64,000 nucleotides of DNA from Bacteroidia bacterium (GTDB lineage: Bacteria; Bacteroidota; Bacteroidia; Flavobacteriales; Flavobacteriaceae): contig JAUIGO010000005.1 in assembly GCA_030429955.1 (NCBI GenBank), positions 1-64,000 of the forward strand, read 5' to 3'. The position numbers and the translations under genes are program-made. Below, piece by piece: positions 1 to 64,000 of this stretch (within the stretch, counting starts at the first letter, position 1; every line of letters begins with the position of its first letter). The notes beneath the pieces are model-generated. The model was not told the DNA's origin. It searched no databases and was given only the letters and a program-made list of their open reading frames with translations.

Positions 1-372
1 CATGTCCTGTTTCACTTTTACCTGACAAGATAAACGTGCTCCATGAGCTAATTCTTTTCTTGTAAAGTGAGGTGTTTCTGTAGGCAATGCTTCTCCTCCA
101 CCTGATAAAACATGACATTCACATTGAATACAAGTTCCACCACCACCACATGCTGATGGTAAAAATATTTTTTCACCACCTAGAGTAGCTAATAAACTGT
201 TTCCAGAGGCAACTTCTATTTCACGCTCACCATTAATTAAGATCTTTACAGGTCCTGAAGGTGATAATTTTTGTTTTACAAATAATAACAATGCTACCAA
301 TAATAAGGTTACAACCAAAAATGCAGCAACTGTTGCTATTATTGTTCCTAATGTACTTGCGGCTAATATCAT
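1..372 (-). CDS. nqrF: Na+-translocating NADH:quinone reductase subunit F, 5' part only
   Basis: This is the NADH-oxidising subunit of Na+-NQR, which feeds electrons from NADH through FAD and a [2Fe-2S] centre into the membrane complex. Only the first 124 residues lie in the window; the FAD/NADH reductase domain is beyond base 1. The start is the ATG at 372-370. Residues about 8-32 form the single membrane anchor. The ferredoxin-like domain follows with Cys75, Cys81, Cys84 and Cys116, in the C-x5-C-x2-C...C spacing of a [2Fe-2S] site. It is the last gene of the nqrABCDEF operon and starts one base after the nqrE stop. Confidence 0.95.
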   Translation of the reverse strand, partial: MILAASTLGTIIATVAAFLVVTLLLVALLLFVKQKLSPSGPVKILINGEREIEVASGNSLLATLGGEKIFLPSACGGGGTCIQCECHVLSGGGEALPTETPHFTRKELAHGARLSCQVKVKQDM

Positions 373-373
373 G

Positions 374-1129
374 TTATTCCTCTTCTTTTAAAGTGTTATT
401 AGCTAATTCTTCTGTTTGTTCTTTTTCTGACGTTTCAACTTCGTTCAATGTGACATCATTTTCAACAGTATTCTCTACTAATACTGTTTTTTCTTCTTTT
501 ACTTCTTCATCGCCTCCAGTTAACATACCTCCAAAACTCATAAACCCAATGGCCATTAAACCTGTAATGATGAAAGTAATTCCCAATCCTCTTAATGGTG
601 CAGGTACATTTGAATATCTGATTTTCTCACGAATGGCTGCAATTGCAAGAATTGCTAAAAACCATCCGATTCCTGAGGCAATCCCGTAATTAAAAGCTAA
701 TCCTAGTGTTGGAATTTCACGAGATTGCATGAATAATGAACCTCCTAAAATAGCACAGTTTACAGCAATTAATGGTAAGAAAATACCAAGTGAATTATAT
801 AGTGATGGTGAGAATTTCTCTACCACAATTTCTACCAATTGAACCATGGTTGCAATAGTTGCAATAAACATGATGAACGAAAGGAAACTTAAATCGTAGC
901 TAGCATACTCTTCACCTAACCATGATAAAGCACCTTCTTGTAAGATGTATTGATCTAACAACCAGTTTAAAGGTACTGTTATAGCTAATACAAATATTAC
1001 GGCTGCTCCAAGACCAACTGCTGTTGATACTTTTTTAGATACTGCAAGGTATGAACACATTCCAAGGAATGTGGCGAATACCATATTATCTATAAATATT
1101 GATTTGAAAAATAATTCTATGTGTTCCAT
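374..1129 (-). CDS. nqrE: Na+-translocating NADH:quinone reductase subunit E, with acidic C-terminal tail
   Basis: NqrE is one of the two related six-helix membrane subunits of Na+-NQR. Cys25 and Cys125 match the pair of conserved cysteines that, with those of NqrD, hold an intramembrane iron-sulfur centre. The core ends near residue 200, the usual family length, but this protein continues to 251 residues. The extra ~50 residues after the SFGGML segment are almost all Glu, Val, Thr, Asn and Lys with no membrane character, so they probably form a disordered acidic tail. It sits between nqrD (11 bases upstream) and nqrF (1 base downstream) and is surely co-transcribed with them. Confidence 0.95.
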
Positions 1130-1140
1130 AATATCTTATT

Positions 1141-1788
1141 CTAGTTGTCTTCAATTAATGCTGGGTTTTTGCTACGTTGCACCCAAATTATAATCCCTAC
1201 AACAATTAATGCCATTGGTGCCAATAACATAAATCCGTTATTTTCGTAACCAATGCTATATAATCCTGTTTTTGCTATTGGGTCTCCCAATACTTTAAAA
1301 CCTAATAAAGTTCCAGATCCTAACAACTCTCTGAAAAATCCAACGATGATTAGTATTACTCCATAACCAAGAGCATTGCCAATTCCGTCAAGGAATGATC
1401 TCCATGGTCCATTTCCTAAAGCGAACGCTTCAAAACGTCCCATAATAATACAGTTGGTAATAATCAATCCAATAAAAGCTCCAAGCTCTTTACTTAATTG
1501 ATAAGAGAATGCTTTTAAAACCTGATCTACTATAATTACTAATGCAGCAACAACAGTAAGCTGCACAATAATTCTGATTTTTGATGGAATGATGTTTCTA
1601 ATCAGTGAGATAACAACGTTACCAACACCTAATACAAATATTACAGAAACTGCCATTACAATGGACGCTTTTAACTGCGCTGTAATAGCCAAAGCCGAAC
1701 AAATACCCAATACTTGAATAGTAATTGGGTTATCATCTGCTAAAGGATCTAATATTAATTTGCTGTCTTTTTTAGATAAAAGTCCCAT
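1141..1788 (-). CDS. nqrD: Na+-translocating NADH:quinone reductase subunit D
   Basis: This is an integral membrane subunit of Na+-NQR, homologous to NqrE and placed opposite it in the complex. The 215 residues contain about six hydrophobic segments. Cys30 (in LGICSA) and Cys113 (in TNCIIMGR) correspond to the cysteines that bind the shared intramembrane iron-sulfur cluster. The length is close to the usual ~210 residues. It lies 3 bases after the nqrC stop and 11 bases before nqrE, so its expression should be coupled to the rest of the operon. Confidence 0.96.
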   Translation of the reverse strand: MGLLSKKDSKLILDPLADDNPITIQVLGICSALAITAQLKASIVMAVSVIFVLGVGNVVISLIRNIIPSKIRIIVQLTVVAALVIIVDQVLKAFSYQLSKELGAFIGLIITNCIIMGRFEAFALGNGPWRSFLDGIGNALGYGVILIIVGFFRELLGSGTLLGFKVLGDPIAKTGLYSIGYENNGFMLLAPMALIVVGIIIWVQRSKNPALIEDN

Positions 1789-1791
1789 AAA

Positions 1792-2544
1792 TTAATTGTT
1801 TTTTAAAGTTTTAAAATAAGGTAAGTACAGCTTTAAATCTTTTTTCAGCATTGCTGCAACACCATCACCTGTAATGGTTGCGCCAGCAATAGCATCAACC
1901 TCATTATCAGTTTTGTCATTGTTTAAAGGATCTGCATTACTTTTTGAAATATTTATGCCTACAAAGTTTCCAGATTCATCTAATAAATGTTCTCCTATGA
2001 AATCGTCCATAAAGAAACGCTCTTTTATGTTTGCTCCAAGACCAGCAGTTTCTCCTTGATGGTCAAAATAAGCCCCTTGAACAACCATATTCTCATCCAT
2101 GGCTACATAAGCCCAAACAGCATCCCAAAGTCCTTTACCTCTAATTGGTGCTATGTAATATGTTTTACCATCTTTTTCACCAACAAATAGTGGCAAACGT
2201 CTTTCTTTACCTTCTTTAGCTGCTGATTGCTCTTTCTTTACATCAATTAAATAAGCTTCATTATCTTCCTTAACTTCTGTTCCGTTAGTGATTACTAATT
2301 GACGTGTTATATATTTTGAGAATTCTTCACTTACTTTGGCATCTTCAACAAAAGCAACACTACTTTCGCCATTTTCATTGACACCCATTGCGTACAGAAT
2401 ATTTTGTTGCTTTTCGATACGCTTATTTTCATCAATTTTTGGTTTTAATGAAGATGCCACGAAAGCTAATAAAGAACCTACTACTATCACCATTCCAATG
2501 GCAAATAGTATTGTATATACATTTTTATCTGTTTTCTTTTCCAT
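1792..2544 (-). CDS. nqrC: Na+-translocating NADH:quinone reductase subunit C
   Basis: NqrC carries one of the two covalently bound FMN groups of Na+-NQR. One N-terminal membrane helix (about residues 10-31) is followed by an extracytoplasmic FMN-binding domain. The attachment site is DAIAGATITG with Thr223 as the expected FMN-linked residue; the flavin transferase ApbE would attach it, and no apbE gene lies in this window. The first position of the usual S/T-G-A-T core is Ala here. The 250-residue length is normal. The gene follows nqrB by 2 bases. Confidence 0.95.
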   Translation of the reverse strand: MEKKTDKNVYTILFAIGMVIVVGSLLAFVASSLKPKIDENKRIEKQQNILYAMGVNENGESSVAFVEDAKVSEEFSKYITRQLVITNGTEVKEDNEAYLIDVKKEQSAAKEGKERRLPLFVGEKDGKTYYIAPIRGKGLWDAVWAYVAMDENMVVQGAYFDHQGETAGLGANIKERFFMDDFIGEHLLDESGNFVGINISKSNADPLNNDKTDNEVDAIAGATITGDGVAAMLKKDLKLYLPYFKTLKNN

Positions 2545-2546
2545 CG

Positions 2547-3752
2547 TTAAGCCGTTTTTGTTTTTACACGCTTCAATCTACGTTTAACATTACCTTGTAC
2601 CACATAATGATCAATGGTTGGTGCAAAGACATTCATTAATAAAATAGCAAGCATAACACCTTCTGGGTAAGCTGGATTGAATACACGTATCATAATTGAT
2701 ATAAAACCAGCTAAAAACCCATAAATCCATTTTCCTTTATTGGTTTGTGAAGCCGTTACTGGATCTGTTGCCATGAACACTGTACCAAAAGCAAAACCAC
2801 CTATTATTAAGTGATGCCACCAAGTGGTACTCATTAAGCTATAAAATTTACTGCTTTCTCCTATCCATCCTGAATCTACAACTCCATTAAAAATTAATCC
2901 CATGGCTAATCCTCCTAATGCCATAGATAACATGATTCTCCAACTTCCTATTTTACTGAAGATTAAGAACAAACCTCCTAATAAAATTAGTAAGGCAGAA
3001 GTTTCACCAACAGAGCCTGGAATAATTCCGTAGAACATATCCATAACACTATAAGTAACTTCATTATTTTGTGCTAAGCTTCCTAAAATTGTTTCTCCTG
3101 AAATAGCATCTGGAGTTCCAGCACGCTCTACAGCACCATGAACCCAAACTTTATCACCAGACATCCATGTTGGATAGGCAAAGAACAAGAAAGCTCTAAT
3201 GGTTAATGCTGGATTGAGAATATTCATTCCAGTACCACCAAAAACTTCTTTACCTATAACAACGCCAAATGCTACTGCAACAGCAAGCATCCAAAGTGGA
3301 ATATCAATTGGAACAATTAATGGGACAAGCATTCCTGTTACCAAATAACCTTCTTCAACTTCATGTTTTTTGATAATGGCAAATAAAAACTCTATTCCTA
3401 AACCAACGCCATAAGATACAATCACTAAAGGGAGTACTTTCCAAAGTCCTATAACTAAGTTATCCCAAGACCAAAAGATTGGATCTAAAAATCCGCTCGC
3501 TCGAGAAATATCGCCTAAAGCTAAATGATGTTGATAACCAGCGTTAAACATACCAAAGATTAAACATGGAATCAATGCCATGATAACTGTATTCATTGTA
3601 CGCTTTAAATCGTCGGCTGCTTTTATATGAGTTCCTCCATGAGTAGTCTCATTTGGTAAGTATAAAAAGGTATGGATTGCGTTAAACGCAGGCGCCATTT
3701 TGGTTCCCTTATACTTTTCTTTTAAATTGTGTAAGTTTTGTTTTAAGCCCAT
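2547..3752 (-). CDS. nqrB: Na+-translocating NADH:quinone reductase subunit B
   Basis: NqrB is the large membrane subunit that carries covalent FMN and riboflavin and is central to Na+ transport. The 401 residues show about ten hydrophobic segments after a polar N-terminus. The flavinylation site is DAISGETILG with Thr221; the residue before the threonine is Glu, whereas the usual ApbE target has Ala there. Its ATG overlaps the nqrA stop by one base (TAATG), a sign of translational coupling. The homologous RnfD subunit is excluded by the complete nqrABCDEF order. Confidence 0.95.
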   Translation of the reverse strand: MGLKQNLHNLKEKYKGTKMAPAFNAIHTFLYLPNETTHGGTHIKAADDLKRTMNTVIMALIPCLIFGMFNAGYQHHLALGDISRASGFLDPIFWSWDNLVIGLWKVLPLVIVSYGVGLGIEFLFAIIKKHEVEEGYLVTGMLVPLIVPIDIPLWMLAVAVAFGVVIGKEVFGGTGMNILNPALTIRAFLFFAYPTWMSGDKVWVHGAVERAGTPDAISGETILGSLAQNNEVTYSVMDMFYGIIPGSVGETSALLILLGGLFLIFSKIGSWRIMLSMALGGLAMGLIFNGVVDSGWIGESSKFYSLMSTTWWHHLIIGGFAFGTVFMATDPVTASQTNKGKWIYGFLAGFISIMIRVFNPAYPEGVMLAILLMNVFAPTIDHYVVQGNVKRRLKRVKTKTA

Positions 3753-5107
3753 TATCCTATCTCTTTAAGCATTAAGTCTAAACCTTCTCTTATAATTTTT
3801 TGATGTGGTTGCTTAGACACACACACAAATTCTGTTAATGCAAAATCTTCAGGAGCTACTTCATACATACCTAAAGCCTCCATTTCATCAAGGTCTTTAT
3901 ACATACAAGCCTTTAAAATTTGCATTGGATAAATATCTAAAGGAAACACTTCTTCATAAGTTCCTGTAGTCACAAAAGCACGATGTTCACCATTGGTATT
4001 GGTATTTAAATCGTATTTTTTCTTTGGGTTTAGCCAAGAAAAGGTCAATGCTCTTGAAGTTGATATTTTATTAAAAACCGGTTTGTTCCATCCAAAGAAT
4101 TCATAATCATCACCTTCTGGAATTACTGTAATGGTGTTACTATAATAGTCAAGATAACCATCAGGTTTAATCTGCTTCCCGCTTAATACATTTCCAGAAA
4201 TGATTCTAACATTGGCATCTTTTTCAATACCATGATCATAAATCATTGTGGCAACTTCACAACCTAATTTTGTTGTAAAGTATCTTGGTTTTTGAACTGA
4301 TGAACCAACCAAAGCCACAACACGTTCTGCATTGAATTTACCAGTAAGTAACAATTCTCCTATAATAACAAGGTCTTGTGCGTTAACTGTCCACACTGTT
4401 TCACCCTTATTAACAGGATCAACCTTATTGATTAAAGTGCCTACATTTCCTGATGGATGTGGTCCAGAAACTTTGTGAATGGTTACTCCTGTTAAATCAC
4501 CTAAAGGAGAATTAGCATTCTTTCCTACAGAAATATGAACTTTCCCTTCAGTTAATTTTCCTAAGGCAGTCACAGCAGCTTGCAATTCCTTTTCTTTACC
4601 TTGAAGTGTAAAATCTAAATCCGCACTTAAAGGAGCAGATGCATAACCAGAAACAAAAATTGCTTTTGGTGATTTGCTTGGATTTGCAATCACATCATAA
4701 GGACGTTGCTTAATAAAAGGCCAACAACCAGCAGTTAATAATTTTGATTTTACCTCATCTACAGAAGCACTATTAACATTTAATGATCCAAAATCTTGAT
4801 AGGTTTGTTCTTTATCTGCTTGAATTTTAATAGATAAAATTCTTCGTTTTTCACCACGTGCAATCTCAATAACTTCGCCAGATACTGGAGAAGCAAATTT
4901 TATTGCTTCATTAGATTTATCGTAAAAAATAGTTTCACCAGCTTTTACTTTTGATCCTTCTTTAGCAACAAGTTTTGGAATAACACTGTGAAAGTCTTCA
5001 GGTCTAATGGTGTAAAAGTTGCTTATAATAGCAGCTTCTTTAGCCTTTTCGGCTTCACCTTTAAGATTAATGTCTAGACCTTTTTTGATTCGAATGTCGT
5101 TTGACAT
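3752..5107 (-). CDS. nqrA: Na+-translocating NADH:quinone reductase subunit A
   Basis: NqrA is the soluble quinone-site subunit of Na+-NQR and is related to RnfC but lacks ferredoxin-type clusters. The protein is 451 residues, the family's usual size, with no signal peptide or membrane helix. It begins with the typical N-terminal stretch (IRIKKGLDINLKG) and a biotinyl-lipoyl-like barrel (about residues 50-95, KAGETIFYDK...ASPVSGEV). It is the first gene of the operon; the promoter should lie in the 150-base gap before the divergent plug gene. Confidence 0.96.
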   Translation of the reverse strand: MSNDIRIKKGLDINLKGEAEKAKEAAIISNFYTIRPEDFHSVIPKLVAKEGSKVKAGETIFYDKSNEAIKFASPVSGEVIEIARGEKRRILSIKIQADKEQTYQDFGSLNVNSASVDEVKSKLLTAGCWPFIKQRPYDVIANPSKSPKAIFVSGYASAPLSADLDFTLQGKEKELQAAVTALGKLTEGKVHISVGKNANSPLGDLTGVTIHKVSGPHPSGNVGTLINKVDPVNKGETVWTVNAQDLVIIGELLLTGKFNAERVVALVGSSVQKPRYFTTKLGCEVATMIYDHGIEKDANVRIISGNVLSGKQIKPDGYLDYYSNTITVIPEGDDYEFFGWNKPVFNKISTSRALTFSWLNPKKKYDLNTNTNGEHRAFVTTGTYEEVFPLDIYPMQILKACMYKDLDEMEALGMYEVAPEDFALTEFVCVSKQPHQKIIREGLDLMLKEIG

Positions 5108-5144
5108 ATTTAATTTTTTGAGTTTAGTTGTCTAAAAATCCGTG

Positions 5145-5152
5145 CAAATTTA
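5145..5152 (-). promoter_or_regulatory. -7 box for the nqr operon
   Basis: On the minus strand this reads TAAATTTG followed by CA, matching the Bacteroidota -7 element TAnnTTTG. It lies 38 bases upstream of the nqrA ATG. I do not see a well-spaced TTG (-33) element, so the call rests on the -7 box alone. Confidence 0.5.
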
Positions 5153-5261
5153 CGAATTTAAAATGCAGTTTTCATAATAAATAGCTCAAAATTTAGCAAT
5201 GATTTTTTGCGTAATTTTTTAGGCACAGAATTTGTTTATCTTTACCAAAATTACGCTTTTA

Positions 5262-6512
5262 ATGACCTCAAAATATTTTTTTCTAATCGTCGCATTTTTT
5301 TTAGTGCAATCTTTGTTAAGTCAAGTTGCAGAAGAAGTTGAACCTCCTTATTACATTAAAACCATCACTTTTAAAAGTAATACAAACGAAAGTGAATTGC
5401 CTATTTTACGTTTAGGTGAGCGTTTACAATTAGAATTTGATGTGTTGAATAATGAAGAAGCTGATTTTTATTATGTAATTGAACATTACGATTATGATTG
5501 GACGCCTTCACGACTTATAAAATCAAGATATTTACAAGGATTTGATGACCAACGTATAGTAAATTACGAAAACTCTTTTAACACCTACCAACTCTATTCT
5601 CACTACAGATTGCAAATCCCTAACAATCAAACTCAATTATTGGTTTCAGGGAATTATATGATGAAAATTTTTGATGAAAATGGTGAGTTGATGTTTAGTA
5701 GAAAATTTATGGTTTATGAAGATTTGGCAACTGTTGGTGTTGCAGTAAAACGCTCAAGAGATGTGAGGTTTATTCACCAAAAGCAATCCGTTGACATTAG
5801 CATTGGTTCTTTGAATCTTAATTTTGTTAACCCTAAGCAAACTGTCAATGTTGCCATCGTTCAGAACAATAACCTAAAAACTGCTATCACTGGCTTAAAA
5901 CCTCAATATACACTTGGCAATGAGTTGCTTTACAAATATGACACTGAAACCAGTTTTTGGGGAGGAAATGAGTACTTATTCTTTGAAAATAAAAATGTAA
6001 GAGGCGCTAATATTGGTGTACAGTTTTTTGACCTAAAAGATTTGTACCACAACTATTTATACACAGATATTGTTAGAGCAAACAGGCCTTATACTTACAA
6101 TCCAGATATTAATGGAAACTTTCTAATAACTGCATTAGACACAGATAATGTTGACATTGAAGCCGATTATACTGTACTTCATTTTTCACTACAACATCCA
6201 GAAATGTTATCAGACAAAAATATACATGTATATGGTAATTTTAACAATTACGCTATTACTGATGACACCAAAATGACTTTTAATCCCGATACCAATGTTT
6301 ATGAAACACGTTTACTTTTAAAGCAAGGTTTCTACAATTACAAATATGTGATGGTTGATAAAAACAATAATCTTGATGAAGGAGCTATTAGTGGAAATTT
6401 TGATCAAACAGAAAATAATTACAAAGTATTGGTCTATTATAGAGATTTGGGTGGTTTATACGACAAGATTATTGGTGTTGGTGAGGCTTCATCGACTTTA
6501 ATTACCAATTAA
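5262..6512 (+). CDS. Type IX secretion system plug protein (formerly DUF5103)
   Basis: The protein resembles the periplasmic plug family (PF17116, earlier DUF5103), which in Flavobacterium closes the SprA translocon pore of the T9SS. The ATG at 5262 is chosen because it begins a normal signal peptide (MTSKYFFLIVAFFLVQ...LSQ); in-frame upstream codons would add residues before it. The mature protein is a beta-rich secreted protein of about 395 residues, with the family's typical HYDYDWTPS and NRPYTYNPDINGNF segments. It stands alone, divergent from nqrA and followed by apaG after 106 bases. Assignment is by remembered family resemblance; linkage to T9SS function is from the family. Confidence 0.8.
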   Translation: MTSKYFFLIVAFFLVQSLLSQVAEEVEPPYYIKTITFKSNTNESELPILRLGERLQLEFDVLNNEEADFYYVIEHYDYDWTPSRLIKSRYLQGFDDQRIVNYENSFNTYQLYSHYRLQIPNNQTQLLVSGNYMMKIFDENGELMFSRKFMVYEDLATVGVAVKRSRDVRFIHQKQSVDISIGSLNLNFVNPKQTVNVAIVQNNNLKTAITGLKPQYTLGNELLYKYDTETSFWGGNEYLFFENKNVRGANIGVQFFDLKDLYHNYLYTDIVRANRPYTYNPDINGNFLITALDTDNVDIEADYTVLHFSLQHPEMLSDKNIHVYGNFNNYAITDDTKMTFNPDTNVYETRLLLKQGFYNYKYVMVDKNNNLDEGAISGNFDQTENNYKVLVYYRDLGGLYDKIIGVGEASSTLITN

Positions 6513-6618
6513 CCCTTTGTTATGTTAAATTTATGTTGGTTTATCTACTTTTACACATTCCAATTGATGTGTTTAAATATTTTTATTTAAATTTAGCTTT
6601 AAAGTTTCAATAAAATCT

Positions 6619-7005
6619 ATGGTACAACAAGTAACACAAGGCATAAAAATTTCGGTCGAAACAAATTTTGAAGGCACTTTTTACAAAAACTATAAAGTGC
6701 ATTTTGCTTTTGGCTATAAGGTTACCATTGAGAACCAAAGCAAAGACTCAGTACAACTAAACTCAAGACATTGGAGAATTCTTGATGCCTTAAATAATGT
6801 TGAGTTTGTTGATGGTGAAGGTGTTATAGGAAAAAAACCCATTTTAAAACCTGGAGAATCTCACACCTACACATCTGGGTGTTTGCTTACATCTCCTTTT
6901 GGCGCCATGCAAGGACATTATAACATGGTAAATTTCACAACTTCAAATACGTTTCAAGTTGCCATTCCAACGTTTAAATTGAGCGCTCAGTTTGCACTTA
7001 ATTAA
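6619..7005 (+). CDS. apaG: ApaG domain protein (DUF525)
   Basis: This 128-residue protein is a full-length ApaG/DUF525 protein, a small immunoglobulin-like beta sandwich. Typical segments are YKVTIENQSKDSVQLNSRHW, GEGVIGKKPILKPGE and FGAMQGHYNMV, the last being the family's signature. ApaG was linked to cobalt/magnesium resistance in Salmonella, but its biochemical role is not settled. The last 8 bases overlap tail-to-tail with the convergent gene on the minus strand, leaving no room for a terminator between them. Confidence 0.9.
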   Translation: MVQQVTQGIKISVETNFEGTFYKNYKVHFAFGYKVTIENQSKDSVQLNSRHWRILDALNNVEFVDGEGVIGKKPILKPGESHTYTSGCLLTSPFGAMQGHYNMVNFTTSNTFQVAIPTFKLSAQFALN

Positions 7006-7999
7006 ACTTCTCAGACAAAATAAATTTAAAAACTTTGTTTTTTTGTTCTATGTGAAAAAAAGCACAATTTGAATATTGTATAAAACTATAGGTTTCTGAG
7101 TAATTGAAAGTGGCATCATGCACTAAATACAAACCATCAACATCAATATTTCCATGTGGTGAAATTCGCTTAAACCTGTACAATTGCAATTGTTCTGTAA
7201 GATGCAATTCAAACCAAGCTCCAGCAGCAATACCATCTAACCATTGAGCATGATGACTTTTTATCTCTATATGTTTAGGCTCTAAGGTTCCAACAAAATT
7301 TGGCGAATGATCTTTTAATCGATCTAAAAAGTAACGCCTATTATCCTTTTTTACCGAAGATTGATACTCTGATATTTCTCCTTTCTCACTAACCTCATAA
7401 ACATGGTTTTCAGTATCTGCAATCACCACATTACCAATCGTACTAGGCGTAAACCATTTTGATTGTTTTAAACGCTTTTTAATCTTAAAATCAGTTATTG
7501 AAGCAATTAAACTATCTGTCACAAAACGCGCGCAATTACAACCATCTTTTATAAACGCTGCATAACGAATAAAATGTCGATGCTGCATTCTGGTAATATG
7601 GCTTCTTGCTTTATCGTAATCAATAGCATTGCAAACCGAAGCGATTAATATTCCGTCGCCATGAGTTAATTTTGGATGAGTTGCAAGAAATTCCAAAATG
7701 TCATCCAGATTTTTAATCTTGTCCTCTGTTATTTCAGCTTGTATTGGAAAATCCAATTCATGATCAGTGTCTTTTCCTCTAACTCTACCATTCGGAATTG
7801 GCGTAATGTAGCGACCAAAATCGTGATACTCCAAAATTCCAGTAGTTTTATTAATCAAAACAAGTGCAGCATGTCCAGCTCTTACATAATTTTTCTTACC
7901 AATACCAAAATAACGCATGTATGGTGAATACCATTCATCAGCAACCATAACAATGGTTTCAGGATAAGCCAAGGTTAAAATGATTCCGGAATTAGTCAT
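6998..7999 (-). CDS. Uncharacterised protein (DUF6695-like), possible permuted papain-like hydrolase
   Basis: I recognise this 333-residue protein only as a conserved flavobacterial family (probably DUF6695). No signal peptide or membrane segment is visible, so it is likely cytoplasmic. Two patches look catalytic: RAGHAALVLI with His43 followed by YHDFGRY (Asp60), and DGCNCARFV with Cys156. A histidine before an N-C-x-x-F/W cysteine is the order seen in circularly permuted NlpC/P60 (LRAT-like) papain folds; that reading is an inference. Its ATG lies 8 bases inside the end of the NRDE gene, so the two are translationally coupled. Confidence 0.7.
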   Translation of the reverse strand: MTNSGIILTLAYPETIVMVADEWYSPYMRYFGIGKKNYVRAGHAALVLINKTTGILEYHDFGRYITPIPNGRVRGKDTDHELDFPIQAEITEDKIKNLDDILEFLATHPKLTHGDGILIASVCNAIDYDKARSHITRMQHRHFIRYAAFIKDGCNCARFVTDSLIASITDFKIKKRLKQSKWFTPSTIGNVVIADTENHVYEVSEKGEISEYQSSVKKDNRRYFLDRLKDHSPNFVGTLEPKHIEIKSHHAQWLDGIAAGAWFELHLTEQLQLYRFKRISPHGNIDVDGLYLVHDATFNYSETYSFIQYSNCAFFHIEQKNKVFKFILSEKFN

Positions 8000-8717
8000 T
8001 TATAGAAATTGGAAAATTAAATGATTGCTCTGAACTAGATTTAGTTTGAAGGTTTTCAAAGCTCATCTGTACTTCGTTATTTGTTTTTGTAATTTGTGTA
8101 ATACTTGTTGTTTTCACGAAAAACCTGTCCATAATAATACCAAAATCTTCATTTCCTTTTCCTGCAGTTTTATGAAATTTCATGATTTTTTTAGCCGATA
8201 ATTCTGTTTCTTTTTTAAAATCATCAAACCAATTTAATCGTTCTTTTTTCATTTCTGCATTGTATAGTGAGGATGACGACCAAATTTTTGGTTCTAGAGG
8301 CAAATTACTAAAATGTTTTTTTGTTCCATCCCAAACCAATTCTTTAAATTGCATTGAAGAATTCCACTCAACCATAACCAGAGTAAAAGGTTCAATATCT
8401 TTTAAATTATAATTTTCAATAGCTTCACTAAGGTTATCTGCAACTAGTAAATCCTTTAAAACCAAACCTCTACTCAATCTATAAGACGCTTTACGCTTAT
8501 GCATTTCAAAGCCACCATTGAGCACACATAACACTCTTTGTTTTTCGCTTACGCCAATCCATGATCCTCCAGCTACCTCATCTTTAGGATAAAGAAGTTT
8601 GGTCTTATTTATTTCATAAAACTCTGGAGCTAGTGTAGTTCTATTAGGTGCTTCATCTCTATTTGAAGTCAACACAAAATCGTTTGTTCCTTTAGGAATA
8701 AGGGTTACTGTACACAT
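7992..8717 (-). CDS. NRDE (TANGO2-like) family protein
   Basis: The protein starts MCTVTLIP and carries TSNRDE at residues 17-22, the signature of the NRDE/TANGO2 family. If the initiator Met is removed, Cys2 becomes N-terminal, as in Ntn-type hydrolases, which this family resembles. The human relative is linked to metabolic crises and lipid or haem handling, but the bacterial substrate is unknown. Length is 241 residues, near the family norm. It is transcribed divergently from pruA and overlaps the next gene by 8 bases. Confidence 0.88.
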   Translation of the reverse strand: MCTVTLIPKGTNDFVLTSNRDEAPNRTTLAPEFYEINKTKLLYPKDEVAGGSWIGVSEKQRVLCVLNGGFEMHKRKASYRLSRGLVLKDLLVADNLSEAIENYNLKDIEPFTLVMVEWNSSMQFKELVWDGTKKHFSNLPLEPKIWSSSSLYNAEMKKERLNWFDDFKKETELSAKKIMKFHKTAGKGNEDFGIIMDRFFVKTTSITQITKTNNEVQMSFENLQTKSSSEQSFNFPISIND

Positions 8718-8751
8718 GAATTTTTAAGTCTGCAAACCATTGAGCAACTTA

Positions 8752-8759
8752 CAAAAATA
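8752..8759 (-). promoter_or_regulatory. -7 box for the NRDE/DUF6695 pair
   Basis: The minus strand reads TATTTTTG, a good TAnnTTTG match, 35 bases upstream of the NRDE start codon. A -33 TTG at the usual distance is not obvious. Confidence 0.5.
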
Positions 8760-8774
8760 TCGCTAAAAAAATCG

Positions 8775-8782
8775 TAACTTTG
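8775..8782 (+). promoter_or_regulatory. -7 box for pruA
   Basis: TAACTTTG followed by CA matches the Bacteroidota -7 element and lies 36 bases upstream of the pruA ATG. It sits only 15 bases from the divergent -7 box of the NRDE gene, so the two promoters are back to back. Confidence 0.55.
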
Positions 8783-8818
8783 CAGTCATTTTTAATAATT
8801 ACAAAAACAAAATATATT

Positions 8819-10444
8819 ATGGGAAAAGGTTTCTTTAACGTACCAATTGCAGTCAACGAACCTGTAAAAGGATATGCTCCAGGATCTCCAGAACGTGAAG
8901 CTGTATTAAAAGCATACAAAGAGATGTTTAATAGTAAAACTGATGTGCCAATGTACATAAATGGTAAAGACGTTACTACTGGAAATACGAGAACAATGTC
9001 TCCTCCTCACGATCACAAACACATTGTAGGTCAATATCATATTGCTGAGAAATCTCACATTGATGAAGCTATTGCTACGGCTTTGGAAGCAAGAAAAGCT
9101 TGGGCTGAAATGCCATGGGAACAACGTGCAGGAATCTTTTTAAAAGCAGCTGAACTAATCGCTGGACCATACAGAGCTAAAATAAATGCTGCTACCATGA
9201 TTGCGCAATCTAAAACAGTTCATCAAGCTGAAATTGATGCTGCTTGTGAGTTGATAGATTTCTTACGTTTCAATGTGCAGTTTATGACTGACATTTACAT
9301 GGAACAACCAGAAAGCACAAGTGATGCTTGGAACCGTATTGAGTATAGACCACTAGAAGGTTTCACCTATGCTGTAACACCATTTAACTTTACTGCTATT
9401 GCTGGAAACCTTCCTTCATGTATGGCATTAATGGGAAATGTCGTGGTTTGGAAGCCAAGTGATAGTCAGATATTTTCTGCTAAAGTAATCATGGATGTAT
9501 TTAAAGAAGCTGGAGTTCCTGCTGGAGTTATTAATGTCGTGTTTGGTGATCCAGTGATGATTACCAATACTGTAATGGCAAGTCCTGATTTTTCCGGATT
9601 ACATTTTACAGGGTCTACATTTATCTTTAAAGAACTTTGGAAACAAATAGGAAATAACATTCATAACTATAAAACATATCCTAGAATTGTAGGTGAAACA
9701 GGTGGAAAAGATTTTATCGTTGCACACAAAACTGCTAATGCAAAACAAGTAGCAACAGCTATTTCTAGAGGTGCTTTTGAATTTCAAGGACAAAAATGTA
9801 GTGCAGCTTCAAGAGCTTATATTCCATCAAATTTATGGAGTGATGTGAAGACATATTTATTAGAAGATATCAAGTCGTTTAAAATGGGTTCTCCTGAAGA
9901 TTTAAGCAACTTTATTACTGCAGTTATTCACGAAGGTTCTTTTGACAAATTGGCTAAATATATTGACCAAGCTAAAGCTGATAAAGATGCCGAAATTATT
10001 GCTGGTGGAAATTACGACAAGAGTAAAGGTTACTTTATCGAACCTACTGTAATTGTTACCACAAATCCTAAGTACCAAACCATGTGCACTGAGCTATTTG
10101 GCCCAGTCATTACTATATATGTTTATGATGAAAACAAATATTCTGAAACATTAAAACTTGTTGATGAAACTAGTGAGTACGCCTTAACAGGAGCAATTTT
10201 AGCAACTGACAGATATGCTATAGTTGAAGCGACTAAAACATTACAAAACTCTGCTGGAAACTTCTATATTAACGATAAACCAACAGGAGCAGTTGTAGGT
10301 CAACAACCATTTGGTGGCGCAAGAGCCTCAGGAACCAATGATAAAGCAGGCTCTGCTCAAAACTTATCACGTTGGGTGTCTCCAAGAATGATAAAGGAAA
10401 CATTTGTAACTCCAACGGATTACAGATATCCTTTCTTAGGATAA
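8819..10444 (+). CDS. pruA: L-glutamate gamma-semialdehyde dehydrogenase (1-pyrroline-5-carboxylate dehydrogenase)
   Basis: This NAD+-dependent enzyme oxidises glutamate semialdehyde to glutamate in the second step of proline breakdown. The 541-residue protein belongs to the single-domain group 1 P5C dehydrogenases, not the bifunctional PutA. Catalytic residues are Glu293 in VGETGGKDFI and Cys327 in FQGQKCSAASR. The start at 8819 (MGKGFFNVPI) is preferred over upstream non-ATG codons because it lies just after the -7 box with a normal leader. No proline dehydrogenase is next to it. A strong hairpin terminator follows at once. Confidence 0.95.
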   Translation: MGKGFFNVPIAVNEPVKGYAPGSPEREAVLKAYKEMFNSKTDVPMYINGKDVTTGNTRTMSPPHDHKHIVGQYHIAEKSHIDEAIATALEARKAWAEMPWEQRAGIFLKAAELIAGPYRAKINAATMIAQSKTVHQAEIDAACELIDFLRFNVQFMTDIYMEQPESTSDAWNRIEYRPLEGFTYAVTPFNFTAIAGNLPSCMALMGNVVVWKPSDSQIFSAKVIMDVFKEAGVPAGVINVVFGDPVMITNTVMASPDFSGLHFTGSTFIFKELWKQIGNNIHNYKTYPRIVGETGGKDFIVAHKTANAKQVATAISRGAFEFQGQKCSAASRAYIPSNLWSDVKTYLLEDIKSFKMGSPEDLSNFITAVIHEGSFDKLAKYIDQAKADKDAEIIAGGNYDKSKGYFIEPTVIVTTNPKYQTMCTELFGPVITIYVYDENKYSETLKLVDETSEYALTGAILATDRYAIVEATKTLQNSAGNFYINDKPTGAVVGQQPFGGARASGTNDKAGSAQNLSRWVSPRMIKETFVTPTDYRYPFLG

Positions 10445-10468
10445 GAAATGGGTAACTCTCTTATTTAA

Positions 10469-10500
10469 AAACCCTTAAACAAAATGTTTAAGGGTTTTTT
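10469..10500 (+). terminator. Rho-independent terminator after pruA
   Basis: AACCCTTAAAC pairs with GTTTAAGGGTT around a five-base loop and ends in a run of six Ts. It starts 24 bases after the pruA stop. Confidence 0.88.
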
Positions 10501-10558
10501 ATTGGTCTTTTTTGGGATTTCTTTTGTATCTTGAAGTGCTAATTAATCAACAATTATT

Positions 10559-12925
10559 ATGAAAAAAATTACTTTACTACTCTTACTCCCTTTTTCACTT
10601 TTTGCACAAAACAATCTGAATTCCATTTTTGATGATTTAGACATCTCTGAAATGAAAACTTCTATCTTGTTCAATCACTTTATGAGCTCTTCAGATATTG
10701 CAAATGATTCTAAAACCCATTTTGACACCTTTGGTTATTTTCAAGCCTACAATGAATTGGCAAATGGTGATAAGCAAAAACGTTTCAAAGATTTTTCTTT
10801 TTTAAAGACACTTCAAAAAGAAGGAAAATTAAACAATACCTTACAAATAGGGGTTTTATTTACTGAATTCGATTATATAAACGATGAAAGCTTAAAAAAC
10901 GGAAGCCTTACTCCTAACAATGGAAAACTCATAAAAGTTCAAAATTCCGACAAACCTATCTTCAACACCAAACAAAAACTAATTGCGGCACCTTTAAGCT
11001 TAAAACACAAAGGATTGAATGTTAATTATAAGATTTCAGAAGATATTTTTCTAAACACAACCAGTTCTGCAATTTCAAATATTAAAATAGATTTTGGTGA
11101 TGGTAATGGATTCAAAACCGTTTCAATTGGCAATTCTGTTAACATTAACTACCTCAACGAGGGAAAAAAGAATTTAACTTTTTTAATTACTTTAAACTCT
11201 GGAGATGTTTTTCAATCCTATAGCTCCATAAACATTGAAGATACTAGAAATGTAAATGCAGTACCTTTTACTGCTTCTATTACACCTGATTTGATGGTTT
11301 ATGGAGAAACTACTAATTATCCTGGAGAAGGTGAATACGAAATATTTTTGGATACAGATACTGGAGTTTTAGATAAGCCCATTATTCTTGTTGATGGTTT
11401 TGATCCAGGTGACACTAGAGATATTGCAGCTTTATACAGCTCTTTGGATTATGTAGGTGCTGGTGGACCAGAAAATCTTGCAGATTTTGTAAGATCACAA
11501 GGTTTTGATGTCGTACTTTTAAATTTTCCAGTGTACACAAGAGCTGCAGATATGACTGAAGTTGATGGAGGAGCCGATTTTATTGAACGGAACGCTATGT
11601 TATTGGTTGAACTACTTAATATCATAAATGCAACAAAAGTTGGAACAGAAGAAAACGTTATTATTGGACCAAGTATGGGAGGATTGATTTCACGTTATGC
11701 ACTGAATTATATGGATGATAATGCCATTGACCATGAAACTCGTTTATGGATGTCTATTGATGCACCACATCATGGAGCTAATGTACCTCTTGGATTACAA
11801 CATTTACTCAACTATATGGCATTTGGGCTAGGCGGCAATAATGTAACAACGTTACAACCAATTGTTGAAGGCATGCTAAAATCTCCAGCTGCGAGACAAA
11901 TGCTCACTGACCATTTAGAAGCTCATGCTTTGGCTAATGGTTACGATTTTGATAATACAGCAACTGAAATTTTCCCAAAAGAACATCCTTGGAAAGCAAT
12001 TTTTGATAACAGGATAAATAGTTTTACATCCAATGGTTTCCCAGAAAACACCAGAAATGTCTCTATTATTAATGGCAGTGGAGATAATTTGCGCTATCAA
12101 GACAAAAATAGTAATGATATTTTACCTGGATTTTCTATTATTAATTCTACTTTAGATACTGGTGTAATATTTACTACAGCTGAGTTGGAAGTTAATATGA
12201 CACCTACATCAGCCGCTTCTGGCACAGGACAATTAATAAGCTCAGTAGATATTTTGTTTTTTGGTGGTTCTGTAATTGGAGGTCCAAAAACAGCAACAGC
12301 TAAAGCATTCTCATATACTGATGGTATTGACGCTGGTTCAGGTGGTTTATTTGATATTTCTGGATTAAGTGAAGGTATTGACACAAGTGGTTTAGTTGGC
12401 GACTTTTTAGATGCATTAAATACTGATGTTTTTAATTTTATTCCTTCTGTTAGTGCAATGGCAATGGAAATTACAAGTAATGAGATCGATTGGTATCATG
12501 ATATTGATTTAGGCGCTGGAAGCCCTCCTACAGAAGCACCAACGTTTGCTGTTAATGATAATACACCTTTTGTAAATTGGTATATCCCAACAAATAATGA
12601 ACCTCATGTGCAACTAACCGAAGCCAATGTCACTTTCGCTCTAACTGAGATTATTCCTTCAACATTGAGCACTCCAATTGTGGAACATGATTTTATAAAA
12701 TTAGAAAAAAACCCAATAAATAATGAGCTTGTAATTTTAAATTCATCAAATACACAAGCAGCTAATATTCAAATTATTGATATTACAGGAAAAGTGGTTT
12801 ATGAAAACGGAAAACTGATGCTTAACGAGAGAACTTCGGTCCCAATCAATCTGTCTTCAGGATTGTATATTTTGAATGTTAAGGCTAACTATCAAACGCT
12901 TAAAACAAAGTTAGTTGTCAACTAA
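10559..12925 (+). CDS. Secreted alpha/beta hydrolase (lipase/esterase-like) with T9SS type A sorting domain
   Basis: A signal peptide (residues 1-16, ending LFAQ) starts a 788-residue exported protein. Residues ~150-235 look like a PKD-type beta domain (DFGDGNGF). The hydrolase core begins near 270 (KPIILVDGFDPGD) and has the nucleophile elbow GPSMGG with Ser372, followed by SIDAPHHGANVP, which resembles triacylglycerol lipase and PGAP1-like folds. The last ~75 residues (NPINNEL...DITGKVVYE...LSSGLYILNV) are a T9SS type A sorting domain, so it should be exported to the surface or medium. The substrate is unknown. It is a single gene between two terminators. Confidence 0.85.
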   Translation: MKKITLLLLLPFSLFAQNNLNSIFDDLDISEMKTSILFNHFMSSSDIANDSKTHFDTFGYFQAYNELANGDKQKRFKDFSFLKTLQKEGKLNNTLQIGVLFTEFDYINDESLKNGSLTPNNGKLIKVQNSDKPIFNTKQKLIAAPLSLKHKGLNVNYKISEDIFLNTTSSAISNIKIDFGDGNGFKTVSIGNSVNINYLNEGKKNLTFLITLNSGDVFQSYSSINIEDTRNVNAVPFTASITPDLMVYGETTNYPGEGEYEIFLDTDTGVLDKPIILVDGFDPGDTRDIAALYSSLDYVGAGGPENLADFVRSQGFDVVLLNFPVYTRAADMTEVDGGADFIERNAMLLVELLNIINATKVGTEENVIIGPSMGGLISRYALNYMDDNAIDHETRLWMSIDAPHHGANVPLGLQHLLNYMAFGLGGNNVTTLQPIVEGMLKSPAARQMLTDHLEAHALANGYDFDNTATEIFPKEHPWKAIFDNRINSFTSNGFPENTRNVSIINGSGDNLRYQDKNSNDILPGFSIINSTLDTGVIFTTAELEVNMTPTSAASGTGQLISSVDILFFGGSVIGGPKTATAKAFSYTDGIDAGSGGLFDISGLSEGIDTSGLVGDFLDALNTDVFNFIPSVSAMAMEITSNEIDWYHDIDLGAGSPPTEAPTFAVNDNTPFVNWYIPTNNEPHVQLTEANVTFALTEIIPSTLSTPIVEHDFIKLEKNPINNELVILNSSNTQAANIQIIDITGKVVYENGKLMLNERTSVPINLSSGLYILNVKANYQTLKTKLVVN

Positions 12926-12940
12926 CTAATTTATAACTTC

Positions 12941-12972
12941 AAAAAAAAGCCTCATTAACTGAGGCTTTTTTT
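12941..12972. terminator. Bidirectional terminator between the hydrolase gene and rsmG
   Basis: AGCCTCA and TGAGGCT form a stem with a five-base loop, flanked by eight As on one side and seven Ts on the other, so it can stop both converging transcripts. It overlaps the rsmG stop codon. Confidence 0.85.
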
Positions 12973-13600
12973 ATGGTTTATACTTCAAAGGCAAATGCAC
13001 TACTTTTTTGGTTTCAAAAAAATCTTCATCAAAATAATCTGTCAAGTTGTATAAAGTAGCTTTTGGATAATTTTGCAACTCTTCAGTTAAATCACCACCT
13101 TTAAGATAGAGAATCCCATTTTTAAGTTCATGTTTGCTCTTTTTGTTTACTTTGTTTTTTACCCAACCAACAAAACTTGGCATCGCTGTTACAGCTCTAC
13201 TCACAATAAAATCAAAGGTTTCATTAATATCTTCAGCACGTTTGTGCGAGGTTTTTACATTGGTTAATCCTAAATCTTCAGCAACAGCATCAACGACTTT
13301 TAATTTCTTATTTATACTATCAACCAAATGAAATTTGCATTCAGGATATAGTATCGCTAAGGGAATTCCTGGAAAGCCTCCTCCTGTTCCAACATCCATA
13401 ATATTGGTACCTTCCTTAAATTGCAAAACCTTTGCTATTCCTAGGGAATGCAATACATGACGAAGATACAACTCGTCAATATCCTTTCTTGAAACAACGT
13501 TAATTTTAGCGTTCCAATCAGAATATAAATCAAATAATTTGCTGAACTGTTCTTTTTGAGTATCAGTCAAGTTAGGAAAGTACTTCAGGATTAATTCCAT
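12971..13600 (-). CDS. rsmG: 16S rRNA (guanine527-N7)-methyltransferase
   Basis: RsmG methylates G527 of 16S rRNA with S-adenosylmethionine. The 209-residue protein shows the Rossmann SAM motif IMDVGTGGGFPGIPLA (about residues 68-84) and the family segments YLRHVLHSL and FDFIVSRAV. The ATG at 13600 is used; a TTG codon directly before it is less likely. In many bacteria the gene lies with the parABS locus near the origin, but here its neighbours are an exported hydrolase and a desaturase. Confidence 0.94.
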   Translation of the reverse strand: MELILKYFPNLTDTQKEQFSKLFDLYSDWNAKINVVSRKDIDELYLRHVLHSLGIAKVLQFKEGTNIMDVGTGGGFPGIPLAILYPECKFHLVDSINKKLKVVDAVAEDLGLTNVKTSHKRAEDINETFDFIVSRAVTAMPSFVGWVKNKVNKKSKHELKNGILYLKGGDLTEELQNYPKATLYNLTDYFDEDFFETKKVVHLPLKYKP

Positions 13601-13619
13601 CAAATTTCTTATTTTAGGA

Positions 13620-13627
13620 CAAAATTA
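13620..13627 (-). promoter_or_regulatory. Possible -7 box for rsmG
   Basis: The minus strand reads TAATTTTG, 19 bases upstream of the rsmG ATG. The match to TAnnTTTG is exact, but the leader would be short and no -33 element is seen. Confidence 0.35.
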
Positions 13628-13682
13628 ACTATTTTGGATTGATAATAAATCGATTTAAAAGAATATCAATTTAATAATTAAT

Positions 13683-13690
13683 TATATTTG
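13683..13690 (+). promoter_or_regulatory. -7 box for the desaturase gene
   Basis: TATATTTG followed by CA is the commonest form of the Bacteroidota -7 element. It lies 40 bases upstream of the ATG. Confidence 0.55.
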
Positions 13691-13730
13691 CAACTTATTA
13701 TATAAAAACGATTAATAGCACGTTATTTAT

Positions 13731-14843
13731 ATGGATAACAAACAAAACATGACAAAACAAACACTCTCTTTTTCAAGAACTGACTCAGCCAAATTTTTCA
13801 GGACTTTAAATAAACGTGTAAACGATTATTTTAAAGAAAACAACATTAAAAAAACCGGAAATTGGAAATTATATACAAAAGCCATCATAATGTTCACATT
13901 ATTGCTTGGGCCTTTAATTTTACTACTAACAGTTGATTTACCAACTTGGGTTCAAATTTTATGCATGATGACCATAGGTATTGGTATGGCAGGAGTTGGA
14001 ATGAACGTAATGCACGATGCCAATCATGGTTCCTTTTCTAGTAAAAAATGGGTAAATAAGCTAATGGGAAGCAGCATTCATATTTTGGCTGGAAACGATT
14101 ACAACTGGAAAGTACAGCATAATGTGCTACACCATACATACACTAATATTCAAGGTCACGACGAAGATATTGATGCTGGTAGGATTATTCGCTTCTCAAA
14201 ACACACAAAGTGGCTTAAGATTCATCAATACCAAAAATACTATGCCTTTTTTCTGTATGGTTTACTAACAGTAAATTGGGCAATTACAACAGATTTTAAA
14301 CAAACTTATCAATATTTAAAAAGGAAATTATCTTATGGCGAATTTCCGAACCCTGCCACTCAATGGACCAAATTAATTATTGGTAAAATTATCTACTATA
14401 CAATATGGGTTGTTTTACCTTTATCATTAGGCTATGCTTGGTGGGAAGTTTTAATTGGGTTCTTAATCATGCATTATACTGCTGGCATAATTTTAAGCGT
14501 CATTTTCCAATTAGCGCATGTAATGCCTAATACTGAAATGCCACTGCCAGATGAAAATGGGAACATGAAAAATACATGGGCAATTCACCAATTGTTTACA
14601 ACGTCAAATTTTTCGCCTAAAAGCTGGTTAGTTGAATTTTATACTGGCGGATTGAACAGACAAGTTGAACATCATTTATTTTCTCACATTAGTCATGTTC
14701 ATTATAAAAAAATAGCAAAAATCGTAAAAGATACTGCCAATGAGTTTAGCTTACCTTATAATGAATATAACACCATTTGGAAGGCTATTGCTGAGCATTA
14801 TAGACAACTAAAGGTGTTGGGCCAAAAGCCTGCTCTTGCCTAA
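13731..14843 (+). CDS. Membrane fatty acid desaturase, di-iron, front-end type
   Basis: This 370-residue integral membrane enzyme would insert a double bond into an acyl chain using O2 and a di-iron site. All three histidine boxes are present: HDANH (95-99), HNVLHH (130-135) and QVEHH (311-315). The glutamine in the third box is typical of front-end (delta-5/delta-6, linoleoyl-CoA-like) desaturases. There is no fused cytochrome b5 domain, so an outside electron donor such as ferredoxin is needed. Hydrophobic segments lie at about 50-90, 170-190 and 220-265. The aminotransferase gene follows after 31 bases and could be read from the same promoter, although the two have no obvious shared pathway. 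Confidence 0.88.
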   Translation: MDNKQNMTKQTLSFSRTDSAKFFRTLNKRVNDYFKENNIKKTGNWKLYTKAIIMFTLLLGPLILLLTVDLPTWVQILCMMTIGIGMAGVGMNVMHDANHGSFSSKKWVNKLMGSSIHILAGNDYNWKVQHNVLHHTYTNIQGHDEDIDAGRIIRFSKHTKWLKIHQYQKYYAFFLYGLLTVNWAITTDFKQTYQYLKRKLSYGEFPNPATQWTKLIIGKIIYYTIWVVLPLSLGYAWWEVLIGFLIMHYTAGIILSVIFQLAHVMPNTEMPLPDENGNMKNTWAIHQLFTTSNFSPKSWLVEFYTGGLNRQVEHHLFSHISHVHYKKIAKIVKDTANEFSLPYNEYNTIWKAIAEHYRQLKVLGQKPALA

Positions 14844-14874
14844 TTCTTTTTTTAGACAAAATTAAAATAGTATA

Positions 14875-16059
14875 ATGGAACTACTTTCAGATAGGGTATT
14901 AAATATGTCTACTTCTGCTACATTAGCAATGGCAGCAAAAGCTCGCGAATTAAAAGCAGAGGGCAAAGACATTATCAGCTTAAGTTTGGGCGAACCAGAT
15001 TTTAACACTCCAGACTTTATAAAAGATGCCGCAATAAAAGCTATTAACGAAAACTATAATACCTACACTCCAGTTGATGGTTATGTAGAGCTAAAGGAGG
15101 CTATCATTACCAAATTTAAACGTGATAACGGCCTACATTATACCTTGCCACAAATTGTAGTGTCTACAGGAGCCAAACAATCTTTGGCCAATGTAGCAGC
15201 TGTAATGATAAATCCTGGTGATGAGGTTATACTTCCATGTCCTTATTGGGTAAGTTACAGTGATATTGTTGAACTTAATGAAGGTGTCCCTGTTGAAGTA
15301 AAAACAACAATTGATACAGATTTTAAAATGACTGCAGAACAACTGGAAGCAGCCATTACACCAAAAACCAAAATGATTTGGTATAGCTCACCATGTAATC
15401 CAAGCGGTTCGGTTTATAGCAAAGAAGAACTTCGTGCCTTGGCTGATGTATTACAAAAACACCCTAACATTTTTGTGGTTTCAGATGAAATCTATGAACA
15501 TATCAACTTTGTTGGCCAACATGCAAGCATGGCTCAGTTTCCAGATATGTATGATAGAACCGTTACTGTAAATGGCGTATCAAAAGCATTTGCGATGACT
15601 GGTTGGCGAATTGGCTTTATTGGTGCTCCTGCTTTTATTGCAAGAGCATGTAATAAAATGCAAGGTCAAATCACTAGTGGAGCAAATTGCATTGCACAAC
15701 GTGCTGTAATTACTGCTATGGAAGCTTCACCTAGTACAGTGCAATATATGGTTGATGAGTTTAAAGTGCGTCGTGATTTGGTATTGGATTTATTGAGCAA
15801 GATTGAAGGCTTTAACACCAATACACCAGAAGGTGCTTTTTATGTATTTCCAGATATATCAAGTTATTTTGGAAAAACACTTCGTGGAACAAAAATTAAT
15901 AACGCAACCGATTTTTCTCTTTACTTATTAGGAGAAGCCTTAGTAGCAACTGTTACAGGAGAAGCTTTTGGAAACCCAAACTGCATCAGGCTGTCTTATG
16001 CAGCATCACAAGAACAAATAAAAGAAGCTATAAAACGAATCAAACAAGCTGTTAGTTAA
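14875..16059 (+). CDS. Class I aminotransferase, aspartate aminotransferase type
   Basis: The protein is a PLP-dependent fold type I aminotransferase of 394 residues. Lys237 in SKAFAMTGWR is the expected Schiff-base lysine; Asn175 (CNPSG), Asp204 and Tyr207 (SDEIYEH) are the usual cofactor contacts, and Arg372-region NCIRLSYA binds the substrate carboxylate. It resembles the AspC/AatA-like subgroup Ib enzymes that transfer the amino group between aspartate and 2-oxoglutarate, but subgroup Ib enzymes vary in substrate and sequence alone cannot fix it. A strong terminator follows. Confidence 0.88.
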   Translation: MELLSDRVLNMSTSATLAMAAKARELKAEGKDIISLSLGEPDFNTPDFIKDAAIKAINENYNTYTPVDGYVELKEAIITKFKRDNGLHYTLPQIVVSTGAKQSLANVAAVMINPGDEVILPCPYWVSYSDIVELNEGVPVEVKTTIDTDFKMTAEQLEAAITPKTKMIWYSSPCNPSGSVYSKEELRALADVLQKHPNIFVVSDEIYEHINFVGQHASMAQFPDMYDRTVTVNGVSKAFAMTGWRIGFIGAPAFIARACNKMQGQITSGANCIAQRAVITAMEASPSTVQYMVDEFKVRRDLVLDLLSKIEGFNTNTPEGAFYVFPDISSYFGKTLRGTKINNATDFSLYLLGEALVATVTGEAFGNPNCIRLSYAASQEQIKEAIKRIKQAVS

Positions 16060-16083
16060 ATTAGATTTGATTTAAAATTAAAA

Positions 16084-16120
16084 GAAAGCCACAACTTAAA
16101 CTAAGTTGTGGCTTTCTCAT
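16084..16120 (+). terminator. Terminator after the aminotransferase gene
   Basis: A 15-bp perfect stem (GAAAGCCACAACTTA with its complement) with a three-base apparent loop, 25 bases after the stop codon. The T-run is interrupted (TTTCTCATTTTT), so it may act partly as an RNA 3' end stabiliser. Confidence 0.75.
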
Positions 16121-16184
16121 TTTTAACTAACTACTATTAAAATGAAAAATATTTATGAATTATTATAGGTAAACACCAAGCCAA

Positions 16185-16442
16185 CTAACTTACTATAGCA
16201 ATGATGATTAAAGTAAAAACTGTAAGCTTTAAGATGGCATCTATACTTAACGAACATTGGTATAGATTGCTCTTAACCTTCTGTTTTACACCAAATATCG
16301 AAGTTGGTTTTGAGTGAAAGAAATTATCTTGAATTTCTTCTTTGTAAGATGATGTCAATAACCCTTCATTTTTAAATACAAAAGGTTCGGGTTTCTGTTT
16401 GGGTAATGGCTCTAAGTCCACTTGTGTTAATACTAATTCCAT
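16185..16442 (-). CDS. Small uncharacterised protein with one C-terminal membrane helix
   Basis: I do not recognise this 85-residue protein. The first ~65 residues are polar, with prolines and lysines (LEPLPKQKPEPF), and the last ~18 (ILKLTVFTLIIIAIVS) form one hydrophobic segment that ends the protein, so it looks like a tail-anchored membrane protein facing the cytoplasm. It lies downstream of trkH on the same strand, 162 bases away in the direction against transcription flow, so it has its own leader. It could be a spurious ORF, but the amphipathic design and the ATG start favour a real gene. Confidence 0.45.
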   Translation of the reverse strand: MELVLTQVDLEPLPKQKPEPFVFKNEGLLTSSYKEEIQDNFFHSKPTSIFGVKQKVKSNLYQCSLSIDAILKLTVFTLIIIAIVS

Positions 16443-16604
16443 GATTAATTGTTTTTGATTGATTTATACTTATAAGACGTTTATCTATTAAAAATGTTAC
16501 AGAAAATCGTACAATGCAACTTCAAAAACATCATAAAAAATCATGCTAAATATTATAAATATTGATACTTCGAGAAGTTTGATTGTTTTAAAAATAATTC
16601 GTAA

Positions 16605-18098
16605 TTATCTATTTCTCCAAAAGAAAGGAGTGAAAAGAATAAGAACCGTAAAGAGCTCCAGACGACCAATAAGCATTAAAAAAGAGCACCACCATTTACC
16701 AAGAGTTGGCATGTCATAAAAATTATCTACTGGTCCAAAATCTCCTAAAGCCGGACCAACATTTCCTAAACTGGACGCAGCAACACCAACAGACGAATCA
16801 AAGTCAAGACCTAACATAGAGAAGCCTAAAGCACCAACAATAAACGAGAGCATGTACAAAATAAAAAAAGCAAGGATGTTAAATACAATGCCTCCAGAAA
16901 TAGATTTCTTATTATAGCGTACTGGCAAAACCGCATTAGGATGCAAGGTACGTTTGAACTCTACAAAACCGTTTTTAATCATCATTAAATGCCTAACCAC
17001 TTTTACACCACCAGCTGTACTACCAGCTGAACCTCCAAGAAACATTAGTCCAAAAAAGAAAACTACCAGAAAGGGTGTCCATAAGGTGTAGTTTGCAGTT
17101 ACAAACCCTGTAGTTGTGATAATTGCCAATACTTGAAACAACGCATGCCTAAAAGCACTTTCTGCTTCACCCCAAACCATTGGATGGTTTATTGTTGAAA
17201 CTGCAACATCTGCATTAAAATAAATAATTAATGCTGCCACTATTGTGAAAATTGCTATAAACTTGAAGTAAAGTTTAAACTCTTCATCATGGATTATTTT
17301 CTGCACTTTTCCTTTAAATGCAAAGTAACTCAATACAAAATTTGTTCCTGCCAAAAACATAAACACAATCACGATGTACTGAATAATGGGTTGCCCATTC
17401 CAATGTGCCAAACTCGCATTTTTTGTAGAAAAACCTCCTGTAGACAAAGTACACATTGAGTGATTTATAGCATCAAAAAAAGTCATTCCAGCAACTTGAA
17501 GCAAAATAGTTTCAGCCGCTGTATAACCAAAATAAATAAGCCATAAACGTTTAGCAGTATCAGTAATTCTTGGATGCAACTTGTCTGCACTTGGACCAGG
17601 AGCTTCAGCTGCAAAAAGTTGCATACCTCCAATACCAAGTAATGGTAAAATAGCAATTGCTAATACGATAATTCCCATACCACCAATCCAATGTGTTAAA
17701 CTTCTCCAAAACAAGACACCTTCTGGTAGTGATTCTATATCATTCAAAATGGTTGAGCCTGTAGTTGTATAACCAGACATGGTTTCAAAAAAAGCGTTGG
17801 TGAAACTTGGAATGGTTTCTGTAAACAAATAAGGCATGGTTCCAGACAACGTCATAATTATCCATCCAAAAGTAACCACAATATATCCTTCACGTTTGCC
17901 CATTTCTTTGTTAGAGTTCTTAGTGGCCAACATAACCAACCCTCCAAATACCAATGTGATGAGTCCTGATAAACTAATTTGAAGTGTTGCTCCATCCTTA
18001 TATATCCAACTCATAAGAGCAGCCAGCAACATAAAGCCTCCATTAAACAGCATGAGCAACCCTAAAAAATGAAAAATGATTTTATAATTGAGTTTCAT
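16605..18098 (-). CDS. trkH: Potassium uptake transporter membrane subunit TrkH
   Basis: TrkH is the K+-conducting subunit of the Trk system in the inner membrane. The 497-residue protein has about ten membrane segments and the four pore loops of the SKT family: GYTTTGST, LSTGGFST, ITTTGFVT and GGSAGSTAGG, each with the selectivity-filter glycine. The Arg in VVRHLMMIK after the fourth loop fits the gating region. It lies 83 bases downstream of trkA on the same strand, so the pair should be one transcript, with TrkA acting as the nucleotide-sensing ring. Confidence 0.94.
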   Translation of the reverse strand: MKLNYKIIFHFLGLLMLFNGGFMLLAALMSWIYKDGATLQISLSGLITLVFGGLVMLATKNSNKEMGKREGYIVVTFGWIIMTLSGTMPYLFTETIPSFTNAFFETMSGYTTTGSTILNDIESLPEGVLFWRSLTHWIGGMGIIVLAIAILPLLGIGGMQLFAAEAPGPSADKLHPRITDTAKRLWLIYFGYTAAETILLQVAGMTFFDAINHSMCTLSTGGFSTKNASLAHWNGQPIIQYIVIVFMFLAGTNFVLSYFAFKGKVQKIIHDEEFKLYFKFIAIFTIVAALIIYFNADVAVSTINHPMVWGEAESAFRHALFQVLAIITTTGFVTANYTLWTPFLVVFFFGLMFLGGSAGSTAGGVKVVRHLMMIKNGFVEFKRTLHPNAVLPVRYNKKSISGGIVFNILAFFILYMLSFIVGALGFSMLGLDFDSSVGVAASSLGNVGPALGDFGPVDNFYDMPTLGKWWCSFLMLIGRLELFTVLILFTPFFWRNR

Positions 18099-18181
18099 CT
18101 ATAAATATCTTTTTTGTAGGAGTCGTTTACGTTGTATCATTAGATTAAATCTTAAAGTTTTAATCATGCTATTCTTTGCTT

Positions 18182-19531
18182 TTAGTAGAAAAACTTCTCG
18201 ACTTTTTTAATGGATTGCGGTAAACAACAAACAACAATGCGATCACCAGCTTGTATTTTAAAATCACCCAAAGCTGTAATACCATGTCCATTTCTTATTA
18301 CGCCTCCAATAATTGCAGATCTTGGAAAATCTAAATCCTTTATAAGGTTATCACAAATTTTGGAAGTTGGTTTTACAATAAACTCCAAAAGTTCAGCATC
18401 CATATTGTTTAGTTTTGTCATGGCAACTACTTCCCCTCTTCTAATGTACCTAAATATATTATTTGCCGCCAATAATTTTTTATTGATAATGGTATCAATA
18501 CCTATAGAATGTGATAATTCAAAATAATCAATATTTTCTACCAATGCCACCGTTTTTTTAACGCCTTTGGATTTTGCTACCAAACAAGACATGATATTGG
18601 TTTCAGAGTTACCAGTAACAGAAATAAAAGCATCCATATCTTCAATGTTTTCTTCTTCAAGAAGCTCAACATTACGTCCATCACCATTAATTACTAAAGT
18701 ATTTGGCAGTTCATCGGCAAGATCAAAAGCTCTGTCCTTTTCTTTTTCAATCAATTTAATGTTAAATTTATTGTCAGTAAGGTCACGCGCTGTCTTTGAT
18801 CCAATTTTTCCACCTCCAAGAATCATTACATTTTTTATATCTGTTTTTATTTTTCCTGTAAGTCTGCACAATTCTTCGTCTCCTCCCTTCGAGGTAATAA
18901 ACACCACATGATCGCCTTCTTTCAATACTGTATCGCCTCTAGGAATGATGGTTAAATGGGAACCAAAACGCTGAATCGCAATAGGTATAAAATGTACTTC
19001 TGGCATCAATTTGGCTGCATCCTTTACCGATTTATCAACAATTTTAGCAGTTCTTGAGAGATTTAGGCCAAGCATTGTCAATGCTCCATCCTCAAAGGCA
19101 TAAGTATCATTAAAAACCGATTGGTTTAGTAATAATTCTATTTCAGATGCAGCTAGAGATTCAGGTGAAATAAGCTCATCTATACCAAATCTTGCAAAAC
19201 CGACTTCTTCTTTCATATCAATGAATTCCGTATTGGAAATTCTAGCAATTGTTTGCGTAGCACCAAGCTGTTTTGCTATTACACAAGCTGTAATATTAGT
19301 GGTTTCTGAAGATGTTACTGCAATAAATAACGAGGTGTCTTTTATTCTTGCTTCTTTAAGAATAGCAATTGATGTAGCATCACCTTTGATGACTTTTATG
19401 TCTAAATGAGAATCTGCATAAATAAGACTTTCCTTTTTTGAATCTATGAGAGTGATTTCTTGAGATTCATAAGATAATAATTTTGCCAAATGAAATCCTA
19501 CTTCACCTGCTCCAGCAATTATTATTTTCAT
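18182..19531 (-). CDS. trkA: Trk potassium uptake regulatory subunit TrkA
   Basis: TrkA is the cytosolic RCK protein that binds NAD(H) or ATP/ADP and gates TrkH. The 449 residues contain two tandem halves, each with a Rossmann RCK_N domain and an RCK_C domain: GAGEVG at 7-12 starts the first, ILGGGKIG near 231 starts the second. RCK_C domains of K+ channels and transporters bind c-di-AMP in several Gram-positive bacteria; a c-di-AMP synthase gene (cdaA) is present elsewhere in this window, but binding here is only a possibility. Confidence 0.94.
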   Translation of the reverse strand: MKIIIAGAGEVGFHLAKLLSYESQEITLIDSKKESLIYADSHLDIKVIKGDATSIAILKEARIKDTSLFIAVTSSETTNITACVIAKQLGATQTIARISNTEFIDMKEEVGFARFGIDELISPESLAASEIELLLNQSVFNDTYAFEDGALTMLGLNLSRTAKIVDKSVKDAAKLMPEVHFIPIAIQRFGSHLTIIPRGDTVLKEGDHVVFITSKGGDEELCRLTGKIKTDIKNVMILGGGKIGSKTARDLTDNKFNIKLIEKEKDRAFDLADELPNTLVINGDGRNVELLEEENIEDMDAFISVTGNSETNIMSCLVAKSKGVKKTVALVENIDYFELSHSIGIDTIINKKLLAANNIFRYIRRGEVVAMTKLNNMDAELLEFIVKPTSKICDNLIKDLDFPRSAIIGGVIRNGHGITALGDFKIQAGDRIVVCCLPQSIKKVEKFFY

Positions 19532-19556
19532 GTATTATTGTAATTAAAAAGATGTG

Positions 19557-19564
19557 CAAATATA
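19557..19564 (-). promoter_or_regulatory. -7 box for trkA-trkH
   Basis: The minus strand reads TATATTTG followed by CA, an exact and common form of the Bacteroidota -7 element, 25 bases upstream of the trkA ATG. Confidence 0.6.
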
Positions 19565-19638
19565 ATTTAATTTTAGGGATTTGTCGCTGAAATCCATTTC
19601 TTTGCACAATTAACAAAGTTATTTTAGCCCTTTTACCA

Positions 19639-20370
19639 ATGTCTGAAAAAGTAAAGCCTTATAAAAACAGTAACCTGAGCAAAAAAGAACAGGTCACGCA
19701 AATGTTTGATACCATTTCAAAAGAATATGACGATCTCAATCGTGTTATCTCCTTTGGTATTGATGTAAAATGGCGAAAAAAAGTAGTTTCCATTGTTGGG
19801 CAACAAAAACCTGATAGAGTGTTGGATATTGCAACAGGAACTGGAGATTTGGCGATAAATCTTGCAAAAACCAGCGCTAAAAAAATTGTTGGGTTTGACA
19901 TTAGCCCAGGAATGCTTGAAGTTGGCAATAAAAAAATCATCCAAAAAAAATTGCAAGATAAAATTGAAATGGTATTGGGAGATTCTGAAAAGATGCCTTT
20001 TGATGATAATTCTTTTGATGCTATAACAGTTGCTTTTGGAGTAAGAAATTTTGAAAATTTAGAACAAGGGTTATCAGAAATTTTAAGAGTGCTTAAACCT
20101 AAGGGTATTTTTGTTATTCTGGAAACCTCAGTGCCTACAAAAACGCCGTACAAACAAGGCTATACATTTTATACCAAACGTATTTTACCTATGATTGGGA
20201 AACTTTTTTCAAAAGATAAAGTTGCCTATAATTATTTAAGTGAATCTGCTTCTGTTTTTCCTTATGGTGAGGCACTCAACAATATTTTACGTAAAATTGG
20301 GTTTATAAATGCGGAAGCTCTACCTCAAACATTTGGTGTAGCTACCATTTATACAGCATCTAAATCTTAA
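19639..20370 (+). CDS. ubiE: Demethylmenaquinone methyltransferase
   Basis: UbiE/MenG performs the last step of menaquinone synthesis, C-methylation of demethylmenaquinone with S-adenosylmethionine. At 243 residues it has the normal size. Motif I is [12 protein letters not shown] (about 62-73), followed by [10 protein letters not shown] and by the family signature VAFGVRNFE. Flavobacteria use menaquinone, the likely acceptor for Na+-NQR at the start of this window, so the menaquinone role is favoured over ubiquinone. The porT gene starts 1 base after its stop. Confidence 0.95.
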
Positions 20371-20371
20371 T

Positions 20372-21088
20372 ATGAAGAAACTATTTTTTGTTTTATCGTT
20401 TATTTTTGTAGCGCAAACCATTAACGCTCAATTATTTACTAAAGAAAAGATACAAAACCAGGCCAACATTGACAAGATGAAATATTCTTGGGGCTATTAT
20501 CTTGGTTTTAATAGTTATGACTTTAATTTTGACTATAATCAAGACAGAGAAGACATACAAGTTGAAAAAACCTTAGGATTCAATGTTGGATTGATTGGCA
20601 ACTTGCGTATAAATGATTTTTTAGATTTACGCCTTGAACCAGGCTTAATTATTTCCAGAAGGAATTTAACCTATGACGAAAGCTATTTTCAAGGAATGGA
20701 TTATAATAATTCTGATTTGATTAGAGAAGTCAATTCAACATATATTCATTTTCCTCTGCTATTAAAGTTTTCATCTAAGCGTTTTAATAACATAAAGCCA
20801 TTTGTTGTTGGAGGGTTTTCGGCAGCTTTGAACCTATCTAGTAATGAAGAAAATCCAGAAGATAATACAGTTGGTCAATTTAGAACCAAAAGAGGCATGC
20901 TGTTTTATGAGCTTGGTGTAGGCATTGATTTGTATTTATTCTGGTTTAAGTTTACACCTTCCATTCGTGGTGTATTTGCCATAAACGATGAACTTATTCG
21001 AGATAATGATAATGCAAACAGCCCATGGACAAGCAATGTACATACCATGAAAACAAGAGGTTTGTTTATTAATTTTACTTTTCAGTAA
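20372..21088 (+). CDS. porT: Type IX secretion/gliding protein PorT (SprT)
   Basis: PorT is an outer membrane beta-barrel protein needed for T9SS assembly in Porphyromonas (SprT in Flavobacterium). The 238-residue protein starts with a clear signal peptide (MKKLFFVLSF...INAQ) and then shows alternating beta-strand patterns with aromatic ends, fitting an eight-stranded barrel of the OMP_b-brl_2 type. Its position one base after ubiE is the conserved flavobacterial arrangement and supports the name. It converges with an rRNA/tRNA methyltransferase gene with only 1 base between, and I see no terminator there. Confidence 0.88.
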   Translation: MKKLFFVLSFIFVAQTINAQLFTKEKIQNQANIDKMKYSWGYYLGFNSYDFNFDYNQDREDIQVEKTLGFNVGLIGNLRINDFLDLRLEPGLIISRRNLTYDESYFQGMDYNNSDLIREVNSTYIHFPLLLKFSSKRFNNIKPFVVGGFSAALNLSSNEENPEDNTVGQFRTKRGMLFYELGVGIDLYLFWFKFTPSIRGVFAINDELIRDNDNANSPWTSNVHTMKTRGLFINFTFQ

Positions 21089-21089
21089 T

Positions 21090-21815
21090 TTAACGTCTAC
21101 GCTTAAACTCACTCAACAAAATAGCTGTGGCATTTGCTACGTTAAGACTTTCGGTTTGTTGCAAATTACCAAAACGAGGTATCGAAATTCGTTTTTTAAT
21201 GAAAGCTTCAACATTAGTTTGTATCCCATTGGCTTCGTTACCTAAAACTAAAATTCCGTTTTTTGGAAGCTCTTCATCATAAATATTTTCACCATCCATA
21301 AAAGCACCAAAGCTCGTGGTATTAGTTTCTTTTAAAATTTCAGTTAAATCTTTATAAACTACGTTCACTCTAGTAATCGATCCCATGGTGGCTTGCACAA
21401 CTTTTGGGTTATAGCAATCTACAGTTTCAGTGTTGCAGATTAAGTCCTTAACACCAAACCAATCACATAACCTAATAATAGTCCCTAAGTTACCTGGATC
21501 TCTCACATTGTCTAAGGCTACAACCAATGTGTTTAAATCAATGTTTTCTTCAATTGGAATTTCAAACAAAGCAAGTGCAGTATTTGGCGTTTTTAAAGCA
21601 CTAATTTTTTTTAATTCGTTTGGTGTGATTTTTGTTTGCAATACATCTGAAACATTAAAATCACTTGTAGTTGTATATAATTGATGCAGTTTAAATTTAG
21701 AATGTAATAATTCGTTAATGGTTTTTACGCCTTCGGCAAAAAATAATTGATGTTGCAAACGAAATTTTTTTTGCCGCAAACTCGTTATTAATTTTATCTG
21801 ACTTTTACTTAGCAT
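21090..21815 (-). CDS. TrmH/SpoU-family RNA 2'-O-methyltransferase
   Basis: This 241-residue SPOUT enzyme methylates a ribose 2'-OH in rRNA or tRNA. The N-terminal ~80 residues are a SpoU substrate-binding domain (KLITSLRQKKFR). The catalytic knot shows motif 1 DNVRDPGNLGTIIRLCDWFG (residues ~102-121), motif 2 VLGNEANGI and motif 3 IPRFGNLQQTESLNVANATAI. It most resembles 23S rRNA methyltransferases of the RlmB/TsnR type, but the target nucleotide cannot be read from sequence. It is divergent from the TamL-like gene. Confidence 0.9.
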   Translation of the reverse strand: MLSKSQIKLITSLRQKKFRLQHQLFFAEGVKTINELLHSKFKLHQLYTTTSDFNVSDVLQTKITPNELKKISALKTPNTALALFEIPIEENIDLNTLVVALDNVRDPGNLGTIIRLCDWFGVKDLICNTETVDCYNPKVVQATMGSITRVNVVYKDLTEILKETNTTSFGAFMDGENIYDEELPKNGILVLGNEANGIQTNVEAFIKKRISIPRFGNLQQTESLNVANATAILLSEFKRRR

Positions 21816-21880
21816 TCAAATACAATTTTTTTAGAAGTCATAAAGAAAATGAAAAAATCTTATTTCAAACGGAAATAATG

Positions 21881-21888
21881 TATTTTTG
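21881..21888 (+). promoter_or_regulatory. -7 box for the TamL-like gene
   Basis: TATTTTTG followed by AC matches TAnnTTTG and lies 46 bases upstream of the TTG start codon of the TamL-like gene, supporting that start. Confidence 0.5.
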
Positions 21889-21934
21889 ACTTTAATTTCA
21901 CCTAAATCTTTAACACATAATTATTTATTTCTAG

Positions 21935-24487
21935 TTGAAACAACCGCTTCTTAAAATATTGTTTTTCTTATTTATTGCGATTTTTATAACGTCATGCAAC
22001 GTACTTAAAAGAGTTGGTGAAGATGAGCAATTATTGGTTCAGAACACATTAATGGTTGATGGTAAAAAAGAAAAATTTGAACTTGTAAATAACCTCATCA
22101 ACCAACAGCCAAATAGTAAGTTATTAGGCTTTCCGTTACGATTGCACATATATAACTTAGCACGCAATAATAGAGATTCCCTTTTTGAGGCTTGGTTAAA
22201 TGAAAACCCAAAACGTAAAGAGCGACTTATAAAACGATACTCTAAAAAACAAGTTGATAAACTTAAACAATCAGCTTTAGGTTTTAATAGTTGGCTTAAA
22301 AAAACTGGTGAAGCTCCAGTTATTATTGACACTTCTAGAACAAACAAGACCAAAAGAAACCTTGAAAAATATTATTTTAAAAATGGTTGGTTCAACCGTG
22401 AAGTTTCTTATAGCATAGATTCCGTTGGCAAACAAAGAGCAGCAATAACTTATAAGGTTAATAGAAAAACACCTTACATTTTAGATTCTATTTCAACCAA
22501 AATAGCTTCACCAATTATTGATTCTTTATATCAAATAACCAAATCAAATTCGTTAATAAAAACTGGAGATCAGTTTAGAGATATTAATTATACAAACGAA
22601 CGTGAAAGACTTACTAGTGTTTTTAGAAATTCTGGTGCTTATCACTTCTCTCAAGATTACATCACCTTTGAAAATGATACCATTTTACCAGAAAACAAGG
22701 TAAATGTTGAGTTACAAATTGCCAACAGAATTATTAGAAATGAAGATTCTGTTGCACATGTGCCTTTTAAATTATACAAGATAAAAGAAGTAAACATCAT
22801 TACTGATGAAAATGTTCAAAACCAAGGCACTGTATTTTCAGATTCTATTGTATTTAAAAACTATAACTTATATAGTTACGACAAAATGCGTTATAGACCT
22901 AAAGCCATTGCAGATGCTATTTTTATAAACAAAGACAGTGTTTTTAGTGATCTTGACAGAACACGAACCTACAGACATTTAAACAATTTACAAACCTTTA
23001 AATACCCAAATATAGAATACATTGAAAACCTTAATGACACTACGCTAACTGCCAACATAACATTATCTCCAAGAAAAAAATATGGCTTAGGGTTTGATGT
23101 CAATGTATCACAAAGCAACATACAATCTGTTGGGTTTTCATTTAGTACATCATTGCGTATACGAAATATTTTTAGAGGTGCTGAAACCTTGGAAATTTCT
23201 GGCATAGGTGCTATTGGAGCATCAAAAGATGGTGCATCTGGTAACGATCCTTTTTTTGATATAAATGAATTTGGTGGAGATATAAAATTGATTATCCCTA
23301 GGTTCTTTTCTGGTTTCAATACAGATAAAATAATCCCTAAACACATGTCGCCAACCACAAGGGTCAGTCTTGGTTTTACAAGCCAAACCAATATCGGACT
23401 AGACAAACAGACCATGAATGGAATCTTTAATTACAGGTGGAATCCAAGACCAACCGTAAATCATAGTTTAGATCTTTTTAATGTTCAATATGTTAGAAAC
23501 CTAAACCCAGGAAATTATTTCAACGTATACCAAAATAGTTTTAATCGGCTTGAAAACATTGCTTTAGGAACTTATGATACACCTACAGAATTTATATCAA
23601 CTGATGATGAAGGCAACGAAAGTTTAATTAAGTCAAAATCTGACGAATTTATTAATCTCGTACTACAGGATGATGCGTTTCAAAATTCAAATTCAGATGA
23701 TTATCAAACAGTAAACAACATTGATGAACGCAAAAAACGATTAACTGAAGACAACCTTATTTTGGCTTCAAATTTTAGCTACATATTAGATAAACGTGAG
23801 AATTTATTTGACAAAAGCTTTTCTATATTTAGAGCAAAACTAGAGTTTGCAGGAAACTTACTTGCAAATGCCTCTAGGCTAATAGGATTAAATAAAAATG
23901 CAGATGATAGATATGAAATTTTTGGAGTAGCATATTCGCAATATGTAAAAACCGAATTAGACTACGTAAAACATTGGGCTGTTGGTAGAAATAATGAATT
24001 TGCCGCTCGCGCCTATTTTGGCATAGCAATTCCGTACGGAAACTCAAATAGTATTCCATTTTCAAGAAGTTTCTTTGCTGGTGGCGCTAACGACAATAGA
24101 GCTTGGACAGCCTATAATTTAGGACCAGGAAGCTCAGACAGCAATAATGAATTTAACGAAGCCAATTTAAAACTGGCTTTTAGCATAGAACATCGCTACA
24201 ACCTGTTTGGAAACCTTTATGGTGCTTTCTTTGTTGATGTTGGAAATATCTGGAACGTACTTGATAGCGAAGACGATCCAAATGCAACCTTCGATAATAT
24301 AAATTCTTTAAAAGACATAGCCATTGGCTCTGGTTTTGGACTGCGTTATGATTTTAGTTTTTTTGTGCTGAGAGGAGACATTGGCTTTAAGACATACGAT
24401 CCTTCGTATAAGCTAAAAAACCGCTGGTTCAACGACTATAATTTTGGAAATGCTGTTTATAACATTGGTATAAACTATCCTTTTTAA
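21935..24487 (+). CDS. tamL: BamA/TamA-family outer membrane lipoprotein (TamL-like)
   Basis: The protein belongs to the BamA/TamA (Omp85) superfamily, which inserts or moves proteins across the outer membrane. It starts at TTG: an in-frame stop lies directly before it and the next ATG falls after the lipobox. With that start it has a lipoprotein signal (KQPLLKILFFLF...FITSC, lipid-bearing Cys21), the mark of the Bacteroidota TamL group. POTRA-like repeats lie at about 130-420, and the C-terminal 16-strand barrel ends in NIGINYPF with a terminal Phe. Length is 850 residues. The partner tamB is not in the window. Confidence 0.85.
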   Translation: MKQPLLKILFFLFIAIFITSCNVLKRVGEDEQLLVQNTLMVDGKKEKFELVNNLINQQPNSKLLGFPLRLHIYNLARNNRDSLFEAWLNENPKRKERLIKRYSKKQVDKLKQSALGFNSWLKKTGEAPVIIDTSRTNKTKRNLEKYYFKNGWFNREVSYSIDSVGKQRAAITYKVNRKTPYILDSISTKIASPIIDSLYQITKSNSLIKTGDQFRDINYTNERERLTSVFRNSGAYHFSQDYITFENDTILPENKVNVELQIANRIIRNEDSVAHVPFKLYKIKEVNIITDENVQNQGTVFSDSIVFKNYNLYSYDKMRYRPKAIADAIFINKDSVFSDLDRTRTYRHLNNLQTFKYPNIEYIENLNDTTLTANITLSPRKKYGLGFDVNVSQSNIQSVGFSFSTSLRIRNIFRGAETLEISGIGAIGASKDGASGNDPFFDINEFGGDIKLIIPRFFSGFNTDKIIPKHMSPTTRVSLGFTSQTNIGLDKQTMNGIFNYRWNPRPTVNHSLDLFNVQYVRNLNPGNYFNVYQNSFNRLENIALGTYDTPTEFISTDDEGNESLIKSKSDEFINLVLQDDAFQNSNSDDYQTVNNIDERKKRLTEDNLILASNFSYILDKRENLFDKSFSIFRAKLEFAGNLLANASRLIGLNKNADDRYEIFGVAYSQYVKTELDYVKHWAVGRNNEFAARAYFGIAIPYGNSNSIPFSRSFFAGGANDNRAWTAYNLGPGSSDSNNEFNEANLKLAFSIEHRYNLFGNLYGAFFVDVGNIWNVLDSEDDPNATFDNINSLKDIAIGSGFGLRYDFSFFVLRGDIGFKTYDPSYKLKNRWFNDYNFGNAVYNIGINYPF

Positions 24488-24557
24488 TTCTTTTTACAAA
24501 AACTATAACTCACCGCTTTTCATTAGAATTTATTCCATATAATTACTCAAAAATCAT

Positions 24558-24565
24558 TACTTTTG
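24558..24565 (+). promoter_or_regulatory. -7 box for the aldolase gene
   Basis: TACTTTTG followed by GA matches TAnnTTTG and lies 32 bases upstream of the ATG. Confidence 0.5.
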
Positions 24566-24597
24566 GAGTCTAAAAATTTTTATTAAAATTCACAAAA

Positions 24598-25665
24598 ATG
24601 GGTCATAATATCAAAGCAGGAGTTGCAACAGGTAAAGAAGTTCAGGACATTTTCAAACTAGCAAAGGAAAAAGGATTTGCACTTCCAGCAGTTAACGTAG
24701 TTGGCTCAAACAGTATCAATGGTGTGTTAGAAACTGCGAGAGATTTAAATGCTCCTGTAATTATCCAGTTTTCAAATGGTGGTGGTGTTTTTAATGCAGG
24801 AAAAGGACTAAGTAACGACAACCAGAAAGCTGCTATAGCAGGCTGCATTGCAGGCGCTAAACATATCCACTTGTTGGCAGAAGCTTATGGTGTTCCTGTG
24901 ATTTTGCACACAGACCATTGTGCCAAAAAATTATTACCTTGGATTGATGGATTATTAGATGCTAGCGAACAACATTTTAAGGAAACAGGAAAACCCTTAT
25001 ATAGTTCTCACATGATCGATTTAAGTGAAGAACCCATTGAAGAAAATATAGCTATTTGTAAAGAATACTTAGCGAGAATGAGTAAAATGGGAATGACTCT
25101 GGAGATTGAGTTGGGAATAACTGGAGGCGAAGAAGATGGCGTTGATAATACAGATGTTGATGATTCAAAACTATACACACAACCTGAAGAAGTTGCTTAT
25201 GCTTATGAAGAATTAAGTAAAATAAGCTCTCAATTTACCATTGCAGCCGCTTTTGGAAACGTCCATGGAGTTTACAAACCTGGAAATGTAAAACTGACTC
25301 CTAAAATTTTAAAGAATTCTCAAGAATATGTGTCTAAAAAATTTGGTGTAGGTCATAACCACATAGATTTCGTGTTTCATGGAGGTTCTGGCTCAACCGT
25401 TGAAGAAATTAGAGAAGCCATCGGTTATGGAGTTATAAAAATGAATATTGATACAGACATGCAATATGCTTTCACTTCTGGTGTACGAGATTACATGAAA
25501 GAAAAAGAAGCGTATTTAAAATCGCAAATAGGTAATCCTGAAGGAGACGATGTCCCAAACAAAAAACATTATGATCCAAGGGTGTGGTTACGCAAAGGAG
25601 AAATTACTTTTGTACAGAGATTAAAGAAAGCCTTTGAAGATTTAAATAATGTAAATACACTATAA
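24598..25665 (+). CDS. fbaA: Class II fructose-bisphosphate aldolase
   Basis: This zinc enzyme reversibly splits fructose-1,6-bisphosphate into glyceraldehyde-3-phosphate and dihydroxyacetone phosphate. The 355-residue protein is the long class IIA type. Visible features are the zinc-ligand motif HTDHCAKK, the ELGITGGEEDGV loop, AAFGNVHGVYKPGN with another zinc histidine, and FHGGSGS with NIDTDMQYA binding the phosphates. Triose-phosphate isomerase (tpiA), the next glycolytic partner, lies 16 kb away in this window. accD follows after 41 bases but has its own -7 box. Confidence 0.96.
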   Translation: MGHNIKAGVATGKEVQDIFKLAKEKGFALPAVNVVGSNSINGVLETARDLNAPVIIQFSNGGGVFNAGKGLSNDNQKAAIAGCIAGAKHIHLLAEAYGVPVILHTDHCAKKLLPWIDGLLDASEQHFKETGKPLYSSHMIDLSEEPIEENIAICKEYLARMSKMGMTLEIELGITGGEEDGVDNTDVDDSKLYTQPEEVAYAYEELSKISSQFTIAAAFGNVHGVYKPGNVKLTPKILKNSQEYVSKKFGVGHNHIDFVFHGGSGSTVEEIREAIGYGVIKMNIDTDMQYAFTSGVRDYMKEKEAYLKSQIGNPEGDDVPNKKHYDPRVWLRKGEITFVQRLKKAFEDLNNVNTL

Positions 25666-25670
25666 ATTTG

Positions 25671-25678
25671 TAGTTTTG
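25671..25678 (+). promoter_or_regulatory. -7 box for accD
   Basis: TAGTTTTG followed by CA is an exact TAnnTTTG match in the 41-base gap between the aldolase stop and accD, 28 bases before the ATG. Confidence 0.5.
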
Positions 25679-25706
25679 CAATCTAACTAATAACAAAATT
25701 CACCTT

Positions 25707-26570
25707 ATGGCAATGGCTTGGTTTAAACGAAAAGATAAAGGTATTCATACGCCTACAGAAGCTAAAAAAGATACACCAAAAGGGTTATGGTATAAATCGC
25801 CAACTGGAAAAGTGATTGATACCGAAGAACTTGAAAAAAACTATTACGTGAGTCCAGAAGATGGCTATCATGTAAGAATTGGCAGCAAAGAGTATTTTGA
25901 AATCCTTTTCGATGATAATAAATTCAAAGAATTGGATGCCAATTTATTCTCTAAGGATCCTTTAAAATTTGAAGACACCAAAAAATATCCAGACCGTTTA
26001 AAAGCTGCAACTGAAAAAACTAAACTTAAAGATGCCATCAGAACTGCTGTTGGGAAATCTAAAGGAAATGATATTGTAATTGCTTGTATGGATTTTAGCT
26101 TTATTGGTGGCTCAATGGGAAGTGTTGTTGGTGAAAAAATTGCAAGAGCAGCAGATTACGCCTTAAAAAAGAAAATTCCATTTATGATTATTTCAAAATC
26201 CGGTGGTGCACGTATGATGGAAGCTGCATACTCATTGATGCAATTAGCAAAAACCTCAGTAAAACTAGCACAATTAGCCGAAGCTAAAATTCCTTATATC
26301 TCATTATGTACAGATCCAACAACTGGTGGCACAACAGCATCTTTTGCTATGTTAGGCGACATCAATATTAGTGAGCCTGGAGCCTTAATTGGGTTTGCGG
26401 GACCTCGTGTTGTAAGGGATACTACAGGAAAGGAATTACCTGAAGGTTTCCAAACTGCTGAGTTTGTATTGGAACATGGCTTTTTAGATTTCATCACACA
26501 TAGAAAAGACCTTAAAAACAAAATAAATCTCTATATAGATCTGATTTTAAATCAACCTTTAAGAGCATAA
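25707..26570 (+). CDS. accD: Acetyl-CoA carboxylase carboxyltransferase subunit beta, without zinc ribbon cysteines
   Basis: AccD, with AccA, moves the carboxyl group from carboxybiotin to acetyl-CoA, giving malonyl-CoA for fatty acid synthesis. The 287-residue protein has the crotonase-like core, including [25 protein letters not shown] and [12 protein letters not shown]. The N-terminal zinc ribbon keeps its shape but not its ligands: where the E. coli protein has four cysteines, this one reads LWYKSPTGK and [10 protein letters not shown], with none. The start may be the ATG at 25707 or the one at 25713 (MAWFKRK); both fit. A terminator follows directly. Confidence 0.95.
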
Positions 26571-26619
26571 AAAAAGCGAGCTACTTCGACAGGCTCAGCA
26601 ACCGAAGGCTCGCTTTTTC
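26571..26619. terminator. Terminator after accD with a repeat-derived loop
   Basis: AAAAAGCGAGC pairs with GCTCGCTTTTT. The ~26-base interior contains CTTCGACAGGCTCAGC...CCGAAG, which itself can pair at its ends and resembles the GAGC...GTCGAAG core of the dispersed repeats at 28.0 and 45.0 kb. The hairpin could stop both accD and the convergent lipoprotein transcript. Confidence 0.75.
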
Positions 26620-26638
26620 TTCATTAAGGCAAAAAAAT

Positions 26639-27502
26639 TTAATTCAATATAATATCTACAACAGTTCCATTATCAAAGGTAAACGTTGCATTGTTGTCGC
26701 ATTCACCATCGCCATAATCAAACACTCCTGAAAAGTTTGTACGCTCAACATCAATAGAGCCACTTACAAAATAATAACATATTACTTCTCTTCTTAAAGG
26801 AATCACAACCTCATAAGAATGTGTATTACCATTAACAAAAGTCGTTGTCCAGTTTCCTGTAACTTCAAACACATTATCACTCCAAACACCACTATCAAAA
26901 CCTTCAACCCATTCTCTCACTTTAACACCATTTCTAGAAGCTTGTGCTCCATTTGGCCAAATAATAGTAATATCTGTTGTTTTTGTAAACTGCGGATTAC
27001 CATTATTATTAGACAATACTTTAACTATAGTTTTTCCACCTACAATGCTCTTATTGTTAAAGTAAAAATCTTCAAGAGTCTTAGTAATTGTAATCTGTTG
27101 TGCTTCTGGATCTCTGGTATAACTTAAAATCATTTTACCTTTATACGTATTTCCGTTTACAACACATCCTTCTGTGCCAAAATCAATAGTGACTTCTCTG
27201 GTCATAGCTTCAATAACTAAAGTAATCGTTACACATTCAGGGAGATTTGAAATATTTCTAACAGTATTGTTTTCATCATTTGCACTACCAGTTTCAGAAT
27301 CCTCTTGCGCTTCATACACTTGTATTGCAATATCATCCATAGCGTCTGACGCTCTGTCAATTTCAGAAGACAATGCTACTTCTGAATAATCTTGCGTACC
27401 TTCTCCTTGTTCATCAGTATCATTGTTGCTGCAGGCAGTAAATACCAATCCCACCACAACAAGAAACATCCATACATTGTTAGTTAATTTTAAATTTTTC
27501 AT
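26639..27502 (-). CDS. Uncharacterised lipoprotein
   Basis: I do not recognise a function for this 287-residue protein. A lipoprotein signal (VVGLVFTAC, lipid-bearing Cys24) is followed by an Asp/Glu/Gly/Ser-rich linker (residues 25-85), as often seen in surface-exposed Bacteroidota lipoproteins. The rest is beta-rich with repeated patterns of the type VTIDFGTEGCVVNG, YKGKMILSYT and TNFSGVFDYGDGECD, containing paired cysteines that may form disulfides. Similar lipoproteins are common in Flavobacteriaceae, but I cannot name a domain. It is monocistronic and convergent with accD. Confidence 0.8.
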   Translation of the reverse strand: MKNLKLTNNVWMFLVVVGLVFTACSNNDTDEQGEGTQDYSEVALSSEIDRASDAMDDIAIQVYEAQEDSETGSANDENNTVRNISNLPECVTITLVIEAMTREVTIDFGTEGCVVNGNTYKGKMILSYTRDPEAQQITITKTLEDFYFNNKSIVGGKTIVKVLSNNNGNPQFTKTTDITIIWPNGAQASRNGVKVREWVEGFDSGVWSDNVFEVTGNWTTTFVNGNTHSYEVVIPLRREVICYYFVSGSIDVERTNFSGVFDYGDGECDNNATFTFDNGTVVDIILN

Positions 27503-27597
27503 AATTGTTTTTTTATGTTAATATAATGTTAAGACCTAATCATTTGCAAAAGGTTTAATACCGTTTATCGAAAAGATTTAATCTAGTACTTAAACGT

Positions 27598-27626
27598 TTG
27601 TAAATCATTATTATTTATTATATTTG
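27598..27626 (+). promoter_or_regulatory. Promoter of rpsO
   Basis: TTG at 27598-27600 and TATATTTG at 27619-27626 are separated by 18 bases and match the Bacteroidota -33/-7 consensus. The -7 box lies 55 bases upstream of the rpsO ATG. Confidence 0.75.
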
Positions 27627-27681
27627 CACCTTGATTCGAAAATCGAGTCAGTACATAACAATCATTTACAATAATATTAGC

Positions 27682-27951
27682 ATGTATTTAGATCAAAAAG
27701 AAAAAGAGGCAATCTTTAAAAAACACGGTAAAAACGCAAAGGACACAGGGACTTCTGAAGGACAGATTGCGTTGTTTACTTACAGAATCAATCACTTAAC
27801 TGAGCATTTAAAAAACAATCGTAAAGATTACAATACTGAGCGTTCATTAGTAAAACTAGTAGGAAAACGTCGTTCATTACTAGATTACTTAGCAAAGAAA
27901 GATATTTTAAGATATCGTGCCATAGTAAAAGAATTAGGATTAAGAAAATAA
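27682..27951 (+). CDS. rpsO: 30S ribosomal protein S15
   Basis: S15 binds the central domain of 16S rRNA and helps form the subunit bridge to 23S rRNA. With the ATG at 27682 (MYLDQKEKEAIF) the protein is 89 residues, exactly the usual S15 length; upstream in-frame codons would add an unlikely 17-residue extension. Typical segments are DTGTSEGQIALFTYRI, LTEHLKNNRKDY and LVGKRRSLLDYL. The order rpsO-pnp is widely conserved, and the ~50-base leader is long enough for S15 autoregulation, although I do not see a defined structure. Confidence 0.97.
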   Translation: MYLDQKEKEAIFKKHGKNAKDTGTSEGQIALFTYRINHLTEHLKNNRKDYNTERSLVKLVGKRRSLLDYLAKKDILRYRAIVKELGLRK

Positions 27952-27958
27952 TCACATT

Positions 27959-27982
27959 AAGAGGCTTTTTAGCCTCTTTTTT
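27959..27982 (+). terminator. Terminator after rpsO
   Basis: AAGAGGCT and AGCCTCTT pair around a TTTT loop and are followed by four Ts, eight bases after the stop codon. Some read-through into pnp is possible. Confidence 0.85.
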
Positions 27983-28004
27983 GTTTAAAAATAATTAGTT
28001 ACAT

Positions 28005-28112
28005 GTCATTACGAGTAGTGTAACAAGCCTGTGCTGAGCGCAGTCGAAGCGTGGTAATCTTTTAAAAGATAAGCAGATTGCCACATCACGTAAAAACGTG
28101 ATTCGCAATGAC
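28005..28112 (+). repeat. Dispersed hairpin repeat between rpsO and pnp
   Basis: The element is a nested imperfect inverted repeat. Its ends GTCATTACGA and TCGCAATGAC pair with one mismatch; inside, GTGGTAATCT and AGATTGCCAC pair with one wobble or mismatch; a separate stem ATCACG...CGTGAT lies near the right end. Near the left it carries GAGCGCAGTCGAAGC, a core also found, altered, at 26.6 and 45.0 kb. No protein is encoded. It is part of the 301-base gap 27952-28252, which also holds the rpsO terminator and the pnp leader. Confidence 0.75.
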
Positions 28113-28141
28113 AAACTAGAAGAAGCTATTTACAGTTTTTC

Positions 28142-28229
28142 ATTGGTCACAACACACAACAACTACAACAACACAACGACCATTGTTTAACAGTTTTTAT
28201 TGTTCATTTTGACAAGTTCAATGACCAAT
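28142..28229 (+). promoter_or_regulatory. Possible structured leader of pnp
   Basis: ATTGGTCA (28142-28149) and TGACCAAT (28222-28229) are perfect complements, extended on the outside by T and A runs, so the RNA just before pnp could form a long-range stem. The enclosed part is an unusual CA-rich, G-poor stretch (28148-28178) followed by a small possible hairpin. I see no TAnnTTTG box in this gap, so pnp may rely on read-through from rpsO. Regulation by this structure is a guess based on the structured pnp leader of E. coli. Confidence 0.35.
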
Positions 28230-28252
28230 AAAAACAAGAATTAAAAAAATTT

Positions 28253-30505
28253 ATGATTCCAAAAGTTTTTAGAGAGGTCATTGACCTTGGTGATGGTAGA
28301 GAAATCTCCATCGAAACCGGAAAATTAGCAAAACAGGCACATGGTTCTGTTGTTGTTCAATCTGGAAAATGTATGCTGTTATGTACAGTTGTTTCCAATT
28401 ACAAACAAAGTGATGTTGACTTTTTACCTTTAACAGTAGATTATCGTGAAAAATTTGCCGCTGCTGGACGTTATCCAGGAGGCTTCTTCAAAAGAGAAGC
28501 CAGACCTAGTGATGGTGAAGTATTAACAATGCGTTTAGTAGATCGTGTTTTACGCCCATTATTCCCAAAAGATTATCATGCTGAAACTCAAGTAATGATT
28601 CAGTTAATGTCTCATGACGATGAAGTGATGCCTGATGCTATGGCAGGATTAGCGGCTTCTGCTGCAATTCAATTATCTGACATTCCTTTTGAAACTCCAA
28701 TTTCTGAAGCTAGAGTTGGTCGTGTTAATGGAGAATTCATTGTCAATCCAACTTTAGCACAATTAGCAGAATCTGACATTGATATGATGATTGGAGCTTC
28801 TGCTGATTCTGTGATGATGGTTGAAGGCGAAATGGATGAGATTTCAGAAGAAGAAATGGCTGAAGCCATTAAATTTGCTCACGAAGCAATTAAAGTACAA
28901 TGTGCTGCTCAAGTTAGATTGGCTGAAGCATTTGGTAAAAAAGAAACTCGTGAATATGAACCTGAAAGAGAAGACGAAGAGTTGGCGAAGAAAATTCACG
29001 ACATGGCTTACGACAAAGTGTATGCTGTTGCAAAAGCAGGTTCTTCAAAACATGAAAGAAGTGCTGCTTTTGATGCTATCAAAGAAGACATCAAGGCAAC
29101 TTTCTCAGAAGAGGAATTAGAAGATTACGGCGGAATGGTATCTAAATACTACTATAAAGCTGAAAAAGCTGCTATACGTGACCTCACTTTAAATGAAGGT
29201 TTGCGTTTAGATGGTCGTAAAACAACAGATATTAGACCAATTTGGTGTGAAGTAGATTATTTACCATCAACACATGGTTCTTCAATATTTACGCGTGGTG
29301 AAACTCAAGCTTTGGCAACTGTAACTTTAGGGACATCAAGAGAAGCAAACCAAATAGACATGCCTTCATTTGAAGGTGAAGAACGCTTCTATTTACATTA
29401 CAACTTCCCTCCTTTTTCAACTGGTGAAGCAAGGCCTATTCGTGGAACCTCACGTCGAGAAGTTGGACATGGTAACTTAGCACAACGTGCTTTAAAACGT
29501 ATGGTTCCTGAAGATTGCCCTTATACGGTTCGTGTAGTTTCAGAAGTGTTAGAATCTAACGGTTCGTCTTCTATGGCAACTGTTTGTTCTGGTACTATGG
29601 CGTTAATGGATGCTGGTGTACAATTAAAGAAACCTGTTTCTGGGATTGCTATGGGATTGATTTCTGATGCTGAATCTGGAAAATACGCTGTTCTTTCTGA
29701 TATTTTAGGTGATGAAGATCACTTAGGTGATATGGACTTTAAAGTTACAGGAACTGCAGATGGTATTACGGCTTGCCAAATGGATATTAAAGTAAAAGGA
29801 TTGTCTTACGAAATTCTTGTAAAAGCATTAAAACAAGCAAGGGAAGGCCGTTTGCATATATTAGGGAAATTGGTTGAAACCATTGCACAACCAAATGCAG
29901 ATGTAAAAGCACATGCACCGAAAATGATTACAAGAAGAATTCCTAACGAATTTATTGGTGCATTAATTGGTCCTGGAGGAAAAGTGATTCAGGAGTTGCA
30001 AAAAGAAACAAAAACCACTATTGTTATCAATGAAGATCCTGTAACTGAAGAGGGAATCGTTGAAATTCTTGGAACTGACCAAAACGGTATTGATAAAGTA
30101 TTGGCTAAAATTGATTCGTTAATGTTTAAACCGGAAGTTGGCAGTATTTACGAAGTGAAAGTTATTAAAATGCTTGATTTTGGTGCCGTTGTAGAATATA
30201 CCGAAGCTCCAGGAAACGAAGTGTTGTTACACGTAAGCGAACTGGCTTGGGAACGTACAGAAAATGTATCTGATGTTGTTAATATGGGAGACGTTTTTGA
30301 TGTGAAATACTTTGGTGTAGACTCTAGGACCAAAAAAGAAAAGGTGTCTAGAAAAGCCATCTTGCCAAAACCAGAAGGTTTTAAAGAGAGACCTCCAAGA
30401 GATAACAATAATCGTGGTGGTGGACGCGATAACAGAGGGAGAGACAATAGAGGGCGTGACAACCGTCGTGACGATAGAAAACCTAGAGACGATAAAAGGG
30501 ACTAA
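28253..30505 (+). CDS. pnp: Polyribonucleotide nucleotidyltransferase (PNPase)
   Basis: PNPase degrades RNA 3' to 5' by phosphorolysis and can add tails in reverse. The 750-residue protein has two RNase PH domains (about 1-230 and 310-545), the helical linker between them, a KH domain ([19 protein letters not shown], near 565) and an S1 domain ([13 protein letters not shown] onward, near 630-700). The end is an Arg/Gly/Asp/Asn-rich tail ([15 protein letters not shown]) of ~35 residues that E. coli PNPase does not have and that may bind RNA. The gene order rpsO-pnp is conserved. Confidence 0.97.
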
Positions 30506-30526
30506 TATTTAGTTTTTATTGATAAC

Positions 30527-30560
30527 AAAACCTCGCAATAATTATTGCGAGGTTTTTTTT
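30527..30560 (+). terminator. Terminator after pnp
   Basis: AAAACCTCGCAATAA and TTATTGCGAGGTTTT form a nearly perfect palindrome followed by Ts, 22 bases after the stop codon. Confidence 0.88.
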
Positions 30561-30630
30561 AACAATTCCAACAAACGTTAAAACTCGTTAAAAATTTGGA
30601 TTTTTCATAAATTTCACTATATTACTAGCT

Positions 30631-31005
30631 ATGACATTTAGCGACAAACAAGAACATTCAGATTTTTTAGAAACCTCGGTAAACTATTTGCAAAATTTGG
30701 GTTACGAAAACATTAAAGCAGATATTGAAGGTTATGAAACGCCTAAATCCTATCACAAAAAAGGAAGTGATGTGACCATAACCCCAGATATAGTTGCCGA
30801 AAAAGAAGGTAGAAAGCACATTTTTGACATCAGTTTAAAAACCTCAAAAACCAATTTATTAAAGTCAAAGTGGATTTTCTTAAACACTCTAAGTGCACTT
30901 AAGTCTCACAATTTTAGGTTAATAACAACTCGTGGGCATTACAAATTCACTGATGAAATGCTAAGTGACATTAATCTCAAAGACAAAAAATTAATAAAAC
31001 TTTGA
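30631..31005 (+). CDS. Uncharacterised small protein, possible PD-(D/E)XK-like fold
   Basis: This 124-residue cytoplasmic protein has no family I can name. The middle segment (residues ~46-72) reads SDVTITPDIVAEKEGRKHIF then DISLKTSKTN: a PD dyad, a short beta hairpin and a D-x-x-x-K or D-I-S-L-K strand, which is the layout of a PD-(D/E)XK nuclease-like core, but the match is short and the acidic residue spacing is not ideal. It lies between the pnp terminator and rpoD, 88 bases upstream of rpoD on the same strand. Confidence 0.7.
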   Translation: MTFSDKQEHSDFLETSVNYLQNLGYENIKADIEGYETPKSYHKKGSDVTITPDIVAEKEGRKHIFDISLKTSKTNLLKSKWIFLNTLSALKSHNFRLITTRGHYKFTDEMLSDINLKDKKLIKL

Positions 31006-31093
31006 TTTTTTTGTAACATTTCATCCCTACTTTACGTATAACTATACGACAAGAGTATTAATCCCAATTAATTTAAAAGAAAGAGACCTTTAG

Positions 31094-31957
31094 ATGAGAC
31101 AACTTAAAATTACGAAGCAGGTTACCAATAGAGAAACTGCATCGTTAGACAAATACCTACAAGAAATTGGAAAAGTTGACTTAATTACAGCAGACGAAGA
31201 AGTAGAATTGGCACAGCGAATTAAAGCTGGCGATCAGATAGCTTTAGAAAAATTGACTAAAGCTAACTTGCGTTTTGTAGTTTCTGTAGCAAAGCAATAC
31301 CAAAATCAAGGTTTAACATTACCAGATTTGATAAATGAAGGTAATTTAGGGCTCATCAAAGCAGCACAACGTTTTGATGAAACTCGTGGTTTTAAATTTA
31401 TATCGTATGCTGTTTGGTGGATTCGTCAATCCATTTTACAAGCATTGGCAGAGCAATCTCGTATTGTACGTTTGCCTTTGAACAAAATTGGTTCTATTAA
31501 CAAAATCAATAAAACCTATGCATTCTTAGAGCAATCTCACGAGCGTCCACCAAGTGCGGAAGAAATTGCTAAAGAACTGGATATGACTATTAATGACGTA
31601 AAAGAATCGATGAAGAATTCTGGACGTCACGTCAGTATGGATGCGCCTTTAGTTGAAGGTGAAGATTCAAACCTCTACGATGTACTTCGTAGTGGCGAAT
31701 CTCCAAATCCTGATAAAGATTTATTGCACGAATCATTACGTACAGAAATTGAACGTGCTTTAGAAACATTAACACCTCGTGAAGCAGATGTTATTCGTTT
31801 GTACTTTGGCTTAGGAAATCAACATCCTATGACCTTAGAAGAAATTGGCGAAACGTTTGATTTAACTCGTGAGCGTGTAAGACAAATTAAAGAAAAAGCT
31901 ATTCGTAGATTAAAACATACGTCTAGAAGTAAAATATTAAAAACATATTTAGGATAG
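31094..31957 (+). CDS. rpoD: Primary sigma factor RpoD/SigA
   Basis: This is the housekeeping sigma-70 of the cell. At 287 residues it is the short Bacteroidota form, lacking region 1.1 and the large non-conserved region of the E. coli protein. Region 1.2 starts near residue 15 ([16 protein letters not shown]), region 2 shows [27 protein letters not shown], region 3 covers ~130-200, and region 4 ends with the helix-turn-helix [27 protein letters not shown]. Such sigma factors recognise the TTTG/TAnnTTTG promoters seen across this window. Two tandem hairpins follow. Confidence 0.97.
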
Positions 31958-31991
31958 TATTTTGTATATTTACAACTAAATAATGACTACA

Positions 31992-32018
31992 AACAGTTAT
32001 CATAACTGTTCGTTTTTT
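31992..32018 (+). terminator. First terminator after rpoD
   Basis: AACAGTT and AACTGTT pair around a five-base loop and are followed, after CG, by six Ts. It starts 35 bases after the rpoD stop. Confidence 0.75.
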
Positions 32019-32029
32019 GATTGATGAAA

Positions 32030-32061
32030 GAACCCAGAGCTGATTACTCTGGGTTCATTTT
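32030..32061 (+). terminator. Second hairpin after rpoD
   Basis: GAACCCAGAG and CTCTGGGTTC form a 10-bp perfect stem with a seven-base loop, followed by a short T-rich stretch (ATTTTGT). Together with the hairpin just upstream it makes a tandem terminator. Confidence 0.7.
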
Positions 32062-32070
32062 GTAAAGCCC

Positions 32071-32101
32071 ATCCCTAAATCCCTTCCCAAAGGGAAGGGA
32101 C
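32071..32101. repeat. C/G-rich hairpin repeat upstream of rpe
   Basis: ATCCCTAAATCCCTTCCC then AAA then GGGAAGGG makes an 8-bp perfect stem in otherwise AT-rich DNA. From memory, near-identical strings recur between genes in many Flavobacteriaceae genomes, so I treat it as a dispersed repeat and not as a third terminator. Only one copy is in this window. Confidence 0.55.
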
Positions 32102-32117
32102 TATGAAAAGACTTTTC

Positions 32118-32125
32118 TATCTTTG
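32118..32125 (+). promoter_or_regulatory. -7 box for rpe
   Basis: TATCTTTG followed by CA is a standard -7 element 19 bases before the ATG at 32145. It argues against the in-frame ATG at 32103 as the start, because that codon lies upstream of the box. Confidence 0.55.
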
Positions 32126-32144
32126 CACAAACAAACTACAACTA

Positions 32145-32703
32145 ATGAGTAAATTAATTGCACCTTCAATCCTAGCAGCCGATTTTGCCAACCTTCAACA
32201 CGACATAGAAATGGTAAACCAAAGTGAAGCTGACTGGTTTCATATTGATATTATGGATGGCGTTTTTGTGCCAAACATTTCCTTCGGAATGCCAGTTTTA
32301 AAAGCCTGTACATTACGAAGCTTGCACACACTTACACAGAACGCTTCAAGCCATAAAAGCAGAAGGCATGCAAGCAGGAGTTGCATTGAATCCACATACT
32401 AACATTAATGTATTGGAAGACACCATTAATGATATTGATTTGGTTTGCCTGATGAGTGTAAATCCTGGATTTGGAGGACAAAGTTTTATTGAAAACACAT
32501 ACAACAAAGTAAAACAGCTTAAAGCGTTAATTGAGCGTAAAGGTGCTAACACCAAAATTGAAATTGATGGTGGAGTTACTGACAAAAACGCCAAACAATT
32601 GGTTGATGCTGGAGCAGATGTATTGGTTGCTGGTAGTTTTGTGTTTAGAAGTGAAAATTCTTTGGATATAATTAAGGATTTGAAAGCGATTGCTAATAGT
32701 TAG
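32145..32703 (+). pseudogene. rpe: Ribulose-phosphate 3-epimerase, broken by an internal deletion and frameshift
   Basis: Rpe interconverts ribulose-5-phosphate and xylulose-5-phosphate. The first frame (MSKLIAPSILAADFANLQ to GMPVLKA, ending at 32306) is a perfect Rpe N-terminus. The next bases, read one frame over from 32308, give VHYEACTHLHRTLQAIKAEG and continue as a perfect Rpe C-terminus to IANS. Compared with the family as I remember it, about 34 codons between LKA and VHYEA are missing, including the metal-binding histidine of the D-V-H-L-M motif, and the loss is not a multiple of three. Intact parts still hold HIDIMDG, NPGFGGQ and DGGV. Either a recent pseudogene or an assembly error. 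Confidence 0.88.
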
Positions 32704-32728
32704 TAGTTTTATAAAACTCAAAATAGAG

Positions 32729-33181
32729 ATGGAGCTTAAGCCAAATGTTGGTCTTGAAAATATAAAATTTGGAATGTTCCAAAAAATGATATATGAAACT
32801 CTTGGATTACCTGATAAAATTAGGGAAGATGAGGATGACTCAGATAATATTTATTTAGAATATAATAAACTAAAGATTCGATTAACAATTTATAAAAACG
32901 AGGATTTTAGATTAGGTTATTTATGCACTTCTAATCCTAATTTGACTTATAACAATTTGAAATTAATTGATTGTGACGTTGATTGGGTAAAAGATAAAGT
33001 CTTTGGTAATTTAATTCATAATTGGGAAATTGATAACTATGATACTTTCTCTACTCATGGAGACGACAAATATTGGATTACTCTTAATGTTGAATATGGA
33101 AGAGTTATTAGTTTAGAATTGGGAGCTCCTTGGAAAAATGAAGAAGAATATGATTGGCCTAATCAACTGGAGGTTAAATAA
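32729..33181 (+). CDS. Uncharacterised protein
   Basis: I do not recognise this 150-residue protein. The start at 32729 (MELKPNVGLENIKFG) is the first ATG in frame. It is soluble, acidic, and contains the segment IKFGMFQKMIYETLGLPDKIRED, a pattern seen in small domains of the form 'KFG-hydrophobic-helix-LG-x-P-D' that occur in immunity-like and SmpA-like proteins; this is only a loose resemblance. The rest alternates short beta strands with many Asn, Asp and Trp. It follows rpe by 25 bases and could share its transcript. Confidence 0.65.
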   Translation: MELKPNVGLENIKFGMFQKMIYETLGLPDKIREDEDDSDNIYLEYNKLKIRLTIYKNEDFRLGYLCTSNPNLTYNNLKLIDCDVDWVKDKVFGNLIHNWEIDNYDTFSTHGDDKYWITLNVEYGRVISLELGAPWKNEEEYDWPNQLEVK

Positions 33182-33217
33182 TGTCAGAACACAATCTTTT
33201 AGCAATACTAAAGAATT

Positions 33218-33568
33218 TCAATTAAACCAAACCGCATAACGTTGTCGTCTTAACTCAAAAGCCAAGGTTTCTTCCATTTTTAACGCTTCTGCTCTAGTAG
33301 TAATTGGATTGATATGATTATAGAGACTAGGTCTTAAGTACATGCCATATTTTTCAACAATATTAGACGAAATTTTATAACCCTTTTTATTTCTGTAACC
33401 TGTTTTATGTTGCTCAAAACGTTCTTTTGGTGTTTTGCTCGTCATACCAACATACAAACATTCTAACACGCCATTAAACTGAGGATTGGCTTCCCTAAAC
33501 TTTCGATTTTCTGAAAACACACGTTTGGAGAGCTCTACAACATAAATATAATATTGCACCTTAGCCAT
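33218..33568 (-). CDS. GIY-YIG-like domain protein
   Basis: The 116-residue protein begins MAKVQYYIYVVELSKRV and later has CLYVGMTSKTPKERFEQHKTG. The two beta strands (YIYVVEL and LYVGMT) and the following Arg and His fit the GIY-YIG core, where Tyr, Arg and a later Glu form the active site; Glu in KMEETLAFELRR may be that residue. An insert of ~20 residues separates the strands. The function is unknown, as for most stand-alone GIY-YIG proteins. It lies 3 bases downstream of the MtfA-like gene on the same strand. Confidence 0.7.
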   Translation of the reverse strand: MAKVQYYIYVVELSKRVFSENRKFREANPQFNGVLECLYVGMTSKTPKERFEQHKTGYRNKKGYKISSNIVEKYGMYLRPSLYNHINPITTRAEALKMEETLAFELRRQRYAVWFN

Positions 33569-33571
33569 AAA

Positions 33572-34417
33572 CTAATAACCTGCAAAATTAAAGTTGAGCA
33601 TCTGTTTGGTGAGGTCGTAAATTCTAGGGAATTGACTTTTAAATTTAGCTGGCGTTTCAATAAAACTCTCAATAATAACAGCTAGAAATTCAAAATGATT
33701 GGTATAAGCATATTCCCTAAAATATTCCGAAGCAATCAACTCATCACGTAAAGGTTTGTTTTGAGACAAATAATCGGTTAATTCTTTAAATGAGTCTTTG
33801 AAAATTGTAGAACTCACATCACGTTCTTTCATACTATTTAAGTGAATAGCGTGTGCAAATTCATGAATTCCCAAGTTTAGGTTATCATTACCAATATCAA
33901 ATCCATGTTCAAAATGTTTCCAGGAAATCACTAAAGCACCCAATCTAGGGTTTAGTTCTCCTTTGTGATACTTGTCATTGGCATTTGAGTAAAATTCGCC
34001 AGGATACACAAAAATCTTATCAATTAAACCAATAAAATAATCCCTAAAACCAAAAGTAAGCATCACAGCTGTAGCAGAAACCAATACTTTTATGTCATCA
34101 GTTATTTGTTGTCCTTCACGACCTATAAACGTTTTATCAATTATGAAAGAAGCTACGCGATGTTCAAAATGTTGTTTTTGCTTATCGTTCAACTTTTTAT
34201 AAAATGAAAACCGATTTCTTAAAATGGATTGCTGATTAGGATTTAGCCTTTTGAGCTTGAGATATATATGGTTGTAGAGAGGTTTCTTTTTCCGCATCAC
34301 ATAAGCCATTTCAAACATCCTGAAACTAAAATAAATTATCATGACAATAAGTGCTGTGAGAAACACAGCAACAATAGCATCACCTGTAGAGTTTTGTAAA
34401 GTAATGTTAGTTATCAT
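33572..34417 (-). CDS. MtfA-like zinc metallopeptidase (M90 family)
   Basis: This 281-residue protein has one N-terminal membrane segment (about 14-32) and a cytoplasmic domain of the M90 zinc-dependent peptidase family. The zinc motif HEFAH is at 185-189, with a later Glu-rich segment (EFLAVIIESF) able to supply the third ligand. The E. coli relative MtfA binds the repressor Mlc/DgsA and has aminopeptidase activity; the membrane anchor here is unlike the soluble E. coli protein. It precedes the GIY-YIG-like gene by 3 bases, so the two are probably one transcript. Confidence 0.85.
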   Translation of the reverse strand: MITNITLQNSTGDAIVAVFLTALIVMIIYFSFRMFEMAYVMRKKKPLYNHIYLKLKRLNPNQQSILRNRFSFYKKLNDKQKQHFEHRVASFIIDKTFIGREGQQITDDIKVLVSATAVMLTFGFRDYFIGLIDKIFVYPGEFYSNANDKYHKGELNPRLGALVISWKHFEHGFDIGNDNLNLGIHEFAHAIHLNSMKERDVSSTIFKDSFKELTDYLSQNKPLRDELIASEYFREYAYTNHFEFLAVIIESFIETPAKFKSQFPRIYDLTKQMLNFNFAGY

Positions 34418-34470
34418 TAATTGATGAACGTAAAAGTTAAAATTTAATTGCGCTTTGAGATATCACTAAA

Positions 34471-35997
34471 TTAAAATACTCTTTTCTTTATTAAATAGGT
34501 TGAAATAATTGCAGTAAGTCCAGCAACTATGAACGTTAATAATCTGGATGTTACCACTTGATCCATACCTGAAACTATCCAGAATATTGTAAACGTTAAG
34601 CCAACAATAATGGTTAATAAGGCAGGAATGCCATGAAAACGTTTCCAAAACAAGGTTAGTAAAATGACTATAGAGAACGTAGAACCAATGCCAGCCCAAA
34701 CATAGCCAACAATAGCATAAACCAAATCGCTAGGTGAAAAATAAGCCATTAACAAGGCTACTAAGGACAACAATGCAGTAACCAATCTGGATTGAAACAA
34801 TGAGGTTTTTGAATCTAACGATGATTTATTACCTACTTTAATAATGTTTTCAGATAGTTCTGTAGCAGAAAGAATAAGTAAAGAATTAGCTGTAGAAATT
34901 ATAGCAGCTAAAACTCCTGTAATTAGAATTCCTGAAACCACAGGGTTGAAAACTGTGGTTAAAACTTCTGGCATTACAGTTTCTTGGTCTTGCAAACCAG
35001 TTGGCCCAAAAATAGCAATACCAATCCAACCAACCATTAAGGCTCCAGTATAAGCAATAATGGTCCATATCACACCAATATTTCGAGCAATTTTGGCATT
35101 TCTTTCATCTTTAATAGCCATAAACCGCATCGTCAATTGTGGCTGACCACCTAAATAGCCAAAAAACCAAGAAAAGGCACCAGCAATAATGATTCCGCTA
35201 CCCAAACCTTTAACTATATTCATAGAATTAGGAAACACATCAGATAATGCTCCAAAAAGCGCTGAGTCCTCTCTTACAGCTGCGCCTCCAGTCATTGTTG
35301 AATACGCTTCACCAGATTTTGATAATGCATCAGAAATACTATGAGCAAACACAGAGCCTTCTGGCATATCAGACAAATACATAAGTCCAGCTATTGGAGC
35401 GACTATAAGTGTGATAATCATGACAATAGCTTGAATAACATCCGTATAAGTTACAGAGCGAAAGCCTCCATAAATAGTATAAGGAATAACCAAAACAACA
35501 ATGATGATCATTGCTAAATCTTGATTGATTCCAAATAAATTGTTCAGCGTTTTTCCGCCTCCAATAAATTGAGCACCAACATAAAAAAAGAAGAAGAAAA
35601 CAATGGTTAAACTACCAACAATCCTTATCCACTTCCCTACTTCACCATGGCGTTTGGCTATATAATCTGTAAAAGTATCAACCTCATATTTTTCGGCTTC
35701 ATTACGTAACCGAGAAGCTAATAAAACCCAAGCAACTATAATACCAGCGACACAGCCAATAGCTGTCCAAACCTCCATTAAACCAGTTGCATAGGCAGCT
35801 CCAGGCAAACCTAAAAGTGCCCAAGACGATTCTCCTGTAGCGCGTTCAGAAAGTGCAGCAACCCAACCTGGTAACTTGCGTCCTGCAATAGCAAAGTCAG
35901 AGCCTGTTTTAACATTTCGTCCTTGATAAATTCCAAAAAGAATTAGTAATATCATATAAATAGACATTACTACAAGAATGATGGTTTGATTTTCCAT
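34471..35997 (-). CDS. Sodium:solute symporter (SSS family, PutP-like)
   Basis: This 508-residue membrane protein has about 13 hydrophobic segments and belongs to the sodium:solute symporter family. It resembles sodium/proline symporters: GRKLPGWVAALSERATGESSW near residue 40, YGGFRSVTYTDVIQA near 190, and QPQLTMRFMAIKD in the middle. Proline is a plausible substrate, which pruA in this window could then use, but SSS substrates are hard to infer. The ATG at 35997 is used. The Na+ gradient made by Na+-NQR would drive it. A terminator of the upstream tRNA gene lies in its leader. Confidence 0.88.
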   Translation of the reverse strand: MENQTIILVVMSIYMILLILFGIYQGRNVKTGSDFAIAGRKLPGWVAALSERATGESSWALLGLPGAAYATGLMEVWTAIGCVAGIIVAWVLLASRLRNEAEKYEVDTFTDYIAKRHGEVGKWIRIVGSLTIVFFFFFYVGAQFIGGGKTLNNLFGINQDLAMIIIVVLVIPYTIYGGFRSVTYTDVIQAIVMIITLIVAPIAGLMYLSDMPEGSVFAHSISDALSKSGEAYSTMTGGAAVREDSALFGALSDVFPNSMNIVKGLGSGIIIAGAFSWFFGYLGGQPQLTMRFMAIKDERNAKIARNIGVIWTIIAYTGALMVGWIGIAIFGPTGLQDQETVMPEVLTTVFNPVVSGILITGVLAAIISTANSLLILSATELSENIIKVGNKSSLDSKTSLFQSRLVTALLSLVALLMAYFSPSDLVYAIVGYVWAGIGSTFSIVILLTLFWKRFHGIPALLTIIVGLTFTIFWIVSGMDQVVTSRLLTFIVAGLTAIISTYLIKKRVF

Positions 35998-36038
35998 GAA
36001 ATAAAAAAGGTTAATTAGTTGCAACTAAAATAGGAAAT

Positions 36039-36075
36039 AAAAAAAGCAAGCCTTATATAAGGTTTGCTTTTTTTG
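36039..36075 (-). terminator. Terminator of the tRNA-Arg transcript
   Basis: On the minus strand AAGCAAACCTT pairs with AAGGCTTGCTT (one G-U pair) and is followed by a T-run. It starts 8 bases after the tRNA 3' end and lies before the symporter start. Confidence 0.7.
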
Positions 36076-36082
36076 AAATCTG

Positions 36083-36156
36083 TGACCTCGGCAGGATTCA
36101 AACCTGCAACCTCTTGAGCCGTAATCAAGTGCACTATTCAGTTATGCTACGAGGCC
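36083..36156 (-). tRNA. tRNA-Arg (anticodon ACG)
   Basis: The minus strand folds as a complete 74-base cloverleaf. The acceptor stem is GGCCTCG with CGAGGTC (one G-U pair), the D stem GCAT/GTGC, the anticodon stem CTTGA/TCAAG with loop TTACGGC, and the T stem GCAGG/CCTGC with loop TTTGAAT. The anticodon ACG (complement of 36120-36122) reads CGN arginine codons after A34-to-inosine editing. The CCA end is not encoded. It is a single tRNA gene with its own promoter and terminator. Confidence 0.95.
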
Positions 36157-36169
36157 ATTTTTGAGGATG

Positions 36170-36198
36170 CAAATATAAGTTATAATTTTTTCTCACAA
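36170..36198 (-). promoter_or_regulatory. Promoter of tRNA-Arg
   Basis: On the minus strand TTG (36198-36196) and TATATTTG (36177-36170) are separated by 18 bases, a full match to the Bacteroidota consensus, 13 bases before the tRNA 5' end. Confidence 0.75.
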
Positions 36199-36226
36199 AA
36201 GAATTTAGTGTCAAAATCTAAAAGCT

Positions 36227-36234
36227 TATTTTTG
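36227..36234 (+). promoter_or_regulatory. -7 box for the sulfur operon
   Basis: TATTTTTG followed by GC matches TAnnTTTG and lies 22 bases upstream of the first gene of the six-gene operon. Confidence 0.5.
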
Positions 36235-36256
36235 GCTCACAATCATAAAAAATATT

Positions 36257-36814
36257 ATGGAATTTCTATTAAATCCTTGGCCTTGGTATGTATCAGGCCC
36301 TCTCATTGCTTTAATAATGGCTCTTCTGCTCTACTTTGGAAAAACCTTTGGCATGTCATCTAACTTAAGGACTATGTGTGCTATTAGTGGTGCTGGAAAA
36401 TTTTCTGATTTTTTTAAAATGGATTGGAGAGACAATGCTTGGAATTTAACTGTTGTACTTGGAGCCATTATAGGCGGTTTTATTGCTGTCCAATTTCTAT
36501 CAAATGACAGCGGAACCCATTTAAATGCTGATACGATTTCTGAATTGGAAGCATTTGGGTTTTCTAAACCAGGAACAACTTTAGTGCCTAAAGAACTATT
36601 TAATACTGATGCTATATTCTCGTTTAAAGGACTCTCCTTACTAATTATAGGTGGCATGTTGGTTGGATTTGGTACTCGCTATGCAGGAGGTTGCACATCA
36701 GGTCATGCCATTACAGGACTAAGCAGTTTACAGCGTCCTTCATTGATTGCTGTTATAGGTTTTTTTATTGGTGGTTTGGTAATGGCTAATTTAATTTTTC
36801 CTATAATTTTTTAA
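36257..36814 (+). CDS. YeeE/YedE family sulfur transporter, N-terminal half protein
   Basis: This 185-residue membrane protein is the longer half of a split YeeE/YedE (DUF395, TsuA-like) transporter, the PmpA-like type. It has about five hydrophobic segments and two conserved cysteines: Cys41 in NLRTMCAIS and Cys146 in YAGGCTSGH, a signature of the family, in which cysteines relay thiosulfate through the pore in characterised TsuA. Its partner half is encoded 2 bases downstream, so the pair probably forms one channel. The substrate is thiosulfate or another reduced sulfur compound. Confidence 0.88.
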   Translation: MEFLLNPWPWYVSGPLIALIMALLLYFGKTFGMSSNLRTMCAISGAGKFSDFFKMDWRDNAWNLTVVLGAIIGGFIAVQFLSNDSGTHLNADTISELEAFGFSKPGTTLVPKELFNTDAIFSFKGLSLLIIGGMLVGFGTRYAGGCTSGHAITGLSSLQRPSLIAVIGFFIGGLVMANLIFPIIF

Positions 36815-36816
36815 AC

Positions 36817-37230
36817 ATGGCATATTTAAAATATTTAATTGTTGGAATTATTTTTGGAATCGTTTTAGTAAAGTCAGAAGCTGTTTCTTGGTATAGAATA
36901 TATGAGATGTTCAGGTTTCAATCCTTTCACATGTATGGTATTATTGGTACTGCAATAGTATCTGGGATTTTGTTTCTGCAATTATCTAAACATGGTAAAT
37001 TAAAATCAAAAAAAGGAACTGAAATCTATGTTATTGAAAAAGAAAAAGGACTTATCAGATATATTTTGGGAGGAACAATTTTTGGTTTGGGCTGGGCTCT
37101 TATTGGTGCTTGTCCAGGTCCAATGTATGTGCTTTTAGGAACAGGAATTTATGCTATGCTTATTGTTATAGCAGCCGCTATGCTTGGTACCTTTATTTAC
37201 GGAATATTAAAAGACAAACTACCTCATTAA
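36817..37230 (+). CDS. YeeE/YedE family sulfur transporter, C-terminal half protein (DUF6691-like)
   Basis: This 137-residue membrane protein is the shorter half of the split YeeE/YedE transporter (PmpB-like; DUF6691). It has about four hydrophobic segments and the family cysteine Cys99 in IGACPGPMY, the counterpart of the GGCTSGH motif in the first half. Its start lies 2 bases after the previous stop, and the next gene begins 1 base after its own stop, so the three transport genes are tightly coupled. Confidence 0.87.
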   Translation: MAYLKYLIVGIIFGIVLVKSEAVSWYRIYEMFRFQSFHMYGIIGTAIVSGILFLQLSKHGKLKSKKGTEIYVIEKEKGLIRYILGGTIFGLGWALIGACPGPMYVLLGTGIYAMLIVIAAAMLGTFIYGILKDKLPH

Positions 37231-37231
37231 T

Positions 37232-38029
37232 ATGGAACTAAATCAAATATTAGGATACATCGGTGCTTTAATAGTTGGATTAGTTCTTGGCTTGATTGGT
37301 GGAGGAGGCTCTATATTAACTGTTCCAATATTGGTTTATCTCATTGGGTTAAATCCAGTAACAGCAACAGCTTATTCCCTTTTTGTAGTTGGTACAACAT
37401 CATTGTTTGGAGCTATTCAAAATTTTAGAAATAAAATGGTTGATATTCGCACAGCAATCGTATTTGCCATTCCTGCTTTTATAGCAGTGTATTTAACAAG
37501 ACGTTATTTAGTGCCTGCAATTCCAGATTCTTTATTTACTGTTTTTGATTTTGAGCTAACTAAAAGCGTTTTCATCATGATATTTTTTGCCATTATTATG
37601 TTATTGGCATCAATATCAATGATAAAAACTAGGAAGAAAGAAAAATCTGTTGAACAAGAAGTCCAATATAAAATACCTTTAATAATTCTTGAAGGAGTTG
37701 TTGTTGGAATACTCACAGGAATAGTTGGCGCTGGAGGTGGTTTTTTGATAATTCCTGCTCTGGTACTATTAGCTAAACTTCCTATGAAATTGGCTGTAGG
37801 CACTTCATTAGTAATAATTTCCGCAAAATCATTAATCGGTTTTTTAGGTGATGTTCAAAATTTAACTATTGATTGGACTTTCCTTATTATCTTTACATCA
37901 TTATCGATTATAGGAATACTTGTTGGTGTTTACGCTACCAAATTTATCAGTGGCGAAAAACTTAAAAAAGGATTCGGATGGTTTACTTTACTTATGGCTT
38001 TATACATTATGTATAAAGAGCTGTATTAA
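37232..38029 (+). CDS. TauE/SafE (TSUP) family sulfite/sulfur-anion exporter
   Basis: The 265-residue membrane protein has two homologous halves, as expected for the TSUP family: GLIGGGGSILTVPILVYLIG in the first and GIVGAGGGFLIIPALVLLAK in the second. Members export sulfite, sulfoacetate or other C-S compounds. Placed between a sulfur-compound importer and a persulfide-oxidising enzyme, it is likely to remove sulfite produced by the next protein. About eight membrane segments are visible. Confidence 0.88.
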   Translation: MELNQILGYIGALIVGLVLGLIGGGGSILTVPILVYLIGLNPVTATAYSLFVVGTTSLFGAIQNFRNKMVDIRTAIVFAIPAFIAVYLTRRYLVPAIPDSLFTVFDFELTKSVFIMIFFAIIMLLASISMIKTRKKEKSVEQEVQYKIPLIILEGVVVGILTGIVGAGGGFLIIPALVLLAKLPMKLAVGTSLVIISAKSLIGFLGDVQNLTIDWTFLIIFTSLSIIGILVGVYATKFISGEKLKKGFGWFTLLMALYIMYKELY

Positions 38030-38071
38030 AGGAATGTGACAAATATTACTAAACAAAACAGCAAAGCTTTG

Positions 38072-38079
38072 TATCTTTG
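38072..38079 (+). promoter_or_regulatory. -7 box for the MBL-rhodanese gene
   Basis: TATCTTTG followed by CA is a standard -7 element, 18 bases before the ATG at 38098. It would allow the second half of the sulfur operon to be transcribed separately. Confidence 0.5.
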
Positions 38080-38097
38080 CAGAAACTACGTAAATAT

Positions 38098-39504
38098 ATG
38101 AAGATAGAACAGATATATACTGGATGTTTGGCTCAAGGTGCCTACTATATTGAGTCTAATGGCGAAGTCGCGATTATAGATCCATTAAGGGAAACACAAC
38201 AATATATTGATAAAGCTCAATCTGAAGGTGCAAAAATAAAATATGTTTTTGAAACTCATTTTCATGCAGATTTTGTTTCTGGCCATGTAGATTTAGCCAA
38301 AAAAACTGGTGCCACTATTGTTTTTGGCCCAGGAGCATCTACAAGTTATGAAGCACATATTGCTCAAGATAACGAAGAATTTAAAATTGGGAATATCACT
38401 ATTAAAGTCTTACATACTCCAGGACATACATTGGAATCATCAACCTATTTACTCATTGATGAAAATGGGAAGAATCATGCTATATTTTCAGGTGATACTC
38501 TATTTTTAGGTGATGTTGGTCGTCCAGATTTAGCTATAAAATCTGATTTGACCAAAGAAGATTTAGCTGCTATGTTATTCGATTCTTTAAGAACTAAAAT
38601 TATGCCATTAGCTGATGAAGTTATAGTTTATCCAGCTCATGGAGCAGGTTCGGCTTGTGGGAAAAACCTAAGCAAAGAAACCGTTGGAACCATTGGTGAG
38701 CAGAAAAAAACAAATTATGCTCTTCGCGCAGATATGACTAAGGAAGAATTTGTAAAAGAAGTATTAGATGGTATTCCACCTCCTCCACAATATTTTGCAA
38801 AAAACGCCATGATGAACAAAATGGGTTACGACTCATTTGAGAATGTGTTACAAACTGGAGATATTGCTCTAGATGCAACTGAGTTTGAAGCATTAGCAAA
38901 TCATGAAGGTGCTTTAGTGCTAGATGTAAGATCACAATCTGAATACATAAAAGGGCATATTCCAAACTCAATATTTATTGGACTCAATGGTGGATTTGCG
39001 CCTTGGGTTGGTGCTTTAATAACCGATTTAAAACAACCTATTCTATTGGTAGTCCCTGAAGGAAAATCAAAAGAAGCTGTAACACGATTATCTCGAGTTG
39101 GATATGATAACACCTTAGGTTATCTTGAAGGAGGAATAGAGGCCTGGAAAGCTGCAGGAAAAGACATTGAAACCTTAAATTCTGTTTCAGCAAAGGAGTT
39201 TGCAAATAGATATAAATCGGGAAACATCAACATTTTAGATGTTAGAAAAGATGGTGAGTATAGTGCAAGTCATGTTGAGAATGCACAACATTTTGCATTG
39301 GATTATATTAATGACAAAATGAACGAAGTTTCAAAAGACAAAACCTATCACGTTTACTGTGCAGGTGGTTACCGCTCAGTTATAGCTGCTTCTATTTTAA
39401 AAGCTAGAGGTTTTAATAACTTAGTTGATGTAGACGCTGGATTTGGCGCCATCAAAAATACAGGTATACCAATCACAGATTTTGTTTGCCCTTCAACATT
39501 ATAA
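38098..39504 (+). CDS. Persulfide dioxygenase-like metallo-beta-lactamase fused to two rhodanese domains
   Basis: Residues 1-~210 are an ETHE1-type metallo-beta-lactamase domain with ETHFHADFVSGH (His54, His56, Asp58, His63), His110, Asp133 and His181, binding one iron for oxidation of glutathione-type persulfide to sulfite. Two rhodanese domains follow: residues ~255-355 have DVRSQSEYIKGHIPNS but the catalytic loop reads VVPEGKSKEA, without cysteine; residues ~360-465 have the active loop VYCAGGYRS with Cys421. So one rhodanese is inactive and one can carry persulfide sulfur. The fusion suggests direct transfer. The start at 38098 lies just after a -7 box. Confidence 0.9.
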   Translation: MKIEQIYTGCLAQGAYYIESNGEVAIIDPLRETQQYIDKAQSEGAKIKYVFETHFHADFVSGHVDLAKKTGATIVFGPGASTSYEAHIAQDNEEFKIGNITIKVLHTPGHTLESSTYLLIDENGKNHAIFSGDTLFLGDVGRPDLAIKSDLTKEDLAAMLFDSLRTKIMPLADEVIVYPAHGAGSACGKNLSKETVGTIGEQKKTNYALRADMTKEEFVKEVLDGIPPPPQYFAKNAMMNKMGYDSFENVLQTGDIALDATEFEALANHEGALVLDVRSQSEYIKGHIPNSIFIGLNGGFAPWVGALITDLKQPILLVVPEGKSKEAVTRLSRVGYDNTLGYLEGGIEAWKAAGKDIETLNSVSAKEFANRYKSGNINILDVRKDGEYSASHVENAQHFALDYINDKMNEVSKDKTYHVYCAGGYRSVIAASILKARGFNNLVDVDAGFGAIKNTGIPITDFVCPSTL

Positions 39505-39523
39505 ATTTTAAACTTTAGAAATT

Positions 39524-39730
39524 ATGAAAAAAAATATGGGAAACACTGACAAAGCAATAAGAATTATTTTAGCACTTGGAATTGCTTTACTATACTACTT
39601 TGATGTTATTCAAGGTACTCTAGCTTATGTGCTAATGGCTCTCGCTATAATTTTTTTACTAACCAGTTTCATAAGTTTTTGTCCTTTGTATAAACCTTTT
39701 GGAATCAATACTTGTAAAACAAAGTCATGA
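39524..39730 (+). CDS. DUF2892 (YgaP-like) inner membrane protein
   Basis: This 68-residue protein has two membrane segments (about 12-27 and 31-50) and the family's N-terminal NMGNTDKAIRIILAL. The C-terminal part (SFCPLYKPFGINTC) matches the DUF2892 domain, which in E. coli YgaP is fused to a rhodanese. Here the rhodanese is in the neighbouring protein instead. The gene lies 19 bases after that gene, and its stop overlaps the next ATG by four bases (ATGA). Confidence 0.88.
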   Translation: MKKNMGNTDKAIRIILALGIALLYYFDVIQGTLAYVLMALAIIFLLTSFISFCPLYKPFGINTCKTKS

Positions 39731-39996
39731 ATACAACACTAGCAATACAAAACCTAAAATGTGGTGGTTGTGCCAATACAATCACAACTAGATTGAGTAA
39801 TATTGATGGTATTGACAAAGTTAAGGTAGATAATGACACAAATACCGTTTCATTTGGCTACACAGATGAAACCATTTTAAATGAAGCCATTAATTTGCTA
39901 TCAAAACTAGGCTATCCAGTTGAAGGTGAGCAAAACCCTTTAAGTAAAAAAGCAAAAAGTTATGTGAGTTGTGCAGTAGGCAGAATGAACAAATAA
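39727..39996 (+). CDS. Heavy-metal-associated (HMA) domain protein
   Basis: The 89-residue protein is a ferredoxin-like HMA fold of the CopZ/Atx1 type, with the metal site NLKCGGCANTI (Cys12, Cys15). The last ~20 residues (SKKAKSYVSCAVGRM) extend past the domain and carry another cysteine. CopZ-type proteins carry Cu(I), but there is no copper ATPase or copper regulator next to it. It is the last gene of the sulfur operon, where it could carry metal or bind sulfur; this is not known. Confidence 0.85.
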   Translation: MNTTLAIQNLKCGGCANTITTRLSNIDGIDKVKVDNDTNTVSFGYTDETILNEAINLLSKLGYPVEGEQNPLSKKAKSYVSCAVGRMNK

Positions 39997-40020
39997 CAGA
40001 TTTTAATTATAATAACACTA

Positions 40021-40052
40021 AAAAAGCTCTGAATTTCTTCAGAGCTTTTTTT
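40021..40052. terminator. Bidirectional terminator between the sulfur operon and clpS
   Basis: AAAAAGCTCTGA and TCAGAGCTTTTT form a stem with a six-base loop, flanked by As and Ts so that it works for both converging operons. It touches the clpS stop codon. Confidence 0.88.
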
Positions 40053-40326
40053 ATATAATTTCAGCGCTTAAACCTGCATCCAATAGCATGGAACACCTTG
40101 GTTCAAGTTCGTCATAAACTCCAGTTTTAACAGTACACTTTCCTTTGTAATGCACTATAATGGAACATTGTTCAGCCTGTTCAGGTGTATGTTCGCAGGC
40201 ATAGATAAGCGTGTCTATCACATGGTCAAACGTATTTACATCATCATTGTATAAAACAATTTCATTATGCTTAACAACTTCTTCTTCAAGTAATAGGTCT
40301 TCAGAGGTTTTCTTCTGTGAACTCAT
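40051..40326 (-). CDS. clpS: ATP-dependent Clp protease adaptor ClpS
   Basis: ClpS delivers N-degron substrates to ClpA(P) or, in clades without ClpA, to ClpC. The 91-residue protein shows VLYNDDVNTFDHVIDTLI, with the Asn-Asp-Asp substrate pocket, and CEHTPEQAEQCSIIVHYKGKC, the ClpS core. The acidic, flexible N-terminus (~20 residues) is typical. It is the last gene of the DoxX-permease-tpiA-prmA-clpS run on the minus strand, 15 bases after prmA. Confidence 0.95.
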   Translation of the reverse strand: MSSQKKTSEDLLLEEEVVKHNEIVLYNDDVNTFDHVIDTLIYACEHTPEQAEQCSIIVHYKGKCTVKTGVYDELEPRCSMLLDAGLSAEII

Positions 40327-40341
40327 GGCAAAAGTTTTATA

Positions 40342-41178
40342 CTAATTTAAGAATTTTAATGAAACCCAATTGTTTCTTTCTAGTGTTTCAACTAATTTTA
40401 ACATATACTTATTGCACTCAGCTTCTATAATTTTTATATCATTTTCATAAAAACCGCTTAAAAACAAAGCTCCATTCTTATTCAAACATTTAGCATATTG
40501 CTCTAAATCCTGAAGCAGGATATTTCTGTTGATATTTGCAATAATAATATCATACTTTTTTCCTTCAAGAAGTTGAGCATCGCCTTCGTAAACAGAAATA
40601 TTATTACAATTGTTGCGCTCAACATTCTCCATACTGTTTAAATAACACCAATTATCAATATCAATGGCATCAATTTTTGAGGCGTCTTTCATTTCTGTTA
40701 AAATAGCTAAAACGCCTGTTCCGCAACCCATATCTAAAACCGTTTTTCCTGAGAAATCATTTTTTAGAATATGCTGAATCATCATGTGAGTTGTTTCATG
40801 ATGTCCTGTACCAAAACTCATTTTTGGCTCTATAACAATATCAAATTTTGTATTGAAAGGTTCATGAAATGGAGCTCGAACAGCACATAAATCATCAACC
40901 ACAATGGGATTAAAGTTTTTTTCCCACTCTTCGTTCCAGTTGGTTTGCTCGATGTCTTCAAAAGTGTACGAGATTTCAAATTCATCAGAATTCAAAATCT
41001 GGATATCTTCTAAGATATTCTCATTCCATTCTTCTTTTTGAATATAAGCTGTAACGCCTTCATCAGTTTCAACAAAGCTTTCAAAACCAGCATAACCCAA
41101 TTCCGCAATTAAAATCTCAACAGCTGGTTGCAATGGATTCACTTTAAAATAATAGCCAATATAGATTTGGTTTGACAT
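40342..41178 (-). CDS. prmA: Ribosomal protein L11 methyltransferase
   Basis: PrmA methylates lysines of ribosomal protein L11. The 278-residue protein has an N-terminal substrate-recognition domain (~1-100), then the SAM domain with TVLDMGCGTGVLAILTEMKDA (about 146-165), DAIDIDNWCY and IIANINRNILL, all standard for the family. KMSFGTGHHETT just upstream is the PrmA signature. The prmA-clpS neighbourhood with tpiA is common in Bacteroidota. It follows tpiA by 2 bases. Confidence 0.95.
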   Translation of the reverse strand: MSNQIYIGYYFKVNPLQPAVEILIAELGYAGFESFVETDEGVTAYIQKEEWNENILEDIQILNSDEFEISYTFEDIEQTNWNEEWEKNFNPIVVDDLCAVRAPFHEPFNTKFDIVIEPKMSFGTGHHETTHMMIQHILKNDFSGKTVLDMGCGTGVLAILTEMKDASKIDAIDIDNWCYLNSMENVERNNCNNISVYEGDAQLLEGKKYDIIIANINRNILLQDLEQYAKCLNKNGALFLSGFYENDIKIIEAECNKYMLKLVETLERNNWVSLKFLN

Positions 41179-41180
41179 CT

Positions 41181-41930
41181 TTAAAATGCATTTACAATAG
41201 CAAAGAAATCTTCGGCTTTAAGCGCTGCTCCTCCAATAAGTCCACCATCAACATCTGGTTTTGAAAAAATTTCTTTTGCATTATTTGGTTTTACACTTCC
41301 TCCATAAAGTATTGAAACTTGATTGGCAGTAGTTTCATCATACTTGTTTGCTAATGTTGTTCTAATAAACTTGTGCATATCTTGAGCTTGTTCAGGTGAA
41401 GCGGTTTCTCCTGTACCAATAGCCCAAACTGGTTCATAGGCCAGAACTATATTTTTAAAAGCAGAAGCATCCAAATGAAATAAAGCGTTTTTTATTTGAC
41501 GCTCAACAACCTGTTCGTGGTTGCCTGATTTTCTATCCTGAAGTTCTTCACCAAAACAAAATATCACTCTCATGTTATTTACTAAAGCTGAATCTACTTT
41601 TTTAGCAAGCAATTCATCTGTTTCATTAAAGTAAGCACGTCGCTCACTATGACCCAAAATTACTGTATTTACGCCAACACTCTTAAGCATACTTGCACTA
41701 ACTTCTCCTGTAAAAGCGCCATGCTCTGCAAAGTGCATGTTTTGAGCTATGACTTCAATTTTAGTTTTGTTAAGCTGATCGAAAGCATGCCAAAGATTAG
41801 TAAATGTTGGAGCTATCATAACTTCGGCATCAGAATTTATTTGCTGTCTTTTAAGATCATCAATTAAGGCTTGTGTTTGCGGTAAATCATTGTTCATTTT
41901 CCAATTACCTGCTACTATATGTTTTCTCAT
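41181..41930 (-). CDS. tpiA: Triosephosphate isomerase
   Basis: TpiA interconverts dihydroxyacetone phosphate and glyceraldehyde-3-phosphate. The 249-residue TIM barrel has GNWKMN with Lys11, ILGHSERRAYF with the electrophilic histidine, and LAYEPVWAIGTGETA with the catalytic glutamate and the flexible loop 6. GGSVKPNNA binds the phosphate. It lies 4 bases downstream of the ABC permease gene and 2 before prmA, a metabolic gene inside an otherwise unrelated operon. Confidence 0.97.
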   Translation of the reverse strand: MRKHIVAGNWKMNNDLPQTQALIDDLKRQQINSDAEVMIAPTFTNLWHAFDQLNKTKIEVIAQNMHFAEHGAFTGEVSASMLKSVGVNTVILGHSERRAYFNETDELLAKKVDSALVNNMRVIFCFGEELQDRKSGNHEQVVERQIKNALFHLDASAFKNIVLAYEPVWAIGTGETASPEQAQDMHKFIRTTLANKYDETTANQVSILYGGSVKPNNAKEIFSKPDVDGGLIGGAALKAEDFFAIVNAF

Positions 41931-41934
41931 AACT

Positions 41935-43011
41935 TTAATTTAATTTTACTTTAGGGTCTAACCATGAATATACGACATCTACAAAAATGTTAATGGTTAT
42001 AAACATGATTGCTATTACCAATACTGACCCCATAATTACTGGCAAATCTAAGGTATTTAATGCATTTACTATTTCTTTTCCTAGTCCATTCCATCCAAAA
42101 ATATACTCTACAAAAACTGCTCCAGCTAACATTGAGGCAAACCAGCCAGAAATTGCAGTAATTACGGGATTTAATGCATTTTTAATAGCATGCTTTTTAA
42201 TGATTTGAAACTCACTTAAACCTTTTGCTCTGGCTGTTCTGATATAATCCTGATTAAATACTTCTAATAACGAATTTCGCATAAGCTGAATGACTACAGC
42301 CAAAGGACGAATTCCCAATACAATGGCTGGAAGAATTAAGTTTTTCCATTTGATGGTTTTGGTTTCGCCAAAATCGTCAATTTCATAAAGACTTCCTGTC
42401 ATTTCTAAATTGGTGTATTCATGCAATACATAGCCGAAGAACCAAGCAAATAAAATGGCACTGAAAAACGAAGGAACACTCATTCCTAAAGTGCTGAATA
42501 TTTGAATGGCCTTGTCTAACCATTGATCTTTGAATAAAGCTGAAACCACGCCAAGACATACTCCTAAAAACATGGCAATAATTATTGCAGATGTTGCTAA
42601 CACAAATGTATTCGGCAAAGTTTCACTGAGCACTTGTGTTACCTTTTTTCCTTGTTTGGTAAAGGATTCTCTTAAATAAGGAAACTTAATCACTGTTGTT
42701 GTGTTCCCAAGGGTAAATAATTTTGAAGCTTCGTATTTATCTGAAGACAAATATGTGTAATCATTCGGTGTATTTGAATGAAACGATATTGGAGACAAAT
42801 CGTTTAAATAGTACAAGTACTGTGTACTTATTGGTTTGTCAAAACCATATTTTTGTTTTACTAAAGCGAGTTGTTCGCTGTCTTCATTTTGACCAAGCAT
42901 CATTTGAGCTGGATCTCCTGGAAGCACGTTAAACAAAAAGAAAATAACAGTTACTACTCCAAATAAAGTTAGAAGCGCATAAAATGCTTTATTTAGAAAA
43001 TAGTTTAGCAA
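41935..43011 (-). CDS. ABC transporter permease, dipeptide/oligopeptide type (DppB-like)
   Basis: The 358-residue membrane protein belongs to the binding-protein-dependent permease family of peptide and nickel transporters. It starts MLNYFLNKAFYALLTLFGVV, the DppB/OppB N-terminus, and has the EAA loop ARAKGLSEFQIIKKHAIKNAL that docks on the ATPase. A ~60-residue periplasmic insert (NDLSPISFHSNTPNDY...) between the first two helices is longer than in E. coli DppB. The second permease, ATPases and binding protein are not in the window. It begins directly after the DoxX-type gene. Confidence 0.87.
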   Translation of the reverse strand: MLNYFLNKAFYALLTLFGVVTVIFFLFNVLPGDPAQMMLGQNEDSEQLALVKQKYGFDKPISTQYLYYLNDLSPISFHSNTPNDYTYLSSDKYEASKLFTLGNTTTVIKFPYLRESFTKQGKKVTQVLSETLPNTFVLATSAIIIAMFLGVCLGVVSALFKDQWLDKAIQIFSTLGMSVPSFFSAILFAWFFGYVLHEYTNLEMTGSLYEIDDFGETKTIKWKNLILPAIVLGIRPLAVVIQLMRNSLLEVFNQDYIRTARAKGLSEFQIIKKHAIKNALNPVITAISGWFASMLAGAVFVEYIFGWNGLGKEIVNALNTLDLPVIMGSVLVIAIMFITINIFVDVVYSWLDPKVKLN

Positions 43012-44109
43012 TTATTGCAGTTTTAAATCTTCAAAATCATTCCAGTGAAGCTTTTGTTTTACAGTTGCTTTATTTAATTCTAACACTCCAGGATTAGATC
43101 GTACAATAGTTTTTAAAGCCTTTTCATCGCTGACATAAAACTCAAAATTCAACTTATATTCATTTTTTATTCGTTGTTGAGAATCTGTTCCAGAGGAGGT
43201 TAACCCAATGACTGTGTATCCTTTTTTAATGGCTTCGTCAGACAAAGCTTTTATTTTATACAAACCTTCTTTTTCGGCTGTGTCCAAATTATAGGAAACA
43301 AACATGATTAGCTTCTCTTCTAAAAGCATTTCTTCGGTTATTTCTCCTTCTTCACTTTCAATAGAAAAATCGAGTATTGGTGGTTCATAACCTTCTTTGA
43401 TTACTTTAGTTTCAACTCCAACATACTCACCATCAACTTGAGGATAGCTTCCATTGGTAACAAATTCTTTTTCTTCGCCATTTACATTGAAGGTCCACGT
43501 AAATTCTTGTACTGCCTTTGGAGCATCATCAGGAATTTTCATATTCTCTAGAATGTTATCTCCTATTTTGTAAGCCCTAAAATCTTTTGCTGGCAAGTGC
43601 ATCAACACATAATAACCAAACCACAAACTGAAAATAAAGCTAAGCAAGGCTAGAATTGTTGTTGGCAATTTGTCTAATAATGGCTTGACGTGTTTCATTC
43701 CAAAAAACAAAATCAGAATAAAAAATAATAAGATAATATCCTTAGTAAAGCTTTCCCAAGGTGTCAGTTTAAGCGCATCACCAAAACAACCACAATCTTT
43801 TACTTTATCAAAATAAGCGGAATAAAAGGTCAAAAACGTGAAAAACACAATCATTCCCAACAAACTCCATATTGTAAATTTTGGTTTGTAGCCAATAAGT
43901 AGAAAAACACCAAGTACAACTTCAAAAACGACCACAAATATTGAAATACCTAGCGCATAAGGTTCTAAAAATGGAATGTTTAAAACATCTGAACTAAAAT
44001 ATTCTTGCAGTTTGTAAGAGAAACCTAATGGATCATTAAGCTTAATTAATCCTGAAATGATGAATAAGACTCCTACTAATAATCTACTAATGTGTACTAA
44101 GTATTTCAT
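43012..44109 (-). CDS. DoxX-like membrane protein with thioredoxin-like C-terminal domain (BT_3928 family)
   Basis: The 365-residue protein has four or five membrane segments in the first ~170 residues of DoxX/MauE type (ISGLIKLNDPLGFSYKLQEYF) with a CGCFGD motif (Cys106, Cys108) in a loop. Residues ~265-365 look like a thioredoxin fold (EKLIMFVSYNLDTAEKEGL...YTVIGLTSS) but without a CxxC pair, so it is not a standard thioredoxin. The family is conserved in Bacteroidota beside tpiA; its role is unknown, with redox handling of envelope proteins a reasonable guess. Confidence 0.78.
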   Translation of the reverse strand: MKYLVHISRLLVGVLFIISGLIKLNDPLGFSYKLQEYFSSDVLNIPFLEPYALGISIFVVVFEVVLGVFLLIGYKPKFTIWSLLGMIVFFTFLTFYSAYFDKVKDCGCFGDALKLTPWESFTKDIILLFFILILFFGMKHVKPLLDKLPTTILALLSFIFSLWFGYYVLMHLPAKDFRAYKIGDNILENMKIPDDAPKAVQEFTWTFNVNGEEKEFVTNGSYPQVDGEYVGVETKVIKEGYEPPILDFSIESEEGEITEEMLLEEKLIMFVSYNLDTAEKEGLYKIKALSDEAIKKGYTVIGLTSSGTDSQQRIKNEYKLNFEFYVSDEKALKTIVRSNPGVLELNKATVKQKLHWNDFEDLKLQ

Positions 44110-44219
44110 AATCTATTTTTAAATTCCAAATTCCAAAAAACTAAATTCCAAAACTCATTTAAATGGAATGCTCTCTGAAAATTTATTTTAATTTATTAAT
44201 TATTGACGATAAATGTTAT

Positions 44220-44285
44220 GTCATCCTTGTAATTGCATTTTACTATTTATTTTTCAATGTTGATTCCTGCTTTCACAGGAATGAC
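44220..44285. repeat. Dispersed inverted-end repeat
   Basis: The ends GTCATCCTTG and CAGGAATGAC are complementary with two mismatches, and the right part holds the hairpin ATTCCTG-CTTTCA-CAGGAAT. GTCAT...ATGAC ends recall the repeat at 28.0 kb. It lies in the 181-base gap between the BT_3928-type gene and the DUF1599 gene, where no ORF or promoter is evident. Confidence 0.6.
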
Positions 44286-44290
44286 AGTTA

Positions 44291-44827
44291 TTATTCTTTC
44301 AAATGAATCATTGCAAATACAGCATAATTAACTATGTCTTGGTAATTAGCATCAATACCTTCGCTTACTAATGTTTTTCCTTTATTGTCTTCAATTTGTT
44401 TCACTCGTAACAACTTTTGCAAAATCAAATCGGTTAACGAGCTCACTCTCATATCACGCCAAGCTTCACCATAATCATGATTTTTGTCTAGCATCAACTG
44501 TTTTGTAACAGCAGTTTGTTTATCATATAGCTCAGTGGCTTCTTCAACAGATAAGTCTGGTTGTTCAACCACACCTTTTTCAAGTTGAATAAGTGCCATA
44601 ATACAATAATTGATAATGCCTATAAATTCACTTTCCTGACCTTCATCAACTTTTTGAACAACGTTTTGCTGCAAACCTCTAATGCGTTGTGCTTTAATAA
44701 AAATTTGATCTGTTAAAGAAGGTAATCTAAGTATTCTCCAAGCGCTACCATAATCACTCATTTTTTTTATAAATAAATCTCTACACGTTGTGATTACGTT
44801 ATCATATTGTTTTGAAGTATCTTGCAT
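44291..44827 (-). CDS. DUF1599 protein with internal duplication
   Basis: The 178-residue cytoplasmic protein is two copies of one ~80-residue DUF1599 unit. Copy 1 has KKMSDYGSAWRILRLPSLTDQIFIKAQRIR (residues 21-50) and copy 2 LDKNHDYGEAWRDMRVSSLTDLILQKLLRV (113-142); each is followed by an INYC/VNY-A-x-MALIQLE/FAMIHLKE helix. The D-Y-G-x-A-W motif is typical of DUF1599, whose function is not known to me. It is divergent from folP, a pairing common in this group. Confidence 0.88.
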   Translation of the reverse strand: MQDTSKQYDNVITTCRDLFIKKMSDYGSAWRILRLPSLTDQIFIKAQRIRGLQQNVVQKVDEGQESEFIGIINYCIMALIQLEKGVVEQPDLSVEEATELYDKQTAVTKQLMLDKNHDYGEAWRDMRVSSLTDLILQKLLRVKQIEDNKGKTLVSEGIDANYQDIVNYAVFAMIHLKE

Positions 44828-44963
44828 GAATTAAATTGAATTTTGCGTAAATTTCGCTTAAATTTATGAATGTTCAAAAGTTTAACGCTTAAAGTTAAAA
44901 GTTTAACAAACGAGTGATTAATTTTAAATTGCTCTCATCAAATACATTGTCTAATTTAAAGAG

Positions 44964-45008
44964 ATTCCTGCTAGAGTATATCTCGAGCTGAGTCGAAAGA
45001 CAGGAAAT
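44964..45008 (+). repeat. Hairpin repeat upstream of folP
   Basis: ATTCCTG (44964-44970) and CAGGAAAT (45001-45008) pair at the ends, and the interior holds CTCGAGCTGAGTCGAAAG, a variant of the GAGCGCAGTCGAAG core of the repeat at 28.0 kb. It ends 3 bases before the folP ATG, so it would be in the folP leader and could affect translation. Confidence 0.65.
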
Positions 45009-45011
45009 AAT

Positions 45012-45830
45012 ATGACCATTAATTGCAAAGGAAAACTCATTGATTTATCAACTCCAAAAGTCATGGGAATTCTTAATGTGACACCTGACTCTTTTTACGA
45101 TGGAGGACGTTTTAAAGAGGAGTCTTCTATTTTAAATCAGGTAGAACACATGCTGACTGAAGGTGCTACCTTTATTGATGTTGGTGCTTACAGTTCGCGT
45201 CCAGGCGCTGACCATGTTAGTGAAACCGAAGAGTTACAACGTATTCTGCCAATTGTTGAATTATTAGTGAAGCAGTTTCCTGAAATCGTCTTCTCCATTG
45301 ACACGTTTAGAAGCGAAGTTGCCAAACAATGCATTGGCGCTGGAGCAGCAATGGTTAATGATATTTCAGCTGGGAAATTGGATGACAAGATGATGGAAAC
45401 CGTTGGAAAGCTTCAAGTGCCTTATGTGATGATGCACATGAAAGGCACTCCAAAAACCATGCAACAACATACCAATTATGATGATTTACTTAAAGACATC
45501 ATTTATTATTTTTCTGAACGTTTGGCTGAAGCTAAAACCCATAAAATCATTGATGTGATTATTGATCCTGGTTTCGGGTTCTCTAAAACACTAGAACAAA
45601 ATTATGAACTATTGAGTCGTTTGGAATTACTCAAAATAATTGAAAAGCCAATACTTGTTGGTGTTTCTAGAAAATCGATGATTTATAAATTATTGAAAAC
45701 GAATCCTGAACATGCCTTAAATGGAACCTCTTCCTTAAATACCATTGCTTTACTTAAAGGTGCTAAAATTTTAAGGGTTCACGATGTGAAGGAAGCTATG
45801 GAATGTGTCACACTTATTAATCAACTTTAA
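45012..45830 (+). CDS. folP: Dihydropteroate synthase
   Basis: FolP joins p-aminobenzoate to dihydropterin pyrophosphate in folate synthesis and is the sulfonamide target. The 272-residue TIM barrel has MGILNVTPDSFYDGG (residues ~18-32), DVGAYSSRPGA, MHMKGTPKTMQ and DPGFGFSKT, the pterin and PABA loops, and ends with GVSRKSMI and LRVHDV. folE, the first enzyme of the pathway, lies 16 kb away. Downstream, a lipoprotein gene starts 3 bases later and cdaA follows. Confidence 0.96.
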   Translation: MTINCKGKLIDLSTPKVMGILNVTPDSFYDGGRFKEESSILNQVEHMLTEGATFIDVGAYSSRPGADHVSETEELQRILPIVELLVKQFPEIVFSIDTFRSEVAKQCIGAGAAMVNDISAGKLDDKMMETVGKLQVPYVMMHMKGTPKTMQQHTNYDDLLKDIIYYFSERLAEAKTHKIIDVIIDPGFGFSKTLEQNYELLSRLELLKIIEKPILVGVSRKSMIYKLLKTNPEHALNGTSSLNTIALLKGAKILRVHDVKEAMECVTLINQL

Positions 45831-45833
45831 TTA

Positions 45834-46514
45834 ATGAAAAGAATTGTACTTATATTATTAACTGCTTTCTCATTCTCATGTGCAGAACGTGAATTGCAAT
45901 TGCCTGTAACTACAGCTAATGATATCACAGAAATTTTGGACGTTTCACCAATTTATATGTTTTATGATGAAGCAACTGATAGTGTCGATTTTAATCGAAA
46001 AAACATGATAAGTTCTACCAACTGGTTGGTTAATATTGATAAGCGTTTGACACTAAAACAAATTCTGCCTCATTTACAATATTTACAAGAAAAGCGTCGT
46101 GGTGATGGTATGCACAAAAACGAAAACGCTAAAAACTATTTCACTTGTTTTAATGAAGAAACTAAGAATTTGTCTTTTATTGAGTTTACTGATGTGGAAT
46201 ATCAAAAAGGTTCTTCTACAGATTATCTGACAAAAATTTCAGATTTAAATAATCCCAAAACTATTATTACTATTGAAGTAAATTCAACTAATGATATAAC
46301 TATAGTGAGTCCTAGTTCTGAAAACATTACTTCAAAATCCAATATATCTAATTTACAAAGTATTCTAAGGCAAATAAATAATCAAGAAAATTTCATTTAC
46401 TTAAATTTTCCGTTAAACTTAAATTTTCAAGACTATATTGCAATAAAAACTAAGTTACTGGAAATTGATTTTGATTCAATACATATATCTGAAAAAGAAT
46501 TCATCTATAATTAA
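45834..46514 (+). CDS. Uncharacterised lipoprotein between folP and cdaA
   Basis: I do not recognise this 226-residue protein. A lipoprotein signal (MKRIVLILLTAFSFSC, lipid-bearing Cys16) starts it, and the mature part has alternating strands and helices with no named motif. Its position 3 bases after folP and 34 before cdaA implies co-transcription and perhaps coupling to c-di-AMP or cell envelope control, but that is speculation. Codon use looks like its neighbours. Confidence 0.75.
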   Translation: MKRIVLILLTAFSFSCAERELQLPVTTANDITEILDVSPIYMFYDEATDSVDFNRKNMISSTNWLVNIDKRLTLKQILPHLQYLQEKRRGDGMHKNENAKNYFTCFNEETKNLSFIEFTDVEYQKGSSTDYLTKISDLNNPKTIITIEVNSTNDITIVSPSSENITSKSNISNLQSILRQINNQENFIYLNFPLNLNFQDYIAIKTKLLEIDFDSIHISEKEFIYN

Positions 46515-46548
46515 CTATATTTATTAAAATTTAAAACCCAACTGTCAA

Positions 46549-47334
46549 TTGGAACTATTTGACGATCTCTTAAAATTTACAGTCATTGATGTGATAGACA
46601 TCATTCTGGTAGCACTACTACTCTACTATGTTTATAAGCTCATAAAAGGTACAGTGGCCATCAATATTTTTATAGGCATCATCTTTATTTACTTGGCCTG
46701 GAGACTAACTTCTGCGCTTAACATGGAATTATTAAGTAGCATTTTTGGTGGTTTTATGAGCGTTGGTATTATTGCTTTAATCGTTGTGTTTCAGCCTGAA
46801 ATCAGGAAGTTTTTACTGATGGTTGGATCGACCAACTTTGCTTCCAAAGGTGGATTTTCAAAACGTTTTAAATTCCTAAGAACGCAATCCCTCAATGAAA
46901 CCGAAGCTGAAACGGTTGTAAATGCTTGTGTGAAAATGGGAAGCTCAAAAACAGGAGCTTTAATTGTTTTAGAACGCAACAACAACCTTGATTTTTTAGT
47001 GGCAACAGGTGACGAAATGAATATACAAGTCACACAACCCATTTTAGAGAGTATCTTTTTTAAAAATAGTCCATTGCATGATGGAGCTATTATTATTGCA
47101 AATAATATAGTAAAAGCAACACGTGTGATTCTTCCTGTAAATAACGAAAAAAACATTCCTGACCGCTTTGGGTTACGCCATCGCGCTGCAGTTGGCGTTA
47201 CTGAAAAAACAGATGCACTTGCGCTGGTTGTTTCAGAAGAAACAGGACAAATTTCTTATATAAAAAATGGTGAATTTGTGATCTACAAAAACACCGAAGA
47301 GCTCATTGAAAAAATAAAGACTGATTTGTCGTAA
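46549..47334 (+). CDS. cdaA: Diadenylate cyclase CdaA (c-di-AMP synthase)
   Basis: CdaA makes c-di-AMP from two ATP at the inner membrane. The 261-residue protein has three membrane helices (about 12-28, 37-53, 66-82) and a DAC domain with LHDGAIIIANN (Asp178-Gly179-Ala180) and FGLRHRAAVG (Arg210-His211-Arg212), the catalytic motifs. The start must be the TTG at 46549 because no in-frame ATG precedes the first helix. No cdaR gene is nearby. The gene converges with the ABC exporter with 1 base between. c-di-AMP controls K+ uptake in Firmicutes; trkA here is a candidate target. Confidence 0.93.
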   Translation: MELFDDLLKFTVIDVIDIILVALLLYYVYKLIKGTVAINIFIGIIFIYLAWRLTSALNMELLSSIFGGFMSVGIIALIVVFQPEIRKFLLMVGSTNFASKGGFSKRFKFLRTQSLNETEAETVVNACVKMGSSKTGALIVLERNNNLDFLVATGDEMNIQVTQPILESIFFKNSPLHDGAIIIANNIVKATRVILPVNNEKNIPDRFGLRHRAAVGVTEKTDALALVVSEETGQISYIKNGEFVIYKNTEELIEKIKTDLS

Positions 47335-47335
47335 G

Positions 47336-49102
47336 TTATTGAACTTCTTCCTGCAAAAACTGAACCTCGTACAAGTTTCTGTAATAACCACCTTCTTTTT
47401 CCAACAATTCAGCATGAGTGCCTTGCTCAACAATTTCACCTGAATCCATAACAATAATGTTATCCGCTTTTTTGATGGTTGCAAGCCTGTGAGCAATCAC
47501 AATTGAAGTTCTCCCTTTTGTGATTTTATCAGTAGCATCTTGAATCAGCTGTTCCGAATATGCATCAATAGAAGATGTGGCTTCATCTAAAATTAAAATA
47601 CTCGGATTGGTTACATAAGCACGTAAAAACGAAATTAATTGACGCTGTCCAGATGACAACATAACGCCTCGTTCCTTTACATTGTAATGATAACCATTTG
47701 GCAAACTCATAATAAAATCGTGAATCCCAATTTGTTTGGCTGCAATTTGAACTTCTTCTTCTGAAATATCAGGGTTTTTAAGCGTAATATTGTTCAATAT
47801 TGTATCAGCAAACAAAAATACATCTTGTAGTACGACAGCTATTTGTCGCCTTAAAGAATTTAGGGTTACCTCTTTGATGTTAACGTTGTCAATCAATATT
47901 TCTCCAGATTTAATAGAGTAGAATCGATTTAATAAATTAATAATAGTTGATTTTCCAGCTCCAGTAGCACCAACAATAGCCACAGTATCTCCAGCTTTCA
48001 CGTTAAACGAAATCCCTTTGAGCACTTCTTCGTCATCTACATAAGAAAAATGAACATTTTTGAATTCAATATCACCTTTAAAATGAGCTGCTATTTGTGT
48101 TCCAGAATCATCAATATTTGATGTTGTATCCAACACTTTAAATACACGATCTGCTGCAACCATTCCCATTTGCAAGGTGTTGAATTTGTTTGCAATCTGG
48201 TTTAATGGTCTAAACATCATTGGTATGAACATGATAAATGCTGTAAGCTCACCCAAGGTTGTAAGTTGCTGCCCGACAACATTCAATCCTCCAATCCAAA
48301 CAACCAACCCTAAGGTAATGGACGATAGCAAATCAGCAATCGGAAAGAAAATAGAATTGTACCAAACAGTTTTTAGCCATCCTTTTTTATGACGATCGTT
48401 AATTACTTTGAATTTTTTGTACTCAATATCTTCTCGTGTAAAGAGTTGTAAAATTTTCATTCCTGTAACACGTTCTTGTACAAAGGAGTTTAGGTTTGAA
48501 ACTTCATTTCTCACTTCTTCAAAGGCCTTTTTCATATACTTTTGAAAAATCTTTGTTGCAAAAACAATTAATGGAAGCGTACAAAATACAATGATGCTCA
48601 AACGCCAATTCATGTAAGCCATCACAACACCTACTACAGTCATTTTCAGCAAATCACTAAATATCATAAATAACCCTTCGCTAAAAATATCTGCAATACG
48701 CTCCATGTCTGTTACTGCTCTTGTAATTAGAACACCAACTGAAGAGTTGTCATAATACTTCTTTTTAAAATTAAGGATATGCTTAAAGAGCTTTATTCTT
48801 ATGTCTCTTACAACCGATTGCCCAAGCCAATTGGCATAATAAATAAAAATTAAATTACATAAAACCTCAACAATAAGGAGTGCACCATAAATTAATATGT
48901 AATACAGAAATCCTTCGTCAACTTTAGTAGCAATGTTTTCATCAATAGCCACTTGCAAAACTTTTGGCCTTATCGCACCAAAAAAAGCAAGCCCTATAAC
49001 TGAAAAAAGTGTTATTATAAAAATAAGGTTATAAGGTTTAATAAACTGTAGCAGCCTTTTAAACAATCTTAAATCAAAAACCTCTTTGTTAGTTTTAGCC
49101 AT
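47336..49102 (-). CDS. ABC transporter, fused permease/ATPase (MsbA/lipid exporter type)
   Basis: The 588-residue half-transporter has six membrane helices (about 20-310) and an ATPase domain with Walker A GATGAGKST, Q-loop VLQDVFLF, signature LSSGQRQL and Walker B ILILDEATSSID, then the H-loop IAHRL. It is of the homodimeric multidrug/lipid exporter type (MsbA, Sav1866). Substrate cannot be read from sequence; lipid A or drug export are likely options. It starts directly after the truA stop. Confidence 0.92.
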   Translation of the reverse strand: MAKTNKEVFDLRLFKRLLQFIKPYNLIFIITLFSVIGLAFFGAIRPKVLQVAIDENIATKVDEGFLYYILIYGALLIVEVLCNLIFIYYANWLGQSVVRDIRIKLFKHILNFKKKYYDNSSVGVLITRAVTDMERIADIFSEGLFMIFSDLLKMTVVGVVMAYMNWRLSIIVFCTLPLIVFATKIFQKYMKKAFEEVRNEVSNLNSFVQERVTGMKILQLFTREDIEYKKFKVINDRHKKGWLKTVWYNSIFFPIADLLSSITLGLVVWIGGLNVVGQQLTTLGELTAFIMFIPMMFRPLNQIANKFNTLQMGMVAADRVFKVLDTTSNIDDSGTQIAAHFKGDIEFKNVHFSYVDDEEVLKGISFNVKAGDTVAIVGATGAGKSTIINLLNRFYSIKSGEILIDNVNIKEVTLNSLRRQIAVVLQDVFLFADTILNNITLKNPDISEEEVQIAAKQIGIHDFIMSLPNGYHYNVKERGVMLSSGQRQLISFLRAYVTNPSILILDEATSSIDAYSEQLIQDATDKITKGRTSIVIAHRLATIKKADNIIVMDSGEIVEQGTHAELLEKEGGYYRNLYEVQFLQEEVQ

Positions 49103-49846
49103 TTATATAAAAATAGTATTATTATATTCTATTTTGGACAAATATAAGCCATGAGCAGGAACTGAGGCACCTGCTTTGCTTCTATCTCTAGATTTTATGA
49201 TTTGATGAAATTCCTCAATTGTAGTTTTTCCTAAACCAATATCCAACATGGTGCCAACAATGGCTCTTACCATATTTCGCAAAAACCGATCTGCCTTTAT
49301 GGTGAAAATAAGTTGATTATTTACTTTTTTCCATTCAGCCAACATAATGTCACAATGATACGTTTTTACATCTGTATTACTTCGTGAAAAGCATTTAAAA
49401 TCTCTATAATCAAATAGAATTTTTGCAGCTTCATTCATTTTATCAATATTTAAGTCATGCTTTAAATAATACGAACCCTCATTATTAAACACATCTTTTT
49501 TAAGCGAAATTTTATAGTTGTAAGTTCTACTCAACGCATCAAATCTGGCATGAGCATCATCCTTAACGTTAAAAATATGCTGAACACTTATATCTTTTGG
49601 TAAAAATGAATTTAACTTAAAAATTAGTTTTTCAGAATCAAATGGTTCTTCATAATCAAAATGAGCGAATAGTTGTTCGGCATGGACTCCAGCATCTGTT
49701 CGTCCAGCACCAACAACATCTATTTTAGTCTGTAATAATTTAGACAAGGCATCTTCTACAACTTCCTGTACAGAAATAGCATTGGGCTGATTTTGCCAAC
49801 CATGATACGCTTTCCCATTATATGAAAGTTCAATAAAATATCTCAA
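49103..49846 (-). CDS. truA: tRNA pseudouridine(38-40) synthase
   Basis: TruA converts uridines 38-40 of tRNA anticodon stems into pseudouridine. The 247-residue protein shows RYFIELSYNGKAYHGWQNQP, the catalytic GAGRTDAGVHA with Asp51, FNVKDDAHARFDALSRTY and DRFLRNMVRAIVGTM. Length is normal. A -7 box lies 25 bases before its ATG; the ABC exporter gene follows with no gap and is probably co-transcribed. Confidence 0.96.
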   Translation of the reverse strand: MRYFIELSYNGKAYHGWQNQPNAISVQEVVEDALSKLLQTKIDVVGAGRTDAGVHAEQLFAHFDYEEPFDSEKLIFKLNSFLPKDISVQHIFNVKDDAHARFDALSRTYNYKISLKKDVFNNEGSYYLKHDLNIDKMNEAAKILFDYRDFKCFSRSNTDVKTYHCDIMLAEWKKVNNQLIFTIKADRFLRNMVRAIVGTMLDIGLGKTTIEEFHQIIKSRDRSKAGASVPAHGLYLSKIEYNNTIFI

Positions 49847-49871
49847 ACTTATGTGCTACTTTTGTGAAGGT

Positions 49872-49879
49872 CAAAGATA
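49872..49879 (-). promoter_or_regulatory. -7 box for truA
   Basis: The minus strand reads TATCTTTG, an exact TAnnTTTG match, 25 bases upstream of the truA ATG. It would serve truA and the ABC exporter. Confidence 0.5.
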
Positions 49880-49981
49880 GAATTTTAATGCATTTTAGAA
49901 TTTGAATTAAACGTTAAATAATTAAGATTTCTACTTTGCAGCGTCGCTAAAGCTTTAGTGCACGTGGTTGTGGGAAATATT

Positions 49982-50473
49982 ATGAAAAAAATACTGCTTT
50001 TATCAGACACGCATAGTTATATTGATGATAACGTCATAAAGTATATTAAACAAGCTGATGAGATTTGGCATGCTGGTGACATTGGCGATTTAAAAGTTAC
50101 AGATGCTATTAAAGCTTTAAAGCCTCTTCGTGCTGTATTTGGGAATATTGACAATGCAGAGGCAAGAGCAGAATTTCCAGAGCATAACCGATTTCAATGT
50201 GAAGGTATTGATGTTTGGATGACTCATATTGGTGGTTATCCTCCAAGATACAACAATAGAGTTCGCGAAGAGTTAAAGGCAAATCCTCCAGATATATTTA
50301 TCAGTGGTCATTCACATATTTTAAAAGTCATGCCTGATAAAAAACTGGATTTGTTGCACATAAATCCAGGAGCTATTGGCACACATGGTTTTCATAAGGT
50401 TAGAACCATGGTTCGCTTTGAAATTGATGGGAAACAGATAAAGAATTTAGAGGTTATTGAGTTTAAGAGATAA
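49982..50473 (+). CDS. Metallophosphoesterase, YfcE/MJ0936 type
   Basis: The 163-residue enzyme is a small calcineurin-like phosphodiesterase. Metal ligands are visible in LLSDTHSY (D-x-H), WHAGDIGD, VFGNID (G-N-x-[D/H]), and ISGHSHILK (G-H-[TS]-H), with a further GAIG at the end. Relatives hydrolyse phosphodiesters with Mn2+ or Ni2+ and have no fixed physiological substrate. The ATG at 49982 is used; GTG codons upstream would add eight unlikely residues. It has no obvious operon partner. Confidence 0.88.
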   Translation: MKKILLLSDTHSYIDDNVIKYIKQADEIWHAGDIGDLKVTDAIKALKPLRAVFGNIDNAEARAEFPEHNRFQCEGIDVWMTHIGGYPPRYNNRVREELKANPPDIFISGHSHILKVMPDKKLDLLHINPGAIGTHGFHKVRTMVRFEIDGKQIKNLEVIEFKR

Positions 50474-50475
50474 AA

Positions 50476-50501
50476 AAGCCCAAGATCTTCACCTTGGGCT
50501 T
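50476..50501. terminator. Terminator between the phosphoesterase and the DUF4293 gene
   Basis: AAGCCCAAG and CTTGGGCTT pair around an eight-base loop. On the minus strand the stem is followed by six Ts, so it is strongest for the DUF4293 transcript; on the plus strand the T-run is poor. Confidence 0.7.
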
Positions 50502-50529
50502 ACGCACTAAAATAATTAAGATAATAGGT

Positions 50530-50940
50530 TTATCTCAATCGATCCACAGATTTTACAAGATCTTCATCCTTTTTTATGGCTTTATTGGCTAAAACCAAAA
50601 ATACGATAGAAAAAATAGGTAGAAGAATCCCAATACCTTTCTCAGAAACTTCCGTTTCTCCAGATAAGCTTAGCGAACGATATACAAATAATCCTAGTAA
50701 AATAAAGTTTAATATGATATTAAGGCGTCCCAAAACAAATTGCGACTTCCTGTCTTTGTACCTAAAAATTGATATTAATGATAAAACTACTGAACCCATA
50801 AACAATGAAAAATATAAGGTTTCATCTTGAGCAAAGACCTTTACACCTTCAGCATTTGTCCATAGATTAAAGACAAATATCAAGCCTCCAGAAATACCTG
50901 CGGCAACTAATAAATATATGGTTTGAATTCGTTGTAACAT
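50530..50940 (-). CDS. DUF4293 membrane protein
   Basis: This 136-residue protein has four predicted membrane segments (about 7-27, 44-58, 70-86, 104-120) and begins MLQRIQTIYLLVAAG, the typical start of DUF4293 proteins of Bacteroidota. The ATG at 50940 is used. The function is unknown. In this group it often lies next to rho, as here, where it is divergent from rho with ~217 bases between the two starts. Confidence 0.85.
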   Translation of the reverse strand: MLQRIQTIYLLVAAGISGGLIFVFNLWTNAEGVKVFAQDETLYFSLFMGSVVLSLISIFRYKDRKSQFVLGRLNIILNFILLGLFVYRSLSLSGETEVSEKGIGILLPIFSIVFLVLANKAIKKDEDLVKSVDRLR

Positions 50941-51157
50941 TACCAATAATTGAGGAGCAAAAATAATAGTTTCTTTTTAAAGATTTATAAATTATTAAAA
51001 ATAAAGTTGTATAATTGCATAGTATATGTATTACATATCTGTGTTGTACATAGTTAATCTTCAAAAAAAGAAATCAAAATTCAAATTTTTCTTCCAAATT
51101 CCTCTTAGGAACTAAAAGATTAATTTTTTCTCAAAAAACTAATTATTCAAATCAACA

Positions 51158-52756
51158 ATGTTTGAAATTTCACAATTAAAAGAAATGAAGCTACCTGAAT
51201 TACAGGACATAGCTAAAGAGCTCAATATTTCAAAATATCGCTCATTAAAAAAATTAGATCTTGTATACCAAATATTAGATCATCAAGCTGCAAATCCAGC
51301 AGCAATAAAACCTACAGAAACTGAGCAAAAACCCAAACCAAAACGCGAACGTGTTCAGCGTACTAAAGGCGATAAGAGTCAGAAACAAATGGATTTTAAA
51401 GAACAGCCGGTTTCTCAAAATAAAGATACTGGTTCTGCTCAATCAAATGAAAAGAAATCTCAAGAACCAAAAAAAGAAAATCAAAATCGTCCCCAAAGAG
51501 ATAACAAGCCTCAGCAAAGAAACCAAAACAACAATAATAACAATAACCAAAATAGAGGGAATTCTAAACAAGAACAAAAAACCCAAAAAGACTCTGGAAA
51601 CAAAGATAGCAGAAATCGCTATAGAGAACCAGATTTTGAGTTTGATGCCATTATAGAAAGCGAAGGCGTACTAGATATTATGTCTGATGGTTATGGTTTT
51701 TTACGCTCATCAGATTACAACTACTTATCATCACCTGATGATATATATGTGTCTCAATCTCAAATTAGATTATTTGGTTTAAAGAAAGGAGATACGGTTC
51801 TTGGAAACGTAAGACCTCCAAAAGAAGGCGAAAAATATTTCCCTTTAATTAAAGTGACCAAGATTAATGGACAAGACCCAGAAGTAGTTAGAGATCGTGT
51901 TTCTTTTGAACACTTAACACCATTATTCCCTAAAGAAAAATTCAATATAGCTGAAAAGCAAAGCACCATTTCTACAAGAATTATGGATTTGTTTGCGCCT
52001 ATTGGAAAAGGGCAACGTGGTATGATAGTATCTCAACCTAAAACTGGTAAAACCATGCTGTTAAAGGATGTTGCCAATGCTATTGCAGCAAATCATCCTG
52101 AGGTTTACCTAATGATTTTATTAATTGATGAACGTCCTGAAGAAGTTACAGATATGCAACGTAATGTACGTGGTGAAGTCATTGCCTCAACATTTGATAA
52201 AGAAGCACACGAACATGTTAAAATTGCAGATATTGTTTTAGAGAAAGCGAAGCGTTTAGTAGAATGTGGTCATGATGTCGTAATTCTTTTAGATTCTATA
52301 ACACGTTTAGCAAGAGCATATAATACAGTGCAACCAGCATCAGGAAAAATATTAAGTGGTGGTGTTGACGCCAATGCATTACACAAACCAAAACGATTCT
52401 TTGGTGCTGCTAGAAATATTGAAAATGGTGGTTCTTTAACCATTATTGCTACAGCACTTACCGAAACAGGCTCTAAAATGGACGAAGTTATTTTTGAAGA
52501 ATTTAAAGGAACTGGTAATATGGAATTACAATTGGATAGAAAAATATCCAACAGAAGAATATTCCCAGCTATTGACCTTACTTCTTCCAGTACAAGACGT
52601 GATGACCTATTATTGGATGATAACACCATTCAAAGAATGTGGGTAATGCGTAAGTATTTAGCAGATATGAACCCAGTTGAAGCAATGGAATTCATTAATG
52701 ACAGATTTAAACAAACCAGAAATAATGAAGAGTTTTTAATTTCAATGAATAGCTAA
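51158..52756 (+). CDS. rho: Transcription termination factor Rho, with disordered insert
   Basis: Rho is the hexameric RNA-dependent ATPase that ends transcription. Residues 1-45 form the Rho_N helical domain; residues ~48-158 are a disordered insert rich in Lys, Gln, Asn and Arg (including seven Asn in a row); the RNA-binding OB fold starts at ~163 ([21 protein letters not shown]) and the ATPase has [13 protein letters not shown] (Walker A, 291-303) with [10 protein letters not shown] and VVILLDSIT. Without the insert the protein would be close to the 419 residues of E. coli Rho. A terminator follows. Confidence 0.96.
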
Positions 52757-52775
52757 AAACAATTCTTGTAATAAC

Positions 52776-52811
52776 AAAAAAAACCTCGATACAATGTATC
52801 GAGGTTTTTTT
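52776..52811 (+). terminator. Terminator after rho
   Basis: AAACCTCGATAC and GTATCGAGGTTT pair around a three-base loop and are followed by Ts, 20 bases after the rho stop. Confidence 0.88.
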
Positions 52812-52830
52812 ATGGTTAAATATTGATTAC

Positions 52831-52855
52831 AAAAAAAGCCTTTCAGATGAAAGGC
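52831..52855 (-). terminator. Terminator after rpsT
   Basis: On the minus strand GCCTTTC and GAAAGGC pair around a four-base loop and are followed by seven Ts, 28 bases after the rpsT stop. Confidence 0.85.
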
Positions 52856-52883
52856 CTATCATATATTTTAAATAACACTTAAA

Positions 52884-53138
52884 TTATTTAAGTGTAGCAA
52901 TATGCTTAGCTAAACCAGATTTTAAATTAGCTGCTTTATTATTATGAATAATATTTTTCTTCGCTAATTTATCAATCATAGAAGTTACAGAAACAAACAT
53001 TTCTTCAGCTTCTTTCTTGCTCTCTGTATCGCGCAATTTTTTAATTGCGTTACGAGTTGTTTTGTGCTTATACTTATTTCTTAAGCGTTTAGCTTCGTTA
53101 CTTCTAATTCTTTTTAACGCTGACTTGTGATTTGCCAT
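52884..53138 (-). CDS. rpsT: 30S ribosomal protein S20
   Basis: S20 binds the 5' domain and helix 44 of 16S rRNA. The 84-residue, Lys/Arg/Ala-rich helical protein starts MANHKSALKRIRSNEAKRLR and ends LAKHIATLK, the normal S20 pattern and length. The gene begins 25 bases after the 3' end of tRNA-Glu on the same strand, so the two likely share one primary transcript from the promoter at ~53.33 kb. Confidence 0.97.
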   Translation of the reverse strand: MANHKSALKRIRSNEAKRLRNKYKHKTTRNAIKKLRDTESKKEAEEMFVSVTSMIDKLAKKNIIHNNKAANLKSGLAKHIATLK

Positions 53139-53163
53139 TTGTTTTTTTCTTGTTATATAGTTG

Positions 53164-53235
53164 TAGCCCGTAGGGGAATCGAACCCCTCTTACCAGGATG
53201 AAAACCTGGCGTCCTAGCCGATAGACGAACGGGCC
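53164..53235 (-). tRNA. tRNA-Glu (anticodon TTC)
   Basis: The minus strand folds as a full cloverleaf of 72 bases. The acceptor stem is GGCCCGT with ACGGGCT (one G-U pair), the anticodon stem CCAGG/CCTGG with loop TTTTCAT, giving anticodon TTC (complement of 53200-53202), and the T stem AGGGG/CCCCT with loop TTCGATT. It reads GAA and GAG. CCA is not encoded. It is the first gene of a tRNA-Glu-rpsT unit. Confidence 0.96.
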
Positions 53236-53321
53236 ATTTTTCTTTTAATCATTCAAATTAGAGCGTTAAAACTCAAACTTGATTTATTTTTAAAAAACTC
53301 ACAATGTTTCCATTGCGGATG

Positions 53322-53351
53322 CAAAAATACAACTATTTTTAAATGTTGCAA
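53322..53351 (-). promoter_or_regulatory. Promoter of tRNA-Glu and rpsT
   Basis: On the minus strand TTG (53351-53349) and TATTTTTG (53329-53322) are separated by 19 bases, matching the -33/-7 consensus, about 86 bases upstream of the tRNA 5' end. Confidence 0.6.
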
Positions 53352-53384
53352 CTTCTAAATGAATTTTTTCGCAAAAAATAATTA

Positions 53385-54863
53385 TTAATAGGCTTTAGCG
53401 AATAAAACTCTTTGTTTTGAAGGGTTTCCTGTTAAAACACATTTACCATTCTCCTGCTTATTGTTCATAGGAATACAACGAATTGTTGCTTTTGTAAGCT
53501 CTTTTATTTTGTCTTCAGTTTCTGAAGTACCATCCCAATGTGCAGAAATAAATCCTGTTTTGGTTTCAAGTACATCTTTAAATTCATCAAAATTATCAAC
53601 TTCTGTAATATGGCTGTTTCTAAAATTTAAAGCTTTTTGATATAAATCATTTTGTATATCTGTCATTAAGCCAACAACTTTTTCAACAATAACATCCATA
53701 TTTACTACTTCTTTAGTAAATATATCGCGTCTTGCCAACTCAACGGTTCCGTTTTCTAAATCTTTAGGTCCAATTGCTATTCTCAATGGCACTCCTTGTA
53801 ATTCGTGCTGAGCAAATTTTGCTCCAGGTCTATAGGTTGTACGATTATCAAACTTTACAGAAACTCCTTTAGACCTTAAATCAGACATAAGGGTTTTTAC
53901 CAGCTCAGAAATCTCATCTAATTGTTCTTCCGATTTATAAATAGGAACAATTACAACTTGATTTGGCGCCAAATTTGGCGGAAGTACTAAACCTTTATCA
54001 TCACTGTGTGTCATAATTAAAGCTCCCATTAATCGTGTTGAAACTCCCCAAGAAGTTGCCCAAACATAATCTTGTTTTCCTTCTTTATTGGTAAACTTAA
54101 CATCGAATGCTTTAGCGAAATTCTGCCCTAAAAAATGAGATGTACCTGCTTGCAATGCTTTTCCGTCTTGCATAAGAGCTTCAATACAAAATGTTTCTTC
54201 TGCACCTGCAAAACGCTCGCTTTCAGTTTTTAGTCCTTTTATTACAGGAATGGCCATAAAATTTTCAGCAAACTCAGCATATATATTATTCATCAACTCA
54301 GCTTCAGCCATGGCTTCATCTCTTGTTTCATGAGCCGTATGCCCTTCTTGCCATAAAAACTCTGCAGTTCTTAAAAACAATCTTGTACGCATTTCCCAAC
54401 GTACTACATTTGCCCATTGATTTATAAGAAGTGGCAAATCTCTGTATGATTGAATCCATCCTTTATAAGTATTCCAAATTATTGCTTCACTTGTAGGTCT
54501 CACAACCAACTCTTCTTCTAGCTTTGCTTCTGGGTCTACGCGCAATTTTCCTGGATTATCTGGATCATTTTGCAATCTGTAATGAGTAACTACAGCACAT
54601 TCTTTGGCGAATCCTTCTGCATTTTTTTCTTCAGCTTCAAACAAACTTTTTGGTACAAAAAGTGGGAAATAAGCATTTTGATGACCTGTTTCTTTAAACA
54701 TTCTATCTAATTCAGCTTGCATTTTTTCCCAAATTGCATAGCCATAAGGTTTAATTACCATACAACCTCTAACTGCTGAATTTTCAGCTAAATCAGCCTT
54801 TACAACAAGTTCGTTGTACCATTTTGAGTAATCTTCACTCCTACTTGTAAGGTTTTTGCTCAT
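53385..54863 (-). CDS. proS: Prolyl-tRNA synthetase, archaeal/eukaryal-type
   Basis: ProRS charges tRNA-Pro. The 492-residue class II enzyme lacks the ~180-residue editing insertion of the common bacterial type and has the extra C-terminal region, so it is the short type used by Bacteroidota, archaea and eukaryotes. Visible are motif 2 ([26 protein letters not shown]), the ATP site and motif 3 region ([19 protein letters not shown]), and the anticodon-binding domain from ~300. It is divergent from the 54.9-kb lipoprotein gene, with no operon partner. Confidence 0.96.
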
Positions 54864-54927
54864 ATATAGTGTTTTGGCACAAATATTGTGACTATGTTAA
54901 ATAAAAAAATAGTTCAGCAAAACTAAC

Positions 54928-54935
54928 TATTTTTG
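54928..54935 (+). promoter_or_regulatory. -7 box for the low-complexity lipoprotein and porin genes
   Basis: TATTTTTG followed by TG matches TAnnTTTG and lies 28 bases before the ATG at 54964. A related TTC, not TTG, lies near -33. Confidence 0.45.
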
Positions 54936-54963
54936 TGATGTTCAACAATAAATTTATAGAGTT

Positions 54964-56091
54964 ATGCAATTATACAACTACTTAAAACCGAAAATGCAAT
55001 TTATTGGAACACTTGTTATGGCTTTTGCTATGTTTTCTTGTGGTTCTTATCAGTATGCAGGATATGAAAACGATAGCATATATGGCGATTCGGAACGAAC
55101 TGTTGAATATGTAGAAGATGAGCCTACATCAGACAACAGTCAATACTACAAAAACTATTTTAAAGAAAAGACAGAGCAATATGCTTCAATTTCAGATGAA
55201 AACAATGTGATTTTCACTGACATTGATTCTTATGAAGGAGGTTATGATGAAGAAAACGATACCCTTTACTACGATAATTATGCTGGTTGGGGAGAAAACA
55301 ACTCTGATGTAACCATAAATATTTATGGTGGACACGCATTCAACAGTATATGGTGGAACAGACCTTATTATACATCTTGGGGCTGGAATTATGGTTACGG
55401 TTATGGTAATGTTTGGGGCTTAGGTTATAATTATTGGGGCTGGAACAGACCTTTATGGCTCGACTATGGCTGGGGTTGGGGCTGGAACTCACCTTATTGG
55501 TATGGTGGTTATTATGGTTATCCTTATTACTATGGAAATAACATCTATTATGGCGGCTATTATAACAGACGTGCTTTGGCATACAACTCTACAAGAAGAG
55601 GTGCAACTTATGCATCAAATGGAGATATGTCAATTACAGGAAGACGAAGTACAGTAAATAATTCAAATACATCAAGAAGAACAACAGTTGGCGATCTTAA
55701 TAGAAGAACAACCAATAGAAGGTCTACTATTAATTCTAATACCAATAGAAGGTCTACTATTAATTCTAATACCAATAGAAGAGTTATAGGAACAAATACT
55801 AACACCTCTAGAACTAGAATTGGAACAACCAATACAAGAACAAGACCTGTATCAACTAGGTCTAACACCACAAGAACACGTTCTAATAATACATCAACAC
55901 GTTCTGGATCCACTCGTATTAATAATAACAATTCAAGTACTCGTAATAATATTTCTCGTTCTAATAACACGTCTTCTAGGAGTAATAATGTATCTAGGTC
56001 TTCTTCAACAAGAAGTAACAACACTAGCGCTAGATCATCATCATCTTCAACAAGAAGTACAACAACGCGACGAGGAAATAATAACCAATAG
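54964..56091 (+). CDS. Low-complexity lipoprotein with aromatic and Arg/Ser/Thr/Asn-rich regions
   Basis: I do not recognise this 375-residue protein. A lipoprotein signal ends at Cys26 (FAMFSCGS; a second ATG at codon 11 is also possible). Residues ~30-120 are acidic. Residues ~120-205 are extremely rich in Trp, Tyr and Gly (WGWNYGYGYGNVWG). From ~205 to the end the chain is almost only Arg, Ser, Thr and Asn (NRRSTINSN, SRSNN, STRS), with no hydrophobic core. It would be strongly basic and disordered outside the cell. The FadL-like porin gene starts 35 bases downstream and probably shares the transcript. Confidence 0.85.
   Translation: MQLYNYLKPKMQFIGTLVMAFAMFSCGSYQYAGYENDSIYGDSERTVEYVEDEPTSDNSQYYKNYFKEKTEQYASISDENNVIFTDIDSYEGGYDEENDTLYYDNYAGWGENNSDVTINIYGGHAFNSIWWNRPYYTSWGWNYGYGYGNVWGLGYNYWGWNRPLWLDYGWGWGWNSPYWYGGYYGYPYYYGNNIYYGGYYNRRALAYNSTRRGATYASNGDMSITGRRSTVNNSNTSRRTTVGDLNRRTTNRRSTINSNTNRRSTINSNTNRRVIGTNTNTSRTRIGTTNTRTRPVSTRSNTTRTRSNNTSTRSGSTRINNNNSSTRNNISRSNNTSSRSNNVSRSSSTRSNNTSARSSSSSTRSTTTRRGNNNQ
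55711..55781 (+). repeat. 30-bp tandem repeat inside the low-complexity lipoprotein gene
   Basis: A 30-base unit beginning ACCAATAGAAGGTCTACTAT occurs twice with no change (55711-55740, 55741-55770), followed by 11 bases of a third copy. The unit is in frame and adds the ten residues TNRRSTINSN per copy, so copy number changes would lengthen or shorten the protein without breaking it. Confidence 0.9.
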
Positions 56092-56126
56092 TTAAAATTT
56101 CATTGCAAAGAGAAAAATAAATTGAT

Positions 56127-57644
56127 ATGAAAAAGTTACTCATACTATTCATAGGTGTTTTACCTATGTCTATACTTAATGCTCAGGACATCTCTGACGC
56201 ATTACGTTACTCCACTGGAGATGTTCAAGGAACTGCAAGATTTAGAGCCATGAGTGGAGCATTTGGTGCTCTTGGTGGCGACCTATCTGCGTTAAGCATC
56301 AATCCAGCAGGTTCTGCTATATTTAATAGAAGTCATGCTTCGCTTTCAATTTCAAATTTGAATAACGATACCAGAACAAATTATTTCGGAACCTTAAATT
56401 CAGACTCAAATTCAAGTTTTGACCTCAATCAAGCTGGAGCAGTTTTTGTATTCAACAATACAAATACGGAATCACGTTGGGGACGATTTACCTTAGGCTT
56501 ATCTTATGAGCAAACCCAGAATTTTGATGATGATTTTTATGCTTCTGGAACCAATTCTAGATCTATAGACAGCTACTTTTTAGGTTATGCTCAAGGTTTG
56601 AGACTTGATGAGATTTCAGCTTTTGAAGGAGAAACGGACACTGATGCTTATGGAGATATTGGTGCTGTTTTTGGATTTGCCAATCAACAAGGGTTTTTAG
56701 GTTACACGTCCAATATTTTAGCACCCGAAGCAGATGATGATGCAAATACAGTTTACACATCTAATATTGCTCCTGGTGATTTTTACCAAGAATACTCTTA
56801 TGCCGCAACTGGTTACAATGGAAAGTTTGGCGTGAATGCTGCTATTCAATATGATGAAAATATTTTTCTGGGTCTAAACCTAAATTCACACTTTATCAAT
56901 TATGAACGCTCTACATATTTATACGAATCGAACTCTAATGTTGGTTCTCTTGTAAATGAGGTTGGTTTTGAAAACAACCTATCTACGATTGGATCAGGGT
57001 TTTCATTTCAATTAGGAACCATTGCCAAAGTAAATGAGTCTTTAAGACTTGGTTTTTCTTACGACTCACCTGTTTGGTATACCATAAGTGAAGAAACAAC
57101 TCAGTATTTATCAACCGTTAGAGATGAAGGTGGAAATACTGAAACCAGAACAATAAACCCTCAAATAATCAATATTTTTCCTGATTACAAACTTCAAACG
57201 CCTTCAAAAATAACTGGAAGTGCAGCATTAGTTTTAGGAAAACAAGGATTAATAAGTTTTGATTATTCAAGAAAAGATTTTAGCAAAACCAAGTTTAAAC
57301 CTGAAACTGATACTCATTTTTCTGCACAAAACATGATCATCAGCAATACTCTAAAAGCTGCTAATTCTTATAAAATTGGTGGTGAGTTAAGATTTGATCA
57401 ATTAAGCCTAAGAGGTGGTTACAGATTTGAAGAAAGCCCTTACCAAGACACTACATTTTATGGTGATTTAACAGGCTACTCTTTAGGTCTTGGATATAAC
57501 TTTGGTGGAACCACATTAGATTTAGCTTATCAAAACTCGGAGCGAGATATGAATTATCAACTTTACAATGTTGGGTTAACAGATTCAGCTAAACTTAACA
57601 CTGATAATTCTCTGGTTACTTTAACACTGAGCTTAAGATTATAA
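56127..57644 (+). CDS. FadL/OmpP1-like outer membrane protein
   Basis: The 505-residue protein has a signal peptide (MKKLLILFIGVLPMSILNAQ) and then the N-terminal signature of the OmpP1/FadL/TodX barrel (MSGAFGALGGDLSALSINPAGSAIFNRSH), which lines the hydrophobic hatch in FadL. The rest alternates polar and aromatic residues as in a ~14-stranded barrel and ends in a beta signal (VTLTLSLRL). Such proteins take up hydrophobic compounds; annotations as haemin receptor are common but unproven. It is the second gene after the low-complexity lipoprotein and is followed by a strong terminator. Confidence 0.85.
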   Translation: MKKLLILFIGVLPMSILNAQDISDALRYSTGDVQGTARFRAMSGAFGALGGDLSALSINPAGSAIFNRSHASLSISNLNNDTRTNYFGTLNSDSNSSFDLNQAGAVFVFNNTNTESRWGRFTLGLSYEQTQNFDDDFYASGTNSRSIDSYFLGYAQGLRLDEISAFEGETDTDAYGDIGAVFGFANQQGFLGYTSNILAPEADDDANTVYTSNIAPGDFYQEYSYAATGYNGKFGVNAAIQYDENIFLGLNLNSHFINYERSTYLYESNSNVGSLVNEVGFENNLSTIGSGFSFQLGTIAKVNESLRLGFSYDSPVWYTISEETTQYLSTVRDEGGNTETRTINPQIINIFPDYKLQTPSKITGSAALVLGKQGLISFDYSRKDFSKTKFKPETDTHFSAQNMIISNTLKAANSYKIGGELRFDQLSLRGGYRFEESPYQDTTFYGDLTGYSLGLGYNFGGTTLDLAYQNSERDMNYQLYNVGLTDSAKLNTDNSLVTLTLSLRL

Positions 57645-57663
57645 CACACATTATTTTAACACT

Positions 57664-57697
57664 AAAAAAGCCTTGCAGATATTGCAAGGCTTTTTTT
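57664..57697. terminator. Bidirectional terminator between the porin and the T9SS type B gene
   Basis: AAAAAAGCCTTGCA and TGCAAGGCTTTTTT form a stem with a five-base loop, with A and T runs on both sides. It ends 1 base before the stop codon of the convergent gene. Confidence 0.88.
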
Positions 57698-57698
57698 A

Positions 57699-60600
57699 TT
57701 ATCGTTTTAGAGTAAAATGCGCTCTGAATTCTTTTCGTTTACCATCAATAGGTTCGTCATATTCAACCGAAAACCAATAGTCACTTGTTGGTAAATTAAC
57801 ACCATTATAGGTTCCGTTCCAACCATTTCCTGTAGGACTCAATTGTTTCAATAGTTTACCAAATCTATCAAAAATATAAACTACAGCATTGGGTTGAGTT
57901 GCAATACCAGCAATATTCCAAGTGTCGTTATAACCATCACCATTTGGTGTAAAATATAATGGATAATCAATGACTAAAACTGAAGTTGTTGCAATTCCGC
58001 AGCCATTTTTATCTCTTGCAGTAACAATATGCACTCCTAAGGACACATTCTCAAATATATTACTGTCTTGCCAAGCGCCATTATCTAAGCTATATTCATA
58101 GACACTAATACCTAAACCTGTTGCTGTAACTTCAACAATGTGATTGTTTGCAAACATTAATGAGGTCACCTCAGCAGTTACTATTGGTGGACTACTTTCA
58201 TTCACAATTGCTGAATCTGTATTCTGGCAACCTGTTGCATTATTGGTCACCAAAACACTGTATGTTCCTCCTTCTGAAGGCATCAAACTAGAGGCTGTTT
58301 CAGTTGGCAACACAACTCCATTTAAGCTCCACTCAAAGCTGTAATCTGTATCAGATAATTGTGTGTCTAAAACTGGTAAATCAACCACTTCAGTACCATT
58401 GGTGTTTAAGCACAATAGGTATTCATCATCCAAATCAAAAATTGGTAATAAATCCACTTGTAAAGTAATTTCAGTAGTTGCCCAACAAATAGAATTTGCT
58501 ATGGTGATATCGTCAACACGAGCATAAATAGTTTGCGGATTTGTTATGTTTTCATAAATATCATCCAACTCGTCTAATGCAAAGTCAGCTTCATTTTGTG
58601 TTAAATAATAACTCACATTATAATCAGCTGGATCTTGTCCATCTAGAACGAGCACATCAAGGCTTAGTAAATCAAATTCGGCAAACCCATCATTATCACC
58701 AAATTCATCACAAATGACATAAGCTGGCATATTCTGATTGGCTTGTACTTCTTCTTGAACTTCAAGATTAAAACTCACAACCGATTTATAACATCCTGTG
58801 ATTGTATTCGTAATTCTAACATATATTAATTGCGGATTGCTAAGATTGGTATAAGGACTCACCAATGCAGCAGTATTGCTATCAGCATCTGCTTGTGTTT
58901 CATGATACGTAACAGCAAAAGTTGCAGGATCTTGTCCATTTAAAACTTCGCTTGTTTTACTTTCTAAATCAAAATCATAAAAACCATCTGTATTGTCTTC
59001 ACACACAATAAAATCGGTTACTGCAATAACTTCAGGAACAGGGTTTACGGTTAAGGTAATGTGATGCCCTAAACCAAGACAAGCATTATCTAAATCACTA
59101 TCTATACGAACATAAATATTTTGGACAAAAGGCGAAGCATCATTTCTGTGATTGCTTATATCTGGAATCGCATTAGTTTCAGCTAAAGCATCATCTAAAG
59201 TTTCATAATACGAAATGGTTAATGCTTGACCAATCGGAAATAAATTCCTGATTTGAGGTTCAGCATTACTGAAATCAAACGTTGCCACACCATTATGATC
59301 GTCACCATCAATTACTGTATCATCACAAACTTCATAAGCTAATTGAAATGTTTGAGGCACATTGGTTGTAGACACCAACAAATTCAATTGAGATACTGCA
59401 AAACAACCATCACTATTCTCAGTTCTAACAAATAAAATATCAGGAGCAGCTGATGGATCTGTATTGGTGTATGCTATTGGATTTCCTATGTTATTTATTG
59501 CATTTTGAGCATCAACTTGGTTTGTATAATACGTAAACGTTTCGTTAAGATAATTAGCTGAAATTAACTCATTGGCTTCCGTTAAGTTGAAATTTACGTA
59601 ACCATCTGCATCATCATCACATTGAAACAGCTCCACCAAAGGTGTAACCACAGGCATATCATACACAATCAAACTAAAAAGTCCAGTGTCGTAACAATCT
59701 TCATTGTCGTTGTTTTCTATTCTCGCATAAATGGTTTGTGGATTGGTCACATTTTGGTAAGGCGATGTTAAAATATTCAAATCATTCTCAGCATCATTCT
59801 GACTTAAATGAAAAGACACTTTATACTGAGCTGCACTTTGAGTACCTAATACAAAAGGCGTTAAACCTACTAAGTCAAAACTCCATGTACCATCATTATT
59901 ATCGTCACAAACTTCTTGGTCTGGGACTACATTTGCTGTTGGTGTGTCAAATACTTGAATGACAAATGATGTGGTATCAAAACAATCTGTTAACTTACTA
60001 TTTTCTACCCTTGCATAAATGGTTTGGGGATTTGATGTGTTCTGATAAGGTGAAGTGATTGCATTTACATTATCATCAGCATCATCTTGGCTAAGGTGAT
60101 ACGTTACTGGAAATTCAACAGGGTCTAAACCTCCTAAAATCTGAGTTGTTTGTGAACTTAAATCAAAACTATATAAGCCATCATTATCACCATCACATTG
60201 CATCATATCAGGCACGGCATTGGCTACAGGTTGTGTTTCAAAATTGATAATAAATTCTACTGAAGAAATAAAATCACCCAAAGCATCTAAAGCATTGGCA
60301 GTATAAACAGCACTTGGTGCAGTCACATTTGTTAAAATCGGACCTGTTTCGGCTAGTAAGTTCCCGTCTTGAAACCATTCATACATAGTAGCATTTGGAG
60401 TTGTAGCATCTAAATCTACTACTTCACCTTCGCAGTAATTGTCTGTATTAACAATAGAACAATCTGTTGAGCCAGCTCCAGTACTACCAGAATTGGTTTG
60501 TTGTAATTGTATGTAACCTGGTAAATTATCATAATTAGTTATTAATAATACGTAAGTCTCACCAGCCTGAGCGTTTGGAATTGTAAAATTTTCAACAGCT

Positions 60601-60998
60601 GCTGGTGAAAAACTGCATGCTATAGTATTAGCAGCTGTTAATTGATTACAGACATTCGTGTTTGAGAATGGTCCATATGCAATAAAATCGACATCAATAG
60701 GAGTTCCAGTAAAATCAATTGCAGAATTTTGAACAATATTAAAAGTTAAATCTCCATCTTGGTCTATTTGCAAATAGTACCAAGCAGGATTAGGCTGACT
60801 TCCTAAACATCCATAATTTGGACCAGACTCAGCATTTCCTGCACCAGAATTGTTTTCAAAAATCAAAGTAGAGCCACCAGCACAAAAGGGCTCTGCAACA
60901 CTACAAGTTAATCCTTGGGCAAAAACAGTACTGCATGAAAACATCAATACAGAAACTATTAGGTAAAATGTTCTGAATATATTATTAGTCTCTCGCAT
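57699..60998 (-). CDS. Large T9SS type B (gliding-motility C-terminal) secreted repeat protein
   Basis: The 1099-residue protein has a signal peptide (FYLIVSVLMFSCSTVFAQG) and a C-terminal T9SS type B sorting domain (YFTPNGDGYNDTWNI...FDRFGKLL), so it is exported through the T9SS. After an N-terminal beta domain (~30-165), residues ~255-865 hold six repeats of ~100 residues, each with a C-D-x-D-x-D-G segment followed by FDL and the phrase NPQTIYARVEN or similar. The acidic loops suggest calcium binding. An Ig-like domain (~870-1000) precedes the sorting domain. It starts in a one-base TAATG overlap with the small gene upstream. Confidence 0.93.
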   Translation of the reverse strand: MRETNNIFRTFYLIVSVLMFSCSTVFAQGLTCSVAEPFCAGGSTLIFENNSGAGNAESGPNYGCLGSQPNPAWYYLQIDQDGDLTFNIVQNSAIDFTGTPIDVDFIAYGPFSNTNVCNQLTAANTIACSFSPAAVENFTIPNAQAGETYVLLITNYDNLPGYIQLQQTNSGSTGAGSTDCSIVNTDNYCEGEVVDLDATTPNATMYEWFQDGNLLAETGPILTNVTAPSAVYTANALDALGDFISSVEFIINFETQPVANAVPDMMQCDGDNDGLYSFDLSSQTTQILGGLDPVEFPVTYHLSQDDADDNVNAITSPYQNTSNPQTIYARVENSKLTDCFDTTSFVIQVFDTPTANVVPDQEVCDDNNDGTWSFDLVGLTPFVLGTQSAAQYKVSFHLSQNDAENDLNILTSPYQNVTNPQTIYARIENNDNEDCYDTGLFSLIVYDMPVVTPLVELFQCDDDADGYVNFNLTEANELISANYLNETFTYYTNQVDAQNAINNIGNPIAYTNTDPSAAPDILFVRTENSDGCFAVSQLNLLVSTTNVPQTFQLAYEVCDDTVIDGDDHNGVATFDFSNAEPQIRNLFPIGQALTISYYETLDDALAETNAIPDISNHRNDASPFVQNIYVRIDSDLDNACLGLGHHITLTVNPVPEVIAVTDFIVCEDNTDGFYDFDLESKTSEVLNGQDPATFAVTYHETQADADSNTAALVSPYTNLSNPQLIYVRITNTITGCYKSVVSFNLEVQEEVQANQNMPAYVICDEFGDNDGFAEFDLLSLDVLVLDGQDPADYNVSYYLTQNEADFALDELDDIYENITNPQTIYARVDDITIANSICWATTEITLQVDLLPIFDLDDEYLLCLNTNGTEVVDLPVLDTQLSDTDYSFEWSLNGVVLPTETASSLMPSEGGTYSVLVTNNATGCQNTDSAIVNESSPPIVTAEVTSLMFANNHIVEVTATGLGISVYEYSLDNGAWQDSNIFENVSLGVHIVTARDKNGCGIATTSVLVIDYPLYFTPNGDGYNDTWNIAGIATQPNAVVYIFDRFGKLLKQLSPTGNGWNGTYNGVNLPTSDYWFSVEYDEPIDGKRKEFRAHFTLKR

Positions 60999-61315
60999 TA
61001 ATCAAATCTAAATTTTAATGAAGGCTCAATTTCTAGCTTTACTTTTTTGTATTTATCAAACTGCTCAGAATCAAGCAACTTGTAAAGCTCTAAATCTCTT
61101 AATTTATTTAATTTATTGAATGTTTTACTGTCAATATCTTTTTTGTATAAATCAACATTATGTTTTTCTAGTATGAGTGTGAATTTAGATACTTGGTCTT
61201 CAGTTAAATCAAGCTTTTCTTCATACTGAGTTATTAATTTCTTTGAATCCGCTACATCTTGTGCGTTTAAAACAAAAGCAGATAAAATGAATAGTGCAAG
61301 TGCAATTTTTTTCAT
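60998..61315 (-). CDS. Small secreted helical protein
   Basis: The 105-residue protein has a signal peptide (MKKIALALFILSAFVLNAQ) and a mature, charged, helical chain. The segment LDLTEDQVSKFTLILEKHN resembles the LTxxQ-containing periplasmic helical proteins (Spy/CpxP-like), but it is shorter and lacks a second copy, so the name is not assigned. It is upstream of and overlaps by one base the giant T9SS type B gene, which implies coupled expression. Confidence 0.75.
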   Translation of the reverse strand: MKKIALALFILSAFVLNAQDVADSKKLITQYEEKLDLTEDQVSKFTLILEKHNVDLYKKDIDSKTFNKLNKLRDLELYKLLDSEQFDKYKKVKLEIEPSLKFRFD

Positions 61316-61526
61316 AGTGTAAAAATCTCAAACAGTAAAGGCTAGCAAATTAACAAATTTTAATGAAAACCGACTTTTAATTCGATAAATAGAAATGAAA
61401 TGCTGCTGTTTATCATATAACAATCAAAGCAACAAAAATCCTACCACAATGAATAAATTATTTCACTTAAGATTCCTTAGCTACAACTAGCTGTCGCTAC
61501 AGATGTTAACAATTACAAAACACTAC

Positions 61527-61555
61527 TTGTAAAATACATTAAATGCTTATCTTTG
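61527..61555 (+). promoter_or_regulatory. Promoter of folE
   Basis: TTG (61527-61529) and TATCTTTG (61548-61555) are 18 bases apart, a full match to the Bacteroidota promoter, 39 bases before the folE ATG. Confidence 0.75.
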
Positions 61556-61594
61556 TAGCCAATTTATCAATATTATTGATTTAGAATAGCACAC

Positions 61595-62269
61595 ATGAAA
61601 TTTGAAAACCTTGAAGATTTTGACGCCTTAGGAGATGAACATGTTGGTACATCATCTGAGACACCTATGCGTAAAGATGCATTTAAACTATCAAACGAAG
61701 AAAAAATAGATATCATCAAAGATGATGTAAGACATATAATGGAAACTTTAGGCTTAGACCTTACAGACGATAGCCTTAAAGGAACTCCAAATCGTGTTGC
61801 CAAAATGTTTGTAAAAGAGATATTTGGTGGTTTAGACCCAAATAAAAAACCTACTGCATCGACTTTTGAAAATAAATATAAGTATGGTGAAATGCTTGTA
61901 GAAAAAAACATTACTGTGTATTCTACTTGTGAGCATCACTTGTTACCAATAGTTGGAAAAGCTCATGTGGCTTACATCTCCAACGGAACTGTTGTTGGCT
62001 TATCTAAAATGAATCGTATAGTCGATTTTTTTGCTAAACGTCCTCAAGTGCAAGAGCGTTTAACCATTCAGATTGTTGAAGAACTTCAAAAAGTTTTGAA
62101 CACCAAAGATGTAGCATGTGTTATTGATGCAAAGCACTTGTGTGTGAATTCTCGAGGTATTAGAGATATTGAAAGCAGTACTGTAACTAGTGAGTTTGGT
62201 GGAAAATTCAAAGACAGAGAAACACGACGTGAGTTCCTAGACTATATTAAACTTGAAACTAAATTTTAA
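61595..62269 (+). CDS. folE: GTP cyclohydrolase I
   Basis: FolE converts GTP to dihydroneopterin triphosphate, the first step of folate synthesis. The 224-residue protein is the zinc-dependent type IA: STCEHHLLPI gives Cys112 and His115, and VIDAKHLCVNSRG gives Cys183. RLTIQIVEEL and SSTVTSEFGGKF are further signatures. The first ~30 residues are a flexible, acidic extension. cysS follows after 26 bases and yidD after that, so all three may be one operon with a single promoter. Confidence 0.96.
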   Translation: MKFENLEDFDALGDEHVGTSSETPMRKDAFKLSNEEKIDIIKDDVRHIMETLGLDLTDDSLKGTPNRVAKMFVKEIFGGLDPNKKPTASTFENKYKYGEMLVEKNITVYSTCEHHLLPIVGKAHVAYISNGTVVGLSKMNRIVDFFAKRPQVQERLTIQIVEELQKVLNTKDVACVIDAKHLCVNSRGIRDIESSTVTSEFGGKFKDRETRREFLDYIKLETKF

Positions 62270-62295
62270 TTTTATCTTTAATCAGTTAACCAACT

Positions 62296-63777
62296 ATGTC
62301 CTTGTACAAAGACCAACAATTAAAAATTTACAATTCAATTACTGGAAAAAAAGAGGTGTTTAAACCTATAAACGAAGGCCACATTGGCATGTATGTTTGT
62401 GGACCAACCGTTTATAGTAATGTACATCTTGGTAATGTTAGAACATTCATGTCGTTTGATATGATTTTTCGTTACTTCAAGCATCTTGGTTATAAAGTTC
62501 GTTATGTGCGTAACATTACAGACGCTGGACATTTAGAAAATGATGCTGATGAAGGAGAAGATAGAATTTCTAAAAAAGCACGTTTAGAACAAATAGAACC
62601 TATGGAAGTCGTACAAATGTACACAGTTGACTTTCATAATATTTTAAATAAATTCAATTTCCTTCCTCCTAGCATTGAACCTACAGCAACTGGTCATATT
62701 ATTGAGCAGATTGAAATCATTAAAGAAATTTTAGATAAAGGTTTTGCTTATGAGGTTAATGGCTCTGTATATTTTGATGTTTTAAAGTTTAACAAAACCA
62801 ATCATTACGGAAAACTTAGTGGTAGAAATGTTGAAGATTTAATTCATAACACAAGAGCTTTAGATGGACAAAGTGATAAGAAGAATCCGCAAGATTTTGC
62901 CCTTTGGAAAAAAGCCGAACCTCAACACATCATGCGTTGGCCTTCGCCTTGGAGTGATGGTTTTCCTGGCTGGCACTTAGAATGTACAGCGATGAGCACC
63001 AAATATTTAGGCGAACAATTTGACATTCATGGTGGTGGCATGGACTTGAAATTTCCACATCATGAATGTGAAATTGCTCAAGCTGAAGCTTGCAATGGTG
63101 TTAGCCCAGTAAACTACTGGATGCATGCGAATATGCTGACCTTGAATGGTCAGAAAATGGCAAAATCTACAGGAAACAATATTTTGCCAGGAGAAATTTT
63201 CACTGGAGAAAATGATAAGTTGAGCAAACCGTTTTCGCCAAGTGTGACTCGATTTTTTATGATGCAAGCACATTATAGAAGCATTTTGGATTTTAGTAGT
63301 GATGCTATTGAAGCTTCTGAAAAAGGCTACAATAAATTAATGGAAGCCATTAATTCATTAAGTAAGTTGGACGCTGGAAATTCATCAGATTTTGATGTTA
63401 ATGCTTGGTCTAAAAAATGTTATGATGCTTTAAATGATGATTTTAACACACCAATATTAATAGCTGAATTATTCAGTGCAGTAAAATTTATCAATCAAGT
63501 AAAAGATGGCAAAGCCTCGGTAAGCAAAGCTGATTTAGAGTTCTTGACTGATAAAATGAACGCGTTTGTTTTTGATATTTTAGGCTTAACCAACGATGCT
63601 GTTTCAAGTGATAATACCAACACACTTTCTGATACTGTTGAAGTATTAATTAAGTTACGTGCTGAAGCTAGAGCTAACAAAGACTTTGCACTTTCTGATA
63701 AAATTAGAGACGAATTATTAGCGGTTGGCATTCAGTTGAAAGATGGTAAAGATGGCACGTCGTTTACGACAAACTAA
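62296..63777 (+). CDS. cysS: Cysteinyl-tRNA synthetase
   Basis: CysRS charges tRNA-Cys. The 493-residue class I enzyme has CGPTVY with a zinc cysteine (Cys35), HLGN (44-47, the HIGH motif), [10 protein letters not shown] and [18 protein letters not shown], with the other zinc ligands, and KMAKSTGN as the KMSKS motif. The KMAKS variant is normal in this clade. Length is slightly above the 461 of E. coli. It sits between folE and yidD. Confidence 0.97.
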
Positions 63778-63779
63778 AC

Positions 63780-64000
63780 ATGCTCAAAAAAATTCTCATA
63801 GCACCTTTTCTTTTTTTAATTAGAGTTTACCAATACGCTATTTCTCCATTATTTCCTTCAACATGCAGATATCAACCAACCTGTTCGTATTACACTGTTG
63901 AAGCTCTAAAACGTCATGGCCTTTTTTATGGTGGATGGTTGGCAATAAAAAGGATTTTTAGTTGTCATCCCTTTGGTGGAAGTGGTTTTGATCCTGTTCC
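63780..64000 (+). CDS. yidD: Membrane protein insertion efficiency factor YidD, cut by the window edge
   Basis: The ATG at 63780 is 2 bases after the cysS stop. The visible 73 codons read [20 protein letters not shown] then [27 protein letters not shown] and [13 protein letters not shown], the standard YidD (DUF37) sequence with its conserved cysteines. YidD is a small peripheral protein that helps YidC place membrane proteins. The C-terminal few residues lie past base 64000. Confidence 0.93.

Follow-up and report, generated by a model that had tools for sequence, protein, structure and literature searches.

When the oxidative branch of the pentose phosphate pathway is lacking, the ribose-5-phosphate made by transketolase leaves xylulose-5-phosphate, and the sole return route is through ribulose-phosphate 3-epimerase (Rpe). 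Escherichia coli is an organism that possesses the oxidative branch. An E. coli without rpe does not grow on ribose alone, in an experiment where the gluconate control grew (PMC7669889), and in Campylobacter jejuni, which is without the oxidative branch, both Rpe and RpiB are described as essential (PMC5438104). At the level of the protein, the metal of the Chlamydomonas enzyme is held by four ligands, His72, Asp74, His105 and Asp216 (PMC9978339). A different strand of literature documents spurious pseudogenes that are made by assembly (Cooley and Wright 2024, PMC11017572).

What, then, is to be made of a draft genome in which rpe is found interrupted? Read literally, the contig would point to a bacterium that lacks an enzyme of central metabolism. 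The reading favoured here, to which a probability of roughly 0.7 is given, is that rpe is intact in the cells and that the junction in the contig is false or stems from a minority. The species would then have one ordinary working rpe at this locus, and the junction would take 101 bp out of the central part of the gene in the contig. We infer that this junction is unrepresentative of the living cells and that its source may have been an error of assembly, scaffolding or gap closing, or else a read that was chimeric or came from a minority strain. The window, that is, the whole stretch of 64,000 nucleotides that was analysed (G000:C48:1-64000), comes from a draft of 3.085 Mb in 121 contigs that is 93.4% complete.

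Within the window, rpe spans 32145-32703 on the forward strand, from an ATG at 32145 to a stop at 32701-32703 (Table 1). The original prediction had two partial Rpe frames joined at 32306-32308, and this stands, with the junction now placed at 32306|32307, where the C at 32306 suits either side. As in other members of the family (PF00834, TIGR01163), both pieces match in order, lie beside the sigma factor gene that is found there in the relatives G001 and G002, and keep all 63 of the near-invariant residues that they cover; unlike in those members, one base stands in place of 34 codons and the frame is lost. With TIGR01163, the frame of the start codon scores 71.4 bits and the 3' frame 158.3 bits, both below the curated cut-off of 212.6 bits, compared with 283.3 bits for the intact gene of a relative from the same genus. 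PF00834, with its own lower cut-off of 21.1, gives two separate matches, to positions 2-53 and 86-198 of 198, each above that value. The motifs HIDxMDG, DxHLM and DGGV are thus not to be found in one frame: HIDIMDG and IDGGV lie in different frames, the latter including the DGGV that presumably carries the fourth metal ligand, and DxHLM is absent. Each piece would probably be non-functional on its own.

Table 1. Coordinates of rpe and of the features upstream of it in the window.
Feature	Coordinates	Strand	Description
Sigma factor gene	31094..31957	+	Intact, upstream of rpe
Terminator-like hairpin	32030..32056	+	Between the sigma factor gene and rpe; consensus match only
rpe 5' piece	32145..32306	+	54 codons, MSKLIAPS...GMPVLKA; HIDIMDG motif retained
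ORF from rpe start	32145..32402	+	85 aa: 54 residues of Rpe followed by an out-of-frame stretch that ends at a stop
rpe junction	32306..32307	+	101 bp of the relative absent here; 1-bp ambiguity
rpe 3' piece	32308..32703	+	Other frame, VHYEACTH...IDGGV..., 131 codons plus stop

The size of the gap can be read from G001, the closest relative compared and a genome of the same genus, in which rpe is intact (contig C142, locus L003). Window positions 32151-32306 correspond, gap-free and at 90.4% nucleotide identity, to C142 102744-102899, and positions 32306-32658 correspond, again gap-free and at 91.2%, to C142 103000-103352; exactly 101 bp of the G001 gene (L003 1651-1751) is unrepresented in the window rpe, in place of the earlier estimate of about 100 bp. 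As 101 cannot be divided by three, the frame is lost. The 34 or so residues that had been thought absent between LKA and VHYEA are 34 codons in both L003 and L004, and the shift of frame, which had likewise been predicted, comes down to one leftover base in the window. No microhomology beyond 1 bp is present at the junction when judged against G001. The gene is intact in G002 as well, G001 and G002 having one rpe each, and G003, the one remaining genome of the genus, is 62% complete and has no Rpe match. Among the named loci listed, those with a similar Rpe are nearly all from Flavobacteriaceae. A 24-base pattern for the junction has no match in the genome contigs searched, from which records of this genome or of a very near one may be left out. 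Among the loci compared, a 28-mer that spans the junction is present in only four, all from the window's own genome. A length of 101 bp is common for short reads, which is a lead to which no weight is attached.

A homologue with the same shortened sequence was looked for among the 111 best-matching loci listed (31 from relatives and 80 others, some genomes possibly being shared), and none of the 111 has a gap in the lost segment. Ordinary length variation is therefore ruled out as the cause; in addition, the BLAST indels inside the C48/C142 blocks (40,092 columns) are all of 12 bp or less. Nine columns of the segment are identical in at least 110 of these 111 best-matching loci, including the D, H, L, M and I of DxHLMI, and D, H, L and M of DxHLM are each present in all 111. 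In a gap-free alignment to 7b1w, the histidines of HIDIMDG and DVHLM are separated by 33 residues, the same spacing as that from His72 to His105, and the lost histidine of DVHLM is therefore one of the metal ligands named in PMC9978339, as had been proposed for it.

The two pieces that are left do not resemble a gene in decay. None of the 63 near-invariant columns that they cover, as defined on the best-matching comparison loci, has changed, no further stop or indel is found within them, and relative to L003 the window rpe has a dN/dS of 0.10 at a dS of 0.48, with third positions holding 42 of the 61 nucleotide differences. Constraint is much stronger on the sigma factor gene next to it, at 0.009, so that rpe has at no time been one of the slowest genes. 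When the changes are assigned to branches, 15 silent and 8 replacement changes fall on the window branch and 12 and 11 on that of L003, counts which are rough because the outgroup, G002, is saturated at silent sites. With the same reservation about the outgroup, so few replacements would be expected with P ~0.013 had the gene been neutral for 30% of the window branch, with P ~0.20 for 20% and with P ~0.88 for 10%. The relaxed selection or further lesions of a decayed pseudogene are thus not seen, and the data are compatible with a loss that falls within the final 10-20% of the branch. The unchanged columns, the dN/dS and the branch test therefore indicate that the lesion is either young or absent from the cells.

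The state of the rest of the contig was judged from 65 open reading frames of G001, of at least 90 amino acids, whose best match lies on the window contig at 60% amino acid identity or more; the compared part is the ~41 kb common to C142, plus parts common to C80 and C76. Sixty of the 65 genes run to full length on the contig (90% or more) without a stop, and rpe is judged to be the only real break among the five exceptions, which, judged from coordinates, include a gene truncated where the contig ends, a 97-aa ORF whose first 17 residues differ and a partial match that is probably to a paralogue. An apparent second break (19483-20367, with a stop at 19588) was dismissed, as it lies in the relative's early TTG start and the window ORF at 19639-20370 is intact. 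Inside called ORFs there are four 1-bp indels, of which those at 5258 and 8803 are within 30 bp of called starts and those at 9625 and 9637 cancel each other; the longer differences between C48 and C142 fall between aligned blocks. The contig holds no N characters and, with one judged real break in 65 genes, it cannot be described in general as an error-rich assembly. Repeats in L003 1600-1800 amount to one direct pair (14 nt, 79%) within the lost segment and a weak inverted pair (11 nt, 82%), the left arm of which ends next to the left breakpoint; judged on this sequence of the relative, neither pair was counted as a mechanism for repeat-mediated collapse or slippage. Like the spurious pseudogenes of PMC11017572, as far as its available text describes them, rpe is here an interrupted gene that otherwise looks selected. 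Unlike those, which were counted from frameshifts and internal stops, it has an internal deletion of ~100 bp and is the one gene hit on an otherwise clean contig. A broken rpe of this kind is an ordinary quality-control finding, and when a single housekeeping gene is interrupted in a draft assembly, metabolic loss is not the conclusion to draw.

The cost of such a loss depends upon the pathway that surrounds the enzyme. G000 has transketolase, transaldolase and RpiB. No match to 6-phosphogluconate dehydrogenase was found in G000, one of the four genomes of the genus (G002) having this enzyme, and no match to glucose-6-phosphate dehydrogenase (G6PD) was found in any of the four, G000 included. 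The G6PD C-terminal domain is present in 14 of the 98 genomes searched and undetected in 84, and the oxidative branch therefore seems rare in this set. One of those 84 is the genome of the window itself; of the others, 77 have a full-length Rpe and six show no match. Altogether an Rpe match is absent from six of the 99 genomes searched (G003, G007, G062, G074, G080 and G096), or from three of the 85 that are at least 90% complete, namely G007 (93%), G080 (97%) and G074, which is listed as 100% complete but has 0.3 Mb; the remaining three are 62%, 76% and 83% complete. The three well-complete genomes speak mildly against Rpe being indispensable. As neither G6PD nor 6-phosphogluconate dehydrogenase is detected in G000, the loss of Rpe should be very costly, and the lack of a detectable G6PD in the genus makes Rpe more important, not less. 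The original view that the loss would be costly agrees with this, and with the essentiality of Rpe in C. jejuni reported in PMC5438104. A literature search on Flavobacteriaceae without the oxidative branch found nothing. A stable rpe-null lineage is hard to believe here.

The explanations first offered for the broken gene were a second rpe, a bypass and an error in the contig. When G000 was searched for another rpe, as had been suggested, PF00834 and the relative's protein matched just the two window pieces, and no second gene was found in this 93.4% complete genome. That an intact second copy sits in the unassembled part is very improbable. In its favour, the draft is incomplete and in 121 contigs, and two full-length copies do occur in 2 of the 99 searched genomes (G016 and G073); against it, two copies are rare in the set and G001 and G002 have one each. 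A move of the missing piece to another place in G000 was rejected, the relative's 101-bp segment finding only matches of chance size there, the best of them 23 bp (E 0.012). A bypass of Rpe by the cells is unlikely because no oxidative branch is detected in G000. That the cells are truly without Rpe, with a non-homologous enzyme or route in its place, would fit with its occasional absence from good assemblies (3/85), also in genomes without G6PD, but the genomes that are 62%, 76% and 83% complete may merely miss sequence and both window pieces still look selected. We know of no established replacement for Rpe from outside its family, and a substitution of this sort is considered a very distant prospect. 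Just as implausible is that, with neither Rpe nor an oxidative branch, xylulose-5-phosphate and ribose-5-phosphate might be balanced by a novel route or by imported ribosides. The contig error is the best supported of the three explanations, although it is not proven, and among them a real deletion that is very recent or confined to a minority had not been separated out as a fourth.

That fourth option contains the main rival, in which the 101 bp were genuinely and very recently deleted and the deletion is fixed, or common, among the cells sampled. This would be an rpe-null lineage that is either sustained by cross-feeding or by nucleosides or aromatic amino acids from outside, or dying out. 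The rival draws on the otherwise clean contig, on sharp breakpoints whose ambiguity of 1 bp at most is compatible with illegitimate deletion, and on an rpe that has not yet decayed, as expected of a very recent event. It is nonetheless unlikely, though to be taken seriously: no oxidative branch is detected that would relieve the loss, Rpe is essential in C. jejuni with the same lack (PMC5438104), and it would take luck to sample so young a lesion. E. coli without rpe fails on ribose alone (PMC7669889), but this species has the oxidative branch. The false or minority junction is favoured by the 0/63 changed columns, the dN/dS of 0.10, the 42/61 third-position differences and the 60/65 intact genes, together with the undetected oxidative branch, the 77 of 84 G6PD-less genomes with a full-length Rpe, the essentiality in C. 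jejuni (PMC5438104) and the artefactual pseudogenes on record (PMC11017572). What counts most against it is the clean state of the contig, with no N and no other judged break, together with the position of the breakpoints outside any repeat from which a collapse could follow; the lack of an Rpe match in 3/85 well-complete genomes is a further point. Furthermore, a de Bruijn assembler normally requires a read that spans a junction, and some junction-bearing molecule may therefore have existed.

The sigma factor gene, which we take to be of the rpoD type, precedes rpe also in G002 and, with one extra gene between, in G001, so that the neighbour is shared. The region 31900-33300 has two terminator-like sites, by consensus match only, against a shuffle mean of 0.6. 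A phage origin was also considered and rejected. A blastn search of 31900-33200 against phage records returned three unannotated records from human faecal samples, with partial matches of 65-81% identity; the matches fall in the two rpe pieces, and they are taken as ordinary rpe similarity. In G001 the interval between the sigma factor gene and rpe holds a BLUF blue-light-sensor gene (PF04940; L003 1026-1430), which is absent from the window (31958-32144) and from G002. The ORF after rpe also differs, the one in the window (32690-33181) being without a Pfam match and without a match on C142, and rpe is therefore flanked by two sites of gene-content turnover. Upstream of rpe, at 32081-32099 in the gap that follows the sigma factor gene, lies a 19-nt imperfect palindrome, CCCTTCCCAAAGGGAAGGG, which is the single site of its kind in the window at up to three mismatches.
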